Of a DNA stretch of 64,000 nt, positions 1 to 64,000 are shown piece after piece. The position numbers were made by a program, and so were the translations under genes. Position 1 is the stretch's first letter. Every line of letters begins with the position of its first letter. Origin of the DNA: Bacillota bacterium. Lineage in GTDB: Bacteria > Bacillota > Sulfobacillia > JABLXB01. The DNA lies in the NCBI GenBank assembly GCA_013178305.1, contig JABLXB010000001.1:936253-1000252 (forward strand), in the 5' to 3' direction. Under the pieces are notes generated by a model. That model was not told where the DNA came from and made no database searches. It was given only the letters and a program-made list of their open reading frames with translations.

Positions 1-43
1 CACTGCCTCCCCTCCAGCAGCCAGCGCAACAATAAAATGCTGC

Positions 44-1780
44 TCAGTACTCCACCGGGCGACACCTGCGTTCGCGGCAGTATTCGTCCAGGTCTAATCC
101 CTCCGGCAGACTGCCTCGTTGCTCAATGAATATCCAGTGAAACAAGTCAAACATCATGGCCTCAAGTGGTGTCCCGCAATACTTGCCGAACGGTCCGTCA
201 AACACCCGGTTGGCCGGAAAGGTGCGCACTACATACTCCTCGACTTGCTTGGCCACGTCGCGGATTGCCGCAGGCATCCCCCACTTCTGGCGCAAGACGA
301 CATCCCCAATTCCGTATTTCTCGAGTACCCTCCTGGCTGCACCCCTCAGGACCCTTTTCGTCTCGCCATTCATCACCTTGAGCTCGATGGGAAGGGATAG
401 GGCGAAGTCCGCAACGCTTTCCCCAAGATACGCAGGCCGGATTTCGAACCCGAACGCTGCACTCGACCTGTCGACGCTCCACAAGTGATAGTTCGTGAGA
501 CCGGCTTCCACCAGCAGGTCAAACACGTTGCGCTGGTAGACTCTCTCATCCTCAGGCTGAGGGAAGACTCGCTCGACGAGCCTCGTGACTTCCGGCGATG
601 GCTCACCTATTCGGCCGAGGCGTTCTCGAATTCGGTCGGACAGGCCGAGCGGATGGCAGTAGCTCCAGTAATAACCCCCGAACAGCTCGTCTGCCCCTTC
701 TCCCGAAAAAGCTACCCTTACGTGGTCCGCAATTCTTCTCGACAATAGGTGAAACGCGACTCCCCCGTGGATATCGAACACTCCGCCAGATACGGGGTTC
801 TCGTAATGATAGACGTAGTGCGGTAGTTCTTTCAGGTACTCTTCGGCACCCACCCGAAACTCAGTGTGTATCGAGCCGATGGCGGACGCGACCGCCCTTG
901 CTGGTGAGAGATCGGGTGATTTGAGCGACTCATACAGGGTGAATGTCTGGACCGGCCGTCCAATGACCTCAGACGCCAGCGCCACTAACAGGGACGAATC
1001 GATACCGCCTGACAGGTAAAAGCCCTTTTCGTCATTCCCATGCGTCATCATCTGTTTGAGAGTAGAAGACAGCGCGTTGAGCAGCCTCTTGGATTCGCTG
1101 TCTACGTAATAGGGGCCGTCCGCGAAGCAGGCAGGAGTAGGCTGATAGTATTGCTCGACCTTGACAGACCCCTCCGTTATAATCACCACTGAGCCCGGTG
1201 GAACCTGGAGTATTCCCTCGAAAGCAGTAAGGTCCGGCGAACAAATGAATCCGAATACTGCTGCCTCTTCAAGTGCCTGCCGGTTCACGGCTGGCACAAC
1301 TGAGGGATGCTTGAGAAGCGCCTTGATCTCCGAGGCGAACAAGAGAGCCCCGCCGGACCGGGTATAGAACAATGGCTTGATCCCAAATCGATCCCTGGCC
1401 AGGATCACGCGGTCGCTGTCAATGATCGCGAGTGCAAACATGCCCCGGAGCTTCTGAATGGCTGCCGCACCGTATCGCTCATAAAGCCTGGCAACTGTCT
1501 CTACCTCGCTTACCTCGCTTGGTGGGCAATCAAGCAGCGACTGCAGCTGGCGGTAGTTGTAGATCTCCCCGTTGAGCAGAACCGCGAGCCTCTTGTCACC
1601 GGATATCAGTGGTTGCCTGCCGCGGTCGTTCCCGACGAGGGAAAGCCGGGCGACGCCGACAGAATACCTGGGGGTTACGACAACCTCGGAGTCATCGGGG
1701 CCGCGGTGTGCAACGGCCTGAAGCATGTCGTCTATAACTTGCGGATTCGACTCACCGTAGATCCCGCAGATCCCGCACAC
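44..1780 (-). CDS. AsnB-type glutamine-dependent amidotransferase, last gene of the RiPP operon
   Basis: Asparagine synthase (glutamine-hydrolysing) family, 578 aa, normal full length. The protein begins MCGICGIYG, so after Met removal Cys2 is the nucleophile of an intact class II glutaminase domain (about residues 2-200). The synthetase half carries the ATP-pyrophosphatase loop SGGIDSS near residue 256. The family activates a carboxylate as an acyl-adenylate and attacks it with ammonia or another amine. The GTG start overlaps the TAG of the upstream gene by one base (TAGTG), so it is translationally coupled to a peptide-modification operon. I infer that it amidates or cross-links the precursor peptide rather than making free asparagine. 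Lasso-peptide cyclases belong to this family, but no lasso protease is present. A housekeeping AsnB role remains possible. Confidence 0.9.
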   Translation of the reverse strand: MCGICGIYGESNPQVIDDMLQAVAHRGPDDSEVVVTPRYSVGVARLSLVGNDRGRQPLISGDKRLAVLLNGEIYNYRQLQSLLDCPPSEVSEVETVARLYERYGAAAIQKLRGMFALAIIDSDRVILARDRFGIKPLFYTRSGGALLFASEIKALLKHPSVVPAVNRQALEEAAVFGFICSPDLTAFEGILQVPPGSVVIITEGSVKVEQYYQPTPACFADGPYYVDSESKRLLNALSSTLKQMMTHGNDEKGFYLSGGIDSSLLVALASEVIGRPVQTFTLYESLKSPDLSPARAVASAIGSIHTEFRVGAEEYLKELPHYVYHYENPVSGGVFDIHGGVAFHLLSRRIADHVRVAFSGEGADELFGGYYWSYCHPLGLSDRIRERLGRIGEPSPEVTRLVERVFPQPEDERVYQRNVFDLLVEAGLTNYHLWSVDRSSAAFGFEIRPAYLGESVADFALSLPIELKVMNGETKRVLRGAARRVLEKYGIGDVVLRQKWGMPAAIRDVAKQVEEYVVRTFPANRVFDGPFGKYCGTPLEAMMFDLFHWIFIEQRGSLPEGLDLDEYCRERRCRPVEY

Positions 1781-2583
1781 TAGCCGGCTCTCCCCCGGAA
1801 GTATTCGAGGGCCTTCGATAGCCCCCAGTACGCATATGCGGAGCCTTCATCGATGAAGTGGTAGGGCCAGAGGCCCGACTCGAGCTGAGTCCGGCACAAC
1901 CAGTCCGCAGCGCGTTCGATGACCTCCGGGTCTGCCTTGTCCGGCCATGATGTCAGACCGACCAGTACTATTCCCGTGCTCCAGGGGTCACTGCCGATGG
2001 GGTGGCCCTTCCAAGGGCCGAATCCGCCGTCGTCATTCTGTTCTCCGTGGAGGTAATGCACTGTACTGGTTACCAGATTGCCATCCGGACACTCGGCGCC
2101 ACAAGCCGACAGAGCTGTCAGGGCAAAACCACCCTTGTAGGTCAGCCTGACCGATTCATCCAAGTCCTTCTTCCAAGCGTACGACAGCCACTCAACCGCC
2201 TTCCGGTCCCGAAACACGGGGAGCATGGTCGCAATGAGGCTGGTCGTTATTATCCTGGGGCCGTCTCTATTCGAGAGTCCCCATCCTCCCGCTTCGTTTC
2301 TCATTGTCCGAAGCCAGTTAATAGCACGCTGCACCTGGACCTCGAATCCTCCCGCCGTCAGCAAAGCCCGAGTGCACCAAACGGTTTCGTCTACGTCTGC
2401 CCACCCGCCGTCAGGTTGCTGGCATTCAGATATCCAATTCGCAAGTTGCGTCTCTGACCCAACAAGAGAAAGGAGCCTAGCCACCCGTACGGGCGGCACT
2501 CTGGGAGCGAAGTCGCGCAGGTTGCCCATCAAAGCCACATAAGTCCGACCAATAACCTGCCGGAGATTCTCTACTTCTATCAT
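1780..2583 (-). CDS. alpha/alpha-toroid (prenyltransferase/squalene-cyclase repeat) protein with DVDE motif
   Basis: 267 aa with repeated QW-like motifs (QPDGGWADVDE, NEAGGWGLSN, NDDGGFGPW, ESGLWPYHF), the signature of the alpha/alpha toroid shared by squalene-hopene cyclases, protein prenyltransferase beta subunits and LanC-like cyclases. It is about the size of a single barrel domain. Residues 63-66 read DVDE followed by T, one residue away from the DXDD(T) acid motif of class II terpene cyclases. No signal peptide or membrane segment is seen. Start ATG overlaps the stop of the 1033-aa gene (ATGA), and its stop overlaps the AsnB start. Its place between a radical SAM RiPP set and AsnB suggests peptide tailoring or ring closure; that function is inference. 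Confidence 0.8.
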   Translation of the reverse strand: MIEVENLRQVIGRTYVALMGNLRDFAPRVPPVRVARLLSLVGSETQLANWISECQQPDGGWADVDETVWCTRALLTAGGFEVQVQRAINWLRTMRNEAGGWGLSNRDGPRIITTSLIATMLPVFRDRKAVEWLSYAWKKDLDESVRLTYKGGFALTALSACGAECPDGNLVTSTVHYLHGEQNDDGGFGPWKGHPIGSDPWSTGIVLVGLTSWPDKADPEVIERAADWLCRTQLESGLWPYHFIDEGSAYAYWGLSKALEYFRGRAG

Positions 2584-5500
2584 GCTTTTTGCTCCGCCAT
2601 CGCACCCACCTTGCGCCGTATCTGGTCGTCAGTCAGCGCCCTGCAAGTGTTGCATATGTAATAGATGCGCTCGGTGGGTCCAAATGTCACATAATGGAAA
2701 GTGCTAGTCCATGAATAAAACTGCCCACAACAAGAACACTTGATCAAGCGCTGTACTGGGTCAACGATCAAGCCCGTGTCGCCGGGCACGACCCTATTCC
2801 GCTTTGCGTGGCCATTCAAGTATTCTTCCAACTGTGTTGCCAGGTGGATCCGGAGCCCTCCAGCCATTTCTTCGCCGAATTCCGAGAGAACAATGAGGGG
2901 CGCGCGCGTCCCGGACCTAGCCATTAGATCTGTCGCCAGCCATAGGATTCCCGGAAAATACAAGTGTTGCTTCCCATGAAGTACGTGGTGCCGAGTACAG
3001 TTCTCATCAAAATAGGACATCATGGGAAACCTTTCAGGTGCGATGCAGCCAACATGCGCGCACACCAAGCCAGAATCCGAATACTCGTTGAAGATGTCTG
3101 GAGTCCACTTAGTATCACAGGGTAATCCGATTGTCCCAACGAGCTCATTCCTGGCTACTAGCCTGAGTTTGAACCCGATGCTATCGCACTTGGAGCTGTC
3201 CTCGTGTATGGCCTTGGTCGGTATGACCTCAACATAGTCGCTGCAGCCCTCGGTCACCCTGACTTGCAGTTGTTTGGCGCCCGGATCGTTCGCGTTCGCG
3301 TCCTCAGTGCTCGCTGGTTCCAGAACCTGCGTATGCTTGAACACGTATCTTGCGCTATCAATTGTGGGTTCAAGCCGTTTCAAGACGCCGGGCGAAAGGC
3401 CAAGAATTACTGGTGCAAAGACCTTACTGTGCTGCTTCCCGATGCTCTTGCTCCGGTTCCTTTCCAATTCGATTAGAAGGTTGGTGATTCTTCCAAAGTC
3501 TTCAATGTGGTCAGGATGATTGTGGGACACGAGGATCGCAGTGATATCACTTATGCGAAATCCCTCGAATATGAAATTCTTTACAAAATCATAGCCAGGG
3601 TCAATTGCAATACCGAGGTCGATCATCCCACTCTCGTTGGTGTGAAACAGAAAGTAGCCCCCGCCTTCAGAAAAAGTGAGCGCGGGCGTGAATGAATTCC
3701 ACCTCTTGAGTACCACAAAGCCCCAACCAGATGGCGTTTTCCAGGTATTGTCCTGTTCATAAAGGAGACGCTGAATGCGCTTGCGATTGGCCGTCAGCAC
3801 TCCGTCGTAATAGTGCCTCATGTCAGCAATCTTGGTGTCTATGCCGTTAGGAAGAATGGAGTCCTTGTCGCGCTCATGGTACGTACAGTTAGGGCCAAAC
3901 CGGTCGATTGCACGGGCACAGCCCTCGAGGCACTTCAGACTGCATGAGTGCAAGTGTCCCGTCGTCTGGCATTCCGGATTGTCGCTGGGGAAGAACCTCT
4001 TCGCCATGATCTTGCGGATTTCGCGGTGCCTATTGGCCTTTGGCCTCCTGAGACCGAGATCGTGAGCCCATTCCTTGAGTTCCGTGCGCTCAAACACAGT
4101 GAGTGGGGGTTTACGCTCGCCCCGAAGCAACTTCTGCACCAGATCTTTACAGTATTCTCTCCAGTCGCTTTGCATCTGTATTACCTTCGAGCTTACTGTG
4201 GGGCTCTGTGAACTCTTCTCGAGTTGTCTCATTAGCCGTCTCGAATTCTCGGTGAGGCTCGCCCGAAGCTCCTCCGCCAACGGTTGGTACTTATCCTTTG
4301 CCACGGCTACCAAGACCTCATCTTTCACAGGTCCGTCACAACAGAGGTCCAGGTAGTCTTGAACAGCTTGCAGAAGCACGTCGCCCGGCTGATGCAGGCT
4401 ATCAATCACGCGGATAGTCATCTCGCACAGGGGTAGACCCTTGACCCACAAGGACAAGGCCTCTGTCACTTCGGGTTTGTCCTTTTCGTTTTCCCCGATC
4501 TGAGCTTTGATTAGGTCGGCGATGGTCTTGAGAGATTTTCCTCCGTCATCGAGTCCTTTGTTGCCAGCCTCCTCCGATGTCGACTTGACGGTGTTGAGCC
4601 ACCACTTGTATTCCTGTTGTTTCCACTCGATCACAGAAGCACGTTGCTGTGATCGAAGAATCAGGCATTCTGTCTTTGGCTCCAAGAGGTCGCTCACAGT
4701 CTTTTCGAAATCGGGGGCCACAGACGAGTTGACTTCGCCCAAGTCGGATTTAGCCCGCCAAGTGAGTGCCATACGCCTTTCTTTCCAATAGCTAGCGTCG
4801 GGTTTCTCCAAGCTGTCATGCGAGAACACCCTGCTGCGGAGTGACTCCAAGACCCTTAGGGCTTCTTCGGTTCTTTGCATGTTAGTAAGGACATCAGCAG
4901 TCTCCACTGCCGCAGGAATCATTACATAGTAATCGAACAGGCTCTTATCCGAGTCGCCCCACTGCCACCACGAACCGATCCCGTCCCTCCCGAAGTAGTT
5001 GTTGTCTCGTATGGCTTCATGAATCTTGTCAAACTCCCTGAGCGCCTTGTCATGATCACGAACGTGAAAACATGCTTGAGCCTTGTTGTATAGCGCTACC
5101 AGCTCGTAGGGGCTCTCACCACCGCGCTTGCGGTTGTTGCTGCTCTTTAGTGCGGCGTTGAGCAGGTTGAGACTCTGATCTGCATACCCGACTGAAAGGA
5201 AGCCCGTGTAACACTGCGACACCTCATTCAGGTATAGCAGCCTCAAAAGGAACCTCTCACAGTCCCCTCTATTATCGCAGCCTTCCTTACCATCCCACAC
5301 CCTCGAGACCGGCATCTTAGTCGGAGCCTGAGGCAGGTGAGCAAGAAGGTAGAGAGATAGACCGTCAAGTTTCTCAAGGAGATCGGAATCATGGCTCCCC
5401 TGAATCACCGCGCGGGCTCTCTTCGCCGTAATCAGCCTCAGGCAGTCCGGTGACCATTGCTTTGCCTCACCCAGATGATCGGCCACTTCGCCAATCTTGT

Positions 5501-5681
5501 CTTCCAGGTCGATGGTAGAATGTGGGCCCAATTGGGCAAGATGCAAAGGATCAAACGGCCAATCGCGGTCATCTGACGAGAAGTGCCAACCGAGATCATA
5601 TCGTTCCGTATCGATGGCTGAGTCGTACCTGATGCAGAACCGTTCGAATTCGCGGAAGTCCTCTTGCCTCAAGACTTTCAC
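2580..5681 (-). CDS. large metallo-beta-lactamase-fold protein with helical-repeat N-terminus
   Basis: 1033 aa, GTG start six bases after the precursor stop. The first ~550 residues look all-helical and TPR-like (for example the stretch around YNKAQACFHVRDHDKALREF). A Cys/His-rich patch lies near residues 570-620. The metallo-beta-lactamase fold follows, with the metal motif HNHPDH (HXHXDH) at residues 720-725 and further His/Asp (for example CAHVG) downstream. The C-terminus has a CSCC...CNTC zinc-ribbon-like module near residues 980-1015. MBL-fold enzymes are hydrolases or oxidoreductases. Here the gene sits directly after the candidate precursor, so leader cleavage, thiol chemistry or nucleic-acid hydrolysis are all conceivable. 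I recognise no named family for the full-length protein. The function is unknown. Confidence 0.85.
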   Translation of the reverse strand: MKVLRQEDFREFERFCIRYDSAIDTERYDLGWHFSSDDRDWPFDPLHLAQLGPHSTIDLEDKIGEVADHLGEAKQWSPDCLRLITAKRARAVIQGSHDSDLLEKLDGLSLYLLAHLPQAPTKMPVSRVWDGKEGCDNRGDCERFLLRLLYLNEVSQCYTGFLSVGYADQSLNLLNAALKSSNNRKRGGESPYELVALYNKAQACFHVRDHDKALREFDKIHEAIRDNNYFGRDGIGSWWQWGDSDKSLFDYYVMIPAAVETADVLTNMQRTEEALRVLESLRSRVFSHDSLEKPDASYWKERRMALTWRAKSDLGEVNSSVAPDFEKTVSDLLEPKTECLILRSQQRASVIEWKQQEYKWWLNTVKSTSEEAGNKGLDDGGKSLKTIADLIKAQIGENEKDKPEVTEALSLWVKGLPLCEMTIRVIDSLHQPGDVLLQAVQDYLDLCCDGPVKDEVLVAVAKDKYQPLAEELRASLTENSRRLMRQLEKSSQSPTVSSKVIQMQSDWREYCKDLVQKLLRGERKPPLTVFERTELKEWAHDLGLRRPKANRHREIRKIMAKRFFPSDNPECQTTGHLHSCSLKCLEGCARAIDRFGPNCTYHERDKDSILPNGIDTKIADMRHYYDGVLTANRKRIQRLLYEQDNTWKTPSGWGFVVLKRWNSFTPALTFSEGGGYFLFHTNESGMIDLGIAIDPGYDFVKNFIFEGFRISDITAILVSHNHPDHIEDFGRITNLLIELERNRSKSIGKQHSKVFAPVILGLSPGVLKRLEPTIDSARYVFKHTQVLEPASTEDANANDPGAKQLQVRVTEGCSDYVEVIPTKAIHEDSSKCDSIGFKLRLVARNELVGTIGLPCDTKWTPDIFNEYSDSGLVCAHVGCIAPERFPMMSYFDENCTRHHVLHGKQHLYFPGILWLATDLMARSGTRAPLIVLSEFGEEMAGGLRIHLATQLEEYLNGHAKRNRVVPGDTGLIVDPVQRLIKCSCCGQFYSWTSTFHYVTFGPTERIYYICNTCRALTDDQIRRKVGAMAEQKA

Positions 5682-5687
5682 TCCCGT

Positions 5688-5831
5688 CTATCTGCATCCG
5701 TGACAAGACGAGCACTGCCTGCACGCAACCTTCGGCCTGCTAACCTCAATCAGTTCCTGCGGGAACTTCATTGTCTCTTCTTTCTTCACTGTGGGCTTCT
5801 GGTAAGGTCGCTTCTGGGTGACAGTCTTCAC
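5688..5831 (-). CDS. candidate RiPP precursor peptide, 47 aa, C-terminal CX2CX2CX2C core
   Basis: Small GTG-initiated frame. It starts MKTVTQKRPYQKP, has a Lys/Arg-rich leader with a mixed acidic/hydrophobic middle (KFPQELIEV), and ends VACRQCSSCHGCR. Cysteines are at 37, 40, 43 and 46, a perfect three-residue periodicity at the extreme C-terminus. The GTG overlaps the TGA of the PqqD-like gene (GTGA), and GAGGAGGGA lies upstream, so coupling is strong. Size, leader/core layout, and position directly after a radical SAM/SPASM enzyme and a PqqD-type leader-binding protein are those of RiPP precursors. It resembles SCIFF-type Cys-rich precursors in concept but has four rather than six cysteines and a different arrangement. 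Product structure is unknown. Confidence 0.75.
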   Translation of the reverse strand: MKTVTQKRPYQKPTVKKEETMKFPQELIEVSRPKVACRQCSSCHGCR

Positions 5832-6127
5832 GGCTTATCCCTCCTCAGCGCTATGCCCTCATTCACCAAGTCAGCCAACAACTGCTCCACGTCTTTTTGG
5901 GCTACCTCGGCAGTGACTTCGTACTCCTCGGCCAGCAACTCCGCAAGCGTCTCAACGTCGGCCACGCCTTCCGCGGCGATCGACTTGATAACTTGGTAGG
6001 CTTCCCGGTTTACCGAGTAGTGCCTTCCGTCCCTTGTGTTGAACACCCAGTATCTCCCGGCGTCCTCGACCTGACGAAGGGCAACGCCCTCTTTCAGTTC
6101 GTAGACATGTCCGCGTGCTTCCAGCAA
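5828..6127 (-). CDS. PqqD-family peptide chaperone (RiPP recognition element)
   Basis: About 99 aa from a TTG start preceded at seven bases by GGAGGAGG. A longer reading with an upstream ATG is possible, but it would overlap the radical SAM gene by ~97 bp. The body has the PqqD winged-helix pattern: a beta strand around GRYWVFNTRDGRHYSVNREA, then helices ending in EQLLADLVNEGI. PqqD-like proteins bind the leader of a precursor peptide and present it to a radical SAM enzyme. The chosen start overlaps the radical SAM gene by 34 bp, and the stop overlaps the precursor start. The three adjacent genes therefore form the minimal enzyme-chaperone-substrate set. Confidence 0.85.
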   Translation of the reverse strand: MLEARGHVYELKEGVALRQVEDAGRYWVFNTRDGRHYSVNREAYQVIKSIAAEGVADVETLAELLAEEYEVTAEVAQKDVEQLLADLVNEGIALRRDKP

Positions 6128-7152
6128 TGCGGGTCCTCCTCCAGGTAGTCGCCGGTGATGCAGTATGCCATTGCCCTGCATCCCCGGCACAGCGGGGCAA
6201 GTTCACACGCACCGCACTTCCCTTTGAGATTCGACGGATTCCTCACCGACCACAAAACATCAGAATCATACCATGCCTTAAAGACGCCGTCCGTCAATAC
6301 GTTGCCGATCGGGATTGGCAACCGCCTGCAAGGATAGAGCGTCCCATCATGCATGATGGTCAGCGCATTGGTGCCCACGGAACACATCGCGCCAACAGTG
6401 CTGTCCTCCGCATCAATCAGGCAGAAGAGGGGTCGGTGCATCAGCACTCGAATGCGCCTGGTCCCAGTGCCAAACGCATGGACCGTCTTGAAAAGAGCCG
6501 CTGCGTCGTCTCTCGAAAGCACCAGTTCTCGCACCTCTGCACCCGAGCCCTCCGGCACAAACCTCTCCACAGCGAAGGCATCGACTCCTTCGTCCTCCAA
6601 GAAGCGAATCATCTCCGGGACGTGGTCGTTGTTCAGCTTCGACGCCGTCATCATGACACTCACCTGAAAGCCGTGGCCTTTCAGCTCCCTTATGGCTGAC
6701 ACCGTCGTATCGAACGACCCAGTCCCGCGTATGACATCGTTGACTTCACGGTAGGGCGATTCTAGTGACAGTTGCACCCTTCGGAGTTTCGACAGGCGAT
6801 CCAGTCTCTGGAGGTCGCCGCCAGAAAGCAAGGAGCCATTGGTCAAGACATCGTAGTACGTAAACCAGTCGCTCCGATCCATGAGCTCCGCCAACCGGAA
6901 GAGGTCTTCGCGCCTGATGAAGGGCTCCCCGCCAGTCAACGAAGCAGAGCCCGGGCGCTGCCACTGGCGCAGTGCTCCTTCAAGCCGGTGGAAGACCAGA
7001 GTCAGCTGATCAGGTGTGAGTTCGTTTGCGCCGTCGTAAGAATCGTGGTAGCAATGTCTGCAGCGAAGGTTGCACCTCTGGGTGATGTGCCACTGGAAGT
7101 AGAATTCGCCCAGGGAGTTTCCGGTCATCTTGCCCCTTCCGGGCCGTGACAT
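6094..7152 (-). CDS. radical SAM/SPASM peptide-modifying enzyme
   Basis: 352 aa. The radical SAM [4Fe-4S] motif CNLRCRHC is at residues 27-34 (C27, C31, C34), followed by SLTGGEPF, the usual GGE motif for SAM binding. The C-terminus (from about residue 250) has a Cys-rich SPASM domain with MCSVG, YPCRRL and CGACELAPLCRGC, which holds auxiliary Fe-S clusters. This architecture is typical of enzymes that make thioether or carbon-carbon links in peptides. First gene of the six-gene operon. ATG at 7152 has only a weak ribosome site; an ATG eight codons later follows GGAAGGGG and could be the true start. The Cys-rich 47-aa peptide encoded downstream is the likely substrate. No export gene is linked. 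Confidence 0.9.
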   Translation of the reverse strand: MSRPGRGKMTGNSLGEFYFQWHITQRCNLRCRHCYHDSYDGANELTPDQLTLVFHRLEGALRQWQRPGSASLTGGEPFIRREDLFRLAELMDRSDWFTYYDVLTNGSLLSGGDLQRLDRLSKLRRVQLSLESPYREVNDVIRGTGSFDTTVSAIRELKGHGFQVSVMMTASKLNNDHVPEMIRFLEDEGVDAFAVERFVPEGSGAEVRELVLSRDDAAALFKTVHAFGTGTRRIRVLMHRPLFCLIDAEDSTVGAMCSVGTNALTIMHDGTLYPCRRLPIPIGNVLTDGVFKAWYDSDVLWSVRNPSNLKGKCGACELAPLCRGCRAMAYCITGDYLEEDPHCWKHADMSTN

Positions 7153-7427
7153 GTGGCCCTGCTTGCCGCGAGATTACGCCGCCGTTTCGCACTATAATCT
7201 ATGCAAGAAGGCTGCTTGCCGAGAAGAATTCGGCGCAATATCGCCAGGGATTATGGGAGATTTCTCCTTGAGCATCGCGGACTCCTTCATTCGCTAACCG
7301 TGTCGATCCCGGGCTCGGCTCTCGGCGAGCGGCTGCCCGCTCCCCGATCAAAGCAGACTCCAGCGGTAGGTAACCCCGCCCCCGCGTCGTACTATCCCTG
7401 TAGGCCAACGATCCCGGGGGCGCCAAC

Positions 7428-9113
7428 ATGGACGAGAGAACCCTGTACGTCTACGAAACCAACGCTGAGGTCTTCAGCAAGCAGTACCGCTCGGCCGAGC
7501 CGATGCAGCTATATCACCTGATCACGGCCTTCTTCCACCCGGGCGAACCGACGGTCGACATCGGCTCCGGCAGCGGCCGCGATGTCGCCTGGCTCAGCGC
7601 GAACGGTTTCCCGGCGGTGGGATACGATGCCCTGCCCAGGATGGTCGCCGAGGCGCGGGCATCGTACCCCGGCATCGACACCCGCCAGGACAGCCTGCCC
7701 GATCTGAAGACCATCCCCGACAATGCGTACTCCAACGTGTTGTGTTCGGCAACCATAATGCACCTGCCAAGGCAGGACCTCATAACAGCGGCCTTCAACC
7801 TCGCCAGGATACTGAAGCCGGGCGGCCGGCTGATACTCACCTACCGGCCGAGCCAGGCGGATGGAGAACGCGAGGCCGACGGGCGGCTTTACACCAGCAT
7901 TCCACCGGGAAAGCTGGTGCTGCTCCTGGAGTCGACGGGACTGAAGAACCTCGCCGTCGTCAAACAGCGCGACGCCTGGAGACCCGAGATAGCCTGGCAC
8001 GTCATCGTGTCGGAGAAGGGCGCCGACTCACCGGCCCACGGGCTGAACCGGATACAGGGCGTCCTGGTCCAGGACCGGAAAGTCGCCACGTACAAGTTCG
8101 CCCTGATCCGCGCGCTCTGCCACGTGAGCCGCTACGAGCCGCACGTGGCCAGGTGGGGCCGGGACGACGTGTACGTCCCCCTCGCCTCGCTGGCCGTGAG
8201 GTGGCTAATATACTACTGGCCGGTCGTCAACGCCCCCGACTTCATCTCGCAGATGCATGGCGAGAAGCCGGGCGGCAAGAACCTCATCTCTTTCCGCCGG
8301 ACGGTACAGGACCTCGCCGGTTTCTTCGGACTGGACGGCCTGTATGCGGTGCTCAACCACATCGACGAGGAGCCCGGCCTGTACGTCGCCAGCCTGAAGC
8401 GGATCGCCGACGCCATACGATGGGGACCTGTCACCTACGCTGGCACGAAGGGCCCCCGCCTGTTCCGGTTCGTACGCCGCCTCCCCGCCCAGCCCGGCGA
8501 CCACCCAGGCGACAGCGGTCCCGATGACCCCTTTGGATGGGTAGTCGTCCCGCAGCCTATCTGGATGGACATCTCCCGCTTCGACCACTGGATCGAGGAC
8601 AGCATCGTTGTCCGGTGGGCGCAGCTCACCGTGGAAATGAACCCCGGCATCACCATGAGCGAAGTACTGCCCCTCCTGCTGGCGAGCCCTGGAGCCAGAC
8701 GCGGCACGGACGAAGTCCGCCAAATCCTGCGAGCGGCGGACACGGGTCTCGAGTGCGTCTGGAGCGGGCAGCCCCTCAAGGACGACTACAACGTCGACCA
8801 CGTGATCCCGTACTCCGTGTGGGGCAACAGCGACCTGTGGAACATGCTCCCCTGCCTGCCGCGCCTGAACAACGAGAAACGGGACTGCCTGCCCACGCAA
8901 AGGCTGCTCGACCAGCGTGAGGATGCCATCGATTACTACTGGCGGCTCTACCGGTCGCACCTGCCGAAGCGGTTCGATACCCAGGTGCGGCGCGCCCTGG
9001 GGTCGACAACGACGTCCGCGAGCTGGGAGAGGCTCGCGCTGTCCGGTCTCAAGGAGACGGTGGAGAAACTGGCGTCGACGCGGGGACTACTGCGCTGGGA
9101 GCCACGAGGGTAG
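7428..9113 (+). CDS. SAM-dependent methyltransferase fused to an HNH endonuclease
   Basis: 561 aa. The N-terminal ~190 residues are a class I SAM methyltransferase (motif VDIGSGSGRD near residue 45, then ILKPGGRLILTYRP), closer to small-molecule or UbiE-type enzymes than to DNA methylases. A middle region of ~250 residues is unrecognised. The C-terminus is an HNH nuclease: C at CVWSG, DHVIPYS with Asp457/His458, then WNMLPC and the paired Asn of LNNEKRD. No signal peptide. It stands alone, divergent from the RiPP operon and facing a decayed toxin-antitoxin region. A defence or mobile-element role is plausible but inferred. ATG at 7428 follows GGGGGCG. Confidence 0.85.
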   Translation: MDERTLYVYETNAEVFSKQYRSAEPMQLYHLITAFFHPGEPTVDIGSGSGRDVAWLSANGFPAVGYDALPRMVAEARASYPGIDTRQDSLPDLKTIPDNAYSNVLCSATIMHLPRQDLITAAFNLARILKPGGRLILTYRPSQADGEREADGRLYTSIPPGKLVLLLESTGLKNLAVVKQRDAWRPEIAWHVIVSEKGADSPAHGLNRIQGVLVQDRKVATYKFALIRALCHVSRYEPHVARWGRDDVYVPLASLAVRWLIYYWPVVNAPDFISQMHGEKPGGKNLISFRRTVQDLAGFFGLDGLYAVLNHIDEEPGLYVASLKRIADAIRWGPVTYAGTKGPRLFRFVRRLPAQPGDHPGDSGPDDPFGWVVVPQPIWMDISRFDHWIEDSIVVRWAQLTVEMNPGITMSEVLPLLLASPGARRGTDEVRQILRAADTGLECVWSGQPLKDDYNVDHVIPYSVWGNSDLWNMLPCLPRLNNEKRDCLPTQRLLDQREDAIDYYWRLYRSHLPKRFDTQVRRALGSTTTSASWERLALSGLKETVEKLASTRGLLRWEPRG

Positions 9114-9186
9114 AGTCGCCTCACCCGGCTCGTCTTCGAGGCGCTGGTTGATGAGGAGATTGCGACGTCGAGGGCAGCCGAGATCG

Positions 9187-9669
9187 CTACGCCTTGACGC
9201 CGTTCTCTCCGTCCGCACGTCCGCCCTGGTCCGGCGAAGAAGCAGCGTAGCGCCCTGAGCGCTCGCGGACCCTGTCACAGAGTACCTTCGCTATCCGCTG
9301 AACACGGCCTAGACTCGCCGAAGCGTACTCCGTCGCCTCATACCTCTGGATCTGCTGTTCCTTCAGATTCAGCAGTTCAGCCAGCTCCCTCTGGGTCAGG
9401 CCGGCAGCGATACGCGCGTTGATCAGGGCCTGAGGCAGATCCTCCAGTTCCTCGAGACCAAGCAACCTTGGCTCTTGCAGCCGCAGTGCTTCGTACTGCC
9501 TCATTTCCTCACGAAGGTCCTCCAGTTGACTTCGAAGGGCATCCTCGTAGGACTTCCGCAGCAATGGATCCAAGTCAGCCGGAGGCTGGCGGACCCAATT
9601 CGTAAGAGCTTCCTCAACCTTTCCCGCCTGAGCTCTGGTAATCCGGTATTGCCGCTCGTTGTTTATCAT
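9187..9669 (-). CDS. XRE-family helix-turn-helix protein
   Basis: 160 aa. The N-terminal half is charged and coiled-coil-like (SQLEDLREEMRQYEAL). The HTH follows at about residues 80-125: LINARIAAGLTQRELAELLNLKEQQIQRYE, shown here in parts, is a classic XRE/Cro pattern. Such proteins commonly lie downstream of a DUF6932-type nucleotidyltransferase-like protein, and a truncated version of that partner lies immediately upstream (9711-9851), 41 bp away. A broken relative of this gene is at 46955-47096. It probably acted as the antitoxin or regulator of that pair; the present role is unclear. Confidence 0.8.
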   Translation of the reverse strand: MINNERQYRITRAQAGKVEEALTNWVRQPPADLDPLLRKSYEDALRSQLEDLREEMRQYEALRLQEPRLLGLEELEDLPQALINARIAAGLTQRELAELLNLKEQQIQRYEATEYASASLGRVQRIAKVLCDRVRERSGRYAASSPDQGGRADGENGVKA

Positions 9670-9710
9670 GATAACCTCCGCAGGTCAAACGCGATTACGC
9701 CCCCCCACTT

Positions 9711-9851
9711 TTAAGGTCTCAAGCGCAGATCGAGGCCTCCGAGCATATCGACTCTCTGGGACGAGACTCCGAACCGCTCGACGAACTCGTCCCAGGTAGG
9801 CCAGTATGTTCCTGGTCGCAGGTTACCATGGGCGTCGAATCCTGGAATCAT
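9711..9851 (-). pseudogene. truncated DUF6932-like protein (N-terminal 46 residues)
   Basis: A 46-codon frame starting MIPGFDAHGNLRPGTYW and continuing WDEFVERFG. This N-terminus matches, from memory, the start of DUF6932-family proteins that are normally ~150-200 aa and precede an XRE gene. The frame ends early, before the catalytic-like region, so it is read as a remnant. It is followed by the intact XRE gene on the same strand. Confidence 0.5.
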
Positions 9852-10289
9852 TAACACAATGATATCGTTGTGTCGCCGCCCAGTCAAGCGGAGTGAAGCC
9901 CGGCGATGCTAGCCGCGCCCCCGCACGGTTCAGGGCCCACCTGCGACCGTTCGCCGGGAGAACTGTCTTCCAGTACTCACCCCCTGTCCAACTTGTCTGA
10001 CGCACGTGGCGCCTCCCCAGACGAGGATTAAGCGCGTCGTCACGATAGCTGTCGACGATTCCATCATTCAGGGGCAGGAGCGAGAGTCCGGTAGGCCAAG
10101 TGCATGAAGACAGGGCGAAACGCACTGTGGGAGAAAACGTGATCATATCCGCATAATCGGAATCATTGCGCAGGGTATGATCTCATTAAACGTGCACGCT
10201 CGTGCCTGCATCCACCCACCCGCTCGCAGCCTAGCGGCTCGTCTGGGTCACCGCAGAGTGCGGGCTGCGCCGGCATCGGCCGTCACTAG
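9852..10289. other. non-coding interval with a degenerate repeat copy
   Basis: No frame here has a recognisable protein pattern. It contains one copy of a ~94-bp repeat (10125-10218) whose second copy precedes the splB-like pseudogene at 12.1 kb. The rest looks like decayed sequence between toxin-antitoxin remnants. Confidence 0.5.
10125..10218 (+). repeat. ~94-bp dispersed direct repeat, copy 1
   Basis: Begins CTGTGGGAGAAAACGTGATC and contains TATCCGCATAATCG. It matches 12111-12204 with roughly ten differences and is in the same orientation. It is likely a duplicated 5' flank of the splB-like gene or a small mobile remnant. Confidence 0.75.
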
Positions 10290-10604
10290 CTAGATGCCCT
10301 CAGAGCCGGCAAGGTTCACCGGCTCCGGTAGATACCTCTCCACGACGGCCACGACCAAGGGCGCCAAGTCACCGCGGTGGTCCTTGATGAAATGCAGCAG
10401 TTCGCGTTATTCAACGCAGTCATACAGGTGAATGAGGCTAGCAGAAGTGCTGGCGAAGTTGGCAGAATGGACCGAGGGCGAGCACCCATGATTCCCCTGG
10501 CAGACGCCATGGTGCTCATCGATCTCGAACACGTCGACGGGCTGAATTTGCTGCCTCAGATAGTGCTGGAACAAGACCCTCATAAGAGTCGTCAGGGAGC
10601 CTGA
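10290..10604 (-). pseudogene. degenerate HepT-like (HEPN/DUF86) toxin gene
   Basis: Successive minus-strand frames give RLPDDSYEGLVPALSEA, then SLIHLYDCVE, a stop, and ELLHFIKDHRGDLAPLV. These match in order the HepT/DUF86 pattern (a helix beginning LPxxYxE, the RNxxVHxY motif and a helix like LYxxIxxHLGD). At least one frameshift and one in-frame stop are needed to join them. The HEPN arginine appears lost. No intact MntA partner is adjacent. Confidence 0.5.
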
Positions 10605-10627
10605 ATGGTCCTGAAGTAGGTGTGGGG

Positions 10628-11914
10628 ATGAGGAAGTTAGTTTTTCCCTGGATTGCATTTTCCGCAGCGCTGGCGTTATCCGCGGCGCTATTAGTGGCTG
10701 GGTGCGGTCCCGGCCAGGTCAAGCCTCCTGCCCGCAGGCTTGAGGACGCCAGCCTGGATCCGCAGGCAGTGCTCTCATCTATTCACATGGTCAGCGAATC
10801 CACCGGATGGGCGTTGAGCGGGAATTCGCTTCTATGGACTGTGGATGGCGGACGATGCTGGGAGGATGTTACTCCACCCGGGGCCCAAAGCGCGGATCGC
10901 GGCATCGAGGCAAGATTCCTCGATCCCATGACAGGATGGGTTGTGGCAGTCAGGGACGGCGAACCGATGGTGACTGTCTTCACCACCGCGGACGGGGGAC
11001 TGACGTGGCGGGGCGTGGAGGTCGTGAAGAAAACCGGGGGCGGGCTGATCTACGGGGCGTCATTGGCCTTCGTCGATCTGAAGCACGGCTGGTTGATGAT
11101 CGAACCCGAGCACGGCATGAGTTCCCGTCCGGGCGAACTGTATGCCACCAGCGATGGCGGGGAGCACTGGTCACTGGTATCGTCTACGTCAGCGACCAGG
11201 GACAAGAATGGAGATGAGAAAGGCCGTCTGCCATTCGGCGGCCCATTTGGTTTTCGCGACGTCTCGGCCGGCTGGCTTGCGGGCCGCCTGGGAGCTGGGT
11301 TTACGCCCGACCACCCGCTTTACATCAGCCTGGACGGCGGTCGCACCTGGCAGCCGCAAGACCTGGCTCTTCCATCCGGGTATTCTGACGGGAGGCTCGA
11401 CGTTGTGTCTGCACCGGTGTTTTTTCCGCCTCAGCACCTGGACGGCCTCCTGACGGCTACCCTGGTTCCAGCAAGCCACAAAGCTACCGAGTACGCCACG
11501 GTCATCTACGTGACGCGCGACGGGGGACGGACGTGGCAGAGCCTGCCACCCATACGACCCGAGGCGATCGTGGAGTTTATCGACGCACGCAACGGGTGGA
11601 CCTGGAGACAGGAACCCCGCGATAGCGGTTCAACCGCCCCGGTCAAAGGGTGCCTCTATCGTACCGTCGACGGCGGGAGGTCCTGGGCGGAAATAGCTCC
11701 CGACGAGGCGCTGGGGAAGTTGCTGCAAGACGGCTATGCGGTGGAGCAGGTTGACTTCGTCACAGAGAAGGCCGGTTGGATCCTGCTCAGCGTACCCCGG
11801 TTGCTGCCGAAATCCCCCGAGCACCCCAACCCTCGCGCAACGGTGCTGCTCAGGACGGTTAATGGGGGATACACCTGGTCCCCTATCGAGCCCCAGCTGG
11901 TCAGGAAACCATAG
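10628..11914 (+). CDS. Ycf48-like/BNR beta-propeller lipoprotein
   Basis: About 428 aa from ATG 10628 (an in-frame GTG lies two codons upstream; AGGTGTGGGG precedes). The hydrophobic N-terminal signal ends in the lipobox LVAGC, so it should be a surface lipoprotein. Repeated Asp-box/BNR units of the form S/T-x-D-G-G-x-x-W occur at least seven times (TVDGGRCW, TADGGLTW, TSDGGEHW, SLDGGRTW, TRDGGRTW, TVDGGRSW, TVNGGYTW), which predicts a beta-propeller like the photosystem assembly factor Ycf48/HCF136. In a non-phototroph the family has no fixed function; extracellular binding is the safest inference. It stands alone between decayed regions. Confidence 0.85.
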   Translation: MRKLVFPWIAFSAALALSAALLVAGCGPGQVKPPARRLEDASLDPQAVLSSIHMVSESTGWALSGNSLLWTVDGGRCWEDVTPPGAQSADRGIEARFLDPMTGWVVAVRDGEPMVTVFTTADGGLTWRGVEVVKKTGGGLIYGASLAFVDLKHGWLMIEPEHGMSSRPGELYATSDGGEHWSLVSSTSATRDKNGDEKGRLPFGGPFGFRDVSAGWLAGRLGAGFTPDHPLYISLDGGRTWQPQDLALPSGYSDGRLDVVSAPVFFPPQHLDGLLTATLVPASHKATEYATVIYVTRDGGRTWQSLPPIRPEAIVEFIDARNGWTWRQEPRDSGSTAPVKGCLYRTVDGGRSWAEIAPDEALGKLLQDGYAVEQVDFVTEKAGWILLSVPRLLPKSPEHPNPRATVLLRTVNGGYTWSPIEPQLVRKP

Positions 11915-12245
11915 AAGATACGGAGCAGCACTCCCGCGAAACAATAGGAAGTGACTGGAATGCCGGAGAATACACCGACGTGATCGAGTAGAACACTGCA
12001 GGAGAACGCCGACCGGCCGAGGCGATGCAGGAGGCGATAGTGCGGCGAGAGTGGCGTGCACAGGGGGAATGGTCTTGAACTCGTTTGATCCCGGCTTCAT
12101 TCAGAGGCAGCTGTGGGAGAAAACGTGATCATATCCGCATAATCGTGATCATTGCACAGGCTATGATCCCATTCACGTGCACGCTCTCGCCTGTATCCGC
12201 CCACGTGCACTCCCTCCGCCGGGGCATACTCCGTAACGGAGGTGC
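11915..12245. other. intergenic stretch holding the second dispersed repeat
   Basis: No coding pattern seen. It contains repeat copy 2 (12111-12204) and then a short GC-rich leader with GGAGGTGC directly before the splB-like pseudogene. The leader after the repeat resembles the flank of the intact gene at 42.1 kb. Confidence 0.5.
12111..12204 (+). repeat. ~94-bp dispersed direct repeat, copy 2
   Basis: Partner of 10125-10218. Both copies share CTGTGGGAGAAAACGTGATC at the left and ACGTGCACGCTC near the right. Confidence 0.75.
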
Positions 12246-12524
12246 ATGCCGCTGGATCAGCCCGGGTCAACCGGCCGCCTCTTCGTGCCGACCGAGGTGT
12301 ACGTCGAGAGGGGAGCGCAGGACTACCCGCTGGGGCGGGCGCTTGTCGAACGCTACGCGGGGCAGGGCATTCCCATAATCGAGGTGGAGGCGCACCACCG
12401 CATCGAGCGCCTGCGAGAGGTTCCTGACAGGATGCTGCCCAGATTGAAAAGGGTCCTGTAGGCGTCGCGGCTGGCTGACCCCGCCGTGTTCGAGATCGGC
12501 TCCAACAGCGACCTCGTGCTGGAA
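12246..12524 (+). pseudogene. internally deleted copy of the SPL-family gene
   Basis: Residues 1-71 are nearly identical to the intact protein at 42143-43180 (MPLDQPGSTGRLFVP onwards). The frame then hits TAG, and the DNA resumes at the equivalent of SSRLADPAVFEIGSNSDLVLE. About 190 bp are missing; they encode the CX3CX2C radical SAM cluster site. After 12524 similarity stops. The ribosome site GGAGGTGC is retained. Confidence 0.85.
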
Positions 12525-12607
12525 CAAAGGGCCCCCGTCTCTTCCGGTCCTCGCGTAAGCTCCCCGGCCAACTCAGCGACAGCTGGATCAAAGACAGCAT
12601 GCCTCAA

Positions 12608-14197
12608 CTAGATCTGAAGAGCGTATTCGGAGGCATTTATAGGAACGTCTATAACGACGGGCACGCTGCCGTGAATGCTGTCGCGAACGGCACGCTTGAG
12701 CTGGTCAATCGACGCTACCCGGATGCCCTTGGCTCCGAACGACTCGGCAACCATTGCCCAATTGACCCCACCCAAATCCATACCGTACCGTTCGAACTTG
12801 CGACGCGACTGAAGGACCTGTATCAGCGTGAGGCTTTCGTCGTTGAAAACGACATAGACGACGCTCTGCTTTCCCCTGACGGCTGTCTCAATATCGTGAA
12901 CCATCATGGCAAATCCGCCGTCACCCACGACGGCCACCACCGGTCGGCTGCCGGCACACCGCTTCGCCGCAATCACCCCGGGTACGCCGTATCCCATTGA
13001 CGATAAGCCATTCGACATGAAGAATGTGAGAGGCCGGTCTGCCGACCAGGCCTGTCCACCAAGAAGCTTGTGTGCACCAACGTCAAAGACAAACACGCCG
13101 TCTGCGGGAAGCTCCTCGCGTATGGCGGCCAACGCCTTCGCAGGTGAGACGCCTGGACCCGCAAGGTTCTTCGGCGCCACTATCGCGCGGGCTACGGATA
13201 TTTCCTCAGCCGTCCACTCGTGCCTACCCCGGTAGCCAGCCGTGAGGGCAGACAGAGTGGCGGGGACCGACCCCACGAGGTAGTCTCCCGGCCATCCGGC
13301 GCGGTCACGCGGAGCATCTTCAAGCCAGATTACCGGCGAGGTCGCCGGCCACGTCTTGTCGGCTTCGCTCGCGTCAAACCCTACTCCAATTATGAGATCG
13401 CACTTTCCAATGAACTCGAGTGCGCGGTCGTCGGCGGCCATCCCCGTAGCGACCCCAACAAATAGTGGGTGATCGTGCGGGAATATCCCTTTGGCCTTGG
13501 GAGAAACCAGAACCGGTATTTCGGATCGTTCCGCCAGGACCCTTAACGGTCCGGCCGTAGACAGGGGTTCCACGTTGATGCCGACCACGAGGGCAGGCCG
13601 AGCGGATCGCTCCAGCCGCCCGAGTACTTCATCAAGGCTGATCGTGCTCGGCTGCTCGTCTTTCGGCGGTTGCTCCCCCTCACCGAGCGAACCCGGCAGA
13701 ATGGCTTCCGAGCGGGATATGGTGCTGGCGAGCTCCAGGTGAACCGGGCCCCGCGGCCTGCGCAGGGCTACGTCAATCGCGGCGGAGATCGCCGCGCCCG
13801 CGTTCTGCCTGGTGACCCTGACAGACCACTTCGTAACCGGCCGGTACAGGGAGCACAGGTCTATCCGCTGGTGTGGCATATTCCCGTTACACCTCGGGCG
13901 CCATCTGTCCGGTAATCGCGATCACTGGGGAGCGATCCAGTTAGGCGTTTGCGACACCTGTAATCATGTTTGTGGCGCCGGGGCCGAGAGTCGACAGGCA
14001 CACACCCGGTCTCCCGGTTATCTGTCCGGTGACATCGGCGGCGAAAGAAGCCGCTGATTCATGCCGCATAAGTATGAATGGCAGGCCGGCACAGCGGCCT
14101 GCTTCAACGAAATCGAGCACCTCCCCGCCCGGTAGCCCGAATACCTCCTGCACTCCTGTATAAGCAGAGCCTTGACAATCACTTCAGCAACGAGCAA
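12608..14197 (-). pseudogene. acetolactate-synthase-like thiamine-diphosphate enzyme, frame-broken
   Basis: The pieces in order are: TTG start after GGGGAGGGG, reading ELLVAEVIVKALLIQ; a one-base loss; then QEVFGLPGGEVLDFVEAG through TLGPGATNMITGVANA; a TAA; LDRSPVIAITGQMAPEV; another TAA; a frame change; then a long intact frame (423 codons) to TAG at 12608. The last part has the TPP-binding GDGGFAM...N motif and GLSSMGYGVPG. Intact relatives are ~550 aa and decarboxylate 2-oxoacids (acetolactate synthase, glyoxylate carboligase, oxalyl-CoA decarboxylase). Two stops and two shifts make a full product impossible. The long 3' frame could in principle be expressed, but it lacks the PYR domain. 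Confidence 0.8.
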
Positions 14198-14481
14198 TTC
14201 ACGTCCCCTCCCCAATGCGAGTTTTCGGCCGCCGCAACCGCGACGATTTCAACAGGAGCGCCCATGGCTTGAATGGTGTTGGCATGATTGAGATAGCAAA
14301 TGATTGTCGCAGCGCAGGACGCTTCGAAGAAGGAGTCCGGGAGACTCCGCATAAGGTTTCCGCCGGTTGATGGGCGGAAGTGGGTGAAGAGCGCGGGCGG
14401 AGGGTGCGCCGGCAATTTACATGGGCATGGAGCTCGAAGTTGGTGTTTGGTCGGCCCCTCCCGCGTACCGCCCATATGAGT
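14198..14481. other. unassigned stretch between TPP pseudogene and IS110 element
   Basis: A minus-strand frame here ends with EASCAATIICYLNHANTIQ...ENSHWGGDVN, which reads like the C-terminus of a real protein, but I do not recognise the family and the 5' part is missing. It may be a gene cut by the IS insertion. Confidence 0.3.
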
Positions 14482-14587
14482 CCGGCTTAGATAGCCGGAG
14501 AACCCGTACAGGTGTATGCATCGCTGAACCCGTAAGTCAGAGGGCCCGCCGCGCTCGAAAGAAGTCTTATTGCAGGAGGCTATTGTC
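14482..14587 (+). ncRNA. possible IS110 bridge-RNA segment
   Basis: IS110-group elements carry a structured non-coding RNA in the left end, just before the recombinase. This stretch starts with a perfect hairpin CCGGCT-TAGAT-AGCCGG (14482-14498) and runs to the transposase start. Guide loops could not be defined by eye. It is called on position and one hairpin only. Confidence 0.3.
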
Positions 14588-15748
14588 ATGCCGCGCTACT
14601 TCGGACTCGATCTGCACAAAGACTACGTGCACGGTTGCGAATGGATTACCGGAGTTGAAAAGGGAAGGCATTTCCGATTCCCCAACACCCCGGAGGCCCG
14701 GCAACGATTTGTTTCTGTCGACATCGACCAGGCTAGCAGGGTGGCCATTGAGGTAACCGGGAATGCCTTTCAAATTCATGATCTTCTTTCTCCGGTCGCA
14801 GGTCAAGTGGTAATGGCTAATCCGGTGGAAATGAAACGCCTGGGTAGTGGGCGCCATACTGACCGTGTAGATGCGGAACGGCTGGCGAAGATGCTCGCTC
14901 TCGGCACAGTGCCGGCTGTCTGGGTGCCACCGCACGAGATCCGCGAAATGAGGGATCTGGTTTGCCTTAGAGAGCAACTCGTGAGGCAACGAATACGCAG
15001 CCAGAATGAGGCCAAGGGGGTGTTGGGGCGTAACGGCTACTCACTGGCTAGGAACAGCGACATCCGCAAGTGGTTAGCATCGCATAGTCGCGACATTCGG
15101 ATTGGAGAAGCGGACTTGGCAATAGCGGTGAGCATTGTTCGCATGCTCAATTGCATTGATGAGGAAATCAGGGCCACGGAGTCCGAGATCGCCCGGCGTG
15201 CAATGTCCAACCCGAAGATCCATCTACTTATGAGCATCACCGGTGTAGGGCTTATCGCTGCAAGCCTGATCTGGGCTCGCCTTGGAGACGCTTCTCGTTT
15301 TCGTAGTCCAAAGGCAGTAGTCCGGTATGCTGGGCTCGACCCATCAGTACTGCAGTCAGGGGAAGAAGACCGACGTGGACACATCAGCAAGAATGGGGCT
15401 TCTGACCTGCGCCGTGTGCTGGTACAAGCCTTCTATCAGGTAGCGCTTCACGACTCGGAGACACTGGGGAAGTTCTTCCACCGTAAAGAGAAGCACCTGG
15501 GACGCAAACGGGCGGTGATTGCGACAGCACGCATACTCCTCATCGTCGCCTGGGCGATGCTTCTGACCGGCGAGCCGTACCGTAGTCTCAAATCCACGAG
15601 GTACACCCAGAAACTCAAGGCCGTGAGACAACAAGCTGGAGAGCTCCACAAGCCCCATGTCGCACTGGACAAGGCTCTGTGCGAGTCGTGCAGCCTGCTG
15701 ACGCGCAGCAGAACCGACCATTCGATTCAAGCAGAGGCCGCCGCATAG
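14588..15748 (+). CDS. IS110-family transposase (RuvC-like DEDD recombinase)
   Basis: 386 aa from ATG 14588, which follows GCAGGAGG at ten bases; an in-frame TTG at 14570 is less likely. The N-terminal DEDD domain starts YFGLDLHKDYVHG and includes AIEVTG and HTDRVDAERLAKM. The C-terminal transposase_20 region has ITGVGLIAASLIWARLGD, RYAGLDP and GHISKNGASDLRRVLVQAF, with the conserved Ser-region typical of the family. Length is normal and no lesions are seen, so it may be active. IS110 recombinases move a circular intermediate guided by a bridge RNA. Confidence 0.93.
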   Translation: MPRYFGLDLHKDYVHGCEWITGVEKGRHFRFPNTPEARQRFVSVDIDQASRVAIEVTGNAFQIHDLLSPVAGQVVMANPVEMKRLGSGRHTDRVDAERLAKMLALGTVPAVWVPPHEIREMRDLVCLREQLVRQRIRSQNEAKGVLGRNGYSLARNSDIRKWLASHSRDIRIGEADLAIAVSIVRMLNCIDEEIRATESEIARRAMSNPKIHLLMSITGVGLIAASLIWARLGDASRFRSPKAVVRYAGLDPSVLQSGEEDRRGHISKNGASDLRRVLVQAFYQVALHDSETLGKFFHRKEKHLGRKRAVIATARILLIVAWAMLLTGEPYRSLKSTRYTQKLKAVRQQAGELHKPHVALDKALCESCSLLTRSRTDHSIQAEAAA

Positions 15749-15796
15749 AGAGGAACATCGATATCGGGGCCTATTGACATTCATCACAGGTGTAAA

Positions 15797-16591
15797 TCAA
15801 TCCAGCATGCCGCGTAACCCGTGCCCGAGGTCCAGCGACAATCGTTGCGCCGCTCTCGTTACCTCGGAAGACAGGCTCCCAAGCCTCTGCAGGATGCGGC
15901 CCGCCGGACCCGACACACTGAGGGCTGCACACACCGAGCCAGAGGCATCCCTCACGGGGGCGGCTACGCAGGCGACTCCTTCCTCCCGTTCCTCCCGGTC
16001 GACGCTCCATCCCTGTTCCCTGATCCTCTGGAGCTCCTGCCGGAGGGACTGCCATTCTGTGATGGTCGTGTTCGTAAACCGTGTGTACCCAGATGCCGAC
16101 GCGAGGACCATCGCTTCCTCCTCGGGTCTAAACGCAAGGAACACCTTGCCGACTCCCGTGCAGTGAACGGGAGCCCTCGCCCCTATCCTGGTGAACATCC
16201 GTATGGGGGCCGGACTCGAGGCCTGCCCGACATAGACGACTTCCCCACCATCAAGCACAGCGATGTTCGCGCTTTCCCTTACCCGCAACGCTAGCTCTCG
16301 CAATACCGGGCGGGCCCTCTCAGGGAGTTCAAGTAGATCTTCGGCCGCAAGGGCCAGCTGTAGCGCTCTCGGACCGAGCCGGTATCTCCGGCTGGCGGCG
16401 TCCTGCTCGAGATATCCACACTCCCGCAATGTGGCAACGAGGTGATGAGTGGTGGAGAAATTGAGGCCAGTCTCCCTGCTAATCGCCGTGGCACTCAAGG
16501 GCTGGCGTGTGCTGACGAACAGGTCTAGAATCGAAAGGGCTTTGACGACCGACTTGATCATCAGCCCACTGTTACTCTTTGCCGCAATCAT
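15797..16591 (-). CDS. IclR-family transcriptional regulator
   Basis: About 264 aa from ATG 16591, preceded by GGGGGTG; a longer frame reaches 16636. The N-terminal winged HTH is at about residues 20-70 (SATAISRETGLNFSTTHHLVATLRECGYLEQD). The C-terminal effector domain contains VHCTGVGKVFLAF and the late motif VAAPVRDASGSVCAALSVSG. It is divergent from the MFS exporter with a 168-bp shared region that contains two palindromes, so it likely controls itself and the transporter. The effector is unknown. Confidence 0.92.
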   Translation of the reverse strand: MIAAKSNSGLMIKSVVKALSILDLFVSTRQPLSATAISRETGLNFSTTHHLVATLRECGYLEQDAASRRYRLGPRALQLALAAEDLLELPERARPVLRELALRVRESANIAVLDGGEVVYVGQASSPAPIRMFTRIGARAPVHCTGVGKVFLAFRPEEEAMVLASASGYTRFTNTTITEWQSLRQELQRIREQGWSVDREEREEGVACVAAPVRDASGSVCAALSVSGPAGRILQRLGSLSSEVTRAAQRLSLDLGHGLRGMLD

Positions 16592-16633
16592 GACACTCAC
16601 CCCCAAGTCTCCACGCCGGCACACAATGGTATT

Positions 16634-16673
16634 CACATTATGAATGTGGTATTTATGATGTAGACATTCTACA
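16634..16673. promoter_or_regulatory. two palindromes between IclR and MFS genes
   Basis: CACATT-ATG-AATGTG (16634-16648) has perfect six-base arms. TGTAG-ACATT-CTACA (16659-16673) has perfect five-base arms. IclR regulators bind short palindromes in divergent promoters, so these are likely operators. Confidence 0.5.
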
Positions 16674-16759
16674 GGGGATTAATTGAACCCTGCCGAATGC
16701 GTAGGGTGAGATGGAGACGGCTGGCTGAACGGTCCGGCCGGGCGGGGAGGGTAAACCTG

Positions 16760-17992
16760 GTGGGACCACTTGCGGCTCTGAAGCACAGAGACTTCCGCCT
16801 ATTCTGGTTGGGGCAGGCGGTCTCACTGATCGGCACGTGGACCCAGACGGTTGCCCAATCCTGGCTTGTCCTGGACATGACCAAATCCCCGTTTCTCCTG
16901 GGCTGCCAGACGATGGCTCAGTACGGGCCGGTCTTCGGGTTGTCACTTTTCGCGGGATGCCTGGCGGACAGGTTCCCGAAAAGGAGACTCCTGATAGTCG
17001 TGCAGTCCACCATGTGCGTTCTCGCGTTCGCACTGGGCATCCTCACTCTCGTCGGCCAGGTGTCTTACCTGCATATCATCATTTTCTCCTTACTCCTGGG
17101 TATCGCAACGGCCTTTGACACACCCGCAAGGCATTCGCTCGTGACGGAAATGGTGGGTAAGGAGGACGTGGTGGGAGCGGTATCGCTCAACACCAGCATA
17201 CTCAACCTGGCCAGGATCGTTGGGCCCGCGGTGGCCGGGCTGGTGATAGGGGCATTCGGCCCGGGAGTGGCGTTCCTGTTGAACGGTGCAAGCTACATAC
17301 CCGTGATAGTGGCGCTGACACTGATGGGGGACCATGGCCCCAAGACTCAGCACCCACCCTACCCAATGATGAGCCGGATGATTAGTGAGATTAGAGAAGG
17401 GTTCGCGTACGTTGATAAAAAGCCCGCAATGTCGCTGGCAGTGGTATCCGCGACCACGACATCCGTGTTTCTGTTCAACTACCACGTCCTGATCCCAGTG
17501 CTCGCGAGGGAAGTGCTGGGGGGATCGGCAACAGCAACCGGCTTCCTGATGAGCTCCATGGGCCTGGGCGCATTGTGTGGCGCGTTTTTTGGCTCGTACG
17601 TGAACCGGAACGGGCCGAGCCTGAGGGTAATTGCTTTGGGGATCCTCGGGTTATCGCTTGCCTCGGTGGTTACGGCTGTACTGACCTACCCCTCCGCATT
17701 ATCCACTATTGCCATGGGAGCGTACGGGGCGTCGGGTATAATCGTCATGAACACCGTGAACAGCCTCCTTCAGATCAATTCACCGGATTACCTGCGGGGG
17801 AGGGTGATGGGGATCTACTCCTTGATAACCAGGGGGTCCCCGTTCCTCGGAGGCCTGTTCGCGGGTGCGATATGCGACGCCCTTGGGGCAAGGTGGGGCT
17901 TCGCGATCAGTGGCATGATAGGCTTTGTCTACTCCGTGGCACTTGCCGGCTGGGCCGGTCTCCGGGCACACGCCGTCCGCCGCGCGGCCTGA
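16760..17992 (+). CDS. MFS exporter (MFS_3/EntS-like)
   Basis: About 410 aa from GTG 16760, which follows GGGGAGGG at seven bases; an upstream ATG at 16697 would add 21 basic residues. It begins VGPLAALKHRDFRLFWLGQ, the usual start of the MFS_3 group, and has about 12 hydrophobic segments with the loop-2 motif GCLADRFPKRRLL. The group exports siderophores, drugs or metabolites by proton antiport. The divergent IclR gene suggests inducible expression by a small carboxylate or aromatic compound. Substrate unknown. Confidence 0.88.
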   Translation: MGPLAALKHRDFRLFWLGQAVSLIGTWTQTVAQSWLVLDMTKSPFLLGCQTMAQYGPVFGLSLFAGCLADRFPKRRLLIVVQSTMCVLAFALGILTLVGQVSYLHIIIFSLLLGIATAFDTPARHSLVTEMVGKEDVVGAVSLNTSILNLARIVGPAVAGLVIGAFGPGVAFLLNGASYIPVIVALTLMGDHGPKTQHPPYPMMSRMISEIREGFAYVDKKPAMSLAVVSATTTSVFLFNYHVLIPVLAREVLGGSATATGFLMSSMGLGALCGAFFGSYVNRNGPSLRVIALGILGLSLASVVTAVLTYPSALSTIAMGAYGASGIIVMNTVNSLLQINSPDYLRGRVMGIYSLITRGSPFLGGLFAGAICDALGARWGFAISGMIGFVYSVALAGWAGLRAHAVRRAA

Positions 17993-18012
17993 CGAAGATA
18001 GGAGACCCGGCG

Positions 18013-18030
18013 CCGGTGGGTATGCACCGG
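18013..18030. terminator. hairpin between convergent genes
   Basis: CCGGTG-GGTATG-CACCGG lies between the MFS stop and the HpcH stop. No U-tract, so it is a weak call. Confidence 0.3.
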
Positions 18031-18057
18031 GTCACAATCCCTCGAATGCCTTGACTG

Positions 18058-18831
18058 TTACTTCGCCCCGAAGGATTTGAAATCACGGACGAAGCCGCGG
18101 GCGCTCTTTGTGAAGAACCCCATTCCACTTCCAATGATTATTGTGTACCCCTGTTCGAGATATTGCTTTGGGTTCTCGTCGCCCCTGACCACGGCCCCGT
18201 ATGGTTTACCCACGGCTCTGGCCCTCGAAACAACGTGCTCCACTGCCTTGTTAACCTCGGGGCTGTTCCGCTGACCGGCTACACCGAAGGAGTTGGACAG
18301 GTCGGTTGTCCCGATTATGACTCCGTCCACCAGTTCACAGTCAAGGATCTCGTCTATGTTCTCCACGGCTCGCTTTGACTCTACCATGCAGATCACAACG
18401 GATTCTGCGTTGGAAGCCGCGGTATAATCCCCCAGCGACCCTCCCAGGCTGTATCGCGCCGAGCGGACGGACGACAACCCTCTCTCACCCAGCGGGACAT
18501 ATTTCACGGCCTTGACGGCGCGGGAAGCGTCCTCCGCAGTCTCGACATCCGGGACTATTATGCCGGACGCGCCTATGTCCATTAGCTTGAGGATCTGCCT
18601 TGGGTTGTTGTCCGGCGTCCTGATGAGGCTAGCCATACTCACGACATCGGCCGCCATCACGAGCGTTTGGCACTCCCTCTCGTTGAAAGGCGCGTGTTCC
18701 GCATCAATGAATGCGAAATCAAACCCCACTAACCCACAGGCTTCGACTATTTCCGGGGAATTGATGGATACAGTACAGCCGACGACCGCCCTTCCTTCAC
18801 GAAGAGCCTGCTTGAACTTGGCCGACAGCAC
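18058..18831 (-). CDS. HpcH/HpaI-family aldolase, last gene of catabolic operon 1
   Basis: 257 aa, GTG start after GGGAGGAG. Family signatures: GFDFAFIDAEHAPF (catalytic Glu/His region), IRTPDNNPRQILKLMDIGASGIIVPDV, and MVESKRAVENIDEIL with the metal-binding Glu. These class II pyruvate aldolases cleave 4-hydroxy-2-oxoacids, or decarboxylate oxaloacetate-type compounds, with a divalent metal. Together with the RraA gene in the same operon it provides a retro-aldol step for a hydroxylated dicarboxylate or tricarboxylate. Intact, normal length. Confidence 0.9.
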   Translation of the reverse strand: MLSAKFKQALREGRAVVGCTVSINSPEIVEACGLVGFDFAFIDAEHAPFNERECQTLVMAADVVSMASLIRTPDNNPRQILKLMDIGASGIIVPDVETAEDASRAVKAVKYVPLGERGLSSVRSARYSLGGSLGDYTAASNAESVVICMVESKRAVENIDEILDCELVDGVIIGTTDLSNSFGVAGQRNSPEVNKAVEHVVSRARAVGKPYGAVVRGDENPKQYLEQGYTIIIGSGMGFFTKSARGFVRDFKSFGAK

Positions 18832-18869
18832 AGGATCACTCCTCCCGTTGAATGGACGCGTAGGGATGC

Positions 18870-19904
18870 CTACACCGAAATGCGATCGATAACCATCCTG
18901 ACAAAGCCGGAGGTGGTAACGCCGGCAGGTAGCACTGGAGACCCCCCGATTTTAGTCTCATCACAGGCGCCCCGGAGGGCCGCGTCGAGCGCGCTGGCGC
19001 CTTCCGGCATATCCAGCCAGTTCATCATCATACAGACGGCTCGCAGCATGGCCAGAGGGTTGACGTTGTTGCGGCCCGCCTGACCCGCTGGTGCCCCGTG
19101 GCTGGGGTAGAACACCGCGGACCGGTCCCCCACATTCTGAATCGCAACGATGCTACCGACCTGGCTGGCAACTACCTCCGAGAGAATGTCCCCGAACATA
19201 TTGGTTGCGGCAATCACGTCGTACGCCTGCGGGTTCAGCGCGAGATCGCCCGCGAGCTCGTCTATCAACTTCTCGTCCAGGACTACTCCAGGATGGCGCT
19301 TCGATTCTTCCGTGAGACACTCCCTGAACATGCCGCATCCAAGCGGGAATACCACGCTCTTGTGCGCCACGGTAATCCGTTTGCGGCCGTGCTCGAGGGC
19401 GTACCGGAACGCAAATCCCGCTATGCGCTCGCACTTGAGCCGGGTGGTGACGCGCAACGAAATCACGGTGTCGGGCGTGGGCATGAACTCGCCGTTTCCT
19501 TGGAACATGTTCCTGTCGGAGAGGAAACCCTCGCTGCATTCCCGGATAATGACGATGTCGATTCCGTCTCTCGGAGATCCGGGAATCGAGACGCAATGCC
19601 GGATGTCGCCCCAGAGCCCCAGGGACTTCCGGATCTGCCCCATCGGGCTCGGTGGAGGACAGAGCTTCCCGGTTATCGCGCCTATCAACGTTGCCCGGGA
19701 GTTAATCATCGCCGACACGGTGTTGTCAGGCAATGCGGTGCCCGATTCGAGGTAACACCCATACCCCGCCTTATGGGGGACCAGCTCCACCGCGGTCCCC
19801 ATCCTGGCGTTGAGCGCCTCCACGCAAAGGCGTGCCGCTTCCGCCAGCTCAGGGCCCACACCGTCGCCAGGGATCACGGGAACAACCACTTTCTCAACGG
19901 CCAT
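18870..19904 (-). CDS. isocitrate/isopropylmalate dehydrogenase-family enzyme
   Basis: 344 aa from ATG 19904 (GGGAGG at eight bases). It begins VVPVIPGDGVGPEL, the family start, and has CVSIPGSPRDGIDIVIIREC, the substrate/NAD region, KRITVAHKS, and DVIAATNMFGDILSEVVASQVGSI with the metal-binding Asp pair. Such enzymes oxidise a 2-hydroxy-tricarboxylate and decarboxylate it to a 2-oxoacid with NAD(P). The insertion GKLCPPPSPMGQIRKSLGLW is unusual in spacing. In context it would follow the LeuCD-type isomerases and feed the 2-oxoacid oxidoreductase of operon 2. Exact substrate (isocitrate, homoisocitrate, tartrate-like) cannot be told. Confidence 0.88.
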   Translation of the reverse strand: MAVEKVVVPVIPGDGVGPELAEAARLCVEALNARMGTAVELVPHKAGYGCYLESGTALPDNTVSAMINSRATLIGAITGKLCPPPSPMGQIRKSLGLWGDIRHCVSIPGSPRDGIDIVIIRECSEGFLSDRNMFQGNGEFMPTPDTVISLRVTTRLKCERIAGFAFRYALEHGRKRITVAHKSVVFPLGCGMFRECLTEESKRHPGVVLDEKLIDELAGDLALNPQAYDVIAATNMFGDILSEVVASQVGSIVAIQNVGDRSAVFYPSHGAPAGQAGRNNVNPLAMLRAVCMMMNWLDMPEGASALDAALRGACDETKIGGSPVLPAGVTTSGFVRMVIDRISV

Positions 19905-19932
19905 GCTCAAGGCCTCCCTGGATAACGATGGA

Positions 19933-20478
19933 TTAAGTATCTTGTCTGCCCGATGCCAGTTTAGCCCTCATGTACTCGAGCAGCCCCCCGGAGCCAACGA
20001 GGTCCAGGACGAAGTCGGTCAACGGCGTCCCCTCGATCGAGGCGCCTGTTGAGAGGTTCCTGATCTTCCCGCTCAGGAGGTCGGCCTCTATCTGCTGGCC
20101 TGTCTCGAACACCTCTGTGATGCCCTTGCACTGTATGGCCGGAAGCCCGAGGTTTATGGCATTCCGGAACGTGTACCTGGCAAAAGACTCAGCGATAACG
20201 AGTGTCACTCCGGCGCCCTTCAAAGCGACTATGGGATGCTCGATGCTCTTACCGCCGCCCCCGAAGTCCGTTCCGGCGATTACGATCTCGTATCCCAGAT
20301 TCTTGAACCCGAACGGAACGTTCCTGACCGCCGGCAGCGCACCTTCGAGTGCCCATTTGCCCAGCTCCGCCGGGTCCATCTTATCCATGGTCCAGCGGTC
20401 CTTGCCGATGATATCGTAGGCTGAGACGCCGTCTCCGCACTTCCAGACCACTCCCCTGACGATGCTCTCCACGAACAC
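19933..20478 (-). CDS. LeuD-like dehydratase small subunit (second pair)
   Basis: 181 aa swivel-domain subunit of the aconitase superfamily. The usual substrate loop G-x-G-S-S-R-E is replaced by GGGGKSIEHPI, while IAESFARYTFRNAINLGLPAI is conserved. The changed loop suggests a substrate other than isopropylmalate. It lies six bases after the large subunit gene and pairs with it. Confidence 0.85.
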   Translation of the reverse strand: MFVESIVRGVVWKCGDGVSAYDIIGKDRWTMDKMDPAELGKWALEGALPAVRNVPFGFKNLGYEIVIAGTDFGGGGKSIEHPIVALKGAGVTLVIAESFARYTFRNAINLGLPAIQCKGITEVFETGQQIEADLLSGKIRNLSTGASIEGTPLTDFVLDLVGSGGLLEYMRAKLASGRQDT

Positions 20479-20484
20479 ACCCCC

Positions 20485-21735
20485 TCAGAACGCTCTAGGG
20501 TCTTCGATAACGCCGGCAACAGCCGAGGCGGCCACCGTGTACGCCGATGCCAGGTACACGCTGGACTTCGGGCTTCCCATCCTGCCCTCGAAGTTGCGGT
20601 TTGTGGTGCTTATGCACGCCTCGCCCGACGCGATGACGCCGGGGCCGGACCCGGCGCATGACGCGCAACTTGGGGTCATTATCGCAGCGCCGGCATCGAG
20701 GAATACCTCGATCAACCCCATGCGAGTCGCCTCGAGGAATACCCTCTGGCTCGCCGGGACGACCAGCAACCTCACGTTCGGATGGACCTTCTTGCCCTTC
20801 AGAATCTCGGCGGCCTCGATCAGGTCCTCCAGGCGCCCGTTGGTGCACGAACCGAGGAACGCCTGCTGTATCGGGGTGCCCTTTACTTCGCCGATATCCT
20901 TCACGTTGTCCACACTGTGGGGGCACGCGACTTTCGGTGCCATTTCGCTGACAACGATCTCGAAACTGCTCTCAAACGCCGCATCGGGGTCAGAAGTCAC
21001 CATCGAAGCGGAGTCCGCAGGCATGTTCAGGTATTCAAAGGTCTTCTCATCAGCCGGGATGATGCCGTTCTTGGCCCCCATCTCGGCGACCATATTGCAT
21101 ATAACGAGTCGCCCGGCCACGCTCATGTTCTTGATGCAATCGCCGCCTATCTCTATTGCCTTGTAGATGAACTCCTCCGCCGGAGCGGCGGAGACGATCG
21201 TCAGGGCGAGGTCCTTGGCTGTGACCATGCGCGGTAAGGCACCCGATACTGAGAACCTTACGGACGGAGGTACCTGGAGCCATATCTTCCCCGTGGCCAG
21301 GATTACGGCCGCGTCTGAAGACGTGACTCCGCAGGCGAGAGCGCCCAGGCCACCGTACATCGTGGCATGAGAGTCGGTTCCGAGGGAAACCTCCCCGGGT
21401 AGTGTGAAATCCTCGACCATGAGCTGGTGCCCTATCCCGTGGCGGCCGATCTCGGCGAACCTGATACCATACTTCTTGCAGTACTCACGGCATTTCTTCT
21501 GCTGTTCGGCCCATTTCACTTCGGCCGGCGGGACCCTGTGGTCGGCGGCAACCAGTACCCGGTCCGGATCCCACACGGTTCTGGCCCCGAGGGACTCGAA
21601 TTGGCTGAAGGTTATGACGCCCAGCAGGTCGTTGATAAGCAGCCTGTCAACCCGCGGCATGACGATCTCCCCGGGTTTCACGGCGGGTTTTCCGGCGGCC
21701 CGGGCGAGGATCTTCTCTGTGGCAGTCAGACCCAC
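20485..21735 (-). CDS. LeuC/aconitase-like dehydratase large subunit (second pair)
   Basis: About 416 aa from GTG 21735 (GGAGGTGA at eight bases); the frame extends to 21780 without support. Fe-S ligands are in LGSCTNGR and PSCASCAGSG. LGTDSHATMYGGLGALACGVTSSDAA is the aconitase/LeuC active-site loop. Residues TNRNFEGRMG bind substrate. Belongs to the LeuC/homoaconitase group. The product would hydrate or isomerise an unsaturated tricarboxylate or dicarboxylate. Works with the downstream small subunit. Confidence 0.9.
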   Translation of the reverse strand: MGLTATEKILARAAGKPAVKPGEIVMPRVDRLLINDLLGVITFSQFESLGARTVWDPDRVLVAADHRVPPAEVKWAEQQKKCREYCKKYGIRFAEIGRHGIGHQLMVEDFTLPGEVSLGTDSHATMYGGLGALACGVTSSDAAVILATGKIWLQVPPSVRFSVSGALPRMVTAKDLALTIVSAAPAEEFIYKAIEIGGDCIKNMSVAGRLVICNMVAEMGAKNGIIPADEKTFEYLNMPADSASMVTSDPDAAFESSFEIVVSEMAPKVACPHSVDNVKDIGEVKGTPIQQAFLGSCTNGRLEDLIEAAEILKGKKVHPNVRLLVVPASQRVFLEATRMGLIEVFLDAGAAIMTPSCASCAGSGPGVIASGEACISTTNRNFEGRMGSPKSSVYLASAYTVAASAVAGVIEDPRAF

Positions 21736-21769
21736 ACAACTCACCTCCGATGAATCCGGCCGGTTGGAC

Positions 21770-22294
21770 TCAACCGCCAAAAGCCCTCAACAATACGCCT
21801 GATGGGAAGCGGACATTCAAGACAACCACAAATACAACGTATACAGCCAGCAACATGCAGGCCGTGGCCATTACCGCACTCAACAGGCGTACCCTGGAAA
21901 GCACGATGAGGAACGCGGACAGCCAGAGCACCAGCGTAGGCAGGAACCCTATGAGGAACACCAGTACCGGAAACGCTGCCAGCGCGCCGAGATAGATCAA
22001 GGCCCTGTAATCGCCCTTCTGGTGCTCAGCAGGGGCGGCGGGCTTGTTGTCCCGGGGTTTCCCGCTTTGCACCCATTCACCGCTGGGGTCCAGGAACCTC
22101 ATTCGCGGTGAGATGAACGTCAGCAGTTTCATCACGAGGGCCAGGGCGCAGCACCCCATCACCACGTACGGAAAAGCAACCGAGGCGGGGTGCAGGTTCA
22201 GGCCGGAAACGACGAGAACCGCCATGTAAGCCACGACCCCCGCGAGGAACACGCGCTCGTTGATGCCCTGTGCACTAAGGCCTTTCACAACCAT
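21770..22294 (-). CDS. tctB: TctB-family small membrane subunit of a tripartite tricarboxylate transporter
   Basis: 174 aa with about four hydrophobic segments: near the N-terminus (VFLAGVVAYMAVLVVSGL), PYVVMGCCALALVMKLL, and two C-terminal pairs separated by a charged loop. This is the TctB layout. TctB pairs with TctA in the membrane. It is placed several genes away from TctC and TctA but in the same operon. Confidence 0.85.
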   Translation of the reverse strand: MVVKGLSAQGINERVFLAGVVAYMAVLVVSGLNLHPASVAFPYVVMGCCALALVMKLLTFISPRMRFLDPSGEWVQSGKPRDNKPAAPAEHQKGDYRALIYLGALAAFPVLVFLIGFLPTLVLWLSAFLIVLSRVRLLSAVMATACMLLAVYVVFVVVLNVRFPSGVLLRAFGG

Positions 22295-22338
22295 TCAACC
22301 TCCTCGAGGCTGGTGTTAAACCGGCGGTTTTTCGCGGG

Positions 22339-23007
22339 TCATTTCAGCCCTTTTTCGTATCCGTGCTTCAGGTCCACCTCCAGCGGGTCTCTGCCGGCTC
22401 TTATCTCCCTGATCATGGCCTCCTCGTGCGCCCATATCCTCTCGGCTATGGCGAGCACTTCCAGCACCCTGCCTCCTGGAACGAATACTATGCCGTTCCT
22501 ATCGGCAAACACGAGGTCCCCCGGGTTTACCTGGACACCGCAGAACCTCACAGTTGTGTTGATCGCATCCTGGACCATTCTCTTCCTTGCCGTTCGTGGG
22601 ACTGTGCCCTTCGCGTATACCGGGTATTCAGCCTCCTCGAAATCCTGGACATCGCGCACCGCCCCGTCCACGACCGTCCCCTGTGCACCTGCCATTTTTG
22701 AAGCCCAGGCCACGATGCCGCCCCAGCCATTGTTTTGCAGGTCACCGGCGTTGTCGATCACTATTACATCGCCCGGTTTGGCGGTATGGGCCGTGACGAA
22801 CCCGCCGTGGTGAACCTGCTTCTTGGTGCCCGCGGGTATGTTCCGCACAGTGAGGGCGGGGCCGCATATCGGCGGGCAATTCCACACGGGACGAACGCCG
22901 ATCGCAACCTGGTTTGTCAGGCCCACCTCGTCCAGGGCATCGGATACATTGGTCGTAGCCATCTTCATAAAGCGCGGGCGCACTTCATTGAGGTCCCAAT
23001 CACTCAC
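22339..23007 (-). CDS. RraA-family aldolase/decarboxylase
   Basis: 222 aa. Motifs: TTNVSDALDEVG, CGPALTVRNIPAGT, GDVIVIDNAGDLQNNGWGG, and GAQGTVVDGAVRDVQDFEE, where the GG and RD positions bind substrate and metal. The family includes 4-hydroxy-4-methyl-2-oxoglutarate/4-carboxy-4-hydroxy-2-oxoadipate aldolase and the RNase E inhibitor RraA; the metal/substrate residues favour the aldolase. In this operon it would cleave or decarboxylate a 4-hydroxy-2-oxo acid. Confidence 0.85.
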   Translation of the reverse strand: MSDWDLNEVRPRFMKMATTNVSDALDEVGLTNQVAIGVRPVWNCPPICGPALTVRNIPAGTKKQVHHGGFVTAHTAKPGDVIVIDNAGDLQNNGWGGIVAWASKMAGAQGTVVDGAVRDVQDFEEAEYPVYAKGTVPRTARKRMVQDAINTTVRFCGVQVNPGDLVFADRNGIVFVPGGRVLEVLAIAERIWAHEEAMIREIRAGRDPLEVDLKHGYEKGLK

Positions 23008-23038
23008 AACAACTCCACCTTCCTGGTGTTGGTATGAA

Positions 23039-23557
23039 TCAGGCGATATCTACCGGCGGTTCATTCTCGGGATGGACGACCATGTTCTTGAAGAACTTCG
23101 TCGCGCCCCCGCCCTCCACGATCTTGACCGCGATCCCCGATATAGGCTGGCCGCGCACCTGTATACCGGTAGACTTGTTCGTGATAACACCGGATACCGG
23201 GTCAACGTCCAGTATCGCGCCGTCTTCACATTCAAATGGTAGGTCGCCTATTATGATCGGCCTGAGCGCGTTGTTTATCGCATTCCTGTAAAACGCGCGT
23301 GCAAATGAGCGCGCGACTATCACTTCTATCCCCAACGCCTTTATACCGAGGACGGCGGTCTCACGGTGAGAGCCGCACCCGAAATTGTGGCCCGCCACGA
23401 CTACATCTCCGGGCTTCGCGTTCTTCGCAAACTCCGGCCGGAAATCGAAGAAAACGTGCTTTGCCATGTCCTCGAGTGTGGGATCGCCGCCGAACCTGGT
23501 GGGGAATATGTTGTCCGTGTCCACGTTATCCCCGAAAACCCAAGCCCTGCCTTCCAC
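23039..23557 (-). CDS. LeuD-like dehydratase small subunit (first pair)
   Basis: 172 aa with the complete LeuD pattern: WVFGDNVDTDNIFPTRF, the substrate loop GHNFGCGSHRE, and IVARSFARAFYRNAINNALRPI. Forms the swivel subunit with the LeuC-like protein 16 bp upstream. More canonical than the second small subunit (19933-20478), so the two pairs probably act on different acids. Confidence 0.92.
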   Translation of the reverse strand: MEGRAWVFGDNVDTDNIFPTRFGGDPTLEDMAKHVFFDFRPEFAKNAKPGDVVVAGHNFGCGSHRETAVLGIKALGIEVIVARSFARAFYRNAINNALRPIIIGDLPFECEDGAILDVDPVSGVITNKSTGIQVRGQPISGIAVKIVEGGGATKFFKNMVVHPENEPPVDIA

Positions 23558-23573
23558 TCAGATCACCCCAATA

Positions 23574-24836
23574 TCAAACGAACTCGCGCGGGTCCACTAT
23601 GCATCCCGCTATCGCAGACGCGGTGGTAGTCTCAGGCGACGCCAGATAGATGTCAGCCCTGGTACTGCCCATCCTGCCCACGTAGTTCCGGTTACTCGTG
23701 GCTATGCAGACTTCACCGTCCGCAAGCAAGCCCATGTGTCCGCCTATGCACGCGCCACAAGTCGGGTTGGTTACCAGCGCCCCGGCCTCGATGAAGGTCC
23801 GGATCAATCCCTCGTCCATCGCCTGCAGGTAGGTCTCCTGGGAGGCCGGAGTGACGATGAGCCGCACATCTGGATGGACTCTGTGTCCCTTCAGCATGCG
23901 GGCGGCCGCTCTGAGGTCCGAGATCCGGCCGTTCGTGCAAGAACCAAGGAACGCCTGGTCTATCCTGGTCCCGGCCACTTCAGACACGGGACTGGCATTC
24001 GACGGCCGGCTGGGCTTGGCCACCGTCGGGGGGATCTCACTCACGTCCACCTCGTGTACCTGTTCGTATTCCGCGTCTTCATCGGACCATACGACCTTGA
24101 ACGGCTTGCAGCTCCGCCCGGACACGTATTCGATACAGCGCCTGTCCGGTTTCATTACCACGGCCTTGACGCCCATTTCAGCACACATGTTGCACACCGT
24201 CATCCGGCCGTCGAGCGACATGTTCCCAACGGCAGGGCCCGCGATTTCGAGGGACTTGTACGCCAGAGACGCTTCCCCGAAGATCCCCATCAAGGTCAGG
24301 GCCACGTCCTTCGCGGAGACCCCCGCCTGGAGCTCGCCCTTCAGAATCACCTTCACGCTTTCCGGGACTATTGCCCAGGTCCTTCCCGTCCCCAGGGCGA
24401 TCGCGATGTCTGTGACTCCCCCACCCAGCCCGTAGGCACCGAGGGCTCCGTACGTGGTAACGTGAGCGTCGGGTGCAACGACGAGTTCACCCGGCCTGAT
24501 GTGACCCTTCTCGGGCAGAACCTGATGGCATATGCCACCCCGTCCCGCCTCGTACCAGGTGGACACACCCATCCTCTTTGCGAACTCGCGTGTGACCTTG
24601 TGCCTGGTCGCCGCCGACGTGTTGGGGGCAGGCACGTAGTGGTCCAGCAACACCACAACTTCAAGATTGTCGGCCAGCCTTGCCGCCCCAAGTTCCTTTA
24701 GCGGCCTCTGGACGAGGAAGGTCCCGCCCTCATGCAACATCACCGTGTCGACCTTCGCGAACACCGTATCCCCGGGTCGCACCTCATTGCGTCCGCTGGC
24801 ACGTGCGAAAATCTTCTGCGCGAATGTCTGGCCCAT
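23574..24836 (-). CDS. LeuC-like dehydratase large subunit (first pair)
   Basis: 420 aa from ATG 24836 after GGGAGGGA. Fe-S motifs LGSCTNGR and PTCGACIGG; active-site loop PDAHVTTYGALGAYGLGGGVTD. Belongs to the LeuC/homoaconitase branch. The usual GTDSH is changed to APDAH, a difference from its paralogue in the same operon. Hydrates/isomerises an unsaturated carboxylate with the small subunit downstream. Confidence 0.9.
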   Translation of the reverse strand: MGQTFAQKIFARASGRNEVRPGDTVFAKVDTVMLHEGGTFLVQRPLKELGAARLADNLEVVVLLDHYVPAPNTSAATRHKVTREFAKRMGVSTWYEAGRGGICHQVLPEKGHIRPGELVVAPDAHVTTYGALGAYGLGGGVTDIAIALGTGRTWAIVPESVKVILKGELQAGVSAKDVALTLMGIFGEASLAYKSLEIAGPAVGNMSLDGRMTVCNMCAEMGVKAVVMKPDRRCIEYVSGRSCKPFKVVWSDEDAEYEQVHEVDVSEIPPTVAKPSRPSNASPVSEVAGTRIDQAFLGSCTNGRISDLRAAARMLKGHRVHPDVRLIVTPASQETYLQAMDEGLIRTFIEAGALVTNPTCGACIGGHMGLLADGEVCIATSNRNYVGRMGSTRADIYLASPETTTASAIAGCIVDPREFV

Positions 24837-24857
24837 CACAGGATTCCCTCCCAACCC

Positions 24858-26135
24858 TCAGGCGTCCTGTTGCAGGTCCTGGGCTGCAAGGTACTCTTCC
24901 TGACTGCGCGGTTCGAGGGTAATCGCGTGCTTCGGGCACACCTGGCTGCAGAGAGTGCAACCGACGCACCTCGCCCTGTTTATCTTCGCCACGCCGCGCC
25001 CAGCCTTGTGGAAAACCTCGACGGCGCGGAACGCGCACACGTCATAGCAGCGGCCACAGCCCTTGCACTGGATTCCGTTTATCTGAGCGAACACCGGGGT
25101 GACTTTGTCTTTTATCTGGGACGGCTTCAGCGTGTTCTTCAAGGCCTGCCCCCGGAGGCTGGCGATGTCGGGGTACCCCTTGCGATCCATGTACTTGCCG
25201 ATTTCCTCCAGCATCTCCTGTCCGTAACCGAGGCCGTACACGATTATTGAAGTGCAAACCTCAGCAACCGAGGCCCCCGTCATCAACAACTCCACTACCT
25301 CGTCCCAGGTGCGGACGCCGCGGCCCGCCATTATGGCGACGCCGGGATTGGCCATAACCAGTTGAGAGACATCGTACAGCGTCTCGGCCAGGTGGCCATG
25401 GCTGTTAACTGTGCCGCACCCGAAACCAACGGGGGTTGCGCTCTCTATGTCAATCCTCATTCCCTTGTTGTTAGCGTACATCTCGACACCGTCAGCCCCT
25501 GCGTCACGCAGGCCCGCGACGATCTCCTTTATCTCCAGCCTGCGGCTTGGCGGGAGCTTGCACACGATAGGGATGTCTACCGCGGAGCGAACCTTCTTGA
25601 CCACGTTGTACGCGTCCTCGGGGTTCTGAAGGATGTTACCGAAATGGGCTGCGGCCGAGTCACTCTTCTTGATGACGTCCGCTAGTGTCGACGGACCCGG
25701 ACAACAGAAATTCAGCTCGAGCATGCCCGCGCCTGCCTCGCAATAGGCTACGCCACGCTTCTCCCACTCTTCCATGGTGGCAGCCGCATACGTCCCAATC
25801 AGCAGGCAGTTGTGGTCCCTGGCATAGCCGGATACTTCCGCGATTACCTCCACGAATTTCTCGGGTCCAACGGGGGCATTGTGGTCGTTGTGAAACCACA
25901 CCCAGTCGTGAGAAGCCCTTCCCCTCGAGCCGTACTCATAGCCGACCAGATGGTACCTGGTATAGGGGAACTTGTGGTAATACTCGAACTGCGAGGCCGT
26001 CTTCGTACAGACTGCCCCGAATCCGGCATCTATACATTTCCTGATCAGGGCAGCCCCCCGCGACAGTGGACCAGCGCCCAGGACCAGGGGGTTTTTCATC
26101 TTTACCCCGCAGAATTCGGTCGTGAGATCTGCCAA
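24858..26135 (-). CDS. PreA/dihydroorotate-dehydrogenase-like flavoprotein with C-terminal 2[4Fe-4S] ferredoxin
   Basis: 425 aa. The N-terminal TIM barrel starts LTTEFCGVKMKNPLVLGAGPL, with the FMN/substrate loop LELNFCCPGPS and CKLPPSR. The C-terminus has two CX2CX2CX3C clusters (CKGCGRCYDVC and CVGCTLCSQVC). This fusion occurs in dihydropyrimidine dehydrogenase subunit PreA and related enoate-type reductases. In an operon for tricarboxylate breakdown it may reduce a C=C bond of an aconitate-like acid or re-oxidise ferredoxin. That role is inference. Confidence 0.88.
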   Translation of the reverse strand: MADLTTEFCGVKMKNPLVLGAGPLSRGAALIRKCIDAGFGAVCTKTASQFEYYHKFPYTRYHLVGYEYGSRGRASHDWVWFHNDHNAPVGPEKFVEVIAEVSGYARDHNCLLIGTYAAATMEEWEKRGVAYCEAGAGMLELNFCCPGPSTLADVIKKSDSAAAHFGNILQNPEDAYNVVKKVRSAVDIPIVCKLPPSRRLEIKEIVAGLRDAGADGVEMYANNKGMRIDIESATPVGFGCGTVNSHGHLAETLYDVSQLVMANPGVAIMAGRGVRTWDEVVELLMTGASVAEVCTSIIVYGLGYGQEMLEEIGKYMDRKGYPDIASLRGQALKNTLKPSQIKDKVTPVFAQINGIQCKGCGRCYDVCAFRAVEVFHKAGRGVAKINRARCVGCTLCSQVCPKHAITLEPRSQEEYLAAQDLQQDA

Positions 26136-26206
26136 CTCCTCATCCTCCCTGCGATATCGGAATGGGGCGGCCCCGTACAGCCGTGACCGGGGCCGCCTCT
26201 CACGTA

Positions 26207-27244
26207 CTACTTCCTGAACATGGCCTTCAGGCTCTCGGTGAGTTGCTTATCCTCGATGGCCGCCTTTACCTTGGCTTCCATTACTTTCTGGTAGTCCTCG
26301 CCCTTCATGGGGTTGTTCTCGCCCTTTGCCTTCTTGACTTCGGCCTGGTACTCCGGATCCTGGAACGTCTCCCACATGGCCTTCCTGAGTATCGCAACGA
26401 TCGCGGGATCGATCCCTGGAGGCGCAGCCAACACACGGTTCACGCCGAAGAACGGGGAGTTCGTCAGCTTATCGAACTGCGCACGCGGCATGCCCGCTTC
26501 GATGGCCGTCGGGGTGTCCGGTGAGCCCGGATGCCGCTTCGTGTCAAACACGCAGAAGTTCCGGCCCAGTCCCGCCTCAACCAGTTCCATGATAGTGCCG
26601 ACCTGCGCGACGGTTGTATCTATTTCACCGCGTCCCATCGCCGGGTTGACTCCGGCGCTGCCCTCGTAGTGGATGTACTCGAAATCCACCTCGCTGGCAG
26701 CGTCAATGATAAACGGGTCTATGTGCTGTGAAGATCCAGCCCCGCCGGTGCCGCAGCGCAATGGCTTCTTCTTGCTCAAGGCAATGAGCTCGTCCCATGT
26801 TTTCGCCTGGACGTTCTTGGAAACACCGAGAGCCCTGACATCGTCCTGCCACATCCCGAGGTACAGGAACTTGGATACGTCAAACTGCACCGGTTCCGGA
26901 CGACCGTACTGAGACATGACCGCACCGATGGCGTTGAATGCCCCCAGCGTATACCCGTCGGGCTTAGCCGCGTATACGGCATGGACTCCGATCATCTGCC
27001 CGGCGCCCGGCATGTTCTGTACAACGACGTCTACCTGTTTGGGCAGGTGTTTGGGCAGGAACCTCGCGACGGCCCTCGCTCCGAGGTCGTAGCCTCCGCC
27101 CGCGGCGGTAGGTACAATTATCGTGATGGGTTTATTGGGATAGTCGATTTTCTGGCCACCACCCTGTTGGCCGCATCCCGCCACGGAACACGAGACGACA
27201 AGCGTAAGGACTGCCAGGGTTATCACCGAATGACGCCTTCTCAC
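26207..27244 (-). CDS. tctC: TctC-family solute-binding lipoprotein
   Basis: About 345 aa from GTG 27244 (AAGGAGGGG at seven bases). The signal peptide ends in lipobox VAGC. The mature protein has the Bug/TctC start YPNKPITIIVPTAAGGGYDLGARAVARFL, then NMPGAGQMIGVHAVYAAKPDGYTLG. It binds a carboxylate outside the cell for the TctAB permease. Next to tctA with a 109-bp gap. Confidence 0.92.
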   Translation of the reverse strand: MRRRHSVITLAVLTLVVSCSVAGCGQQGGGQKIDYPNKPITIIVPTAAGGGYDLGARAVARFLPKHLPKQVDVVVQNMPGAGQMIGVHAVYAAKPDGYTLGAFNAIGAVMSQYGRPEPVQFDVSKFLYLGMWQDDVRALGVSKNVQAKTWDELIALSKKKPLRCGTGGAGSSQHIDPFIIDAASEVDFEYIHYEGSAGVNPAMGRGEIDTTVAQVGTIMELVEAGLGRNFCVFDTKRHPGSPDTPTAIEAGMPRAQFDKLTNSPFFGVNRVLAAPPGIDPAIVAILRKAMWETFQDPEYQAEVKKAKGENNPMKGEDYQKVMEAKVKAAIEDKQLTESLKAMFRK

Positions 27245-27353
27245 AACGATCCCCTCCTTGTTCGTTTGTCGGTTTGAGGACAACTGTGACTGAATACCCC
27301 AACTGAACCCGTCTGGCACGTGGCTCTAACCATCCCCTCCCTCATCACATGAG

Positions 27354-28847
27354 CTAGGCTGTGGTGCCCTGCCCCTTCCTCCTCGCCATGAGGAAGCCGG
27401 GCAGCACCAGCGACAACGGTATCATCAGCATGAAGAACACCGAATACGGCCTCGTGAAGAATATCGCAGGAGAACCGTTCGAAAGCTGCATGGATATCTG
27501 GTAGGAGCGCTCCACCAGCGGGCCGAGGATCAAGCCGAGCAGTACGGGAACCCGCGGTATGTTGGATCTTCTCATCGCGTATCCCAACACCGCGAACACC
27601 ACGGCGATCACCAGGTCCTCAGCCCTCTGCCTGGTCGCATAGCACCCCACCAGGCACACGATCGTCAGTAGAGGCGCCAGGAGCCTCGTCGGCACCACCG
27701 TTATCCTCGCAGCATACTTCGCAAGCCACAGTCCAATCGTGCACGCCACGAAGGCCCCCAACAGGTGCGCCCACAGCAGGGCGAAGACGGTCGGGAGCTG
27801 CTGGGTAATCAGCTTCTGCCCGGGAACAAGACCGTGCGTGATGAACGCACCCAGTAACACCGCCGTACTCGGACTGCCCGGTATCCCGAGCGATAACAGC
27901 GGCATGAGCGCCCCTCCCTCGGTCGCGTCGTTCGCCGCCTCCGGGGCGATAACACCCTCAATGCATCCCTTCCCGAATTGCTCGGGGTGCTTCGATAGGC
28001 TCTTTGCCTGCGAATACGCGATCCACGTCGAGACGTTACCGCCAACTCCAGGGATCGCCCCTATCAGCGTCCCTATCGTACCGCACAGCGCCACGAGCGG
28101 CAGGTTCCTCAGGGTTGCCCGTACACCCTTCCACGTCCCACCGCCGGACAGCTTCCCCGTGGCCGAAATCGTAGTGTGTTCGCTGAAGATCAGTACCAGC
28201 TCGGGCAGGGCGAGCATGCCAACCAGCACTGGAACAAGCGGTAGCCCATCCCATAAAGACATCAGCCCGAAAGTATACCTGGGGCTTCCTACCACGGGGT
28301 TGACCCCGTGCGTGCTGAGGAGCAGCCCAAGGCACGCGGCCACAAGACCGTTGAGAAGGGATTTCCCACTTACGCTGGCTACAAGGCTCAAACCCCCGAT
28401 CCCCAGCGCGAACCACTCAGGGGGCCCGAACGACAACACAATCCGCATCATGAGAGGCATCACAGCGATGACCGCCAGGATCCCGAACGCGTGGCCCAGG
28501 AAGCTCGCGGATGCCGAAGCCCCCAGAGCCTCGCTTGCCCGGCCCTCTTTGGACATCGGGTAACCGTCGAGGGTTGTAGCGGCATTCGAACCGGTGCCGG
28601 GCGTGTTGAGGAGTATGGCGGAAATGGAGCCTCCAAAACACACCCCTCCCAGTACCCCGGCGCACATCATGATCGCGAAGTCCGGCTCCATCCCGTACGT
28701 CAGCGGTAGAAGCACACTCAACGCAACACTCGCAGTGAGGCCCGGCAAGAACCCAAAAATGTATCCGACCGCCGCCCCAACGAGTACGTACAAGACTCCC
28801 GGAAACGACAGGACTCTAACCGCGCCTAGCAGCGCAGCACTGGCCAC
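27354..28847 (-). CDS. tctA: TctA-family large permease subunit (intact copy)
   Basis: 497 aa, about 11-12 hydrophobic segments. Signature sequences GFLPGLTASVALSVLLPLTYGM, LNTPGTGSNAATTLDGYPM and GAIPGVGGNVSTWIAYSQAK, then EAANDATEGGALMPLLSLGIPGSP, are shown in part. It carries out ion-driven import of tricarboxylates with TctB and TctC. Its core (27391-28615) is almost base-identical to a second copy at 33079-34302, while its two ends differ from that copy. Confidence 0.95.
   Translation of the reverse strand: MASAALLGAVRVLSFPGVLYVLVGAAVGYIFGFLPGLTASVALSVLLPLTYGMEPDFAIMMCAGVLGGVCFGGSISAILLNTPGTGSNAATTLDGYPMSKEGRASEALGASASASFLGHAFGILAVIAVMPLMMRIVLSFGPPEWFALGIGGLSLVASVSGKSLLNGLVAACLGLLLSTHGVNPVVGSPRYTFGLMSLWDGLPLVPVLVGMLALPELVLIFSEHTTISATGKLSGGGTWKGVRATLRNLPLVALCGTIGTLIGAIPGVGGNVSTWIAYSQAKSLSKHPEQFGKGCIEGVIAPEAANDATEGGALMPLLSLGIPGSPSTAVLLGAFITHGLVPGQKLITQQLPTVFALLWAHLLGAFVACTIGLWLAKYAARITVVPTRLLAPLLTIVCLVGCYATRQRAEDLVIAVVFAVLGYAMRRSNIPRVPVLLGLILGPLVERSYQISMQLSNGSPAIFFTRPYSVFFMLMIPLSLVLPGFLMARRKGQGTTA
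27391..28615 (-). repeat. TctA core repeat, copy 1
   Basis: About 1.2 kb matching 33079-34302 with only a few differences seen (one base missing in copy 2 near 27515/33202, and substitutions near 28457 and 28505). Similarity falls sharply at both edges although the protein stays homologous. Confidence 0.9.
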
Positions 28848-28850
28848 CGG

Positions 28851-29267
28851 TTATTCCTCCCTGGTTACAATCACCACGCCTCGCTCGGCATCCACCTCAA
28901 CCCAATCACCTGTGCGGATGTTTTCCACCGGATCCTTATCGCATCTGTGAACCAGGACGATTTTCCCCATTATGCAGCCGGTCACGATGACCGGGTCGCC
29001 CCTCGAATTGATGATGGCAGCCGGGGCGAGCCCCCTATCCGCAAGGTCGTACAACACGTACGAACCCCCTGTTGATCCTTTGCCAACCGGAAACACCAGG
29101 ACCCTACCCGTTATCTTCTGGCCATAAAGCTCGTGCCCAACCTCTATTACGCACCCGGTAGTGGGCTCCACCCCGTTGTTGAAACTGATGGGCTCCCTGG
29201 TCACCAGGGCTACCCCCTTGGAAACGCCTTTCCCTACCACTCGTCCCTTCAGAACCACCGGTTCCAT
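28851..29267 (-). CDS. aconitase X small (swivel, DUF126) subunit
   Basis: 138 aa from ATG 29267 (GGGAGGTG). Shows the DUF126 pattern: LKGRVVGKGVSKG, GHELYGQKITGRVLVFP, GKGSTGGSY and INSRGDPVIVTGCIMG. Partner of the AcnX large subunit encoded three bases upstream. In other organisms AcnX type enzymes dehydrate cis-3-hydroxy-proline or phosphomevalonate. Here the operon suggests a carboxylate hydro-lyase. The second AcnX-large copy (31783-33024) has no small-subunit gene beside it. Confidence 0.9.
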   Translation of the reverse strand: MEPVVLKGRVVGKGVSKGVALVTREPISFNNGVEPTTGCVIEVGHELYGQKITGRVLVFPVGKGSTGGSYVLYDLADRGLAPAAIINSRGDPVIVTGCIMGKIVLVHRCDKDPVENIRTGDWVEVDAERGVVIVTREE

Positions 29268-29269
29268 AC

Positions 29270-30511
29270 TCACACCTCCCACTTCCCGCTCACGGCAGAG
29301 TCAATGCACGCAGCAGTAGTCCCATAGTGGGTCTTGAGCCCCCATGACGGCAGGTAGTGCGCGAGTTTAGCGGAATCGGTGCCTCCAGACCTGAAGCCCT
29401 TGGAGGCCAGCACCTCTTTGAATATGGTTATGTTGGGGCAGGTGTCCGAGATCAATTGCGCCCCCGCCTCGGTGAGTACCCGCGTCAAACCCGACCTCTC
29501 GCAACTCTGCCACGTGCTGTTCGCGGCAAATAACCACAACGCTACCCGGGAACTCACCTTCCGCCCGGCCAGTAACCCGCTAATCCGTATGATCTCTTCA
29601 TAGTCCAGGTGCGGGCACCCCAGAAATACGCAGTCCACGTCTTCCTGGTCGTTCCTGTCCAAGAACCTCCTCGTCTCCTCAAGCTCCTTCTTTCCCGCTA
29701 CAATCTTCTCCAACTTCCCGCCCCTCGTCGCCGCCTCGAGCACCGGCGCCTCCGGAGTCAAACCTACAGCGTGAAACATCGAAACAGAACCCGACGACGC
29801 CAGCGCCGCCCCTATCGCCTTTAACCCGTACTGAGGTATCCTCGCAGGTAACCCCGTGAATACCGGTACCGCATCCGGATACCGCTTCGCTACAAAATAC
29901 CCAACACTCCCGTATTCACACGTGTCACCTACGTCCTCGGTCACTTCTACCTGCACCGTCGCTATCCGGTTCTCATCCAGGTGTAAACCATACTCCACCG
30001 TGTACCCCGTAAGCGCACTAGCTAAAGCCGCCGGACCCCCCTCCCGGTTCGTCCGCGCCCCAAGTACCGAGTTCGCAAACACCACCGCCGACGATTCACC
30101 CCACGCCACGTGCTCCCCAAACCTCGGCAGGTTCCCCACCAGGTACGGCGTGCACGTGTGGCACTTGATCCCTCCCATCCGACTGTACGACTCCGTTATC
30201 TCCATCTGCTGCGCCATCGTCTCCCGCGTAACCCCTATGTCTATCCCAGTCAAATCCGCAGCCCCAGGATTCAACGTCGTCGTCGTGACAAACCTCGCAC
30301 CCATGTCGGCACACCACTTGATGTACTTCCTCCCAGCACGCCTCGCCGTCTTCGCCGACGCACCGGGCATGTGTACCTTCCGTATCGGTATTAAACGCTC
30401 AGCTCCCCAAAAATCCGCAAGCTCCATCAATATCCCCATAGCCTGCTCTACCGGTTCCCCAAATTCCCCCTCGCGCGCCCGCCTCTGCCATTCATTGAGC
30501 GTGAACGCCAA
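29270..30511 (-). CDS. aconitase X large subunit (DUF521), copy 1
   Basis: 413 aa; first gene of operon 1. AcnX landmarks: IPIRKVHMPGAS, TTTLNPGAADLTGID, GGIKCHTCTPYLVGNLPRFGEH, FANSVLGARTNREGGP and FHAVGLTPEAPVLEAA, with cysteines in CTPY and CVFLGCPH as likely Fe-S or active-site ligands. Residues 1-359 are identical to copy 2; the last 54 residues differ at many positions. Catalyses water removal from a hydroxy acid in known members; the substrate here is unknown. Confidence 0.92.
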   Translation of the reverse strand: MAFTLNEWQRRAREGEFGEPVEQAMGILMELADFWGAERLIPIRKVHMPGASAKTARRAGRKYIKWCADMGARFVTTTTLNPGAADLTGIDIGVTRETMAQQMEITESYSRMGGIKCHTCTPYLVGNLPRFGEHVAWGESSAVVFANSVLGARTNREGGPAALASALTGYTVEYGLHLDENRIATVQVEVTEDVGDTCEYGSVGYFVAKRYPDAVPVFTGLPARIPQYGLKAIGAALASSGSVSMFHAVGLTPEAPVLEAATRGGKLEKIVAGKKELEETRRFLDRNDQEDVDCVFLGCPHLDYEEIIRISGLLAGRKVSSRVALWLFAANSTWQSCERSGLTRVLTEAGAQLISDTCPNITIFKEVLASKGFRSGGTDSAKLAHYLPSWGLKTHYGTTAACIDSAVSGKWEV

Positions 30512-30527
30512 TCGAAACCACCCCTCT
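29434..30527 (-). repeat. AcnX-large core repeat, copy 1
   Basis: About 1.09 kb matching 31947-33040, with a single substitution noticed near 29461. It runs 16 bases past the start codon upstream and stops inside the 3' coding region. Confidence 0.9.
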
Positions 30528-30984
30528 TCTTCCTCCCAAACTGTGCGTAAAGCCCGTCCCTACTCAAACCCCCAATCCCTGTCGCACGGAGGCCCGCACC
30601 AGGGCCGCCGCCCTGGCGTACGATCCTTATCATAATGTGATTATTCCTTATCGCCTACTGTGCAATAAAAAACGCCGTCCTGACCCGGACCGTGCAGTAA
30701 TCTCAACGGAGCGGGTTGGAGCATGTAGGACCGTGAGAACATCCGCGCAAGCCCTCCGGTGCAGGCGTTTTACGGAATACCAGGCACTTCCCGGGTGTGC
30801 CCCGCGCATGCCTCGTTCCGCCGTCTGCCGCCAATCGGGCCTCCTGGCTCAACATACTACCCACCCGAGGCTTCCCATCCATATTCACGATGTGATACCA
30901 TGTTATCGTGATTTGCTTGTAGTGTTCGAGGCCGGCATACGTAATCCTTCCGGCTCCAGATAAAGTTAAGTGGGGGTGTGCTCG
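30512..30984. promoter_or_regulatory. divergent control region of operon 1 and IclR-2
   Basis: 473 bp with no gene. Palindrome ATAAT-GTG-ATTAT lies near 30633-30645, with minus-strand promoter-like TTGCAC and TATGAT elements close by but not ideally spaced. A second inverted repeat, CACGAT-N13-ATCGTG, is at 30886-30910, nearer the IclR gene. These are reasonable IclR operators and would place operon 1 under that regulator. Confidence 0.45.
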
Positions 30985-31770
30985 ATGTCGGAAGTCCAGG
31001 TTATCGACAGGGCTTTTGCCCTCATTGAACTCCTGTTGGATGACAACCGCCCGGTACACCGGGGCATGTCGGAGTTGGCCAGACAGTCCGGGATGCATGT
31101 TGCCACGGTCAGGCGCCTTCTCTCGAGCTTGAAAGCCCACGGTGTTGTCTCTCAGGATCCGGTCACCCGGAAATATACCCTCGGCCTCACGATGATCCGA
31201 TACGGAGTGGCCGTCTGGCAGGCGGTACCAATTCGCGAGTATGCTCGCGCTCCCATGGAGAGGCTCTGGAAGAACACGGGAGAGACCGTCTACCTCGTGG
31301 TTCGAGAGGGCGATTGTGGCGTACTCGTTGACAAGATAGACACCCCTGACCCGGTAAAGCTTGTCGAACCCCTTGGAAAGCGCGCACCCTTATACGCCGG
31401 AGCAGCCAAGAAAGCCATCCTCGCCTTCTTGCCGGAGCATACGCGGGAGGACCTCATCAAATCCTACGTGTACGAAAAGCACGGACCCCGTACTCCGGAG
31501 AATGCCCGCCAGCTACGGTTTCAACTGGAACAAGTACAGAAGGACGGCTACGCCGTCAGCCACGAGGAGGTCACCCGAGGCACGACCGCAATAGCCGCAC
31601 CCATCTTTAACGCCCGTGGTCAACCCGTAGCCGCCTTGAGCGTGGATGGTCCATCATATCGTTTTCACCCAAACCGCGTGGACCAGCTAATTGAAAAGGT
31701 CAGGTCCGCAGCCCAGGAGGTCTCTACCGCTCTGAGATTAACAGGCTATGGGCTCCTCGATAGCCCTTAG
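30985..31770 (+). CDS. IclR-family regulator, probable controller of the tricarboxylate operon
   Basis: About 261 aa from ATG 30985 after GGGGGTG; an in-frame GTG at 30970 is also open. N-terminal winged HTH (GMSELARQSGMHVATVRRLLSSLKAHGVV, in parts) and an IclR effector domain with LYAGAAKKAILAFLPE and GTTAIAAPIFNARGQPVAALSVDG. It is divergent from the 13-gene operon and convergent with copy 2 of AcnX-large. The expected effector is the substrate or an intermediate of the pathway. Confidence 0.93.
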   Translation: MSEVQVIDRAFALIELLLDDNRPVHRGMSELARQSGMHVATVRRLLSSLKAHGVVSQDPVTRKYTLGLTMIRYGVAVWQAVPIREYARAPMERLWKNTGETVYLVVREGDCGVLVDKIDTPDPVKLVEPLGKRAPLYAGAAKKAILAFLPEHTREDLIKSYVYEKHGPRTPENARQLRFQLEQVQKDGYAVSHEEVTRGTTAIAAPIFNARGQPVAALSVDGPSYRFHPNRVDQLIEKVRSAAQEVSTALRLTGYGLLDSP

Positions 31771-31782
31771 CGGTTGTGACGT

Positions 31783-33024
31783 TCAGGGCCTCCACTTCCC
31801 CGAGACTGCAGCTTCGAGACACGCGATCGTCGGCCCAAAATGAGTCGGCATCCCCCAGACTGGGAGGTAATGGGCCAGCTTTCCCGAGTTAGTCGCGGCC
31901 GATTTGAAGCCCTTGGAGGCCATTATTTCCTTGAACATCGTTATACTGGGGCAGGTGTCCGAGATCAATTGCGCTCCCGCCTCGGTGAGTACCCGCGTCA
32001 AACCCGACCTCTCGCAACTCTGCCACGTGCTGTTCGCGGCAAATAACCACAACGCTACCCGGGAACTCACCTTCCGCCCGGCCAGTAACCCGCTAATCCG
32101 TATGATCTCTTCATAGTCCAGGTGCGGGCACCCCAGAAATACGCAGTCCACGTCTTCCTGGTCGTTCCTGTCCAAGAACCTCCTCGTCTCCTCAAGCTCC
32201 TTCTTTCCCGCTACAATCTTCTCCAACTTCCCGCCCCTCGTCGCCGCCTCGAGCACCGGCGCCTCCGGAGTCAAACCTACAGCGTGAAACATCGAAACAG
32301 AACCCGACGACGCCAGCGCCGCCCCTATCGCCTTTAACCCGTACTGAGGTATCCTCGCAGGTAACCCCGTGAATACCGGTACCGCATCCGGATACCGCTT
32401 CGCTACAAAATACCCAACACTCCCGTATTCACACGTGTCACCTACGTCCTCGGTCACTTCTACCTGCACCGTCGCTATCCGGTTCTCATCCAGGTGTAAA
32501 CCATACTCCACCGTGTACCCCGTAAGCGCACTAGCTAAAGCCGCCGGACCCCCCTCCCGGTTCGTCCGCGCCCCAAGTACCGAGTTCGCAAACACCACCG
32601 CCGACGATTCACCCCACGCCACGTGCTCCCCAAACCTCGGCAGGTTCCCCACCAGGTACGGCGTGCACGTGTGGCACTTGATCCCTCCCATCCGACTGTA
32701 CGACTCCGTTATCTCCATCTGCTGCGCCATCGTCTCCCGCGTAACCCCTATGTCTATCCCAGTCAAATCCGCAGCCCCAGGATTCAACGTCGTCGTCGTG
32801 ACAAACCTCGCACCCATGTCGGCACACCACTTGATGTACTTCCTCCCAGCACGCCTCGCCGTCTTCGCCGACGCACCGGGCATGTGTACCTTCCGTATCG
32901 GTATTAAACGCTCAGCTCCCCAAAAATCCGCAAGCTCCATCAATATCCCCATAGCCTGCTCTACCGGTTCCCCAAATTCCCCCTCGCGCGCCCGCCTCTG
33001 CCATTCATTGAGCGTGAACGCCAA
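31783..33024 (-). CDS. aconitase X large subunit (DUF521), copy 2; last gene of operon 2
   Basis: 413 aa, same domain content as copy 1. Residues 1-359 are identical and the tail differs (SITMFKEIMASKGFKSAAT against NITIFKEVLASKGFRSGGT). Starts 14 bp after the original TctA-2 stop with GAGGGGTGG as ribosome site. No small-subunit gene follows, so it either shares the small subunit from operon 1 or is being lost. Confidence 0.92.
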   Translation of the reverse strand: MAFTLNEWQRRAREGEFGEPVEQAMGILMELADFWGAERLIPIRKVHMPGASAKTARRAGRKYIKWCADMGARFVTTTTLNPGAADLTGIDIGVTRETMAQQMEITESYSRMGGIKCHTCTPYLVGNLPRFGEHVAWGESSAVVFANSVLGARTNREGGPAALASALTGYTVEYGLHLDENRIATVQVEVTEDVGDTCEYGSVGYFVAKRYPDAVPVFTGLPARIPQYGLKAIGAALASSGSVSMFHAVGLTPEAPVLEAATRGGKLEKIVAGKKELEETRRFLDRNDQEDVDCVFLGCPHLDYEEIIRISGLLAGRKVSSRVALWLFAANSTWQSCERSGLTRVLTEAGAQLISDTCPSITMFKEIMASKGFKSAATNSGKLAHYLPVWGMPTHFGPTIACLEAAVSGKWRP

Positions 33025-33040
33025 TCGAAACCACCCCTCT
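31947..33040 (-). repeat. AcnX-large core repeat, copy 2
   Basis: Partner of 29434-30527, same orientation, 2513 bp apart. Confidence 0.9.
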
Positions 33041-34534
33041 ACTGTCCCACGTTCGCCGGCCTTTTCCTCCTGGCAAGCAGGAAGCCGGGCAGCACCAGCG
33101 ACAACGGTATCATCAGCATGAAGAACACCGAATACGGCCTCGTGAAGAATATCGCAGGAGAACCGTTCGAAAGCTGCATGGATATCTGGTAGGAGCGCTC
33201 CACCGCGGGCCGAGGATCAAGCCGAGCAGTACGGGAACCCGCGGTATGTTGGATCTTCTCATCGCGTATCCCAACACCGCGAACACCACGGCGATCACCA
33301 GGTCCTCAGCCCTCTGCCTGGTCGCATAGCACCCCACCAGGCACACGATCGTCAGTAGAGGCGCCAGGAGCCTCGTCGGCACCACCGTTATCCTCGCAGC
33401 ATACTTCGCAAGCCACAGTCCAATCGTGCACGCCACGAAGGCCCCCAACAGGTGCGCCCACAGCAGGGCGAAGACGGTCGGGAGCTGCTGGGTAATCAGC
33501 TTCTGCCCGGGAACAAGACCGTGCGTGATGAACGCACCCAGTAACACCGCCGTACTCGGACTGCCCGGTATCCCGAGCGATAACAGCGGCATGAGCGCCC
33601 CTCCCTCGGTCGCGTCGTTCGCCGCCTCCGGGGCGATAACACCCTCAATGCATCCCTTCCCGAATTGCTCGGGGTGCTTCGATAGGCTCTTTGCCTGCGA
33701 ATACGCGATCCACGTCGAGACGTTACCGCCAACTCCAGGGATCGCCCCTATCAGCGTCCCTATCGTACCGCACAGCGCCACGAGCGGCAGGTTCCTCAGG
33801 GTTGCCCGTACACCCTTCCACGTCCCACCGCCGGACAGCTTCCCCGTGGCCGAAATCGTAGTGTGTTCGCTGAAGATCAGTACCAGCTCGGGCAGGGCGA
33901 GCATGCCAACCAGCACTGGAACAAGCGGTAGCCCATCCCATAAAGACATCAGCCCGAAAGTATACCTGGGGCTTCCTACCACGGGGTTGACCCCGTGCGT
34001 GCTGAGGAGCAGCCCAAGGCACGCGGCCACAAGACCGTTGAGAAGGGATTTCCCACTTACGCTGGCTACAAGGCTCAAACCCCCGATCCCCAGCGCGAAC
34101 CACTCAGGGGGCCCGAACGACAACACAATCCGCATCATGAGAGGCATCACAGCGATGATCGCCAGGATCCCGAACGCGTGGCCCAGGAAGCTCGCGGACG
34201 CCGAAGCCCCCAGAGCCTCGCTTGCCCGGCCCTCTTTGGACATCGGGTAACCGTCGAGGGTTGTAGCGGCATTCGAACCGGTGCCGGGCGTGTTGAGGAC
34301 TATAGCGGATACAGAACCCCCGAAACACACTCCGCCCAGTACCCCGGCGCACATCATGATCGCGAAGTCCGCTTCCATCCCGTACGTCAGCGGCAGAAGC
34401 ACACTCAAGGCGACACTCGCAGTAAGACCCGGCAAGAACCCAAAAATGTATCCGACTGCCGCACCTCCGAGCGCATACAGGATCCCCGGAAAGGAGAGGA
34501 CCCGAATCACGCCTGACACCGCCGCATCGGTCAA
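33039..34534 (-). pseudogene. TctA-family permease, copy 2, frameshifted near the C-terminus
   Basis: Intact to GLILGP, then one base is missing at about 33202 (copy 1 reads CCACCAGCGGG, copy 2 CCACCGCGGG). The open frame therefore ends at 33113 with a foreign 30-residue tail (473 aa). The original frame would run on to PGFLLARRKRPANVGQ and TAG at 33039. About 50 residues, including the last membrane segments, are altered, so function is doubtful. The N-terminal ~80 residues differ from copy 1 (MTDAAVSGVIRVLSFPG). Confidence 0.85.
33079..34302 (-). repeat. TctA core repeat, copy 2
   Basis: Partner of 27391-28615, same orientation, about 5687 bp apart. Confidence 0.9.
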
Positions 34535-34604
34535 TGTACTCCCCCCTTCTCATAGTTCAATCTCTCGCTGTTATCGCATGTTGTACCGCCTCCTGATGAT
34601 GTTG

Positions 34605-35363
34605 CTACCGCCTGATGATGTTGCTGACCGCAGTCAGGACCAGCACCACTGGCACCACTTTTTCGAAAACCGGCTGAGACACCCGGCTGAACACCCGGTC
34701 CCCGGCAATGTTCCCCAGGATGGCCACCGGAACGAGGGATGCCGCAAAAGCGAGCACCTGGACAGTCATGACGCCGGATAACGCAAGAACCAGGATGCTG
34801 ATCGTATACACGACAGCGAAATAGATGGATGACGTCGCGCGGAACTCCTGCTTGGGGGCTCCCGCATGGCTCAGGCAGAGTATCACGGGCGGTCCAGGCA
34901 TACTCACGCTGGTTGTCAACAGACCCGAGATGCCACCGGCCAGCAGGTACCACCGCGACCCCAGTGGTACCGGTTCCCTGGAGGATAATACCTGGTTACG
35001 ACGGGCAGGTAGTGCTCTTGCGAGGAAAACGCATCCGATTACAAGGGTAGTAACACTCGCAAGAGTCTTGATAATCGCGACGTCACAACGAGTAATTATG
35101 TAGGTCCCGGCAGGAATCCCCGCAAGGCTTCCGACCACGAGCCACTTCAGAATCGTCCGGTTGGCGTGTTCCCTGGTCCGCCAGGACAAGACGAGTAGAG
35201 AACACAATGAGACAGCCATGTTAGTGCAGACTGCAACGCGCGGCGGCAGGATCATCAGTAGCAGGGGGACTGCTATCAGTGCGAAGCCGAATCCAGTAAT
35301 CGCCTGGAGTGTAGCCGAAACGTACACCACAATTGAGGTCATGAGCCACTGGCCGGTAAACAT
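34605..35363 (-). CDS. TauE/SafE (TSUP) family permease
   Basis: About 252 aa from ATG 35363, preceded by AAGGAGGGG. Roughly eight hydrophobic segments. TSUP hallmarks: TGFGFALIAVPLLLMILPP near the N-terminus and GGISGLLTTSVSMPGPPVI in the second half. The family exports or imports sulfite, sulfoacetate or other organic anions. In operon 2 it may move an acid product or intermediate. An AGCAACATCATCAGG motif is directly repeated over its stop codon. Confidence 0.87.
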   Translation of the reverse strand: MFTGQWLMTSIVVYVSATLQAITGFGFALIAVPLLLMILPPRVAVCTNMAVSLCSLLVLSWRTREHANRTILKWLVVGSLAGIPAGTYIITRCDVAIIKTLASVTTLVIGCVFLARALPARRNQVLSSREPVPLGSRWYLLAGGISGLLTTSVSMPGPPVILCLSHAGAPKQEFRATSSIYFAVVYTISILVLALSGVMTVQVLAFAASLVPVAILGNIAGDRVFSRVSQPVFEKVVPVVLVLTAVSNIIRR

Positions 35364-35376
35364 GGCGCCCCTCCTT

Positions 35377-36255
35377 CTACGTGCGGTCTCTATGGCGATC
35401 GGCGATGCAGGCGACCATCTCGTCAATCGAGTCGAATACCCGGGCTCCGGCTTCCTTCAATGTAGCCTTCTTTGAAGCAGCGGAGTCGCGGGTATCCCGG
35501 AGAATAGCGCCTGCGTGTCCCATCTTCTTCCCCGGAGGTGCGGATGTACCAGCCACGAAGGCATATACGGGTTTCTTGTACCCCGCGGCAATCAGTCTCG
35601 CCGCATCTTCGGCCCCGGTTCCACCGATCTCGTCAACGAGCACGATTCCACCGGTCTCATCGTCGGTCTCAAACATCCGCAGTGAATCCACGAACCCAAG
35701 CCCCCGGACGAGGTCTCCCCCTATGCCTATGCACGTGGACTGCCCCACGCCGTTCTTTGCGAGGTTGGACGCTATCTCGTGACACAGAGTGCCACTCCGT
35801 GACACGATTGCGATATCGCCGGGCCGGTACATCGACCCGGGCATGATCCCCACCTTGCTGCGCCCGGGAGATATGACTCCAATGGTGTTGGGACCGACCA
35901 GTGTCACGCCCACGCTTCGTGCCAGCGATTTCAGGCGCATGGTGTCGTGGATGGGGACGTGCTCCGTTATGATGACGACCACCCTGATGCCGTTCGCTAT
36001 GGCCTCCTGTCCGGCCGCAAACACCTGGGGCGGAGGGACGAGAATGAGACTTGCGTCGATATGGTGGGATTCTCTGGCAAGGCTTACGAGGTCGTAGACC
36101 GGGACACCGTGAACGGTCTGCCCCCCCTTGCCTGGAGTCACGCCCGCCACGAGATTGGCGCCGTAGTTGATGGTCTGAAGCGCGTGGTAACTGCCTTGCT
36201 TGCCGGTTATCCCCTGTATGATGATGCTCGTGTCCCTGTCAATCAGCACTCCCAT
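35377..36255 (-). CDS. succinyl-CoA synthetase alpha-type subunit
   Basis: 292 aa from ATG 36255 (GAGAGG). CoA-binding fold: DTSIIIQGITGKQGSYHALQ, VAGVTPGKGGQTVHGVPVYD, VGPNTIGVISPG. The phosphohistidine region is GHAGAILRDTRDSAASK, where GHAGA is the conserved loop. Starts 17 bases inside the beta-subunit gene. Forms acyl-CoA from an acid and ATP, or makes ATP from acyl-CoA. Placed directly after a 2-oxoacid oxidoreductase, it most likely conserves energy from the acyl-CoA made there. Confidence 0.92.
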   Translation of the reverse strand: MGVLIDRDTSIIIQGITGKQGSYHALQTINYGANLVAGVTPGKGGQTVHGVPVYDLVSLARESHHIDASLILVPPPQVFAAGQEAIANGIRVVVIITEHVPIHDTMRLKSLARSVGVTLVGPNTIGVISPGRSKVGIMPGSMYRPGDIAIVSRSGTLCHEIASNLAKNGVGQSTCIGIGGDLVRGLGFVDSLRMFETDDETGGIVLVDEIGGTGAEDAARLIAAGYKKPVYAFVAGTSAPPGKKMGHAGAILRDTRDSAASKKATLKEAGARVFDSIDEMVACIADRHRDRT

Positions 36256-37399
36256 AATCAGCCTCTCCTCTTGAAATAAGGCCGAACAATCCCCTGATGG
36301 CTTCTTCAGTGCTACCGTGTTTGACAAGCAAGACTCCGCGCTCCTCAAGGAGGGCCCATCCCTCATCCTGAGAATGCCCGCGCATCTTAACCACGATTGG
36401 AATTCTCACCCCATCATCCAGTACAGCCGAAACCCCCTTGCTCATCTCGAGACAGTTGTTGATTCCCCCAAAAACGTTTATGAGGACTCCCTTGAGGTGG
36501 GGGTTTCGCAGGACCAGTCTCAGGGCCAGGGACATCCTCGCGGCAGTGACCCCTCCGCCGGTGTCCAGGAAGTTGGCCGGTTTACCGCCGAGAAGAGAGA
36601 CCAGGTCGACGGTGGCCATGGCGAGGCCGGCCCCTCCGGCTATCACGCCGATCTCGCCCCGTTCGTCTATCTGAACATACTGCAGCCCGGCTTCCCGGGC
36701 TTCTTCCTCCAGGGGATGCCGCTGCTCGCAACCGGGAGAAATGGCTATCGCACGCCTGAACGAAGCGGAATCATCCAGCACGATCTTGGCATCGAGGGCG
36801 TAAACCTCATTCCCGGCAACGACAGCAAGCGGGTTGATCTCCGCGGTGATCGCCTCGACACTGAAGAACAATCTCACCAGGGCCTCCAGTACTGCAGCAG
36901 ACTTCAAGAGGACCTCCCCCCGTCCGCCCATCCCGTACGCGCACCGGAGCAGCTCGTGCCACGCCACCGGGTTGAGTGGGTCAAGGGGTATCGTTACGGG
37001 CCTCGTGGCCCTCGATTCGTCTTCAACGCCAGTCCCACCCTGGGCCAGGCATATCAGCACGGGCACCCCCAGTGCATCGTCAATCGTGATACCAGCGTAC
37101 GATTCCGTGGCGACGCGCAGCCGTTCTTCCACAAGCACTTCCCCGACCCGTTCTCCATTGACGAGACTCCCGAGTAGCGACCGTGCCGCCCCTAGGGCCT
37201 CACCAGGCGTGTTTGCGAACAGCACGCCTCCGGCCTTGTGCCTGTGTCCCGATCGTGTCTGGGCTTTAACTACCACGGGACCCCCTATCTCGACCGCAAT
37301 TTTCTGGGCCTCTTCAGCACTGGCTGCAGTCTTTCCCACGGGGGTCTTAACGCCAAAACTCCCGAGGAGCCTTTTCCCCTGGACTTCTGTGAGATCCAT
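36239..37399 (-). CDS. succinyl-CoA synthetase beta-type (ATP-grasp) subunit
   Basis: 386 aa from ATG 37399, which overlaps the TGA of the upstream gene (TGATG). ATP-grasp region: KRLLGSFGVKTPVGKTA, VVVKAQTRSGHRHKAGGV, EINPLAVV with metal ligands. The CoA-ligase domain includes FLDTGGGVTAARMSLALRLVL and NVFGGINNCLEMSKGV. Complete length. Pairs with the downstream alpha subunit. Confidence 0.92.
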   Translation of the reverse strand: MDLTEVQGKRLLGSFGVKTPVGKTAASAEEAQKIAVEIGGPVVVKAQTRSGHRHKAGGVLFANTPGEALGAARSLLGSLVNGERVGEVLVEERLRVATESYAGITIDDALGVPVLICLAQGGTGVEDESRATRPVTIPLDPLNPVAWHELLRCAYGMGGRGEVLLKSAAVLEALVRLFFSVEAITAEINPLAVVAGNEVYALDAKIVLDDSASFRRAIAISPGCEQRHPLEEEAREAGLQYVQIDERGEIGVIAGGAGLAMATVDLVSLLGGKPANFLDTGGGVTAARMSLALRLVLRNPHLKGVLINVFGGINNCLEMSKGVSAVLDDGVRIPIVVKMRGHSQDEGWALLEERGVLLVKHGSTEEAIRGLFGLISRGEADYGSAD

Positions 37400-37956
37400 C
37401 AGCAAATGCCCCCTGCGCCCTCCGGCCGGGCGAGCGAGATTCCCATTTCAAACACGCCAAGGTTCGCTTGCGCCAGTACCCCGGAAAATGTGTTTCGCAA
37501 CGATTGCTCGATCCAGTCTCGTCTTACCAGCTCGTATAAGACAGTCAGCGCTCCAAGCATGACCATGTTTGCCGCCACGCGGTGCCCTATTCCCTCGGCT
37601 GAGGCGGTTGCCGGTATCATGTTCAGCCTCCTGACACTGGACAAAGCGGGGGGCACGGAAACCAGCGTGCTATCAATCAGGACCAGCGAATCCGGGCCGG
37701 CCAGAGGCGCATATTTCGCGAAGGCCTCATCGGACATGATCAAGAGTGCGTTAGCCCTGGTAATCCTCGTGTAGTGAATCGGCCGGTCAGAGACGATTAC
37801 CTCAGTCCTGCACATTCCGCCACGGGCCTCCGGCCCGTACGAACTGACCTGGGTGACTTCCATACTTCCGTGAAGCCCGAGCGCATCGGCCAGCACCCGA
37901 CCAGCCATGATTATCCCTTGACCGCCGTAACCTGCCATCAGTATCTCTGAGCGCAC
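37399..37956 (-). CDS. korC: 2-oxoacid:ferredoxin oxidoreductase gamma subunit
   Basis: 185 aa. Characteristic GYGGQGIIMAGRVLADAL start and SSYGPEARGGMCRTEVIVSD. This domain binds CoA/helps domain assembly in KorABCD-type enzymes. Follows the delta, beta and alpha genes in the order A-B-D-C. Confidence 0.92.
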   Translation of the reverse strand: MRSEILMAGYGGQGIIMAGRVLADALGLHGSMEVTQVSSYGPEARGGMCRTEVIVSDRPIHYTRITRANALLIMSDEAFAKYAPLAGPDSLVLIDSTLVSVPPALSSVRRLNMIPATASAEGIGHRVAANMVMLGALTVLYELVRRDWIEQSLRNTFSGVLAQANLGVFEMGISLARPEGAGGIC

Positions 37957-37981
37957 TCACCAGGCCTCCTGCCAGCAGAAT

Positions 37982-38194
37982 TCAACGAGGCTGCCCGCCC
38001 GTGACATCAAGGCACATGTCCGGACAGATCAACTCGCACTCCATGCACCCCGTACATCTGTCGGGATGCGTGACTCGCGCCGTGGTAAAGCCCCGTGCGC
38101 CCCTCTCGGAAGACAGTTCCAGAACGCCCCGCCTGCAGGCATCAATGCACAGGCCGCACCCTCTACAGACCATGTTGTCAATGGAGACGACCAT
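37982..38194 (-). CDS. korD: 2-oxoacid:ferredoxin oxidoreductase delta subunit (2[4Fe-4S] ferredoxin)
   Basis: 70 aa with CRGCGLCIDAC and CTGCMECELIC, two complete CX2CX2CX3C motifs, so it carries two [4Fe-4S] clusters and passes electrons to free ferredoxin. Lies 3 bp after korB. Confidence 0.92.
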   Translation of the reverse strand: MVVSIDNMVCRGCGLCIDACRRGVLELSSERGARGFTTARVTHPDRCTGCMECELICPDMCLDVTGGQPR

Positions 38195-38197
38195 AAC

Positions 38198-38995
38198 CTA
38201 CTCCTTCTCATGTTTAATCACTAACCCGGCAAACTCGGGGACGTCCTTCCGGTGAAGAATGGTCCCAAGCGGCACCTTCGTCTCGTCCGGATAGTCACGC
38301 AACTGCTCCACCTTCGCCGTTCTCTCCCTGATAATGCGGAGGAGGACCGGTGGAGAGTCCTCACCCTCCAGGTATCGTCCGGCCTGCGTGGGGCATTGTG
38401 AGAGTATCTCAACGTACGAGAACCCATCGTGTTCCACCGCTTCCACCAGGCACCGGGAAATCTGCCGAGGGTGAGCCGTCGTCCAGCGCGCAACATACGT
38501 TGCTCCCGCCGAGATTGCCAGACCACACCCATCAAGTGGCCGTTCCAGGTTACCCCTGGCTGTAGTTTTCGTCTTGCCACCCAGTCGCGTGGTCGGTGCT
38601 GCCTGGCCGCCCGTCATGGCGTAGACCCCGTTGTTGATCATGACAACCGTCAGATCGATGTTGCGTCTTGCTGCGTGGATGAGATGGTTGGTGCCTATTG
38701 CCAGGCAATCGCCGTCGCCGGTAAACACAATGACCTTCAATGAGGGATTGGCCAGTTTAAGTCCTGTCGCGACGGGGATTGCCCGCCCGTGGGCCGTGTG
38801 GATGACGTCTTTGCGTATGTACGTGGGGAGCCAGCCGGAGCAACCGATTCCTCCAACCAGGCATAGCGAAAAACGGTCATCGAGATTCCTGAGCGACCTG
38901 AGAGTCGCGTTGAGTACGGTGCCGGTGCCACAGCCCCTGCAGAATATTGTGGGGAATGCCTCACGCCTGATCAGACTCTCCAATTCAGCCAGCAT
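38198..38995 (-). CDS. korB: 2-oxoacid:ferredoxin oxidoreductase beta subunit
   Basis: 265 aa from ATG 38995 (AAAGGAG). It has IFCRGCGTGTVLNATLRSL, an Fe-S-linked CX2C, and the TPP site GDGDCLAIG...NNGVYAMTGGQ. KorB catalyses the thiamine-dependent decarboxylation with KorA. Overlaps the korA end by 11 bp. Confidence 0.93.
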   Translation of the reverse strand: MLAELESLIRREAFPTIFCRGCGTGTVLNATLRSLRNLDDRFSLCLVGGIGCSGWLPTYIRKDVIHTAHGRAIPVATGLKLANPSLKVIVFTGDGDCLAIGTNHLIHAARRNIDLTVVMINNGVYAMTGGQAAPTTRLGGKTKTTARGNLERPLDGCGLAISAGATYVARWTTAHPRQISRCLVEAVEHDGFSYVEILSQCPTQAGRYLEGEDSPPVLLRIIRERTAKVEQLRDYPDETKVPLGTILHRKDVPEFAGLVIKHEKE

Positions 38996-40166
38996 GTGAC
39001 GAGGCTCCTTTATCAATTTCGGCGAGGATCTCGCGCGGTGTGTGCAGCTCGCCCCCGATCTTCGGCAGGGATACGACCTTTGCCGTTCCAGCCACTACGC
39101 GTGAGACCTCGCGGCAAATCCTTCCCGAATTCATCTCGGGGACGATAATCAGCCTGGCGTCTTTCAACAGCCTTTTCAGCGTCAAATCGGGAAATGGCCA
39201 CAGGCTGACGATTTTGATGCACCCCACGTCGACCCCGTTGGTCTGAGCCATCTCAACAGCTTCCAGGGATGGCCGGACGCTACTGCCGTAGCTCAACACG
39301 ACGACGCTCGAGCCTTCCGTGTGAAACGGCTGAACGTCCTCAAATTCGTGAGCGTTATCCAGGATCTTACGAGTCAAGCGGTGTATGAACGCGGCGCTTG
39401 CATCATGCAAGTGTCCTGCCCTGACCCCGGCTTCGTCGTGCAATTGGCCTTCCACGAGGAGGTTCTTACCTTCTCCAAAGACGGCGGAAGGGGGCACACC
39501 CCTGTCATCAGGGCTGAAAAGCCTGAAGACTTCCCCGGCCGGGTTTCCCGGGGGGCCAGGTTGACGTGGCGTCTTCTCAACCCATACCTGATCGGGGATC
39601 CTCACCTTCTCCCTCGTCCGCGCGATCGTGGCATCGGTGAGAATAACCACGGGGGTCCGGTACTGGATGGCGGTATTGAACGCTCTCACGGTAACATCAA
39701 ACGTCTCCTGAGTAGTTGAAGGGGCGAAAACGGGTATCTCGTAGTCCCCATGGCTGCCATACCTAGCCTGCATGACATCTTGTTGAGACGCGGACGTGGG
39801 TTGACCGGTGGCGGGTCCGCCTCTCTGGACGTTCACGATCACGCACGGCGTTTCGGTTACGGCGGCGTACCCAATCCCTTCTTGCATCAGGCTGAAACCG
39901 GGGCCGGAAGTAGCGGTCATTGCTATCGCGCCGCCCCACGCTGCCCCGATAGTCGCGTTGATGGAGGCCAACTCGTCCTCCATTTGGATGAACGCACCGC
40001 CGCTATCAGGTAGCCGATACGACATCATTTCCAGAATCTCCGACGCGGGGGTGATCGGGTATCCTGCAAAGAAGGAGCACCCGGCGCTGAGCGCACCTTC
40101 CACACACGCCTGGTTGCCGTCCAGTATCCACGTCCCGGGCCTCGGGGGGGTCACAGATATGCGCAT
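38985..40166 (-). CDS. korA: 2-oxoacid:ferredoxin oxidoreductase alpha subunit, first gene of operon 2
   Basis: About 393 aa from ATG 40166 (GGAAGTGA upstream; an ATG at 40184 has no clear ribosome site). Shows GNQACVEGALSAGCSFFAGYPITPASEILE and EDELASINATIGAAWGGAIAMTATSGPGFSLM, the KorA substrate-loop and pyrimidine-binding region (listed in parts). With KorB, KorC and KorD it oxidises a 2-oxoacid to acyl-CoA, CO2 and reduced ferredoxin. The SucCD-type genes downstream suggest a dicarboxylic 2-oxoacid such as 2-oxoglutarate or 2-oxoadipate. Confidence 0.93.
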   Translation of the reverse strand: MRISVTPPRPGTWILDGNQACVEGALSAGCSFFAGYPITPASEILEMMSYRLPDSGGAFIQMEDELASINATIGAAWGGAIAMTATSGPGFSLMQEGIGYAAVTETPCVIVNVQRGGPATGQPTSASQQDVMQARYGSHGDYEIPVFAPSTTQETFDVTVRAFNTAIQYRTPVVILTDATIARTREKVRIPDQVWVEKTPRQPGPPGNPAGEVFRLFSPDDRGVPPSAVFGEGKNLLVEGQLHDEAGVRAGHLHDASAAFIHRLTRKILDNAHEFEDVQPFHTEGSSVVVLSYGSSVRPSLEAVEMAQTNGVDVGCIKIVSLWPFPDLTLKRLLKDARLIIVPEMNSGRICREVSRVVAGTAKVVSLPKIGGELHTPREILAEIDKGASSHAG

Positions 40167-40198
40167 ATCGGACTTCACTTCCATATCACTATATGATA

Positions 40199-40209
40199 CG
40201 ATATTATCG
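40199..40209. promoter_or_regulatory. short palindrome in the korA/dehydrogenase divergent region
   Basis: CGATA-T-TATCG, perfect arms, in an AT-rich patch 33 bases upstream of korA. Could be an operator for operon 2. Confidence 0.3.
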
Positions 40210-40343
40210 CCTTATGTAGTACGTATTCGTGTTTGGTGGTCCAGATCCTCTCGTGATCTGCACGAGTTTTCGGGGCATATTGAGCCGCCTGGAAACCCGG
40301 GACTACAGACCACTTGACCACAATCAGAAAGGCGGTGTATGTC

Positions 40344-41315
40344 GTGGAGGGAGTTCGCATCGTGATTCCGGACGATTTTCCGGTGGCAATAACCGGCACT
40401 CCGGCATTCGACCGGCTGAAGGCTGTGGGGGCCGTTGCGGCATATAACAGCAAGGCATCATCGCAGCAAGAACTCCTGGAAAGGCTGAAGGAAGCACATA
40501 CCGTGGTGAACATCCGCGCCTACACGAAGTTCACCTCACAGGTCCTGGAAAGCCTGAAGTGCACTCTCAGGCACATCGCCATCTGGGGCGTTGGAACCGA
40601 CCACATTGACCTGGACGCCGCAAAGCGCCTCGGGATAACCGTGAGCAGTACCCCTGACACGGCCTCCGAATCGGTGGCAGAGCACTGCCTGGCCCTGATG
40701 CTGGCACTCGCCAGGCGGATTGTCGAAAACGATTCCGCCATCAGACAGGGGGGATGGCGCGGGCCCATGCTGGTCGAGTGCAGGGGCAAAACCCTGGGGG
40801 TAATTGGGACCGGCTACATAGGAACCGCTTTCGCCCGGCTTGGCATGGGCACCGGCATGAAAGTCATCGCTTGGGACCCATTCGGACCCGATCAGCAGAA
40901 GGCCGAGCGCGAAGGCTTCAAGTACGTTGACGCGCTCGACGAGTTGCTGGCGGAGTCAGACGTCGTGGCCATTCACGTGAGGAGTGGCGATCTGACGCGC
41001 GGAATGATTGGCGCCAGCCAGTTCGCTCGAATGAAGGACGGCGCGATATTCCTGAATACCGCGCGAGGTGATCTCGTCGACGAAAAGGCACTGGTCGAAG
41101 CGCTACGCAGTGGTAAGCTGCTCGGGGCGGGACTCGATGCCTTTGTGCAGGAACCACTGCCCAAGGATAGCCCACTCCTCGAGCTGTCCAATGTCGTCCT
41201 ATCGCCCCATACTGCGGGGATTACCGCTGAAGCAGTATCCAGTGGGCTCATGCGGTGCGTTGACAATGTAGCTGACTTCCTGGCAACAGGTAGTGTCAAG
41301 CACAGAGTCGTCTAG
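40344..41315 (+). CDS. D-isomer-specific 2-hydroxyacid dehydrogenase
   Basis: About 323 aa from GTG 40344 (AAAGGCGGTG upstream). A GTG at 40362 has a stronger GGAGGGAG site but would cut the first beta strand. Rossmann motif LGVIGTGYIGTAFARLG, catalytic Arg in HVRSGDLTRGMI, Glu in DAFVQEPLP and His in LSPHTAGIT: the complete R-E-H set. Uses NAD(H) to interconvert a 2-oxoacid and a D-2-hydroxyacid; phosphoglycerate dehydrogenase-like without the ACT domain. Divergent from operon 2 and likely related to it. Confidence 0.9.
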   Translation: MEGVRIVIPDDFPVAITGTPAFDRLKAVGAVAAYNSKASSQQELLERLKEAHTVVNIRAYTKFTSQVLESLKCTLRHIAIWGVGTDHIDLDAAKRLGITVSSTPDTASESVAEHCLALMLALARRIVENDSAIRQGGWRGPMLVECRGKTLGVIGTGYIGTAFARLGMGTGMKVIAWDPFGPDQQKAEREGFKYVDALDELLAESDVVAIHVRSGDLTRGMIGASQFARMKDGAIFLNTARGDLVDEKALVEALRSGKLLGAGLDAFVQEPLPKDSPLLELSNVVLSPHTAGITAEAVSSGLMRCVDNVADFLATGSVKHRVV

Positions 41316-41564
41316 TTGGAAGTTCGCGCGAGGGAAAGGCAGAAACGGCCGGTGTAAAGCGGTTTTCTCTGCATCGGTCTTTTGATTTTTCGTGGCTACG
41401 TCGGTGAGCGAACACCTAACAGATGGCATATCTGCTGTTGCCTCTCGGTTGGTTCGGTCAGTCTGGTGACGGTCTGGCCGGGGAGTGTGACCACGAGGGT
41501 GAACCGGTCCCACAAACCGGTCCCGCAGGCCAGCGGTGACGTAAACCCGTGGTGCGGCCGGCGC

Positions 41565-42014
41565 GATGAGGATGTGATACATGGCATCGCGAGGAAGTAC
41601 GGGATCGCCCTGATCTACATCTTCGGCTCCCAGGTCCGAGCCGGCATGGACATGCTTAACGGAATTCTGCCGGAACGAGCCGACCCGATGGCAGACCTCG
41701 ATATCGGAGTCGTGTTTGACCGGGATCCATTTGTGGGCAGTGTGTGTACTCTTCCAGTCCCGGATTCAAGGAGAGTTACGAGGAAAACGTCCTGTGCCGC
41801 GCAGCGGACTTCAGTCCCTTCCTGGAAAGGTACCTGGATGAAGTGCTGGAGGAGGCGCAAAGATGCCGGGAACGGGCTGGTCCACCTTTACCACCAGGTT
41901 TCCGATGAGGAGTTGTACGAGGTAATCAAGACGAGCCTCAACGACATAAGGCAGTTCGAACAGGCGATCCTCGACTATATCTCCAGAAAGCGCAGTACTT
42001 CAGGGCACGATTAG
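41565..42014 (+). pseudogene. MntA-HepT toxin-antitoxin remnant joined by deletion
   Basis: Starts as an MNT nucleotidyltransferase (IARKYGIALIYIFGSQVRAG ... DLDIGVVFDRDPF). After a frame change the MntA tail is seen (FKESYEENVLCRAADFSPFLERYLDEVLEEA, in another frame). Then, back in the first frame, comes a HepT/HEPN C-terminus (NGLVHLYHQVSDEELYEVI, ending at TGA-equivalent stop 42014). The start of HepT is gone. The MntA active site G-S-X-D-X-D is interrupted by an unusual insertion. Confidence 0.6.
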
Positions 42015-42142
42015 CGTTGATTCGTGAGCCGCCTGCGGCGCGCTTCGGCCACTGCGCTCTTGCTCCAGTCTCTTCAGCTCGTCTGCCCGTGCATACTTCC
42101 CGGTAACTCCCTCCCCCGGGGCATACTCCGTACCGGAGGTGC

Positions 42143-43180
42143 ATGCCGCTGGATCAGCCTGGGTCAACCGGCCGCCTCTTCGTGCCGGCCGAGGTGTACG
42201 TCGAGAGGGGATCGCAGGACTACCCGCTGGGACGGGCGCTTGTCGAACGCTACGCGGGCCAGGGCATTCCCATAATCGAGGTGGAGGCGCACCACCGCAT
42301 CGAGCGCCTGCGAGAGGTTCCTGACAGGATGCTGCCCAGGTTGAAAAGGGTCCTGGTGATCGGGGTCCGCAAATCACTCCGGATTCTGCCGAACAACAGG
42401 TCCGCAGACTACATAGTCCCGTTCACATCCTCCGGCTGCTCGGCCTCCTGTCTCTACTGCTACCTCCTGTGCACCTTCTTCAGCAGTTCGTACCTGCGCG
42501 TCTTCGTAAACAGAGAGGAAATCTGGGCGGCCGTGGAACGGAAGTCGTCGCGGCTGGCGGACCCTGCCGTGTTCGAGATCGGCTCCAACAGCGACCTCGT
42601 GCTCGAGGACTCCGTCACGGGGAGCCTCCAGTGGGCGATCGAACGGTTCGCCGGCCTCGAAAGGGGGAGCGCAACGCTCGCGACCAAGTTCGGCGCGATA
42701 GATGGACTGCTCTCCCTGAACCACAGGGGGAAAACCACGATCAGGGTCAGTGTCAACCCCGAGGAGATCATCAGGCGCATAGAGATGGGGACCTCGCCAC
42801 TGGGGGCGCGCATCACCGCAGCGAACGCCCTCGCAGCGGCCGGCTACCCGGTGGCACTGAACCTCGCCCCCGTGATCATGCTTACCGGGTGGAGGGAGAT
42901 GTACGGGCGCCTGCTCCAACGCCTCGAAGCGGAGCTGAGCGCAGGGGTCAAGCGCAGGCTGTTCTTCGAGATTATCTTCATGACGTACGGGCTGGCGAAC
43001 GAGCAGATCAACCGCGAGGCCTTCCCGAACGCGGAGAACCTCCTGGATAGGCGTTGCATGAGGCCCAAGGGGAGGGGCAAGTACTGTTACAGCCCCCGCA
43101 TCAGAACGGAGGCGGAGGAATTCCTGGTCAACGAGATCGGCTCGCTCTTCCCCGGGGCGCCGGTCAGGTACATAGTCTAG
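42143..43180 (+). CDS. spore photoproduct lyase-family radical SAM protein
   Basis: 345 aa, ATG after GGAGGTGC. Radical SAM cluster C99-X3-C103-X2-C106 within GCSASCLYCYLL, with the SPL-type YCY. Overall length and the ADYIVPFTSSGCS approach match SplB. SplB repairs the spore photoproduct in UV-damaged spore DNA. At the position where, from memory, Bacillus SplB has its hydrogen-donor Cys141 (FEAACTSD), this protein reads FEIGSNSD, with Ser148 instead. It may therefore be a divergent family member. A partly deleted copy lies at 12246. Confidence 0.85.
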   Translation: MPLDQPGSTGRLFVPAEVYVERGSQDYPLGRALVERYAGQGIPIIEVEAHHRIERLREVPDRMLPRLKRVLVIGVRKSLRILPNNRSADYIVPFTSSGCSASCLYCYLLCTFFSSSYLRVFVNREEIWAAVERKSSRLADPAVFEIGSNSDLVLEDSVTGSLQWAIERFAGLERGSATLATKFGAIDGLLSLNHRGKTTIRVSVNPEEIIRRIEMGTSPLGARITAANALAAAGYPVALNLAPVIMLTGWREMYGRLLQRLEAELSAGVKRRLFFEIIFMTYGLANEQINREAFPNAENLLDRRCMRPKGRGKYCYSPRIRTEAEEFLVNEIGSLFPGAPVRYIV

Positions 43181-44064
43181 AGGGGAACGGTGGTCGCGCC
43201 CGGCTCCTGGCTCGCGCTCCTGAACACCGCGACGGGCTGCTCTTCGCCAAGGCCGAGCGTCCACGCCCCCTCGACGCCGCTTGCCAGCGCGGCCACCTCG
43301 AAATGGAGCATGGCGATACCGCAGTCGAGTCGTTTATGATCCCTGAGCCCGATGGGCCTGAAATCAGCGCCTACTGCCGCGAACAGCGCCACAGTGCCAT
43401 CATCTCTCGATTCGAATACCCACGGTTGACGGTTGCGCGCGGACGGCGCGAGCCTTGCGGCCTCGAGCGCGCTGTGGAGCCAAACCGGTATCCCCTCCCT
43501 GCCGCCCTCGTGTATGCGGAGCGTGGATCCCCTGACGATGGCAGACAGCGGCTTCCTGCCCCCCTGCAACGGCTGGATCATCTTCATCGACGCGTCGTGA
43601 ATCCTGCCGATGCCCGGCGCAGGGTACCCGAGCGGGCTGACGGCTATCACTTCCTCGTTGTCGCCGAGCGCAACCGCTTGACGAGCAACATCGCGTTTGA
43701 AAAAGCCCGACACCCAGCACGTTGAAACTCCGAGGGATGTTGCTTCCAGGATGACCTGCTCGCCGTAGTATCCTACCGCTTCCAGGTGCCCCGGTCTTGA
43801 GGTGTCCGCCACCAACACCATCGCCGCCGGGCATCCCGTGACCTTGCCGTACGCGCCGGCTATGCCCCTGAATAATCCGCCCGCCGCGGCCGCTCCCTGG
43901 ACGAGCTCAACTCTGGCGTGTACACCGTCGACCGGCTCGACCTCAAGGGCGACCTGCGCCAATCTATCCATGACAGCGGGATCGATGGGCGGTCCACCAT
44001 ATTTCCGCGTCGAGTGCCTGGTTGCTATGACCGAGGCAAGCCGCCGTGCTTTCTCACGCTCCAT
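43177..44064 (-). CDS. nitroreductase-family protein (TM1586-like)
   Basis: 295 aa; begins with IATRHSTRKYGGPPIDPAVM, the usual nitroreductase start, and has APSARNRQPWVFE in the second half, the classical FMN-binding stretch. Two-lobed single-chain nitroreductase. Reduces nitro- or quinone-type compounds using FMN, or has another flavin function. Overlaps the SPL gene end by 4 bp in convergent orientation. Confidence 0.85.
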   Translation of the reverse strand: MEREKARRLASVIATRHSTRKYGGPPIDPAVMDRLAQVALEVEPVDGVHARVELVQGAAAAGGLFRGIAGAYGKVTGCPAAMVLVADTSRPGHLEAVGYYGEQVILEATSLGVSTCWVSGFFKRDVARQAVALGDNEEVIAVSPLGYPAPGIGRIHDASMKMIQPLQGGRKPLSAIVRGSTLRIHEGGREGIPVWLHSALEAARLAPSARNRQPWVFESRDDGTVALFAAVGADFRPIGLRDHKRLDCGIAMLHFEVAALASGVEGAWTLGLGEEQPVAVFRSASQEPGATTVPL

Positions 44065-44522
44065 TGGCAGAACCTCCCCACTTCATGGCTGAAGGGTCAT
44101 GTTGGTTGACACTGAAGTGCAGTTCCGGACACCTCAAGTATACTGCCGCGCGTCCGACCCCAACAGAGCTGCCGCCACGTTGGTCCCGTGGACGATAGGT
44201 TGCTGGCGCATTCCAATCGAAGGCATCCACGCCGGCCAGGTCATAGAATGGGCTACGAAGGCGCGTGCACGTTGCAGCCCTCGAAGGGTCACGGTACGCC
44301 ACCACACATCCAACGCTGTGAGGAGTTCGATGTCGCCATGTCACTCTATGCCCGGCTTCACCGCCGTTTTGGCCAGAAGATATCCGGAACGGAAAAGCAT
44401 CAATTTGCGCAGGCCGGACTGCGTGAGTGTATGTCGCGAGTGCCCTCGGTCCCGTCGGCTCTGCGTGCGGACCTGTCCAACCTGACCGTCTTGAAGGAAC
44501 CGACAACCAGATGCAGGTATGC
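44065..44522. other. no recognisable gene
   Basis: Several frames are open, but none shows a family pattern. It lies upstream of a fragment of an amine oxidase and is probably decayed sequence of that gene or of an insertion. Confidence 0.4.
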
Positions 44523-44903
44523 GGTCAGGGGCTGGAACTGTCGGTCTTCGCAGGGGGTCCCGACGCTGATGCAGCACTGCAAGCGCGTGATCCTCACCGG
44601 TATTTCACGCGCCGCATCGTCACACTGTATCCGGGGTACGCGGACGAAGCGCTGCGGACCCGGTTTGTGACCTGGCCCCGGGATCCCTGGACCATGACCG
44701 GCTACTCATTTCCGGCGCCCGGGCAGGTGACGACGATCCTCCCCGTCCTCAACAGCCCGTTTCACGAACGGCTCTTCTTTGCCGGAGAAGCTACATCTCC
44801 GGATTTCTTCGGATTCATGGAGGGTGCGTTGCAGTCGGGGCTGTTCGCGGCGCTGCGAATTCTGCGCCAGGCCGGGATCTTCAGCGAACTCACGACCGTG
44901 TGA
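44523..44903 (+). pseudogene. C-terminal fragment of a flavin amine oxidase
   Basis: Reads DPHRYFTRRIVTLYPGYADE ... RLFFAGEATSPDFFGFMEGALQSGL, the C-terminal FAD-binding region of flavin monoamine oxidases (family GE.T.....G...GA..SG). The N-terminal ~300 residues with the GxGxxG FAD site are absent, so no enzyme can form. Confidence 0.75.
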
Positions 44904-44940
44904 AGGCTATGTCTGCTCCGTTTTGTGAAGCCATGCTGTC

Positions 44941-44965
44941 AAGCCCGGTGAATTTCACTGGGCTT
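44941..44965 (+). terminator. rho-independent terminator-like hairpin
   Basis: AAGCCCGGTGA pairs with TCACTGGGCTT (one G-T pair) around a tiny loop, followed by a T-rich run (TGTCATCTTGTTCTTCTT). Confidence 0.6.
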
Positions 44966-45011
44966 TGTCATCTTGTTCTTCTTGATTCTTCGAGCGGCAA
45001 TTGATAAACTT

Positions 45012-45037
45012 ACCTATATACGTGACTATCTGTAGGT
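45012..45037. promoter_or_regulatory. inverted repeat upstream of abiEi
   Basis: ACCTA ... TAGGT, five-base perfect arms 16 bp apart, ten bases before the AbiEi start. AbiEi proteins repress their own operon through inverted repeats. Confidence 0.4.
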
Positions 45038-45046
45038 GATTTTATC

Positions 45047-45673
45047 ATGACCGACCCAACACAAACAGAATACCGTGCGCGGTTCGACCGGGCAGTTTCC
45101 ACCTTCAAGGAGCACGGTGGGATTTACCGTACTGCGCAGGCTATCCGCGATGGAATCCATCCTGATACCCTCTACTCCATGTACAGATCCGGGGTTCTGG
45201 AGAGAGTAAGCCGCGGGGTATATCGTCTAGCTGAAAGCCCCGCGCCTGGAAACCCCGACCTGGTAGTCGTTGCCACACGGGTGCCGAATGGGGTGGTCTG
45301 CCTGATCTCAGCTCTGGCGTTTCACGACCTCACCACGCAGATCCCACACGAAGTGCATCTGGCACTGCCACGGGGCGCCGAAGAGCCCCGGCTGGAATTC
45401 CCTCCACTTCGGACTTACCGGTTTAGCGGGAATGCCTTCACTGAGGGAATAGAGATCCACGAATTCGATGGTGTTCGGGCTCGCATCTATGGCCCCGAGA
45501 AAACTCTTGCAGACTGCTTCAAGTTCCGCAACAGAATCGGCCTGGACACCGCGATGGAGGCCATTCGCCTTTACCGCGAGAGAATGAGGGTCAACGTGGA
45601 CGATATTATGCGATTCGCCTCGATATGCCGGGTCGAGAAGATCATGCGACCGTATCTGGAGGCAATCCTGTAA
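45047..45673 (+). CDS. abiEi: AbiEi-family type IV antitoxin
   Basis: 208 aa. The N-terminal winged HTH (GGIYRTAQAIRDGIHPDTLYSMYRSGVLERV, in parts) and the C-terminal domain with YGPEKTLADCFKFRNRIGLDTAMEAIRLY are the AbiEi hallmarks. It neutralises AbiEii without stable contact and represses the operon. Stop and next start overlap (TAATG). Confidence 0.92.
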   Translation: MTDPTQTEYRARFDRAVSTFKEHGGIYRTAQAIRDGIHPDTLYSMYRSGVLERVSRGVYRLAESPAPGNPDLVVVATRVPNGVVCLISALAFHDLTTQIPHEVHLALPRGAEEPRLEFPPLRTYRFSGNAFTEGIEIHEFDGVRARIYGPEKTLADCFKFRNRIGLDTAMEAIRLYRERMRVNVDDIMRFASICRVEKIMRPYLEAIL

Positions 45674-46596
45674 TGACGAATGACGTCAAGAACATGGCTG
45701 CCTCGGTACACCAACGCCTGCTGAACAAGGCAAAGCAGGCTTCTCTTCCCTTCAACGAACTCCTGCAACGCTTTGCCGTAGAACGGTTCCTGTACCGGCT
45801 GTCAAGGAGCCACCACGCAGACAGGTTCATATTGAAGGGCGCGTTGATGTTCTATGTGTGGAGGCCGGCTGCGTCGCGCCCAACCAAAGACATCGATGTC
45901 CTTGCCCGAATGGATAACAACATCGAGGCGATCGTCACTGCCATCAAAGATGCCTGCCTGCAAGATGTCATAGCGGACGGAATGTCGTTTCACGCCGAAA
46001 CCGTTACCGCTGCCAGAATCGCACGGGATGCCGAGTATCAGGGCGTGCGCGTTCGCCTAAGGACTAACCTCGGCAACGCCCGCCTGTCGCTTCAGATCGA
46101 CATCGGATTTGGCGACGTAGTCACTCCCGCTCCTTGCAGAATCGTGTATCCAGCGATTCTTGACTTCCCACCTCCAGAGTTGAACGGCTACAGCATGGAA
46201 AGCACAATCGCTGAGAAGTTCCAAGCCATGGTAGAGCTCGGCGTCCTGAATAGCAGAATGAAGGACTTCTACGACGTCTGGCTGCTGTCACAGAAGTATG
46301 CCTTCAAGGGTGAGCCATTGTCCGCTGCCATCGAGAAGACGTTCAGGAATCGAGGAACGAGGGTCCTCGCCGAGCCTTCCGCCTTCAAAGACTCTCTCGC
46401 CGATGACCCTTACAAGGCAACACAATGGCGGGCGTTCGTCAGGAAGAGCAGGCTGAACGATGCACCTGAGACCTTCAGAGAGGTCGCCGCAATTCTTAGG
46501 ACGTTTCTAGGCCCCATTACCGCGGCGCTGGCTGGAAATAGGCCATTCCGCGGCAGCTGGGTAGCGCCCGGACCGTGGATCGCCCCTCCAGAGTGA
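45673..46596 (+). CDS. abiEii: AbiEii-family nucleotidyltransferase toxin
   Basis: 307 aa from ATG 45673, overlapping the antitoxin stop by one base. Nucleotidyltransferase core: RFILKGALMFYVWR followed by RPTKDIDVLA, then ESTIAEKFQAMVELG and KDFYDVWLL. Known AbiEii toxins transfer nucleotides to tRNA or other targets and give phage-induced bacteriostasis. Appears intact, the only complete toxin-antitoxin pair in the window. Confidence 0.92.
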   Translation: MTNDVKNMAASVHQRLLNKAKQASLPFNELLQRFAVERFLYRLSRSHHADRFILKGALMFYVWRPAASRPTKDIDVLARMDNNIEAIVTAIKDACLQDVIADGMSFHAETVTAARIARDAEYQGVRVRLRTNLGNARLSLQIDIGFGDVVTPAPCRIVYPAILDFPPPELNGYSMESTIAEKFQAMVELGVLNSRMKDFYDVWLLSQKYAFKGEPLSAAIEKTFRNRGTRVLAEPSAFKDSLADDPYKATQWRAFVRKSRLNDAPETFREVAAILRTFLGPITAALAGNRPFRGSWVAPGPWIAPPE

Positions 46597-46653
46597 ACAG
46601 GCCTTCCTGCGCCATACTCATGGAACTCAAGGCCTCACGACCTCGTTTCGTTC

Positions 46654-46923
46654 TCACTTGTCCTGATCGGCGTACTGGAGCTGCAGTACCGTGAGCAGCG
46701 CGCCCACCGCCGATGTCGCAGCCAGGATCGCCCACGATGCCGGGACGAGCGGCGCTTCGTTCCCAATGGGGGTCAAGAGGATAGGGATCGCCCAGGGGAG
46801 GTACACGATCTCGTCGGGGCTCATGATTACCAGGAGCATGTTAACGACGGTCAGCGTCACCACGACGCCGAACGCCGGCAGGTAGTTGCGGGTTACAAGC
46901 GTTGCCCACGCGATAGGCGTCAT
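46654..46923 (-). pseudogene. C-terminal fragment of an ABC-2-type permease
   Basis: 89 codons with three hydrophobic stretches (LPAFGVVVTLTVVNMLLVIM, PWAIPILLTPIG, ASWAILAATSAVGALLTVL). This matches the last helices of BcrB-like ABC-2 permeases, which are ~230 aa. The N-terminal part is missing. Confidence 0.5.
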
Positions 46924-46954
46924 AGTAAGAAAGATGACCGCCGAAGACCTCAGG

Positions 46955-47096
46955 GCTGCGAGCCCTTATGAGGTCCCGAGGGAGTTCCTCCAGCGAGTCA
47001 AGGTGTAGACAACTGGGCTGCACCGATTGCAGCGTCTCATATTCTCTGATTTCCTTACGAAGGTCGTCGAGTTGGCTTTGAAGAGCAGCCAAATCG
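46955..47096 (-). pseudogene. fragment of an XRE-type protein related to 9187-9669
   Basis: SQLDDLRKEIREYETLQ ... LDSLEELPRDLIRAR closely matches SQLEDLREEMRQYEALR ... LEELEDLPQALINAR of the intact gene, then breaks off before the HTH. The breakpoint joins it to permease debris. Confidence 0.65.
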
Positions 47097-47138
47097 AGTC
47101 TTTTAATTGAAAAGGTTCCCCCGTCGCCCGATTGACAC

Positions 47139-47195
47139 TTGACTCCGCCCCGCACAGCGCTATAATTAGCTTCAGCCTAATTAGGTTGGCCCTAA
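47139..47195 (+). promoter_or_regulatory. sigma-A promoter with MarR operators
   Basis: TTGACT (47139-47144), 16-bp spacer, TATAAT (47161-47166). Just downstream is CCTAATTAGG (47176-47185), a perfect palindrome, and TTAGG-N5-CCTAA (47181-47195). The positions over the start-site region fit autorepression by the MarR gene that follows. Confidence 0.8.
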
Positions 47196-47250
47196 CTAAT
47201 TGCGCACCCTGTGTGCCCGCGCTCGGGCCATTCAGGAGGAGGTGAACCCT

Positions 47251-47838
47251 GTGAAAGAAGACCGCGCGACTGGCGGCTTCACCCCCGAATACCTCTCCTC
47301 CCTGCACGAGTCGATGATGAGGGAGATGCGGGCGTTGCACGAGGCCAATCCCCCATGGGGCCTCACCATGCCGCAGTTCAGGATACTGTTCATCGTGCAC
47401 AAGCACGGAAAGATTACACCGGGGGAACTGGCGGCCATGCTGGACGTCACCGCACCCACTATCACGGACATCGTGAACCGCCTGGCGGCGTCCGGCCTCC
47501 TGACGAAGGAGAGGAGCGATCAGGACCGCCGCGTGGTCTACCTGTCGTCTACGCCGGCCGCTGACAAGATCATGCGAGATCTCTTCGCGCAATGGTCCAT
47601 GACATACCTGAACCTGTTCAGGTCGATGGACGCAGGACAGCGGGACGTCGTCGGAAGGGGGCTCGAGGAGCTGTTGGCTGCCATCAGGCGCTGCCGGTCC
47701 TCAACTCCGGGCGAAGCTGGTGGCGAGGCCGCACCCGGCATCTCTTGCTCCCCCACGAACCCGGGCGTCTGCCCGGCTCGGCCGGGCTCCGCGGAAGCCG
47801 GTCCAGGAACCAGATCAAGAAAGGTTGGCGGTAAATGA
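47251..47838 (+). CDS. MarR-family regulator of the DrrAB-type exporter
   Basis: 195 aa from GTG 47251 (GGAGGAGGTG upstream; a GTG at 47242 is in frame). The winged HTH reads GKITPGELAAMLDVTAPTITDIVNRLAASGLLTKE, in parts, then SDQDRRVVYLS, the MarR wing. A Pro/Gly-rich tail of ~45 residues is unusual. Stop overlaps the ABC ATPase start (ATGA), so the three genes form one unit, with the operators placed to repress it. Confidence 0.92.
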   Translation: MKEDRATGGFTPEYLSSLHESMMREMRALHEANPPWGLTMPQFRILFIVHKHGKITPGELAAMLDVTAPTITDIVNRLAASGLLTKERSDQDRRVVYLSSTPAADKIMRDLFAQWSMTYLNLFRSMDAGQRDVVGRGLEELLAAIRRCRSSTPGEAGGEAAPGISCSPTNPGVCPARPGSAEAGPGTRSRKVGGK

Positions 47839-48890
47839 GCACGAACAACGGTGAACCGATCATCAAGACCGAATCACTGACCAAGAGATACGCCGGCGGC
47901 ATGCTGGCGGTCAACGAAGTAAGTTTCGAGGTCCGGGCGGGCGAGATATTCGGATTTCTCGGGCCAAACGGCGCGGGGAAGACCACCACGATCATGATGC
48001 TCACGACCCTCGTCCGGCCCACCTCGGGCCGTGCGCTGGTGTGCGGCTACGACGTGGCGGAGTCGCCCGACCGCGTGAGGCTGCAGCTCGGGTACGTCTC
48101 CCAGGACGTGGCCGTCGACGAAACGCTCTCCGGGCGGGAGAACCTCATCCTGCAGGGCAATCTGTACCACCTGCGGCCTGCCGAGCTGCGTGAGCGTGTC
48201 GACGACGTACTCACCACCGTCGAGCTGACTGACCACGCGAACTCCCTCGTATCCACCTATTCCGGCGGGATGCGAAAGCGCCTCGACATAGCGGCGGGGC
48301 TGCTGCACCGCCCGCGGCTCCTGTTCCTGGATGAGCCCACGCTGGGCCTGGATATCCAGACCCGCGCGAGGATCTGGGAATACGTCCGCCGGCTGCGCGA
48401 CGAACACGGCATGACCGTGTTCCTCACTACTCATTACATGGAGGAAGCCGACCATCTCTGCGACAGGGTCGCCATTATCGACCACGGGCAAATCGTGGCG
48501 CTCGACACACCGGCGGTGTTGAAGGCGTCCCTCGGCGGCGACGCGATCACCATCTGCCTGGCCCGCGGCCAGGCAGAGCGCGGGGCTGCTGGCGGAGCCG
48601 GCGGCGGCGACGCGGACCCGTCGAAGGTCATCGCCGCGTTCCCGGGAGTCGAATCGGTCAAGCCCGCGGGCGATGGGGCGTTGCAGCTGGTGGCCAGGGA
48701 TGGGGACCGTGCTATCCCGGAGTTGCTGGGCCACCTCGCTTCGCAGGGCATGCGGGTCGAGTCGGTGACCCTGAAGCGTCCGTCGCTCGACGATGTGTTC
48801 CTGCGTTATACGGGGCGTGAGCTCCGGGACAATGGCGGAGGGGCCGATTTCCTGCGCACCCACATTTCAGTGCGGAGGATGCGTAGTTGA
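47835..48890 (+). CDS. DrrA-type ABC exporter ATPase
   Basis: 351 aa. Walker A GPNGAGKTTT, Q-loop GYVSQDVAV, signature YSGGMRKRLDIAAGLL, Walker B LLFLDEPTLGLD, H-loop TTHYMEEADHLCD. The C-terminal DUF4162-like domain (from about residue 235) includes a Gly/Ala-rich insertion. DrrA-type ATPases power drug or lipid export with a DrrB permease. Confidence 0.94.
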   Translation: MSTNNGEPIIKTESLTKRYAGGMLAVNEVSFEVRAGEIFGFLGPNGAGKTTTIMMLTTLVRPTSGRALVCGYDVAESPDRVRLQLGYVSQDVAVDETLSGRENLILQGNLYHLRPAELRERVDDVLTTVELTDHANSLVSTYSGGMRKRLDIAAGLLHRPRLLFLDEPTLGLDIQTRARIWEYVRRLRDEHGMTVFLTTHYMEEADHLCDRVAIIDHGQIVALDTPAVLKASLGGDAITICLARGQAERGAAGGAGGGDADPSKVIAAFPGVESVKPAGDGALQLVARDGDRAIPELLGHLASQGMRVESVTLKRPSLDDVFLRYTGRELRDNGGGADFLRTHISVRRMRS

Positions 48891-48980
48891 CACCCGGTCC
48901 ATGCCGGCCTACGCCGGTCGGCGCCAGCCACTGTTGCCCTGTGCCGACCGAGACACGTGTTTGAAGAGGAGAATGTTCAC

Positions 48981-49799
48981 ATGAGCAGCACTGTGAATAA
49001 CCTGGTGAGAAATCCTGCGGTGTCAACCGGTAGTACCTTGCTCCACGATACCTGGTGGATCTGCTGGAGAGAGCTGAAGCGACTCTGGGGTCAGAAGATG
49101 CGAATCATCATGACCCTGCTGCAGCCCGTCCTCTGGCTGACGCTGATGGGCAACATGTTCCAGCGGATGGCGGCCATCCCCGGGTTCCCGGCGAAGTCGT
49201 ATCTCGACTACATGGCGCCGGGCATCGTGATGATGGTTACGCTGTTCGGGGGGATATTCGGCGGAATGAGCATCGTGTGGGACAGGCGGTTCGGATATCT
49301 CCAGAAGCTCCTGGCCGCGCCCATATCCCGTACCGCGATTGTCACGGGGAAGATGCTGTCAATAGCCATTCAAGCGGCATTCCAGGCCCTGGTCATCCTC
49401 GGCCTTGCTCTGCTGATGGGCGCGCACTTCGCGGCGGGGCCGGTGGGCGCACTTGCGCTGGTGCTCCTGGCGGTGCTGACAAGCCAGGTGTTTGCGGCGT
49501 TTTCGCTCGCGCTCGGGGCGGTCATTACCAGCCATGAGGCGCTCATGGCCGTGACGAACTTTTTCACCATGCCGCTGATGTTCACGTCCAACGCTATGAT
49601 GCCGCTCGAGATGATGCCGGCGTGGCTCGCGAAGGTGGCCATGTTCAACCCGTTGAGCTACGGCATCAACCCGATGCGGACGCTGTTCCTGAGTGGTTGG
49701 GAGTGGTCATCCCTGGCCCAGGGCATCGTGGTGCTCGGTGCGGCGGCCGCGGCTGCAACGATGCTGGCGTCGGGGATGTTCCGCCGGAGTATCGCGTAG
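48981..49799 (+). CDS. DrrB-type ABC-2 exporter permease
   Basis: 272 aa from ATG 48981 (AGAGGAG). Six hydrophobic segments, with the ABC-2 motif around MPLMFTSNAMMPLEMMPAWL and NPLSYGINPMRTLF near the C-terminus. Forms the membrane part of the exporter with the ATPase upstream. Gap of 90 bp between them. Substrate unknown; MarR control suggests a phenolic or antibiotic-like compound. Confidence 0.92.
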   Translation: MSSTVNNLVRNPAVSTGSTLLHDTWWICWRELKRLWGQKMRIIMTLLQPVLWLTLMGNMFQRMAAIPGFPAKSYLDYMAPGIVMMVTLFGGIFGGMSIVWDRRFGYLQKLLAAPISRTAIVTGKMLSIAIQAAFQALVILGLALLMGAHFAAGPVGALALVLLAVLTSQVFAAFSLALGAVITSHEALMAVTNFFTMPLMFTSNAMMPLEMMPAWLAKVAMFNPLSYGINPMRTLFLSGWEWSSLAQGIVVLGAAAAAATMLASGMFRRSIA

Positions 49800-49884
49800 G
49801 CCGCAACCTTTGCGGCTCTGTCGCCGTCACAGTCCCCAAGACGCATTGACACACCGCCTGCCGGCCGTTATTGTCAGATTGGGT

Positions 49885-49906
49885 ATTGTGTACAATGATT
49901 GTATAC
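49885..49906. promoter_or_regulatory. GntR/FadR-type operator
   Basis: Two overlapping palindromes: ATTGTGTACAAT, and GTACAATGATTGTATAC with one mismatch. They overlap the probable promoter (TTGGGT-N17-TATACG) and lie 22 bases upstream of the MttB-family start. The operon ends in an FCD-type GntR gene, whose class binds such TTGT-ACAA sites. Confidence 0.6.
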
Positions 49907-49927
49907 GGTTGGACGAGGGGTGAATCA

Positions 49928-51442
49928 ATGCCCTGCGCGACAATGTCTGGCAAGACTCGCGACGCCATTCAACGGCGGCCACTCTCGTTTTCCTACACAG
50001 CCGGAGGCGACTCCGGTGAATCCAACGTCCCGTTATTGCCCCCGGACATGCCCCGGACAATCCACCGCGCCACACTGACCGTGCTGGAGCGAACGGGTGT
50101 CATAATGCGGTCCGAGACTGTACTCAGCGCATTGCACGACGCGGGAGCGCTTGTCGACGGCGATACCATGCGGGTGAGGTTCCCAGGGGACATGGTTGAG
50201 GCAGCCGTGGCGAAGGCACCCCGTGGATTTACGCTCTGCGCGCGCGATCCGCGGATGGACCTGCCCATCGACGGAAACCACGGCTACCTCTCGATGGATG
50301 GTTGCGGCTGCGAGATCCTGGACCTGGAAACGGGCGAGCGAAGACCGTCGACCAGGCAGGACGTGGTGCTCGCAACCCGCCTCGCCGATGCGTTGTCCGA
50401 GATCGCCTTCGTGTGGCAACCGGTGGCGGCCCGGGACTGCCCTCCAGAGACGCAATCCCTCCACGAGATACACGCTCAACTCGAGAACACAACCAAGCAC
50501 ATCCAGTGCATGACCGCGGTTACCCAGGCCGCCGCAAGGGGCGTCGTCGAGATGGCCGAGGCGGTCGCCGGCGGCAGCGCACAACTCAGAGAGAGGCCCT
50601 TGATTTCGTCGTTCCAGTGCAGCCTGAGCCCTCTCTGCTACGACAGGGAGCCCCTGGAAGCGGCCCTGGTCTTCGCCAGAGCGGGGATACCATGCGGCTT
50701 CGTTACCATGCCCATGGCCTGCGCGACCGCGCCGGCCACTGTCGCAGGGACCCTGGTCATCAGCAACGCGGAGGTACTGGCGGGCATGGTGGCCCTGCAG
50801 ACCCTCGTCCCGGGCGCCCCGGCGTTCTACGGCGCGTGCCCAACCGTGATGGACCTGCGGACGGGGGCAGCGGCCTGCGGCGGCCCGGAAGACGCCCTGC
50901 TCCAGGTCGCCTGCGCCCGAATGGCCAGGTGGTACGGAATCCCCTCCTCGATAGGGACGTTCGCATCCGGAGCAAAGGAATCCGGCTGGCAGGCGGGAGT
51001 CGAGAACGTCCTCTCCGGCATGGCCAGCTATATCGGCCGCGCGGACATGATGAGCGGCGCCGGGTTGCTCTATTCGGCGCGGACCTTCGCGTTCGAGCAG
51101 ATGGTGATGGATGCCGAGGTTTTCGGCCACATCGTGCACTTCTTCCAGGGACTATCCTGCAGTGACGACGACCTCGCGGTCGAGGTCATCGAGAAAGTTG
51201 GGCCGGGCAGGCATTTCCTTGCCGAACGCCATACGCGCCGGCAGATGCGAAGGTTGTGGAACCCCACGCTGTTCGCAAGACAGAGCTGGGAGGAATGGGA
51301 GGCAGCGGGTAAACCCGCACCCGCGGAGACAGCCAGGGCACGGGCGCGCGCGATCATCCGCGAGCACAAACCCGAACCACTCGATGACCGGCTGTCGGCG
51401 GAGTTGCTCCAGATCATCCGTTCATACGAGGAGAGGGTGTAA
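49928..51442 (+). CDS. trimethylamine methyltransferase (MttB)-family protein, non-pyrrolysine
   Basis: 504 aa from ATG 49928 (GAGGGGTG upstream). MttB/DUF features: TIHRATLTVLERTGVIM, GYLSMDGCGCEILDLETG, RPLISSFQCSLSPL and GAKESGWQAGVENVLSGMASYIGRADMMSGAG. No in-frame amber codon, so it is of the non-Pyl type. Characterised relatives (for example MtgB) demethylate quaternary amines to a corrinoid protein. No corrinoid protein gene is adjacent. Its neighbours suggest a different amino-acid-like substrate. Confidence 0.88.
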   Translation: MPCATMSGKTRDAIQRRPLSFSYTAGGDSGESNVPLLPPDMPRTIHRATLTVLERTGVIMRSETVLSALHDAGALVDGDTMRVRFPGDMVEAAVAKAPRGFTLCARDPRMDLPIDGNHGYLSMDGCGCEILDLETGERRPSTRQDVVLATRLADALSEIAFVWQPVAARDCPPETQSLHEIHAQLENTTKHIQCMTAVTQAAARGVVEMAEAVAGGSAQLRERPLISSFQCSLSPLCYDREPLEAALVFARAGIPCGFVTMPMACATAPATVAGTLVISNAEVLAGMVALQTLVPGAPAFYGACPTVMDLRTGAAACGGPEDALLQVACARMARWYGIPSSIGTFASGAKESGWQAGVENVLSGMASYIGRADMMSGAGLLYSARTFAFEQMVMDAEVFGHIVHFFQGLSCSDDDLAVEVIEKVGPGRHFLAERHTRRQMRRLWNPTLFARQSWEEWEAAGKPAPAETARARARAIIREHKPEPLDDRLSAELLQIIRSYEERV

Positions 51443-51444
51443 AG

Positions 51445-52628
51445 ATGGGTTTCAAGTATGCGGTGGTGGGTGGAGGACGTCAGGGTACGGCGGCCGCGTA
51501 CGATATGGCCCGGTTCGGCGAGGCCGACTCGATCGCGATCGGCGACGTCAACCCGGCCGCGGCGGAGGCGTCGGCGCGGCGGGTCAACCGGCTGGTAGGA
51601 AGGGAGGTTGCCCGGCCGGCGGCAGTCGACGTACGGAACTCGCGGCAACTGCGGGAGTTCCTCGAACCAGTCGAGTCATTCCTGAGTGCGGTGCCGTATT
51701 ACTTCAACCTGGACGTGGCGCGGGCAGCAGTGGACGCTGGGGCAAGTATGTGCGACCTGGGCGGTAACACGGCCCAGGTGATTGAGCAGCTGAAGATGGA
51801 TCAGGAGGCCCAGCGCGCAGGTATCAGCATCGTCCCCGACTGCGGTCAGGTCCCGGGCATGGGCACATCGCTGGCAGTGTACGCGATGAGCCTGCTCGAC
51901 CAGCCGGAAGAAGTCTACATTTGGGACGGCGGCCTCACCCAGAACCCGAGACTCCCGTGGAACTATACACTGACGTTCAACATCGCGGGCCTGACCAACG
52001 AGTACTACGGCAGCACCTACCTCCTGCGGGATTGGAAGCTGGTCGAAGTCCCTACATTATATCGAGTACGAAGAGATAGAGATCCCGGGGGTCGGGAAGC
52101 TGGAGGCGTTCACCACCGCGGGCGGGACCTCGACGGCGCCCTTCACGTTCCTGGGCGTTGAAGACCTACCAGAACAAGACGGTGCGGTATCCCCCGCACT
52201 TCGCGCAGTGGAGAGCGTTCCTCGACGCCGGGCTCCTGGAGGAGCAGCCGGTCGAAGTGGAGGGCGTCAAGGTCTCACCCAGGCAGGTTCTGCACGCGCT
52301 GCTAGAGCCGAGGCTCAAACCACAGCCCGGGGACAGAGACCTGGTGGTCATCAGGATAAAGGCCACCGGGATGAAGGACGGGAAGAGGGCCGAGGTCGTG
52401 CTCGACCTGGTTGACTACTACGACGAGGCGACGGGCTTCACGTCCATGGAGCGGACCACGGGGTGGCACGCCTCCATCATGGTCATAGCGAATGCGAAAG
52501 GCTTGACGCCGCGGGGCGCAAAGCCGGTGGAACTGGCTCTCCCGGGACCATACTTCGCCCAGGAGATGGAGAGGCGCGGGTTCGCGATCAAGAAGAGCGT
52601 GTCGGAGGTGCCGCTGGTTGAAGGGTGA
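51445..52628 (+). pseudogene. saccharopine-dehydrogenase-like oxidoreductase with two frameshifts
   Basis: Starts MGFKYAVVGGGRQGTAAAYD (Rossmann fold) with SAVPYYFNLDVARAAVDAG and CGQVPGMGTSLAVYAMSLLD, typical of saccharopine-dehydrogenase-like proteins. The frame shifts by +1 near 52055, continues as YIEYEEIEIPGVGKLEAFTT, shifts again near 52155, and goes on KTYQNKTVRYPPHFAQWRAF to the stop at 52628. Joined length would be ~393 aa, normal for the family. Real decay or assembly errors are both possible. Starts 2 bp after the MttB-family stop. Confidence 0.85.
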
Positions 52629-53343
52629 GCAGAACGGGGAACAGCCGGCAGAACAGACAGCCGGTAGATCCACCCAGAATCAGAATACGGAAGACTGGGT
52701 CTACCAGCGCATCAAGACGGCCATATTCAAGCGTTACATCGGGCCCAACAGACAGCTTGTCGAGGAGACGTTGGCCACGCAGCTGGGAGTGAGCAGGACA
52801 CCGGTGCGGGCGGCAATCAGGCGCCTCGTGTACGACGGCTTCGTAGAGATGATACCCAACCGTGGCGCCTTCGTGATCAAGCCGACGCGCGAGGAAATCG
52901 AGGACGCTTTCGCCGTCCGCGCCGAGCTGGAGGGCATGGCCTGCCGGCTCGCGGCCACCCGGGTTACCCCGTCCGACCTCGAGTATTTGGAAACCCTTAT
53001 CAAAGAAGAGGGTAGGGTCTTCGAGTCCCGTGACGCCGAGGCCTACTACCGGAGGAACGACGCCTTTCACCTGCGCATCGCCGAACTGAGCGGGAACGAG
53101 ACCTTGCGGAAGTACGTCGGCGACATAATTAGTCTCGTCAACATCTATCTCATCCTGTTCGACCCATTCATCCACATGGAGTTCAACCCGTCGATGGACG
53201 AGCACCGCGCGATAGTCGATCGACTGCGAACGGGTGATCCCGGCGGGGCCGAGCGTGCCATGGACGAACACCTGGCCAGCACACTCGCGGGGCTCGAATG
53301 GGAGAAGGCCGAACGGCCCCCCGAAGATTACCTCGAGGTTTAA
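52618..53343 (+). CDS. GntR-family regulator (FadR/FCD subfamily)
   Basis: 241 aa from TTG 52618, preceded by GGAGGTG at seven bases; overlaps the upstream gene by 11 bp. N-terminal HTH (VEETLATQLGVSRTPVRAAIRRL), then the FCD domain with FAVRAELEGMACRLAA, RNDAFHLRIAELSGN and DEHRAIVDRL, containing metal/ligand Asp and His. Likely controls its own operon through the site at 49885. Confidence 0.93.
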   Translation: MKGEQNGEQPAEQTAGRSTQNQNTEDWVYQRIKTAIFKRYIGPNRQLVEETLATQLGVSRTPVRAAIRRLVYDGFVEMIPNRGAFVIKPTREEIEDAFAVRAELEGMACRLAATRVTPSDLEYLETLIKEEGRVFESRDAEAYYRRNDAFHLRIAELSGNETLRKYVGDIISLVNIYLILFDPFIHMEFNPSMDEHRAIVDRLRTGDPGGAERAMDEHLASTLAGLEWEKAERPPEDYLEV

Positions 53344-53364
53344 GAAATGGCGCTGATGGCCTTC

Positions 53365-53556
53365 GGCAACAGCTGCCGCCAACAACCGTAGCCGCGGGCA
53401 ACAGCTGCCGCCAACAACTGCAGCCGCGGGCAACAGCTGCCGCCAACAACCGCAGCCGCGGGCAACAGCTACCGCCAACAACCGTAGCCGCGGGCAACAG
53501 TTGTCGTCAACAACTGTGGCCGCTCACAGCAGTGGCCGCCAATAACTGTAGTCTCC
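53365..53556. repeat. six tandem copies of a 32-bp repeat
   Basis: Units start at 53365, 53397, 53429, 53461, 53493 and about 53525; each begins GGCAACAGCTGCCGCC. The first five are ~90% alike and the last is degenerate. No unique spacers separate them, so this is a minisatellite. Confidence 0.9.
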
Positions 53557-53566
53557 GGCAATACAT

Positions 53567-53603
53567 GAGGGTCGCCGTCGCCTTCTCAGCGACGGCGACC
53601 CTC
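53567..53603. terminator. strong hairpin between GntR and rubrerythrin genes
   Basis: GAGGGTCGCCGTCGC (53567-53581) pairs perfectly with 53589-53603 around a 7-base loop. It lies ten bases after the rubrerythrin stop on the minus strand. No clear U-tract on either strand, but its position between convergent genes fits a bidirectional terminator. Confidence 0.6.
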
Positions 53604-53613
53604 GTCAACAGTA

Positions 53614-54033
53614 CTACGAGCCGAAGTATCGCCTGAGAAGGCCCTCCAGTATCTGGGCGTGCCTCGCTTCGTCCCTTGAAGATTCGTCGAAGTAGTCGTG
53701 GGCGTGGTCGATATTGGAGTTCTTCGCCATGGTCGCGGTCTCTTTCTTGCCCTTGTTGGCGCCTATCTCGCCCTTCAGCATTTTCTCGAGATTCTCTTTG
53801 GTTGAACCTATCATGCCGTTCATCTCCGCGAAGTGGGCGGCGTGACAGGCCTCCTCCCAGGCGATCCTTTCCAGGGCCAGCGCGACCTCCGGATAGCCTT
53901 CACGCTCCGCCTGGCGCGCCATGGCCAGGTAAATCCCAACCTCCTTGGTCTCCCCTTGGAAGTTCATCTCCACTGCTTCCTTGAGCCCGGTATCCCTGGT
54001 TACTCCAAGCTTGACCTCGTTGATCAGTTCCAT
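53614..54033 (-). CDS. rubrerythrin-like diiron protein (no rubredoxin domain)
   Basis: 139 aa, ATG after AAAGGAGGAC. Diiron ligands in the first helix pair ([30 protein letters not shown]) and the second ([14 protein letters not shown]). The rubredoxin tail is absent. Detoxifies peroxide in anaerobes. A PerR box lies in its 160-bp upstream region, so it should be induced by peroxide. Confidence 0.92.
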
Positions 54034-54158
54034 TCTGAAGTCCTCCTTTGTACTAGATTCCGCTGTCCGAAACCCGTGATTTTCCCAATTGTACTCTGGT
54101 TAGCTTCCACGGCCCGCCCCCGTTTACACTTTCTCGCCCCCTTCTTTACATTGTTACT

Positions 54159-54173
54159 TTATGATAATTATTA
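54159..54173. promoter_or_regulatory. PerR box upstream of the rubrerythrin gene
   Basis: TTATGATAATTATTA matches the PerR consensus TTATAATNATTATAA at 12 of 14 defined positions and lies between perR and the rubrerythrin gene. Confidence 0.75.
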
Positions 54174-54194
54174 CTCTATACGGGCAGCAAGAGA

Positions 54195-54614
54195 CTAAGC
54201 CTTGCAGTCCGGGCAATAGCCGAAAATGAGGTGAGCGTTCGACCTGGCCGTGAAGTCGGTGTTCTCCGTAGCCCGTCGTCTCAGATCAGCCAGTTCACGT
54301 GTGAAGTCCCCGGGCACGTCGCTTACCCTGCCGCACTTGAGGCAAACGGCATGAACGTGTGGAGACGTGTCGGCGTCGTAGTGGTAGACGCTTTCGCCCG
54401 TGGTGAAACGTTGAACCAGCCCGGCCTGTTCCAGGGCGAGCAGGGTCTTGTAGACAGTGTTGAGACTCATGCTGGGGTACTCGGACTTCAACTCTCTATA
54501 GATGACCTCCGCCGCCGGGTGAGAGCGAGTCCCGGACAGGAACCGGTAAACGGCTACTCTCTGGGGGGTTACCCGCAGGCCTTTCTCTCTGAGGATTTCC
54601 GCGATGTCGTTCAC
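54195..54614 (-). CDS. perR: PerR/Fur-family peroxide regulator
   Basis: 139 aa. Winged HTH (RVTPQRVAVYRFLSG ... SLNTVYKTLLALEQAGLV). YHYDADTSPHVHAVCLKCG holds the metal-binding Asp/His set, and CLKCG plus CPDC make the structural zinc site. The Asp residue at the regulatory position favours PerR over Fur. Boxes at 54633 (its own promoter) and 54159 (rubrerythrin) support this. Confidence 0.88.
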   Translation of the reverse strand: MNDIAEILREKGLRVTPQRVAVYRFLSGTRSHPAAEVIYRELKSEYPSMSLNTVYKTLLALEQAGLVQRFTTGESVYHYDADTSPHVHAVCLKCGRVSDVPGDFTRELADLRRRATENTDFTARSNAHLIFGYCPDCKA

Positions 54615-54632
54615 GATGACCGGCTCCTATCT

Positions 54633-54645
54633 AGTAATGATTACT
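54633..54645. promoter_or_regulatory. PerR box in the perR promoter
   Basis: AGTAAT-G-ATTACT, perfect arms, 19 bases upstream of the perR start, indicating autoregulation. Confidence 0.65.
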
Positions 54646-54705
54646 CTCTACCAATACAATTGCACAATCCTCGCGGGATGTCAAGCGGAAAATGCGGAGG
54701 AGAAT

Positions 54706-54749
54706 GCGGAGCACCCCCGGGGCAGGAGGGTTTGCCGGGGGCGCTCCGC
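54706..54749. terminator. long GC-rich hairpin downstream of the MacB-type permease
   Basis: GCGGAGCACCCCCGG pairs with CCGGGGGCGCTCCGC (one mismatch), followed on the plus strand by TCTTTTT. It lies 32 bases after the permease stop and may end the efflux operon transcript. Confidence 0.6.
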
Positions 54750-54781
54750 TCTTTTTCGAACAGGCCGGAGAAAGTCGTTTG

Positions 54782-55951
54782 TTACTCTCTACGCAACGCC
54801 TCGATCGGGTCGAGCGCCGACGCCTTCGCCGCCGGCCAGACGCCGAAGAAAAGCCCGATCGCGGCCGCAAATACAAACGCTATCGCGACTGCCGAGGGCG
54901 AGACCACCGACGGCCAGCCGCCGACCTTGGATACCACCCGCGACCCGCCGAACCCCAGAATGATGCCCACCAGGCCGCCGGTCAGGCTCAGCACGACCGC
55001 CTCGACGAGGAACTGGAACAATACGTCCCTGTTCTTGGCGCCCACGGCTTTGCGAATCCCGATTTCCCTGGTACGCTCGGACACCGACACCAGCATGATG
55101 TTCATGATCCCGATCCCACCGACGACGAGCGAGATGCTCGCGATCGCCCCGAGCATCATGGTCATTGTCTGGGTCATCGACCCGATTGTCGACAGGAGTT
55201 CGTCCTGACTCATGGCGCGGATGGCGTCCTCACGCCCAAACTTCCTGACGTAGATGGCGGTTATGTGCTGGGTGGCGATGGCCGCATCCTCCGCGGACCT
55301 GGCCTGCACGTAAAGCCTGCTCACCTGGGTGCTGCCGATCATGCGCTGGGCCACGCTGACCGGAATGATGACCGTGTCGTCCTGGTCCTGGCCCATTGAC
55401 GACCCCTTTGAGGCCAGCGTTCCAATGACCGTGAAAGCCTCTCCCGAAACCATGATGGTCTCGCCGACCGGGTTTGTGTTCTCGAAAAGCTCCTTCACTA
55501 CCGTCTGCCCGAGCACAGCCACTCTCTGCCGCTGCGCGTTATCCTCGTCGGTCAGGAACCTCCCGGAAGCGAGCTCCCTGCCCCGTACCTCCAGGAACCC
55601 GGCGGTTGTGCCCTCGTACGTGGAGTCCTCGGACAGGTTGTGCCACTTGACCTTGCAGCTGTTAGTCACCGACGGCACCGTACGCTCTATAGACGGTACT
55701 CGTTCCACCAGTTCGGCGGCGTCCGAGGCGTATAGCTTCCCACCCGCCTGCCTGCCCGCAACGACCGTTATAAGGTTCGAACCCAGGCTCTGAATCTGCG
55801 AGGTTACCTGTGCGGTGGCCCCCTGTCCGACGGACACCAGGATAATGACGGCGCCCACGCCTATGATGATCCCCAGCATGGTGAGGAACGAACGCACCTT
55901 GTTGCTCGAAATCGCTTTCCACGCCAGGCGGACGCCTTCCCAGGAGTTCAC
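54782..55951 (-). CDS. MacB-type ABC permease
   Basis: 389 aa. N-terminal helix with KVRSFLTMLGIIIGVGAVIILVSVG, an extracellular MacB_PCD domain (about residues 50-240), then three C-terminal helices with SERTREIGIRKAVGAKNRDVLFQFLVEA, the FtsX-type coupling motif. Partner of the ATPase whose gene overlaps by 4 bp. Confidence 0.94.
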   Translation of the reverse strand: MNSWEGVRLAWKAISSNKVRSFLTMLGIIIGVGAVIILVSVGQGATAQVTSQIQSLGSNLITVVAGRQAGGKLYASDAAELVERVPSIERTVPSVTNSCKVKWHNLSEDSTYEGTTAGFLEVRGRELASGRFLTDEDNAQRQRVAVLGQTVVKELFENTNPVGETIMVSGEAFTVIGTLASKGSSMGQDQDDTVIIPVSVAQRMIGSTQVSRLYVQARSAEDAAIATQHITAIYVRKFGREDAIRAMSQDELLSTIGSMTQTMTMMLGAIASISLVVGGIGIMNIMLVSVSERTREIGIRKAVGAKNRDVLFQFLVEAVVLSLTGGLVGIILGFGGSRVVSKVGGWPSVVSPSAVAIAFVFAAAIGLFFGVWPAAKASALDPIEALRRE

Positions 55952-56667
55952 TGCGCCCTCACCTCCCCGCCGGTTTCGATGGTGCCGGTTTCAACGAACG
56001 GCCCGTCGCTCACTATCGCGCCGTCCCTCACTCGGACGATTCTCTTGCAGTGCCGGGCCACACCCTCGTCGTGGGTTACCAGCACAATCGTCAGCCCCTG
56101 CTGGTTAAGTCCCTTGAAAATGCCCATGATCTCCGCCCCGGACTTGCTGTCGAGGTTACCCGTGGGCTCGTCTGCAAGGAGCAGCGTCGGACTCGCCGCC
56201 AGCGCCCTGGCGATCGCGACGCGTTGCTGCTGCCCGCCCGAGAGCTCGGAAGGTAGGTGACTCACGCGGTCACTCAGGCCCACCGCCTGCAGCGCGGACA
56301 TCGCGGAAGCCTTCCTCTGGCGCGTGGATACGCCCCTATAGATCAGGGGGAGTTCTGTATTCTCAAGTGCGGTCAAGCGCGGCAACAGGTTATAGCTCTG
56401 GAATATGAAGCCGAGCTTCTGGTTGCGGACCTCCGCGAGGTCGTTAGAGCCGAGGCGCGCGACCTCCCTGCCGTCCAGCCAGTATGAACCCGATGTCGGC
56501 CTGTCGAGGCAGCCGAGTATGTTCATGAGTGTCGATTTCCCCGACCCGGACGGACCCATGATGGCGACCATCTCACCCTGGCCGACCTCGAGGTCAATCG
56601 GTAGCAGCGCCTGCACCTCGACCTTGCCGGTGCTGTAAACCTTCGTGACTTTGTCAAGCCTTATCAC
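55948..56667 (-). CDS. MacB/LolD-type ABC ATPase
   Basis: 239 aa. Walker A GPSGSGKST, signature LSGGQQQRVAIARAL, Walker B LLADEPTGNLD, H-loop VTHD. Belongs to the lipoprotein/macrolide export group. Overlaps its neighbours on both sides by 4 bp. Confidence 0.95.
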   Translation of the reverse strand: MIRLDKVTKVYSTGKVEVQALLPIDLEVGQGEMVAIMGPSGSGKSTLMNILGCLDRPTSGSYWLDGREVARLGSNDLAEVRNQKLGFIFQSYNLLPRLTALENTELPLIYRGVSTRQRKASAMSALQAVGLSDRVSHLPSELSGGQQQRVAIARALAASPTLLLADEPTGNLDSKSGAEIMGIFKGLNQQGLTIVLVTHDEGVARHCKRIVRVRDGAIVSDGPFVETGTIETGGEVRAQ

Positions 56668-58304
56668 TGCCGAGCGCCTCCACTCGAGCCACCCTGATTG
56701 CGCTGCTCCCCCGGCCTCGGGCCCCCGCCCGGAACGCCGGGCCCCATGAACATGCGCATCTGTTGCTGCGTGTTACCCGCACTAGACGACGCAGCCACGA
56801 CGACGCGCTCGCCCTCGGTGAGACCCGCCGTTATCTCCACCAGCCGCGAGGTGAACAACCCCACACTGACCTTACGGACGGAGACCTGTCCATTCGCGTC
56901 AAGGACTTTGACTGTCTCCTGTCCCCGTGTACCCGTCACTGCCTCTGCCGGGACGACCAGCGCGTTTGCCTTCTCCGCCACCATTATCTCGACGTTCGCC
57001 GTCATACCGGTTCTCAGACCCTCCGGCGAGTCGATTGTCACCGTGACGTCGAACTTGGCAACCCCACTCTGCTGCGTGCCCTCGGCCGCGATCGACTTGA
57101 CATGGCCGGTGAAAACCTTGCTGCCCAGCGCATCCACGGTCACCTTTGCGGGCATGCCCGTCTTGATTTTAGCGAGGTCCAGCTCATCAACCTCAACGAC
57201 CGCCTCCGCGTGATTCGTGTCGGCGATAATCGCAAGGACAGGCGATTCCTCTATGTTGTTGCCCAGTTCCACGGGTATGGAGACGACGACTCCGTTCGCG
57301 GGAGCCCTTATTGTCAGCGAATCGACGTTGCGCTGCGCCTTCTGCCGGCTGAGCATCGACTGTTCGACGCTCAGTTTCTTTGAGCTGATGTCCAGGCTCA
57401 GCGACGGGTCGGAGATCACAAGGATGGTCTCGCCCGCCTTGATCATGCTTCCTTCACGTGCCAGAATCTTCGAGACTGTCCCCGACACCGGCGCCTTGAT
57501 TGAGCCTGACGCGGACAGTTCGACTGTACCGTCCCCGAGGAAAGTGTCCCCGTCCGCGGAACGGAAGGTAGCCGTACCCTTCGAGCCCGCCCGGAGTAAG
57601 CCGGGGTTCGCTATTTCGACGACGACGTCCAGCCAGATGGAAGTGCCGGTCGCCCTGGTCGACTTCGAAACCGAGGACACCCGCCCCTCCAGCTCGCCAT
57701 CGAATCCTTCTATCCTGATCGAAACGGGGTCACCCGTGCGCAACCGGGAGGCATAGCCCTCCGTCAGCGCGGTTACGAAGAACATGCGCGAGTCCTGGGC
57801 CACCGTTCCGATCACAGCGCCGGCGCTCACGTGGTCACCCTGTACGACTTTGAGTGACGTGAGCCTTCCGGCCCACTTCGACGACACGGAGAGCCCGTTT
57901 GATACATCGACACTCATGGCCTTCTCCGGAGACGTCCCGACCATGTCGGCCAGCTGGTTCAGCGCCAGGTCGTAGCTTATCCTGGCCTGTTGTGCCTGGG
58001 CAACCAGGTCGTCGTTCTTGAGTCTCATGAGAACGTCCCCACTCTTGACGGTTTGACCGGAACTGACCAGTATCTCCCGGACTATGCCGGTCACTTCCGC
58101 CCGTATCTCCTGCCTGTTCGCCAGGGTCACAGACCCCGTGCCACTCACTGTGACCGACAGCGGGCTTTGCTTTGCCAGTGTCGTGACATATGACGCTTGA
58201 GCCTTACTCGTGCCGTTCTGCCGGCTCCTCATCGCGGCAACACCCCCAACCAGAAGCACCGCGACGAGTACCACCCCGATTACGACCTTTCTCCTGCCAG
58301 CCAT
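56664..58304 (-). CDS. HlyD/MacA-type membrane-fusion protein
   Basis: 546 aa from ATG 58304 (AAAGGGTG). One N-terminal membrane anchor (VVIGVVLVAVLLVGGVAAM), two biotinyl-lipoyl-like half domains (IREILVSSGQTVKSGDVLMRL, TVSKILAREGSMIKAGETI), a beta-barrel part and GLRTGMTANVEIMVAEK near the end. Longer than most MacA proteins because of a duplicated lipoyl region. Couples the MacB pump to the outside. Tail is Gly/Pro-rich. Confidence 0.9.
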   Translation of the reverse strand: MAGRRKVVIGVVLVAVLLVGGVAAMRSRQNGTSKAQASYVTTLAKQSPLSVTVSGTGSVTLANRQEIRAEVTGIVREILVSSGQTVKSGDVLMRLKNDDLVAQAQQARISYDLALNQLADMVGTSPEKAMSVDVSNGLSVSSKWAGRLTSLKVVQGDHVSAGAVIGTVAQDSRMFFVTALTEGYASRLRTGDPVSIRIEGFDGELEGRVSSVSKSTRATGTSIWLDVVVEIANPGLLRAGSKGTATFRSADGDTFLGDGTVELSASGSIKAPVSGTVSKILAREGSMIKAGETILVISDPSLSLDISSKKLSVEQSMLSRQKAQRNVDSLTIRAPANGVVVSIPVELGNNIEESPVLAIIADTNHAEAVVEVDELDLAKIKTGMPAKVTVDALGSKVFTGHVKSIAAEGTQQSGVAKFDVTVTIDSPEGLRTGMTANVEIMVAEKANALVVPAEAVTGTRGQETVKVLDANGQVSVRKVSVGLFTSRLVEITAGLTEGERVVVAASSSAGNTQQQMRMFMGPGVPGGGPRPGEQRNQGGSSGGARQ

Positions 58305-58365
58305 GAGCCACACCCTTTCGCCTGAACACTCGCCTGAACGACCATCCGAGCAATCTCTTGAACAG

Positions 58366-60198
58366 TCACCCTTCGGATACCGGCAGCGTGAACGAGAAAA
58401 TGGAGCCACGCCCGGGCTCGCTCTCCACGGACACGGCGCCACCGTGGGCCTCCACTATCTGCTTCGCGATCGCGAGCCCCAGCCCGCTTCCTCCCGTCGC
58501 GCGCGCCCGCGACTTGTCGACGCGGTAGAACCGCTCCCAGACGTGCAGGAGATCCCCGGGTGGGATGCCCGCGCCAGTGTCGGCCACGCTGGTCCTGACG
58601 TACCGCCCGCCGGCTTCAGCCCTGACTTCAGCCGTGATTTCGACCCGCCCACCTTCCGGAGAAAACTTGACCGCGTTATCCACCAGGTTTGACAGCACCT
58701 GCTCGATGCGGTCCTCGTTTCCGCTGACCCGCGGCAGGTCGTCCGCGACGTGAGCCTCCAGAGCCAGGCCCCGCTCCGCCGCCGCCTGGCTGAACCGCTC
58801 GACCACTCTTGCGGCGACCCCGGCCATGCTCACCGGTCCGACAGGCCATTCCGCCCTCCCCGACTGCAGCCACGAGACGTCAAGCAGGTCGCGAACGAGA
58901 CGGTTCAGGCGGACGGCCTCCTCGTGGATGAACGCCACATACCGGTCGCGCACAGTCTCATCCTCGATCAGCCCGTCCCTGAGGACCTCCGCGAACCCCT
59001 GGATGGAGCTGAGCGGGGTCCGGAGTTCGTGGGAGACATCTGCCAGCAGCTCGCGGCGGATCTGTTCGAGCCGCGCGAGGTCGGTGACGTCCTGCAGGAC
59101 AACGACGACGCCGTTCAGCGCACCATCCCGGCCCAGGAGCGGAGACGCGTGGGCAACGATCGACCTCCCCCGGGGGGAAAACTCCATGATTTCCGCCATG
59201 CGCGTCTCGAGCACGCCGGCCACTAGGGCGGCCAGGGGTTCCCCCCCGGGGATGTCACCGAGCGCGCGCCCCTCCACGTTATCTTTGATGCCGGTTACCC
59301 GTTTCGCCTGTTCATTTATGAGGATGATCCTGCCGGCGGCGTCGGCTGCGACGACACCCTCCGCCATGTCCGACAGGATGCTTTCGATCTTGGCCTTCTC
59401 GGCGGCGAGGTCCCCCACTGTCCTGTCAAGCGCCGCCGCGAGGAAGTTGAAGTTGGTGGCAAGCTGGCCTACTTCATCCAGCGAAGCGACATTGACCCTT
59501 TGCTTGAAGTTACCCCCCGCCATCTCGAGCGTTACCCGGCTCATCTCGCGAATGGGACGGGAAATCGAACGCGACAGGAAGTAGCCAATTATGATTGCGA
59601 GTGTAATTGCGCCGCACGCAGCCAACAGAGTCATGCGGCGTACAGACAGAATGGTGGCGACCAGGCCGGTAACTGGGGCATTCAACACCAGGCCGCCGAC
59701 GACTTCGCCCCGGAGTTCGAGAGGAACCGCGGCCGAAAGCATTGGTTCGCGGAACCGCGGGTTAAAGCCGCGTGTCTTGACCACCGTCCTGTCGGGGGAC
59801 GCGCCCACCTCCCCCGCCGACAGCCGCGACCCTCTGGGGGCCAGGTTGGTGGTCGTCGCGAGCACGAGTCCACGCGTATCCACTACGTAGAGCCTTGCGT
59901 CAAGGAACCGGTCCATGGCGTTGAGCCAGATGTCGTCGGGAGTGCGGAGGTCTGACTCGCTCAATGCGGTCATTACGTGGGCGATTTCCTGGCCCTTGCG
60001 GACCAGCTCGGCCTCCTTGGCCGAGAAGTAGTAATCCGTGAATAGCTGCGACAGCAGCGCCGCTACCGAGAACAACGCCACCACTATAACAAGGATATAC
60101 GAAGCCAGGAGCTTCGCAAACAGGCTCTTCCCCGCGGGTCGGGGCCCGTTTTCCCGCGCGGCATTACCCGCTGTCACCTCACACGGTTCCATGGTCAT
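58366..60198 (-). CDS. sensor histidine kinase (HAMP-PAS-HisKA-HATPase)
   Basis: About 610 aa. Two membrane segments ([17 protein letters not shown] near residue 35 and a second near 195) bracket an extracellular sensor. HAMP follows ([13 protein letters not shown]), then PAS ([19 protein letters not shown]), the phospho-acceptor [15 protein letters not shown] with His near residue 390, the N-box [14 protein letters not shown], and G-boxes DTGAGIPP and GGSGLGLAI. Starts inside the response regulator gene. TTG 60207 or ATG 60192 are alternatives. PhoR/ResE-like. Confidence 0.92.
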
Positions 60199-60874
60199 CC
60201 ACCGCAAACTTGTATCCGACCCCCCAGACGGTCCTCACGCGCTGCCTTCCGGCTGCCCCAAGTTTATCCCTCAGGCTCTTGATGTGACTGTCAACCGTCC
60301 TGGCGTCGCCAAGGTATTCGTACTTCCACACGCACTCGAGCAACTTTTCCCGCGAAAACACCTTGCCGGGCGACCTGGCCATGAACCAGAGCAGGTCGAA
60401 CTCCTTCGGGGTAAGCGGGACCTCATGTGATTGGCAAACCACGCGGCGCGCGTCGTAGTCAATGGTGAGGTCTCCGTAAGTGACGGCCTGCGTCTTGTTT
60501 TCCGGGGTTCGCGCCCTCCTGAGTACGGCCTTGACGCGAGCAACGAGTTCCCGGGGGCTGAACGGCTTCGAGACGTAGTCGTCGGCGCCGAGTTCCAGCC
60601 CGACCACGCGGTCCACCTCGGTAACTTTCGCCGTAAGCATGATGATGGGCATGTCGGAGACCTGCCGTACACGGCGGCAGACCTCCCACCCATCGACGCC
60701 GGGCAGCATGAGGTCCAGGATCATTAACTGGGGATGTTCGTCGATTGCCTTTGCGACGGCCTGCTCGCCATCCCCGGCCTCAATTACGGAGAAGCCGTTC
60801 TGCTCCAGGTAAATCCTGCATATCTCCCTGATTTTCGGCTCATCGTCGACCACCAGAATCGGGTCGCCCTCCAC
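60179..60874 (-). CDS. OmpR/PhoB-family response regulator
   Basis: 231 aa from GTG 60874 (GGGGGG upstream). Receiver domain with [18 protein letters not shown], phospho-acceptor in [41 protein letters not shown]; then a winged-helix trans_reg_C domain with [27 protein letters not shown]. Partner of the kinase, whose start it overlaps. Confidence 0.94.
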
Positions 60875-60934
60875 CAAAATCGCCCCCCGGGGCCTGGCCC
60901 CTGCCCACTTCGCGGACTCCTCACCAACAAGGAG

Positions 60935-60960
60935 GGGAGGGAGGATTTTCCCTCCCTCCT
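60935..60960. terminator. hairpin between the Spy-like gene and the response regulator
   Basis: GGGAGGGAGG pairs with CCTCCCTCC(T) around ATTTTC. It may reduce read-through from the Spy-like gene to the regulator. Confidence 0.5.
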
Positions 60961-60982
60961 GGTAGCCCGCGGTCACGGTCCC

Positions 60983-61567
60983 TTAGTTGGAGGTGGTGCC
61001 GGCGCCACCCGGCGCCGGGGTACCGTTGAAGCCTCCCATCCTGCGCCCGCCGCGTTTGCCGCGCCCCGCTCCCCTCAGCTGCGCGAGCTTATCCTGCTGT
61101 TCTTCGGTCAGGACGTTCTTCATCTGGTCCTGCACCTGCTGCTGGATCGTGCTCATCTGCTTGCGGAGTTCGGTAATTTCGGTTTGCTTAGCGGTAATTG
61201 CGTTCTGGTCGGGTTCCTTCTGCCAGTACAGGTCCTTGAGCTCGAACATCTTCTGGGACATCGAGGTCTGGAGTGCCTGCATCTTCTCGAAGGTCTCCGC
61301 CTGGATCTTGCGGACCTGGCTGATCTGCTCGTCGGTGAGGTCAAGCTCCTTGATCATGTTGGCTACTGCCTGTCCCGGTTGGCCGAAGCCACCCTTGCCG
61401 GCACCGCCGAAGCCGCCACACACGCCGCCAAAACCGGCGAACCGCCCGCCCCAGGGAGCCGCCGCGGCCACGCCCGCGACACCTACAACGATAACAACCG
61501 CCAATCCCAACAACACCAGCTTCTTCAGAAGAACCGCCCCTTTCGTCCTGTTTGTGGATGGAAACAC
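60983..61567 (-). CDS. Spy/CpxP-like (LTXXQ) exported protein
   Basis: 194 aa; start uncertain (GTG 61567 has a weak ribosome site). Signal peptide of KKLVLLGLAVVIVVGVAGVAAAA type. Two LTXXQ motifs (LDLTDEQISQVRKIQ and VLTEEQQDKLAQLR) with helical coiled-coil between; Gly-rich ends. Spy/CpxP/ZraP-like proteins act as extracytoplasmic chaperones or metal sensors. First gene of an operon with a two-component pair and MacAB-type pump, so envelope stress is the likely signal. Confidence 0.85.
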   Translation of the reverse strand: MFPSTNRTKGAVLLKKLVLLGLAVVIVVGVAGVAAAAPWGGRFAGFGGVCGGFGGAGKGGFGQPGQAVANMIKELDLTDEQISQVRKIQAETFEKMQALQTSMSQKMFELKDLYWQKEPDQNAITAKQTEITELRKQMSTIQQQVQDQMKNVLTEEQQDKLAQLRGAGRGKRGGRRMGGFNGTPAPGGAGTTSN

Positions 61568-61672
61568 GGTGAAGCCAGGTTACAGACCCCTAGCCACCAC
61601 CCCTTTCCCGTCTGGAATGCGGGTCTTCCGGCCCGTCTTTCTATCTTCAGATTCTAGCCACCACTTGTGTAG

Positions 61673-61685
61673 ATCTTGTCAAGAT
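61673..61685. promoter_or_regulatory. palindrome overlapping a TTGACA element upstream of the efflux operon
   Basis: ATCTTG-T-CAAGAT is a perfect palindrome; the minus strand within it reads TTGACA. The -10 (TAGAAT) is 20 bases away, longer than usual. Possible operator. Confidence 0.35.
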
Positions 61686-61765
61686 TCTCTGAGTAAGGTC
61701 TGAAAAGGATCGGAAACGAATTCCGGAGGGAGGTTCCCGTGAGGCCGCTCAAATGATAAGAGCCA

Positions 61766-61803
61766 CCGGCGGGTCTACAGATATTCGACCCGATGCCCGC
61801 CGG
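61766..61803. terminator. hairpin after the beta-propeller lipoprotein gene
   Basis: CCGGCGGG (61766-61773) pairs with CCCGCCGG (61796-61803), 17 bases after the stop. Long loop and no U-tract, so the call is tentative. Confidence 0.4.
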
Positions 61804-61819
61804 CAGCCCCTGCTGAGAG

Positions 61820-63523
61820 TTACTGCTTGCTGTCCGTCTTGACCACCCTGTACGCCTTCATCACGGCCTTCTCCACCTTCGCCCCCGGCTTCGCCATGTC
61901 AGGGCTCCAGAACGGACAGTTGGCGATCGCGAGCACGTCTCCGTTGTACCCGAGCACCATCGTGTGGCGGTTAGGTCCGAAGCGCGCTATCTCGCTCATC
62001 CCGGTGGGCTGGAACGCCCACACGGCTGACCACTGGGCCCCTTCCAGGACGCCTACCATCGGGTTGCCGTAAACGTAGTCCATCCCCCAGCCCGAGAACG
62101 CCGCCTCCATCTTGTCCGGCTCCGCTTTCGACGATTCGAGGCGGGCGTGCCTCACGTACGAAATATCGGTCCGGTATTCGTTGTAGACAATCCCGGCTCC
62201 GTCCGAGTCCACCGCCCCTATGATGACGTACACGTTCTCATCCGGCTTCTCCCGGGTAATCGTTGCCGCTCTGATCGGAGAACCGCTCGCACCGGCGGAG
62301 AGGGCGTCACCCGATGCCACCAGCCACAGGCTCTCGGGCAGGATCTGCTCTATGCCGCCACCCCCGATCCCGGACTTCCCCACGACGAACCCGATTGCAT
62401 TCGACCCGGAACCCCACCTGAAGTACGAGAGCTTCTTCCCCTCGACCTTAATCGTCTGAACGACCTTTCCTTCCAGGTTGACGACGGTGATCGCATCGCT
62501 GGCCGCCTGGGGCCCGTCCTCGCCCTCCAAGAGGTCGTAGTCTTGCCAGTTGATCCCCTGCCCCGGCTGGGTGCTCGAATTCGCGCCCTTCTTCTTGTTG
62601 ACGGCATACGCGGCGACGTACTTGCCGTCCGGCGACCAGAACGGGTAGAAGCTCATCGTTTCACCGGTCGGCAGGAGCGGCTTCTGCTGCCCTGTCTCCG
62701 TATCGAGCAGGTAAACGCCGTGCGCGTTCCTCTCCCGGAGGTCGTAGGCGAGGTACCGCCCGTCGGGCGAGAGTTTTGGGAAGAACAGTCCTTCGTAGTC
62801 AGGCAGATTACCCTTGACCTGCCTGAGTTTGCTGGTGGCGACGTCAAACTCCCAGATGGCCTTCGAAACGTGGAAGTACGCCTTCTTTCTCTCGAGAGCC
62901 AGGCCGCCGAAACGCAGGAGCCCCTTTGAAAGGCCTATGAATGCCACCTCTTCGGCGGCGGCCGCCGGCTCCTTGCCAACATCGCCCGCGAATACGGCCA
63001 CGCCTCGTTTGCCCTTGTGCGGCCCTATGTTCTGCCATCCCTGCACCGCGAACAGGCAGCGCGTCTCAGATGCCCAGCCCAGCGGGTAGTATCCGAACAG
63101 GTGGTTCGAGGTCCAGTTCCGGTCCGCCGAGTGGAGCGTGTGGACCTTGCCCGCCGCGGCGTCGAGCGGAAGTGCGGCCATCTTCACGCCTGTGGCGTCG
63201 GTCTGCGCCGCAAGCACCCATTTGCCGCCGGGCGATATCGTGTGTTTGAAGTTGACCGTCCAGAGCTCCCCGTCGACCTCGTACGAATGCACCTCCTTGA
63301 ACTCGACCCGCGCCCCCGGAGCGGGGGTGATGGCCGGCGAGCTCACGGGTGCATTTGGCGGCTGCGTCCCGCCTGATTGACCACCGCCGGTCTCGGCGGG
63401 CTGGCTTGGCCCCGCAGGAGCCTTTGGAGCAGCCCCCCGTCCAACACATCCAGTCAGAAAAACCGAGACCGCCAGTACCGCGGCCATTGCGGCCGGAAAT
63501 GCGCGTTTCCAGATGGCCCTCAC
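61820..63523 (-). CDS. TolB-like beta-propeller lipoprotein
   Basis: About 567 aa from GTG 63523 (AGGTGGGTGG). Signal with lipobox FLTGC. A Pro/Gly-rich linker follows, then WD40/PD40-like blades with the motifs FPKLSPDGRYLAYD, YPFWSPDGKYVAAY and HTISPGGKWVLAA. Anchored outside the membrane. The family binds peptidoglycan-associated or other proteins; role here unknown. Confidence 0.85.
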   Translation of the reverse strand: MRAIWKRAFPAAMAAVLAVSVFLTGCVGRGAAPKAPAGPSQPAETGGGQSGGTQPPNAPVSSPAITPAPGARVEFKEVHSYEVDGELWTVNFKHTISPGGKWVLAAQTDATGVKMAALPLDAAAGKVHTLHSADRNWTSNHLFGYYPLGWASETRCLFAVQGWQNIGPHKGKRGVAVFAGDVGKEPAAAAEEVAFIGLSKGLLRFGGLALERKKAYFHVSKAIWEFDVATSKLRQVKGNLPDYEGLFFPKLSPDGRYLAYDLRERNAHGVYLLDTETGQQKPLLPTGETMSFYPFWSPDGKYVAAYAVNKKKGANSSTQPGQGINWQDYDLLEGEDGPQAASDAITVVNLEGKVVQTIKVEGKKLSYFRWGSGSNAIGFVVGKSGIGGGGIEQILPESLWLVASGDALSAGASGSPIRAATITREKPDENVYVIIGAVDSDGAGIVYNEYRTDISYVRHARLESSKAEPDKMEAAFSGWGMDYVYGNPMVGVLEGAQWSAVWAFQPTGMSEIARFGPNRHTMVLGYNGDVLAIANCPFWSPDMAKPGAKVEKAVMKAYRVVKTDSKQ

Positions 63524-63719
63524 TACAACCACCCACCTGACTTCATAGTCGCACCTATCGTACACAGACGACGCGCGGACGCGCTAGTTCCCGCGGCGCC
63601 GCGGCCAGTCTCAGCCTTGCCCGCCGATAGATGCTACATAGACTTGAGGAGGGCACCGGGTGCCGCGCCAGTGTCCTCCTTGCATGGAGGTGAGTGGGAA
63701 TGGTGCAGTTTCACTACGC
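63524..63719. other. intergenic region with no feature seen
   Basis: GC-rich leader before the lipoprotein gene; no clear promoter or palindrome recognised. Confidence 0.4.
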
Positions 63720-64000
63720 CTAGAGATCCTTCCCCTCGCCTGAGTTGGGGGAGAACCGTTCCCCGTAGGTGTCCTTGACGAAGTCCTTGGTCAACTTCTG
63801 GGCTTGGCTGAGACCAGCCACTTCGGCTGGGCGCAACTCTCGACCGTCGACCCGACCTATGTCATGGCGGCGAGTCTCGAGAGAAGGACTACCTTCGCGT
63901 TCTCTTCCGCCAGGTCGGACAGGTAGTACGCTGTCCAGGCACTGTCCGCTGCGGTTATGATGCCGTGCTCGCCAAGGCCTACGACCCTTGACTCGGGGTT
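63720..64000 (-). pseudogene. frame-broken 3' end of an unrecognised gene
   Basis: One minus frame enters from the window edge as VVGLGEHGIITAADSAWTAY and continues to LLSRLAAMT, stop at 63857. A shifted frame then gives GRVDGRELRPAEVAGLSQAQ and ends GERFSPNSGEGKDL at 63720. Both read like genuine protein, suggesting a single gene with one frameshift. The family is not recognised. Confidence 0.35.

Follow-up and report, generated by a model that had tools for sequence, protein, structure and literature searches.

A sporadic operon for a putative new class of cysteine-rich RiPP, with precursor copies in viral contigs

Several described systems resemble parts of the locus considered here. The family TIGR04340 represents the ACGX system, the target of which we take, going by the family name only, to be a cysteine-repeat peptide. 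PqqD-type recognition elements bind a W/Y/LxxP motif in the leader (PMC12710340), and in the nitrilobacillins an AS-like enzyme for peptide amidation is encoded within a RiPP cluster (PMC13060819). Moreover, anti-phage lanthipeptides, reviewed in PMC12360287, are encoded by RiPP clusters in defence islands and act intracellularly.

The window, i.e. the whole 64,000-nucleotide stretch of DNA analysed, carries an operon at one end. All six open reading frames are present on the minus strand at 44-7152, with neighbours overlapping or 6 nt apart, in agreement with the original prediction of six genes overlapping or within six bases. The operon continues past the window edge, where a seventh gene, encoding a GT4-like glycosyltransferase, begins at position 3; glycosyltransferase homologs also lie downstream of AsnB in loci L051, L056 and L075. 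The program-made PqqD reading frame (from 6190) starts too early, and comparison with homologs points to TTG at 6127 as the likely start. The features are as follows.

6094..7152 (-): radical SAM/SPASM maturase, 352 aa; Radical_SAM and SPASM by Pfam/NCBIfam
5828..6127 (-): PqqD-like RiPP recognition element, 99 aa from TTG; PF05402 6e-11
5688..5831 (-): 47-aa precursor peptide; its GTG start overlaps the stop of PqqD; VKTVTQKRPYQKPTVKKEETMKFPQELIEVSRPKVACRQCSSCHGCR
5793..5804 (-): YxxP leader motif of the precursor; Y10 and P13 invariant in 11 precursors
5691..5723 (-): precursor core CRQCSSCHGCR, an 11-mer; low pN in type A and a common viral ending
2580..5681 (-): MBL giant, 1033 aa; Lactamase_B 7e-5 (weak)
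2757..3734 (-): MBL domain (about residues 650-975 of the giant); closest in fold to YhfI/RNase Z/Apyc1
1780..2583 (-): alpha/alpha toroid, 267 aa; SQHop_cyclase_C 7e-11, class II terpene-cyclase fold
44..1780 (-): AsnB-type amidotransferase, 578 aa; Asn_synthase/GATase by Pfam/NCBIfam
1..3 (-): start of the GT4-like glycosyltransferase; the remainder is beyond the window edge (L004:17828-18856)

Modifying enzymes and a PqqD/RRE recognition element are encoded next to a short leader-and-core precursor. Judged from the sequences, the cluster is real, very likely constitutes a new RiPP class, and has as its probable product a cysteine-rich peptide with chemical modifications. The maturase carries the motif CNLRCRHC and seven SPASM cysteines (C257, C275, C313, C316, C322, C325 and C343), all invariant in comparison with L043 and L044, and falls in a 24-member clade (support 99/99). 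None of the curated models fits the system. The best match of the maturase, TIGR04340, scores 179 bits where the cut-off is 400 (171 for L043, 174 for L044), and heme and molybdenum radical SAM families score lower. The sactipeptide/ranthipeptide models StsB (70 bits, cut-off 625), AlbA (63, 850) and PapB (62, 340) and the mycofactocin radical SAM model (102, 265) also remain below their cut-offs. Membership of a known non-RiPP family, named at the outset as grounds for abandoning the prediction, was therefore not found, and the claim of a RiPP-like operon with an undescribed combination of enzymes is strengthened both by the lack of a fitting curated model and by co-occurrence of the genes elsewhere. 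An in-frame TAG noticed in the radical SAM genes of G468 and G196 proved to be nothing but the normal stop codon of the gene, where the match ends. PADLOC detected only generic radical SAM (pVip) similarity among the operon proteins. PqqD homologs occupy the same place in L043, L044, L051-L053, L055-L058 and L083.

Homologs of the precursor occur at 11 other bacterial/archaeal loci and on 40 viral contigs, and a homologous precursor occupies the same slot in 12 loci, the window included; lengths across relatives are 40-59 aa. The 47-aa peptide is not a chance reading frame. Among 118,581 stop-to-stop ORFs, drawn from all loci collected at the time of the check, 18 end in C..C..C.{1,2}C; 15 of these entries are cluster precursors (12 distinct loci, including the window, plus repeat copies), every one directly following a PqqD gene. 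The core is under strong purifying selection, with a pN of 0.125 against a pS of 1.04 in type A and of 0.000 against 1.20 in type B (core CFGCTNCNCN), whereas leader pN is 0.30-0.38. It is the YxxP and MxF motifs that suggest binding of the leader by PqqD. The CxxCxxCHxC layout could also be that of a metal-binding peptide or metallophore, with metal held by the four core cysteines (and the histidine) and binding tuned by the enzymes, and cysteine-rich RiPP metallophores do exist (PMC12668002). However, the operons contain no metal transporter or metal regulator, and MNIO enzymes, which are defining for the known metallophores, are absent from the cluster; this explanation is considered improbable.

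Every sufficiently complete relative found (10/10) encodes four parts in common: the radical SAM/SPASM maturase, the PqqD-type recognition element, a precursor of 40-59 aa and the small protein with the terpene-cyclase fold. The full gene order of the window recurs in a Desulfobacterales bin, and most of it in BMS3Bbin14 and Methanoperedens. The neighbourhood search proposed with the original prediction, for the six families and a short CX2CX2CX2C peptide in other genomes, was positive: all six families are found in L051, together with a glycosyltransferase, and in L053, where AsnB is cut by the contig end, and five, without the giant, in the Methanoperedens locus L056. Type B clusters lack the MBL giant, AsnB and glycosyltransferase; in their stead stand an amidohydrolase and a B12-radical SAM enzyme, joined in many cases by an AsnRS-like protein. 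The relatives are nearly all metagenome bins, several of them cut by contig ends, and the archaeal assignment of L056 is that of the bin and its archaeal-looking neighbours; on these assignments, the cluster is scattered over distant bacteria and one archaeal genome bin. Loci L060 and L064 encode a related radical SAM enzyme and PqqD, but were set apart from the system because their peptide has a single cysteine (ending SCYS) and they lack a toroid. Searches of PLSDB plasmids with the peptide and the giant gave no match.

Within the phylum, a toroid profile found only G000, G196 and G468 among 398 genomes (E <1e-100; next 6e-13), and a close radical SAM enzyme occurs in exactly the same three (E <1e-80; next 7e-44), with the type B core pattern confined to G196 and G468 among 388 genomes. 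In one class the cluster is present in 1/63 genomes and congeners are without it. By these comparisons, the operon is mobile, sporadic and of RiPP type, and its genes are kept together as a set in distant phyla. The same distribution bears on the idea of a cofactor-like product, as for PQQ and mycofactocin, with the core becoming a small redox or metal cofactor for other cellular enzymes. Conservation of the core far beyond the leader, the match of the radical SAM/PqqD/peptide logic to PQQ and mycofactocin, the lack of an exporter, and a hydrolase and glycosyltransferase as in mycofactocin would suit such a product. Nevertheless, the very sporadic occurrence (3/398 genomes of the phylum), the mobile and defence surroundings and the carriage of the peptide alone by phages make a cofactor unlikely.

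The partner enzymes support the predicted six-part combination: its families recur, with the refinement that the MBL giant is dispensable, being absent from Methanoperedens and type B. The giant comprises a helical/TPR-like region (residues 1-641), the MBL domain and a C-terminal Zn ribbon; HxHxDH, H826, D856 and H906 are invariant in 5 homologs, and in L051 and L053 homologs occupy the equivalent operon position. Mean pLDDT of its model is 53.5 for the whole protein and about 70-80 for much of the MBL domain, which is the only usable part. The giant was rejected as a marker of the system: L056 and every type B locus lack it, and those of its relatives that lie elsewhere are orphans. The toroid (AF2 pLDDT 90.6) has the alpha/alpha fold of a class II terpene cyclase, with structural matches to SHC (Z 27.0) and SsDMS (Z 26). 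It was nevertheless rejected as a working class II terpene cyclase, as the catalytic DxDD (residues 63-66) is not conserved: the site reads DVDE, DVEE or DPEE in type A and SIVD, GNTD or GVVD elsewhere. A LanC-like cyclase was likewise dismissed, there being no invariant cysteine in nine toroids to supply a LanC-type Zn-binding Cys-Cys-His set. The description 'toroid cyclase-like' therefore holds for the fold, which is that of class II terpene cyclases, and not for a LanC-like signature. AsnB has an intact glutaminase Cys2, SGGIDSS loop (SGGxDSS), ADELFGGY and the E-Y dyad, and scores 299 bits against TIGR01536 (cut-off 267) and 135 against the lasso cyclase model NF033535 (cut-off 525).

The operon contains no gene for an exporter, a protease or immunity. 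Since exporter and immunity gene are lacking, the product is probably active within the cell that makes it. An antibacterial RiPP, i.e. a sactipeptide/ranthipeptide-like bacteriocin spread on mobile elements, would account for the cysteine-rich core, the mobile elements around the clusters and the SPASM enzyme, whose nearest solved structure by sequence is SkfB. Against it stand the missing exporter, protease and immunity gene, the orphan copies in phages and a core almost invariant across phyla, whereas bacteriocin cores are usually variable; it is regarded as decidedly unlikely.

All 40 IMG/VR contigs with a type A core, found with short core DNA patterns, hold a complete precursor (leader and core), and no maturation enzymes are encoded in their available DNA. 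Scans of viral contigs with single radical SAM and giant proteins and with radical SAM and toroid alignments gave no match, and no phage in a GenBank set had the orphan peptide at E up to 1; one type B cluster does sit on a viral contig. The 31 distinct viral peptides have a core pN of 0.094 against a pS of 1.06, and 19 end in the exact 11-mer CRQCSSCHGCR. Many copies adjoin terminase, portal or head genes. This conserved place in unrelated phages, together with the absence of a radical SAM gene from 10/11 larger viral records, could reflect a small zinc- or FeS-binding packaging protein, merely borrowed by the bacterial operon and no RiPP precursor in phages. However, YxxP and MxF are kept in 30/31 distinct phage peptides, which counts against this reading because a metal-binding core alone would not need a leader motif, and phage leaders resemble particular bacterial leaders (identity up to 93%); a packaging protein appears a poor prospect. 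The phage copies could also serve something unrelated to the bacterial cluster.

On the bacterial side, 5/12 loci adjoin restriction, BREX, Gabija or similar genes. Of 85 flanking proteins, at least 13 have PADLOC matches at 1e-20, clustered in 4 loci, compared with about 3/85, housekeeping-like, in controls. The viral copies and these surroundings suggest a role in phage-host conflict, for and against which we consider the balance even. More speculatively, and on the whole doubtful, the cluster may provide RiPP-based intracellular phage defence and the phage a counter-move: an enzyme-less precursor with host-lineage-like leader and invariant core, placed in the packaging/head module, which would occupy the host maturation enzymes or be matured for the phage's own use.

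In the proposed pathway of the RiPP class, PqqD would bind the YxxP leader and hand the bound precursor to the radical SAM/SPASM maturase, which would modify the CxxCxxCxxC core, most likely by intramolecular thioether or other cysteine-centred crosslinks; thioether chemistry itself is put forward tentatively. The toroid, an ex-terpene-cyclase fold, may act on or hold the modified peptide, AsnB may adenylate and amidate a carboxylate, plausibly the C-terminus, the glycosyltransferase would add a sugar and the MBL hydrolase would process or release the product. For the maturation enzymes of the host, the orphan precursors of phages would serve as substrates or decoys. The cluster would add a RiPP class with a terpene-cyclase-fold partner, in which AsnB in one type and often an AsnRS-like enzyme in the other apparently fill a similar carboxylate-activating slot. 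The near-invariant 11-residue core makes the modification tractable, one substrate being shared by several enzymes. Should the copy in phages be a target of the host machinery, the outcome would be an arms race of ribosomal peptides fought with a small number of small genes.

Among known systems, ACGX supplies the curated family closest to the maturase and, by family name, shares a cysteine-repeat target; at 179 bits the match is far under the 400-bit cut-off, and the cluster differs in CxxC spacing, YxxP leader, toroid, and AsnB/AsnRS-like and MBL/amidohydrolase partners. Sactipeptides and ranthipeptides (AlbA, SkfB, PapB) also combine radical SAM/SPASM, recognition element and cysteine-rich core, but the maturase is under all their model cut-offs (60-70 bits vs 340-850), and the cluster has other partner enzymes, no exporter/immunity gene and an invariant core. 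Lasso peptides share a PqqD-type B1 protein, the YxxP motif and an AsnB homolog, whereas the cluster AsnB keeps glutaminase Cys2 (135 vs 525 bits), a radical SAM enzyme is present and, by inspection, no B2 transglutaminase-like protease is found in the operon, L051, L053 or L056. Mycofactocin and PQQ resemble the cluster in having a radical SAM/SPASM enzyme, a PqqD-like protein, a metal-dependent hydrolase and a short peptide whose modified part is conserved, and mycofactocin also in a glycosyltransferase; the cluster differs in its four-cysteine core, lack of dedicated oxidoreductases and sporadic, often defence-associated occurrence. Nitrilobacillin clusters are likewise RiPP clusters with an AS-like enzyme that has the adenylation dyad, but their other enzymes are MNIO and HExxH (PMC13060819), as against the radical SAM enzyme, toroid and MBL protein found here. 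Class II terpene cyclases (SHC, SsDMS) and AprG share the toroid fold (Z 21-27), whereas the cluster protein is a 267-aa single toroid with DxDD not conserved and invariant RDxxR, YK and WxYH instead. Anti-phage lanthipeptides differ in their lanthionine chemistry, and the accessible text of the review makes no mention of a phage-encoded orphan precursor; they are nevertheless alike in being RiPP clusters of defence islands with products active inside the cell (PMC12360287).

The original prediction had placed a six-gene set at 44-7152, and its genes are real, closely packed and all encoded on the minus strand:

7152-6094, minus: radical SAM/SPASM enzyme
6127-5828 (likely, from a TTG start), minus: PqqD-like protein
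5831-5688, minus: 47-aa precursor peptide, its GTG start overlapping the PqqD stop
5681-2580, minus: 1033-aa TPR/MBL protein (the giant)
2583-1780, minus: 267-aa alpha/alpha protein (the toroid)
1780-44, minus: AsnB-type protein

The operon is cut by the window edge, and a GT4-like glycosyltransferase gene follows from window base 3. The flank past this gene encodes a transposase, a type II DNA methylase, another transposase, which interrupts a PDC-S35-like gene beyond the window, and a type IIG restriction enzyme. The interrupted GHKL-ATPase/PDC-S35-like gene (L004:12102-15286, in the flank outside the window) has a transposase gene apparently inserted at 13470-14858, with its two pieces aligning to consecutive regions of shared PADLOC defence-gene models. 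Divergent from the operon, a 561-aa protein (7428-9113, plus strand) has a methyltransferase at its N-terminus and a Cas9-like HNH domain (HNH_4) at its C-terminus; a counterpart is absent beside the other clusters.

The cluster is a RiPP-type operon, conserved and mobile, whose core hardly varies. Two other genomes from this phylum (G196 and G468) each have a radical SAM relative with, downstream of it, a PqqD gene, a homologous peptide that ends in CFGCTNCNCN and, at a greater distance, a toroid homolog. Scanning the radical SAM alignment over 84,980 named genomes gave more loci, largely from metagenome bins and several bounded by contig ends. A Desulfobacterales locus (L051) has the window order from radical SAM to GT4, with one DNA N6/N4 methylase gene inserted between precursor and giant (L051:10402-11142) and the operon otherwise identical. 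L053 keeps the order as far as AsnB, where the contig ends; a Methanoperedens locus (L056) has every operon gene except the giant; and L052 is cut after the precursor. These window-like clusters (type A, with the core CRQCSSCHGCR in the window) are accompanied by a second type (type B, core CFGCTNCNCN) at L043, L044, L055, L057-L059 and L083, the last cut within the amidohydrolase. Type B partners are an amidohydrolase, the toroid, a B12-radical SAM enzyme and, in several, an AsnRS-like protein. In a Nitrospira bin (L075, 1454-4118) the radical SAM gene runs straight into a toroid fragment, then a truncated AsnB and GT4, which points to a type A cluster that either underwent a deletion or was misassembled.

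The toroid was present in all ten loci with enough downstream sequence. In the reverse direction, a search of 398 genomes of the phylum with a toroid profile matched only the query genome, G196 and G468 at E < 1e-100 (next 6e-13), and these are also the three with a close radical SAM enzyme. With the query left out, the two occur together in 2 of 397 genomes and neither occurs alone in any, a co-occurrence with a chance of 1 in 78,606 by simple counting, with cut-offs set in gaps after viewing. The type B core pattern, as a DNA search, matched only G196 and G468 among 388 genomes. Types A and B and a third group fall in a radical SAM clade of 24 (support 99/99). The third, a sister group (L060:11472-11576 and L064:11293-11430), has PqqD and a precursor ending DSCYS, with one cysteine, and no toroid. 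A product serving as cofactor is a less probable alternative; the sporadic distribution speaks against it.

The precursor matched no NCBIfam model. Eleven bacterial and archaeal precursors have Y10, P13, M21, F23 and four cysteines in common, and YxxP is the kind of motif bound by PqqD-like recognition elements (PMC12710340). Non-synonymous difference (pN) in the core is 0.125 for type A (pS 1.04, synonymous sites saturated) and 0.000 for type B (pS 1.20), far below that of the last 30 leader residues (0.38 and 0.30, respectively), and selection is therefore far tighter on the core than on the leader. Leader binding would bring the precursor to maturation, with radical chemistry on the cysteine core; amidation, glycosylation and hydrolysis may be further maturation steps. 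The product is probably intracellular, since the operon contains no exporter or immunity gene. A bacteriocin is a less probable reading, against which stand the invariant core and the lack of export; a metallophore is likewise less probable.

No curated NCBIfam or Pfam family fits the radical SAM protein (best, the ACGX system, 179 bits vs a cut-off of 400), which retains CxxxCxxC and the full set of seven SPASM cysteines. AsnB passes the asparagine synthase model (299 bits vs 267), and its Cys2, SGGIDSS loop and ADELFGGY motif are intact; it is therefore expected to function as a glutamine-dependent carboxylate amidase. AS-like enzymes in RiPP clusters perform amidation, even nitrilation, of peptide C-termini (PMC13060819). 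The toroid model (pLDDT 90.6, a good prediction) resembles class II terpene cyclases (SHC, Z 27.0; SsDMS, Z 26), with the AprG transaldolase at Z 21.7. The cyclase DxDD site falls on residues 63-66, where the motif is unconserved; invariant instead are R106-D107-x-x-R110, Y149-K150 and W239-x-Y-H242, suggesting a terpene-cyclase fold re-used for peptide chemistry. The giant comprises a helical part, an MBL part, closest to YhfI, RNase Z and Apyc1 in a model of modest quality, and a zinc ribbon; its metal ligands show no variation among five homologs. Solitary 780-807 aa TPR + MBL proteins in housekeeping surroundings (L005 in G192, L006 in G330) have the same GGGxF...IDPGF...HxHxDH signature and form an unnamed protein family. 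No description of the class was found among NCBIfam and Pfam models or in a search of open-licence PMC papers, and we know of none.

Orphan precursors are carried by phages. The type B core pattern matched one viral contig (L138, 133 kb), a type B cluster adjoining a gene that we take to be holin-like; its B12-radical SAM gene (L138:1027-2339) is broken across two reading frames. The type A core pattern matched 17 viral contigs, and a wider form 40, all 40 with a full precursor homolog, leader included, and none with cluster enzymes in the viral DNA examined around the precursor. Over whole records, which may be fragments, the radical SAM profile found nothing in the first 17, nor was any radical SAM domain found in 10 of the 11 larger records. 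Among 31 distinct viral peptides, core pN is 0.094 (pS 1.06), the YxxP-MxF spacing is kept in 30, and 22 have a start codon and plausible ribosome site. Phage leaders resemble particular bacterial ones (L169 and L052, 93% identity; L160 and L056, 78%; L172 and L053, 69%; L142 and the window, 56%), and for four of five bacterial precursors the closest relative found is a phage leader. A related 110-aa gene (MKxKxxFIDxxGNIWRDxTLI...) adjoins the phage precursor in several viral contigs that otherwise differ:

L154:2652-2987, 110-aa gene
L152:9155-9487, 110-aa gene
L166:3467-3811, 110-aa gene

Many viral precursors neighbour terminase, portal, head morphogenesis and head protease genes; an unrelated structural role for the phage peptide is a less probable alternative. 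We infer a role of the cluster in phage conflict, in which the phage peptide would be a substrate or decoy.

Genes matched by PADLOC surround several clusters: BREX (PglX, PglZ, BrxL), bSEFIR and Gabija-like genes around L043; BrxA/BrxC and AbiEi beside L054; a HEC-01A-like ATPase beside L053; a type II methylase within the L051 operon; and the type IIG enzyme, methylase and PDC-S35-like gene adjoining the window operon. At 1e-20, at least 13 of 85 flanking proteins matched, concentrated in four loci, vs about 3 of 85, all housekeeping-like, in control flanks of other radical SAM loci. Because the matches cluster in few loci, the association with defence is suggestive, not proof. Lanthipeptide clusters likewise lie near defence genes (PMC12715929), and intracellular lanthipeptides are reported to be protective against phage (PMC12360287).

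Follow-up and report, generated by a model that had tools for sequence, protein, structure and literature searches.

The locus described here raises the question of whether a short reading frame that ends in four evenly spaced cysteines is a gene and, if so, what its product is for. The frame lies at 5688-5831 on the minus strand of the window, which here denotes the whole 64,000-nucleotide stretch analysed, and its 47-residue translation from a GTG start is MKTVTQKRPYQKPTVKKEETMKFPQELIEVSRPKVACRQCSSCHGCR, with the C-terminal end ACRQCSSCHGCR. The initial annotation had proposed this frame without naming a strand, and both its extent and the overlap of its start with the stop codon of the PqqD gene (GTG and TGA share bases as GTGA) proved correct; the remark that it is too short for standard ORF calling was overstated, 47 residues being short but callable. 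The frame and the genes around it are arranged in the window as follows.

1..3, minus strand: 5' end of a GT4-like glycosyltransferase gene that continues past the window edge (L029:17228-18256, minus)
44..1780, minus strand: glutamine-hydrolysing asparagine-synthase-type enzyme (asn_synth_AEB 298.8, cut-off 267.1)
1780..2583, minus strand: alpha/alpha-toroid protein with the class II terpene cyclase fold (invariant R106, D107, Y149, K150 and H242)
2580..5681, minus strand: 1033-aa MBL protein, the swappable hydrolase, with a TPR-like N-terminus, an RNase Z/YhfI-like MBL fold and a C-terminal Cys4 zinc-ribbon-like element
5688..5831, minus strand: putative precursor peptide gene, 47 aa, with a leader containing Y10..P13 and M21xF23 and a core C37RQCSSCHGCR47
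5840..5846, minus strand: Shine-Dalgarno sequence of the precursor, GAGGAGG (including GGAGG), assigned from sequence
5828..6190, minus strand: longest frame of a PqqD-like RRE or peptide chaperone (Pfam PqqD 6.2e-11; homologues at the same place)
6094..7152, minus strand: radical SAM/SPASM maturase, 352 aa, with CX3CX2C and seven SPASM cysteines

The cysteine pattern is difficult to attribute to chance. The CX2CX2CX2C motif to which the initial annotation had drawn attention occurs once in the six frames of the 64-kb window, in the precursor itself, whereas first-order shuffled windows lead one to expect 0.017 occurrences per window and contained none within 3 aa of a stop. Across 684 kb of related loci and control stretches, the motif was found next to a stop 18 times, and all 18 cases were the precursor gene. 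No family in Pfam or NCBIfam covers the 47-aa peptide; a match to the Mcm10 zinc finger (Pfam E 0.023) was below cut-off and was rejected as its identity. Literature searches on the Cys motif, on the cassette, or on PqqD with phage defence returned nothing relevant.

Relatives were reached through the radical SAM protein by scanning one genome per species, which yielded 26 loci. Every intact locus with enough contig downstream carries an ORF of 43-54 aa about 270-370 bp after the radical SAM gene, terminating in C[RKLV]QCS[SG]CHGC plus one or two residues, and a Shine-Dalgarno sequence precedes most of the starts. Apart from the window, 17 distinct loci hold the precursor at the same place, with an invariant CxQCSxCHGC tail and Y..P in the leader; they cover about 10 nominal phyla, archaea included, the nominal taxonomy of single MAG contigs being indicative only. 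The loci without a precursor are explained by contig-end cuts, by a remote radical SAM protein (L026) or by a chimeric frame (L021). Since L013 and L014, from different MAGs, are identical over 16,984 bases, they were counted once, giving 18 distinct precursors together with the window. In these 18, the invariant residues are Y10, P13, C37, Q39, C40, S41, C43, H44, G45 and C46. Within the window's own phylum, two divergent precursors retain this leader but end in WCFGCTNCNCN, so that Y10 and P13 (YxxP) are kept in 20 of 20. Two peculiarities of the collection can be recorded here. L013 and L014 are identical over the whole locus although their MAGs are named Syntrophaceae and Ignavibacteriales, which implies at least one binning error, and L021:1454-2611 is a single frame that fuses an N-terminal radical SAM part directly to a C-terminal toroid part, by deletion or assembly collapse.

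Short frames ending in CX2CX2CX2C are thus found after homologous PqqD genes, as the initial annotation had anticipated, and both the frame and its Cys pattern persist in relatives. The pattern is, however, the opposite of its expectation of a conserved leader and a varying core: the core hardly changes, whereas in the leader only Y..P and M.F are stable. In the core, mean pS is 0.93 against a pN of 0.10, with synonymous sites saturated; the peptide must therefore be translated and subject to selection. A single copy of the gene is present in 18 of 19 genomes. Kept position, leader motif and Cys pattern (17 further loci and the two divergent ones) strongly support precursor status, and on sequence grounds the ORF is very probably the conserved precursor of a radical SAM/PqqD cassette of RiPP type. 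The best reading would be a new RiPP-type family in which the core is conserved rather than variable.

The proteins encoded upstream suggest how such a precursor may be processed. The ten cysteines of the maturase (the three-Cys motif and the seven-Cys SPASM set) are invariant in 20 homologues, and the solved structures closest to it are those of SkfB, MoaA and CteB, of which SkfB and CteB are maturases that form Cys thioethers. The true start of the PqqD-like protein is probably near residue 25, since its relatives have 90-104 aa in most loci. In addition, YxxP is a published RRE recognition motif (PMC12710340). PqqD would accordingly bind the YxxP leader and present the tail to the radical SAM enzyme, which would join Cys sulfurs to nearby backbone carbons in thioethers resembling those of sactipeptides and ranthipeptides; such cross-linking within the core is the most likely chemistry, held at about even confidence. 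The cassette shares with those systems (SkfB and CteB/SCIFF type) a radical SAM/SPASM maturase, a short Cys-rich precursor and an RRE/PqqD, but differs from them in a core that is near-identical across nominal phyla, in its toroid, asparagine-synthase and GT4 partners, and in a maturase that reaches the cut-off of none of the best 25 NCBIfam families (for instance, AlbA 62.7 of 850 and PapB 61.6 of 340 bits). The best of these matches, at 179 bits, is to the ACGX system (TIGR04340); it remains below the 400-bit cut-off, and the peptide here is CX2C-spaced and has no ACGX repeat.

The same tail could instead serve as a metal or Fe-S binding element, in the manner of a mini-ferredoxin, a zinc knuckle or a metallophore, with the radical SAM enzyme performing an epimerisation, a C-C link or nothing on the cysteines. 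The CXXCXXCXXC spacing with an invariant His does resemble metal-binding motifs, a near-invariant core suits a fixed coordination geometry, and the cassette hydrolases are metal enzymes. However, linkage to PqqD and to a seven-Cys SPASM enzyme implies covalent modification of the peptide, and two of the enzyme's nearest solved relatives make Cys thioethers; metal or Fe-S binding by the tail is the less likely reading.

Clustering of neighbouring ORFs defines a conserved set of radical SAM protein, PqqD, precursor and toroid protein, usually accompanied by the asparagine-synthase-type enzyme and GT4, and the last three proteins may tailor the peptide further. The toroid model (pLDDT 92.8) matches squalene-hopene cyclase with Z 27.2 and an rmsd of 2.4 over 253 residues. 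Terpene cyclase activity was nevertheless rejected because the DxDD catalytic acid is not conserved, 18 homologues showing D, E, P, R, V or G at the aligned position, and the absence of any invariant Cys makes a farnesyltransferase-type zinc site unlikely. In other loci, the asparagine-synthase-type enzyme often lacks the glutaminase domain and has 270 aa, and the two divergent cassettes have no gene for it. A discrete PqqD-like RRE, a YxxP leader motif and an asparagine-synthase-type enzyme are also features of lasso pathways, but the short ORF here ends in Cys4, its core CRQCSSCHGCR has no Asp/Glu acceptor, the enzyme reaches 137 of the 525 bits required for lasso cyclase NF033535, and no conserved B2-type leader peptidase family was found in the neighbourhood clusters, for which part of the ORFs were scanned. 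If the window peptide is modified by this enzyme in its core, which has neither Asp nor Glu, the C-terminus would be the sole carboxylate available.

In the window, the gene immediately downstream of the precursor encodes the hydrolase whose type is exchanged between cassettes. In ten cassettes it is an MBL-domain protein of about 1000 aa. Its metal ligands are invariant as a full set (H720, H722, D724, H725, H826, D856 and H906), and its fold matches are YhfI, RNase Z, Apyc1 and PqqB, with PqqB and RNase Z in one tied group; the TPR part is poorly modelled (mean pLDDT 60.8), hence no fold is claimed for it. Five cassettes have a 600-aa protein instead, truncated in one of them at a contig end; the four that were compared share an invariant HD-type ligand set. 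Two have PHP together with a dGTPase-like HD protein, and the two divergent ones have an amidohydrolase. An archaeal MAG holds two cassettes, L018 and L019, whose radical SAM proteins are nearly identical but whose hydrolases are MBL and HD, respectively. The divergent cassettes (L036:1199-7906 and L037:3148-7620) show further variation, both holding a B12-type radical SAM-like protein beside the amidohydrolase, which in L037 has a GNAT domain; L036 additionally holds a second radical SAM protein and a methyltransferase.

An MBL protein with a PqqB fold match, together with a precursor, PqqD, a radical SAM/SPASM enzyme and a glycosyltransferase, also parallels the parts of a pathway to a peptide-derived redox cofactor such as PQQ or mycofactocin, and a fixed core sequence would fit such a product. 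PQQ biosynthesis (PqqA/B/D/E) likewise places precursor, PqqD, radical SAM/SPASM and MBL-fold protein in one operon. In contrast to that system, the core here has no Glu or Tyr, and the MBL domain is fused to TPR-like repeats, can be replaced by HD proteins and is missing from about half of the cassettes. The maturase falls below the NCBIfam cut-offs for PqqE (70.4 of 381 bits) and for the mycofactocin radical SAM protein (102.5 of 265 bits), and homology to PQQ biosynthesis was rejected on cut-offs even though PqqB is among the MBL fold matches. Furthermore, no conserved dehydrogenase partner was seen, and the cassette is rare and patchy in distribution, with strong cases in 3 of 398 genomes of the window's own phylum (two of the three divergent) and in 2 of 395 of another. 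A cofactor pathway is therefore improbable.

Defence genes are common around the cassette. Its G+C content is lower (55.5%) than that of the remaining window (60.7%), and transposase-like genes were read past the GT4 gene. No relatives were found in phages, plasmids or IMG/VR, so carriage on phages or plasmids is unsupported. A full-length IIG enzyme adjoins the window's cassette; Hma genes adjoin L005 and L018, DUF1156/helicase genes L012 and a type I RM system L016, BREX with bSEFIR and a GajA-like gene surrounds L037, and weaker or single matches occur at L007, L015, L019 and L022. On the same strand as the cassette, the defence system ends 106 bp upstream of it in L005 and about 400 bp upstream in L012. 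Altogether, full-length systems neighbour 6 of 18 loci and any defence match 10 of 18. With PADLOC at 1e-15, 110 flanking ORFs gave 362 families, and 80 control ORFs, mostly from the same genomes, gave 49. The window's cassette genes themselves produced just a weak viperin match (generic radical SAM), and the dGTPase-type HD protein of L013 is the only strong PADLOC match among cassette proteins. Two other genes deserve mention. At 7428-9110 on the plus strand of the window, divergent from the cassette, a SAM methyltransferase domain is fused to an HNH_4 nuclease domain with a weak Cas9d-like HNH match. At L029:11502-12899 (plus strand), a HATPase-like protein whose C-terminal stretch matches PADLOC PDC-S35 ends near a transposase and is possibly a broken defence gene.

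Published data temper the weight of this neighbourhood. Defence systems were found in 6 of 200 random regions and beside lanthipeptide clusters about five times as often (PMC12715929). Set against such backgrounds, 6 of 18 loci would be unlikely at 3% (1e-5) and only mildly unlikely at 13% (0.02), an enrichment that is suggestive only, because the criteria differ from those of that study and the loci were read by eye. As RiPP clusters generally co-locate with defence genes (PMC12715929), the neighbourhood is weak evidence of function. It would also suit a secreted antimicrobial or signalling RiPP on an island that merely also carries defence genes, for which the usual presence of a glycosyltransferase and the ABC exporter genes upstream in L013 could be cited. 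Against secretion, the neighbourhood ORF clusters of the loci contain no conserved exporter, leader protease or immunity gene, the core is invariant rather than diversified, and each cassette has an exchangeable metal-dependent hydrolase, which makes such a product unlikely. That no leader protease was found to release the core also counts against the RiPP reading itself. Because neither an exporter nor a protease is conserved, the modified product probably acts inside the cell, where it may partner the hydrolase.

A role of the peptide as modified partner or trigger of the hydrolase in a mobile conflict or defence module is suggested because near-identical cassettes hold different hydrolases (MBL, HD, dGTPase-HD with PHP, amidohydrolase) and often adjoin anti-phage systems; it is the most likely of the functions considered, at a confidence short of even, and the conflict or defence role is plausible but unproven. 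The FtsH ternary conflict systems (Kaur et al., 2020; PMC7159879) offer a precedent, since a radical SAM enzyme there reportedly modifies a peptide effector, but no vWA, MoxR or FtsH genes were seen in the cassette loci. A more specific version of the partner reading is possible, though tentative: a RiPP with a fixed, enzymatically locked Cys4 core could serve interchangeable hydrolases that cleave nucleic acids or nucleotides as their dedicated partner, whether activator, inhibitor or covalent cofactor, and would then belong to intracellular immunity instead of being secreted as an antibiotic.

In RiPPs, the core normally varies while the leader stays conserved. The tail described here is almost frozen across bacteria and archaea despite a rare, mobile cassette, which suggests a single unchanging molecular target or geometry. 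What makes the family interesting is this frozen core, its occurrence in many nominal phyla, a hydrolase that can be exchanged and neighbours with defence functions. Should the swapped hydrolases be effectors, the peptide would represent a RiPP employed as an intracellular immune component. An undescribed peptide-modification system, possibly with an antiviral role, probably uses this peptide as its substrate.
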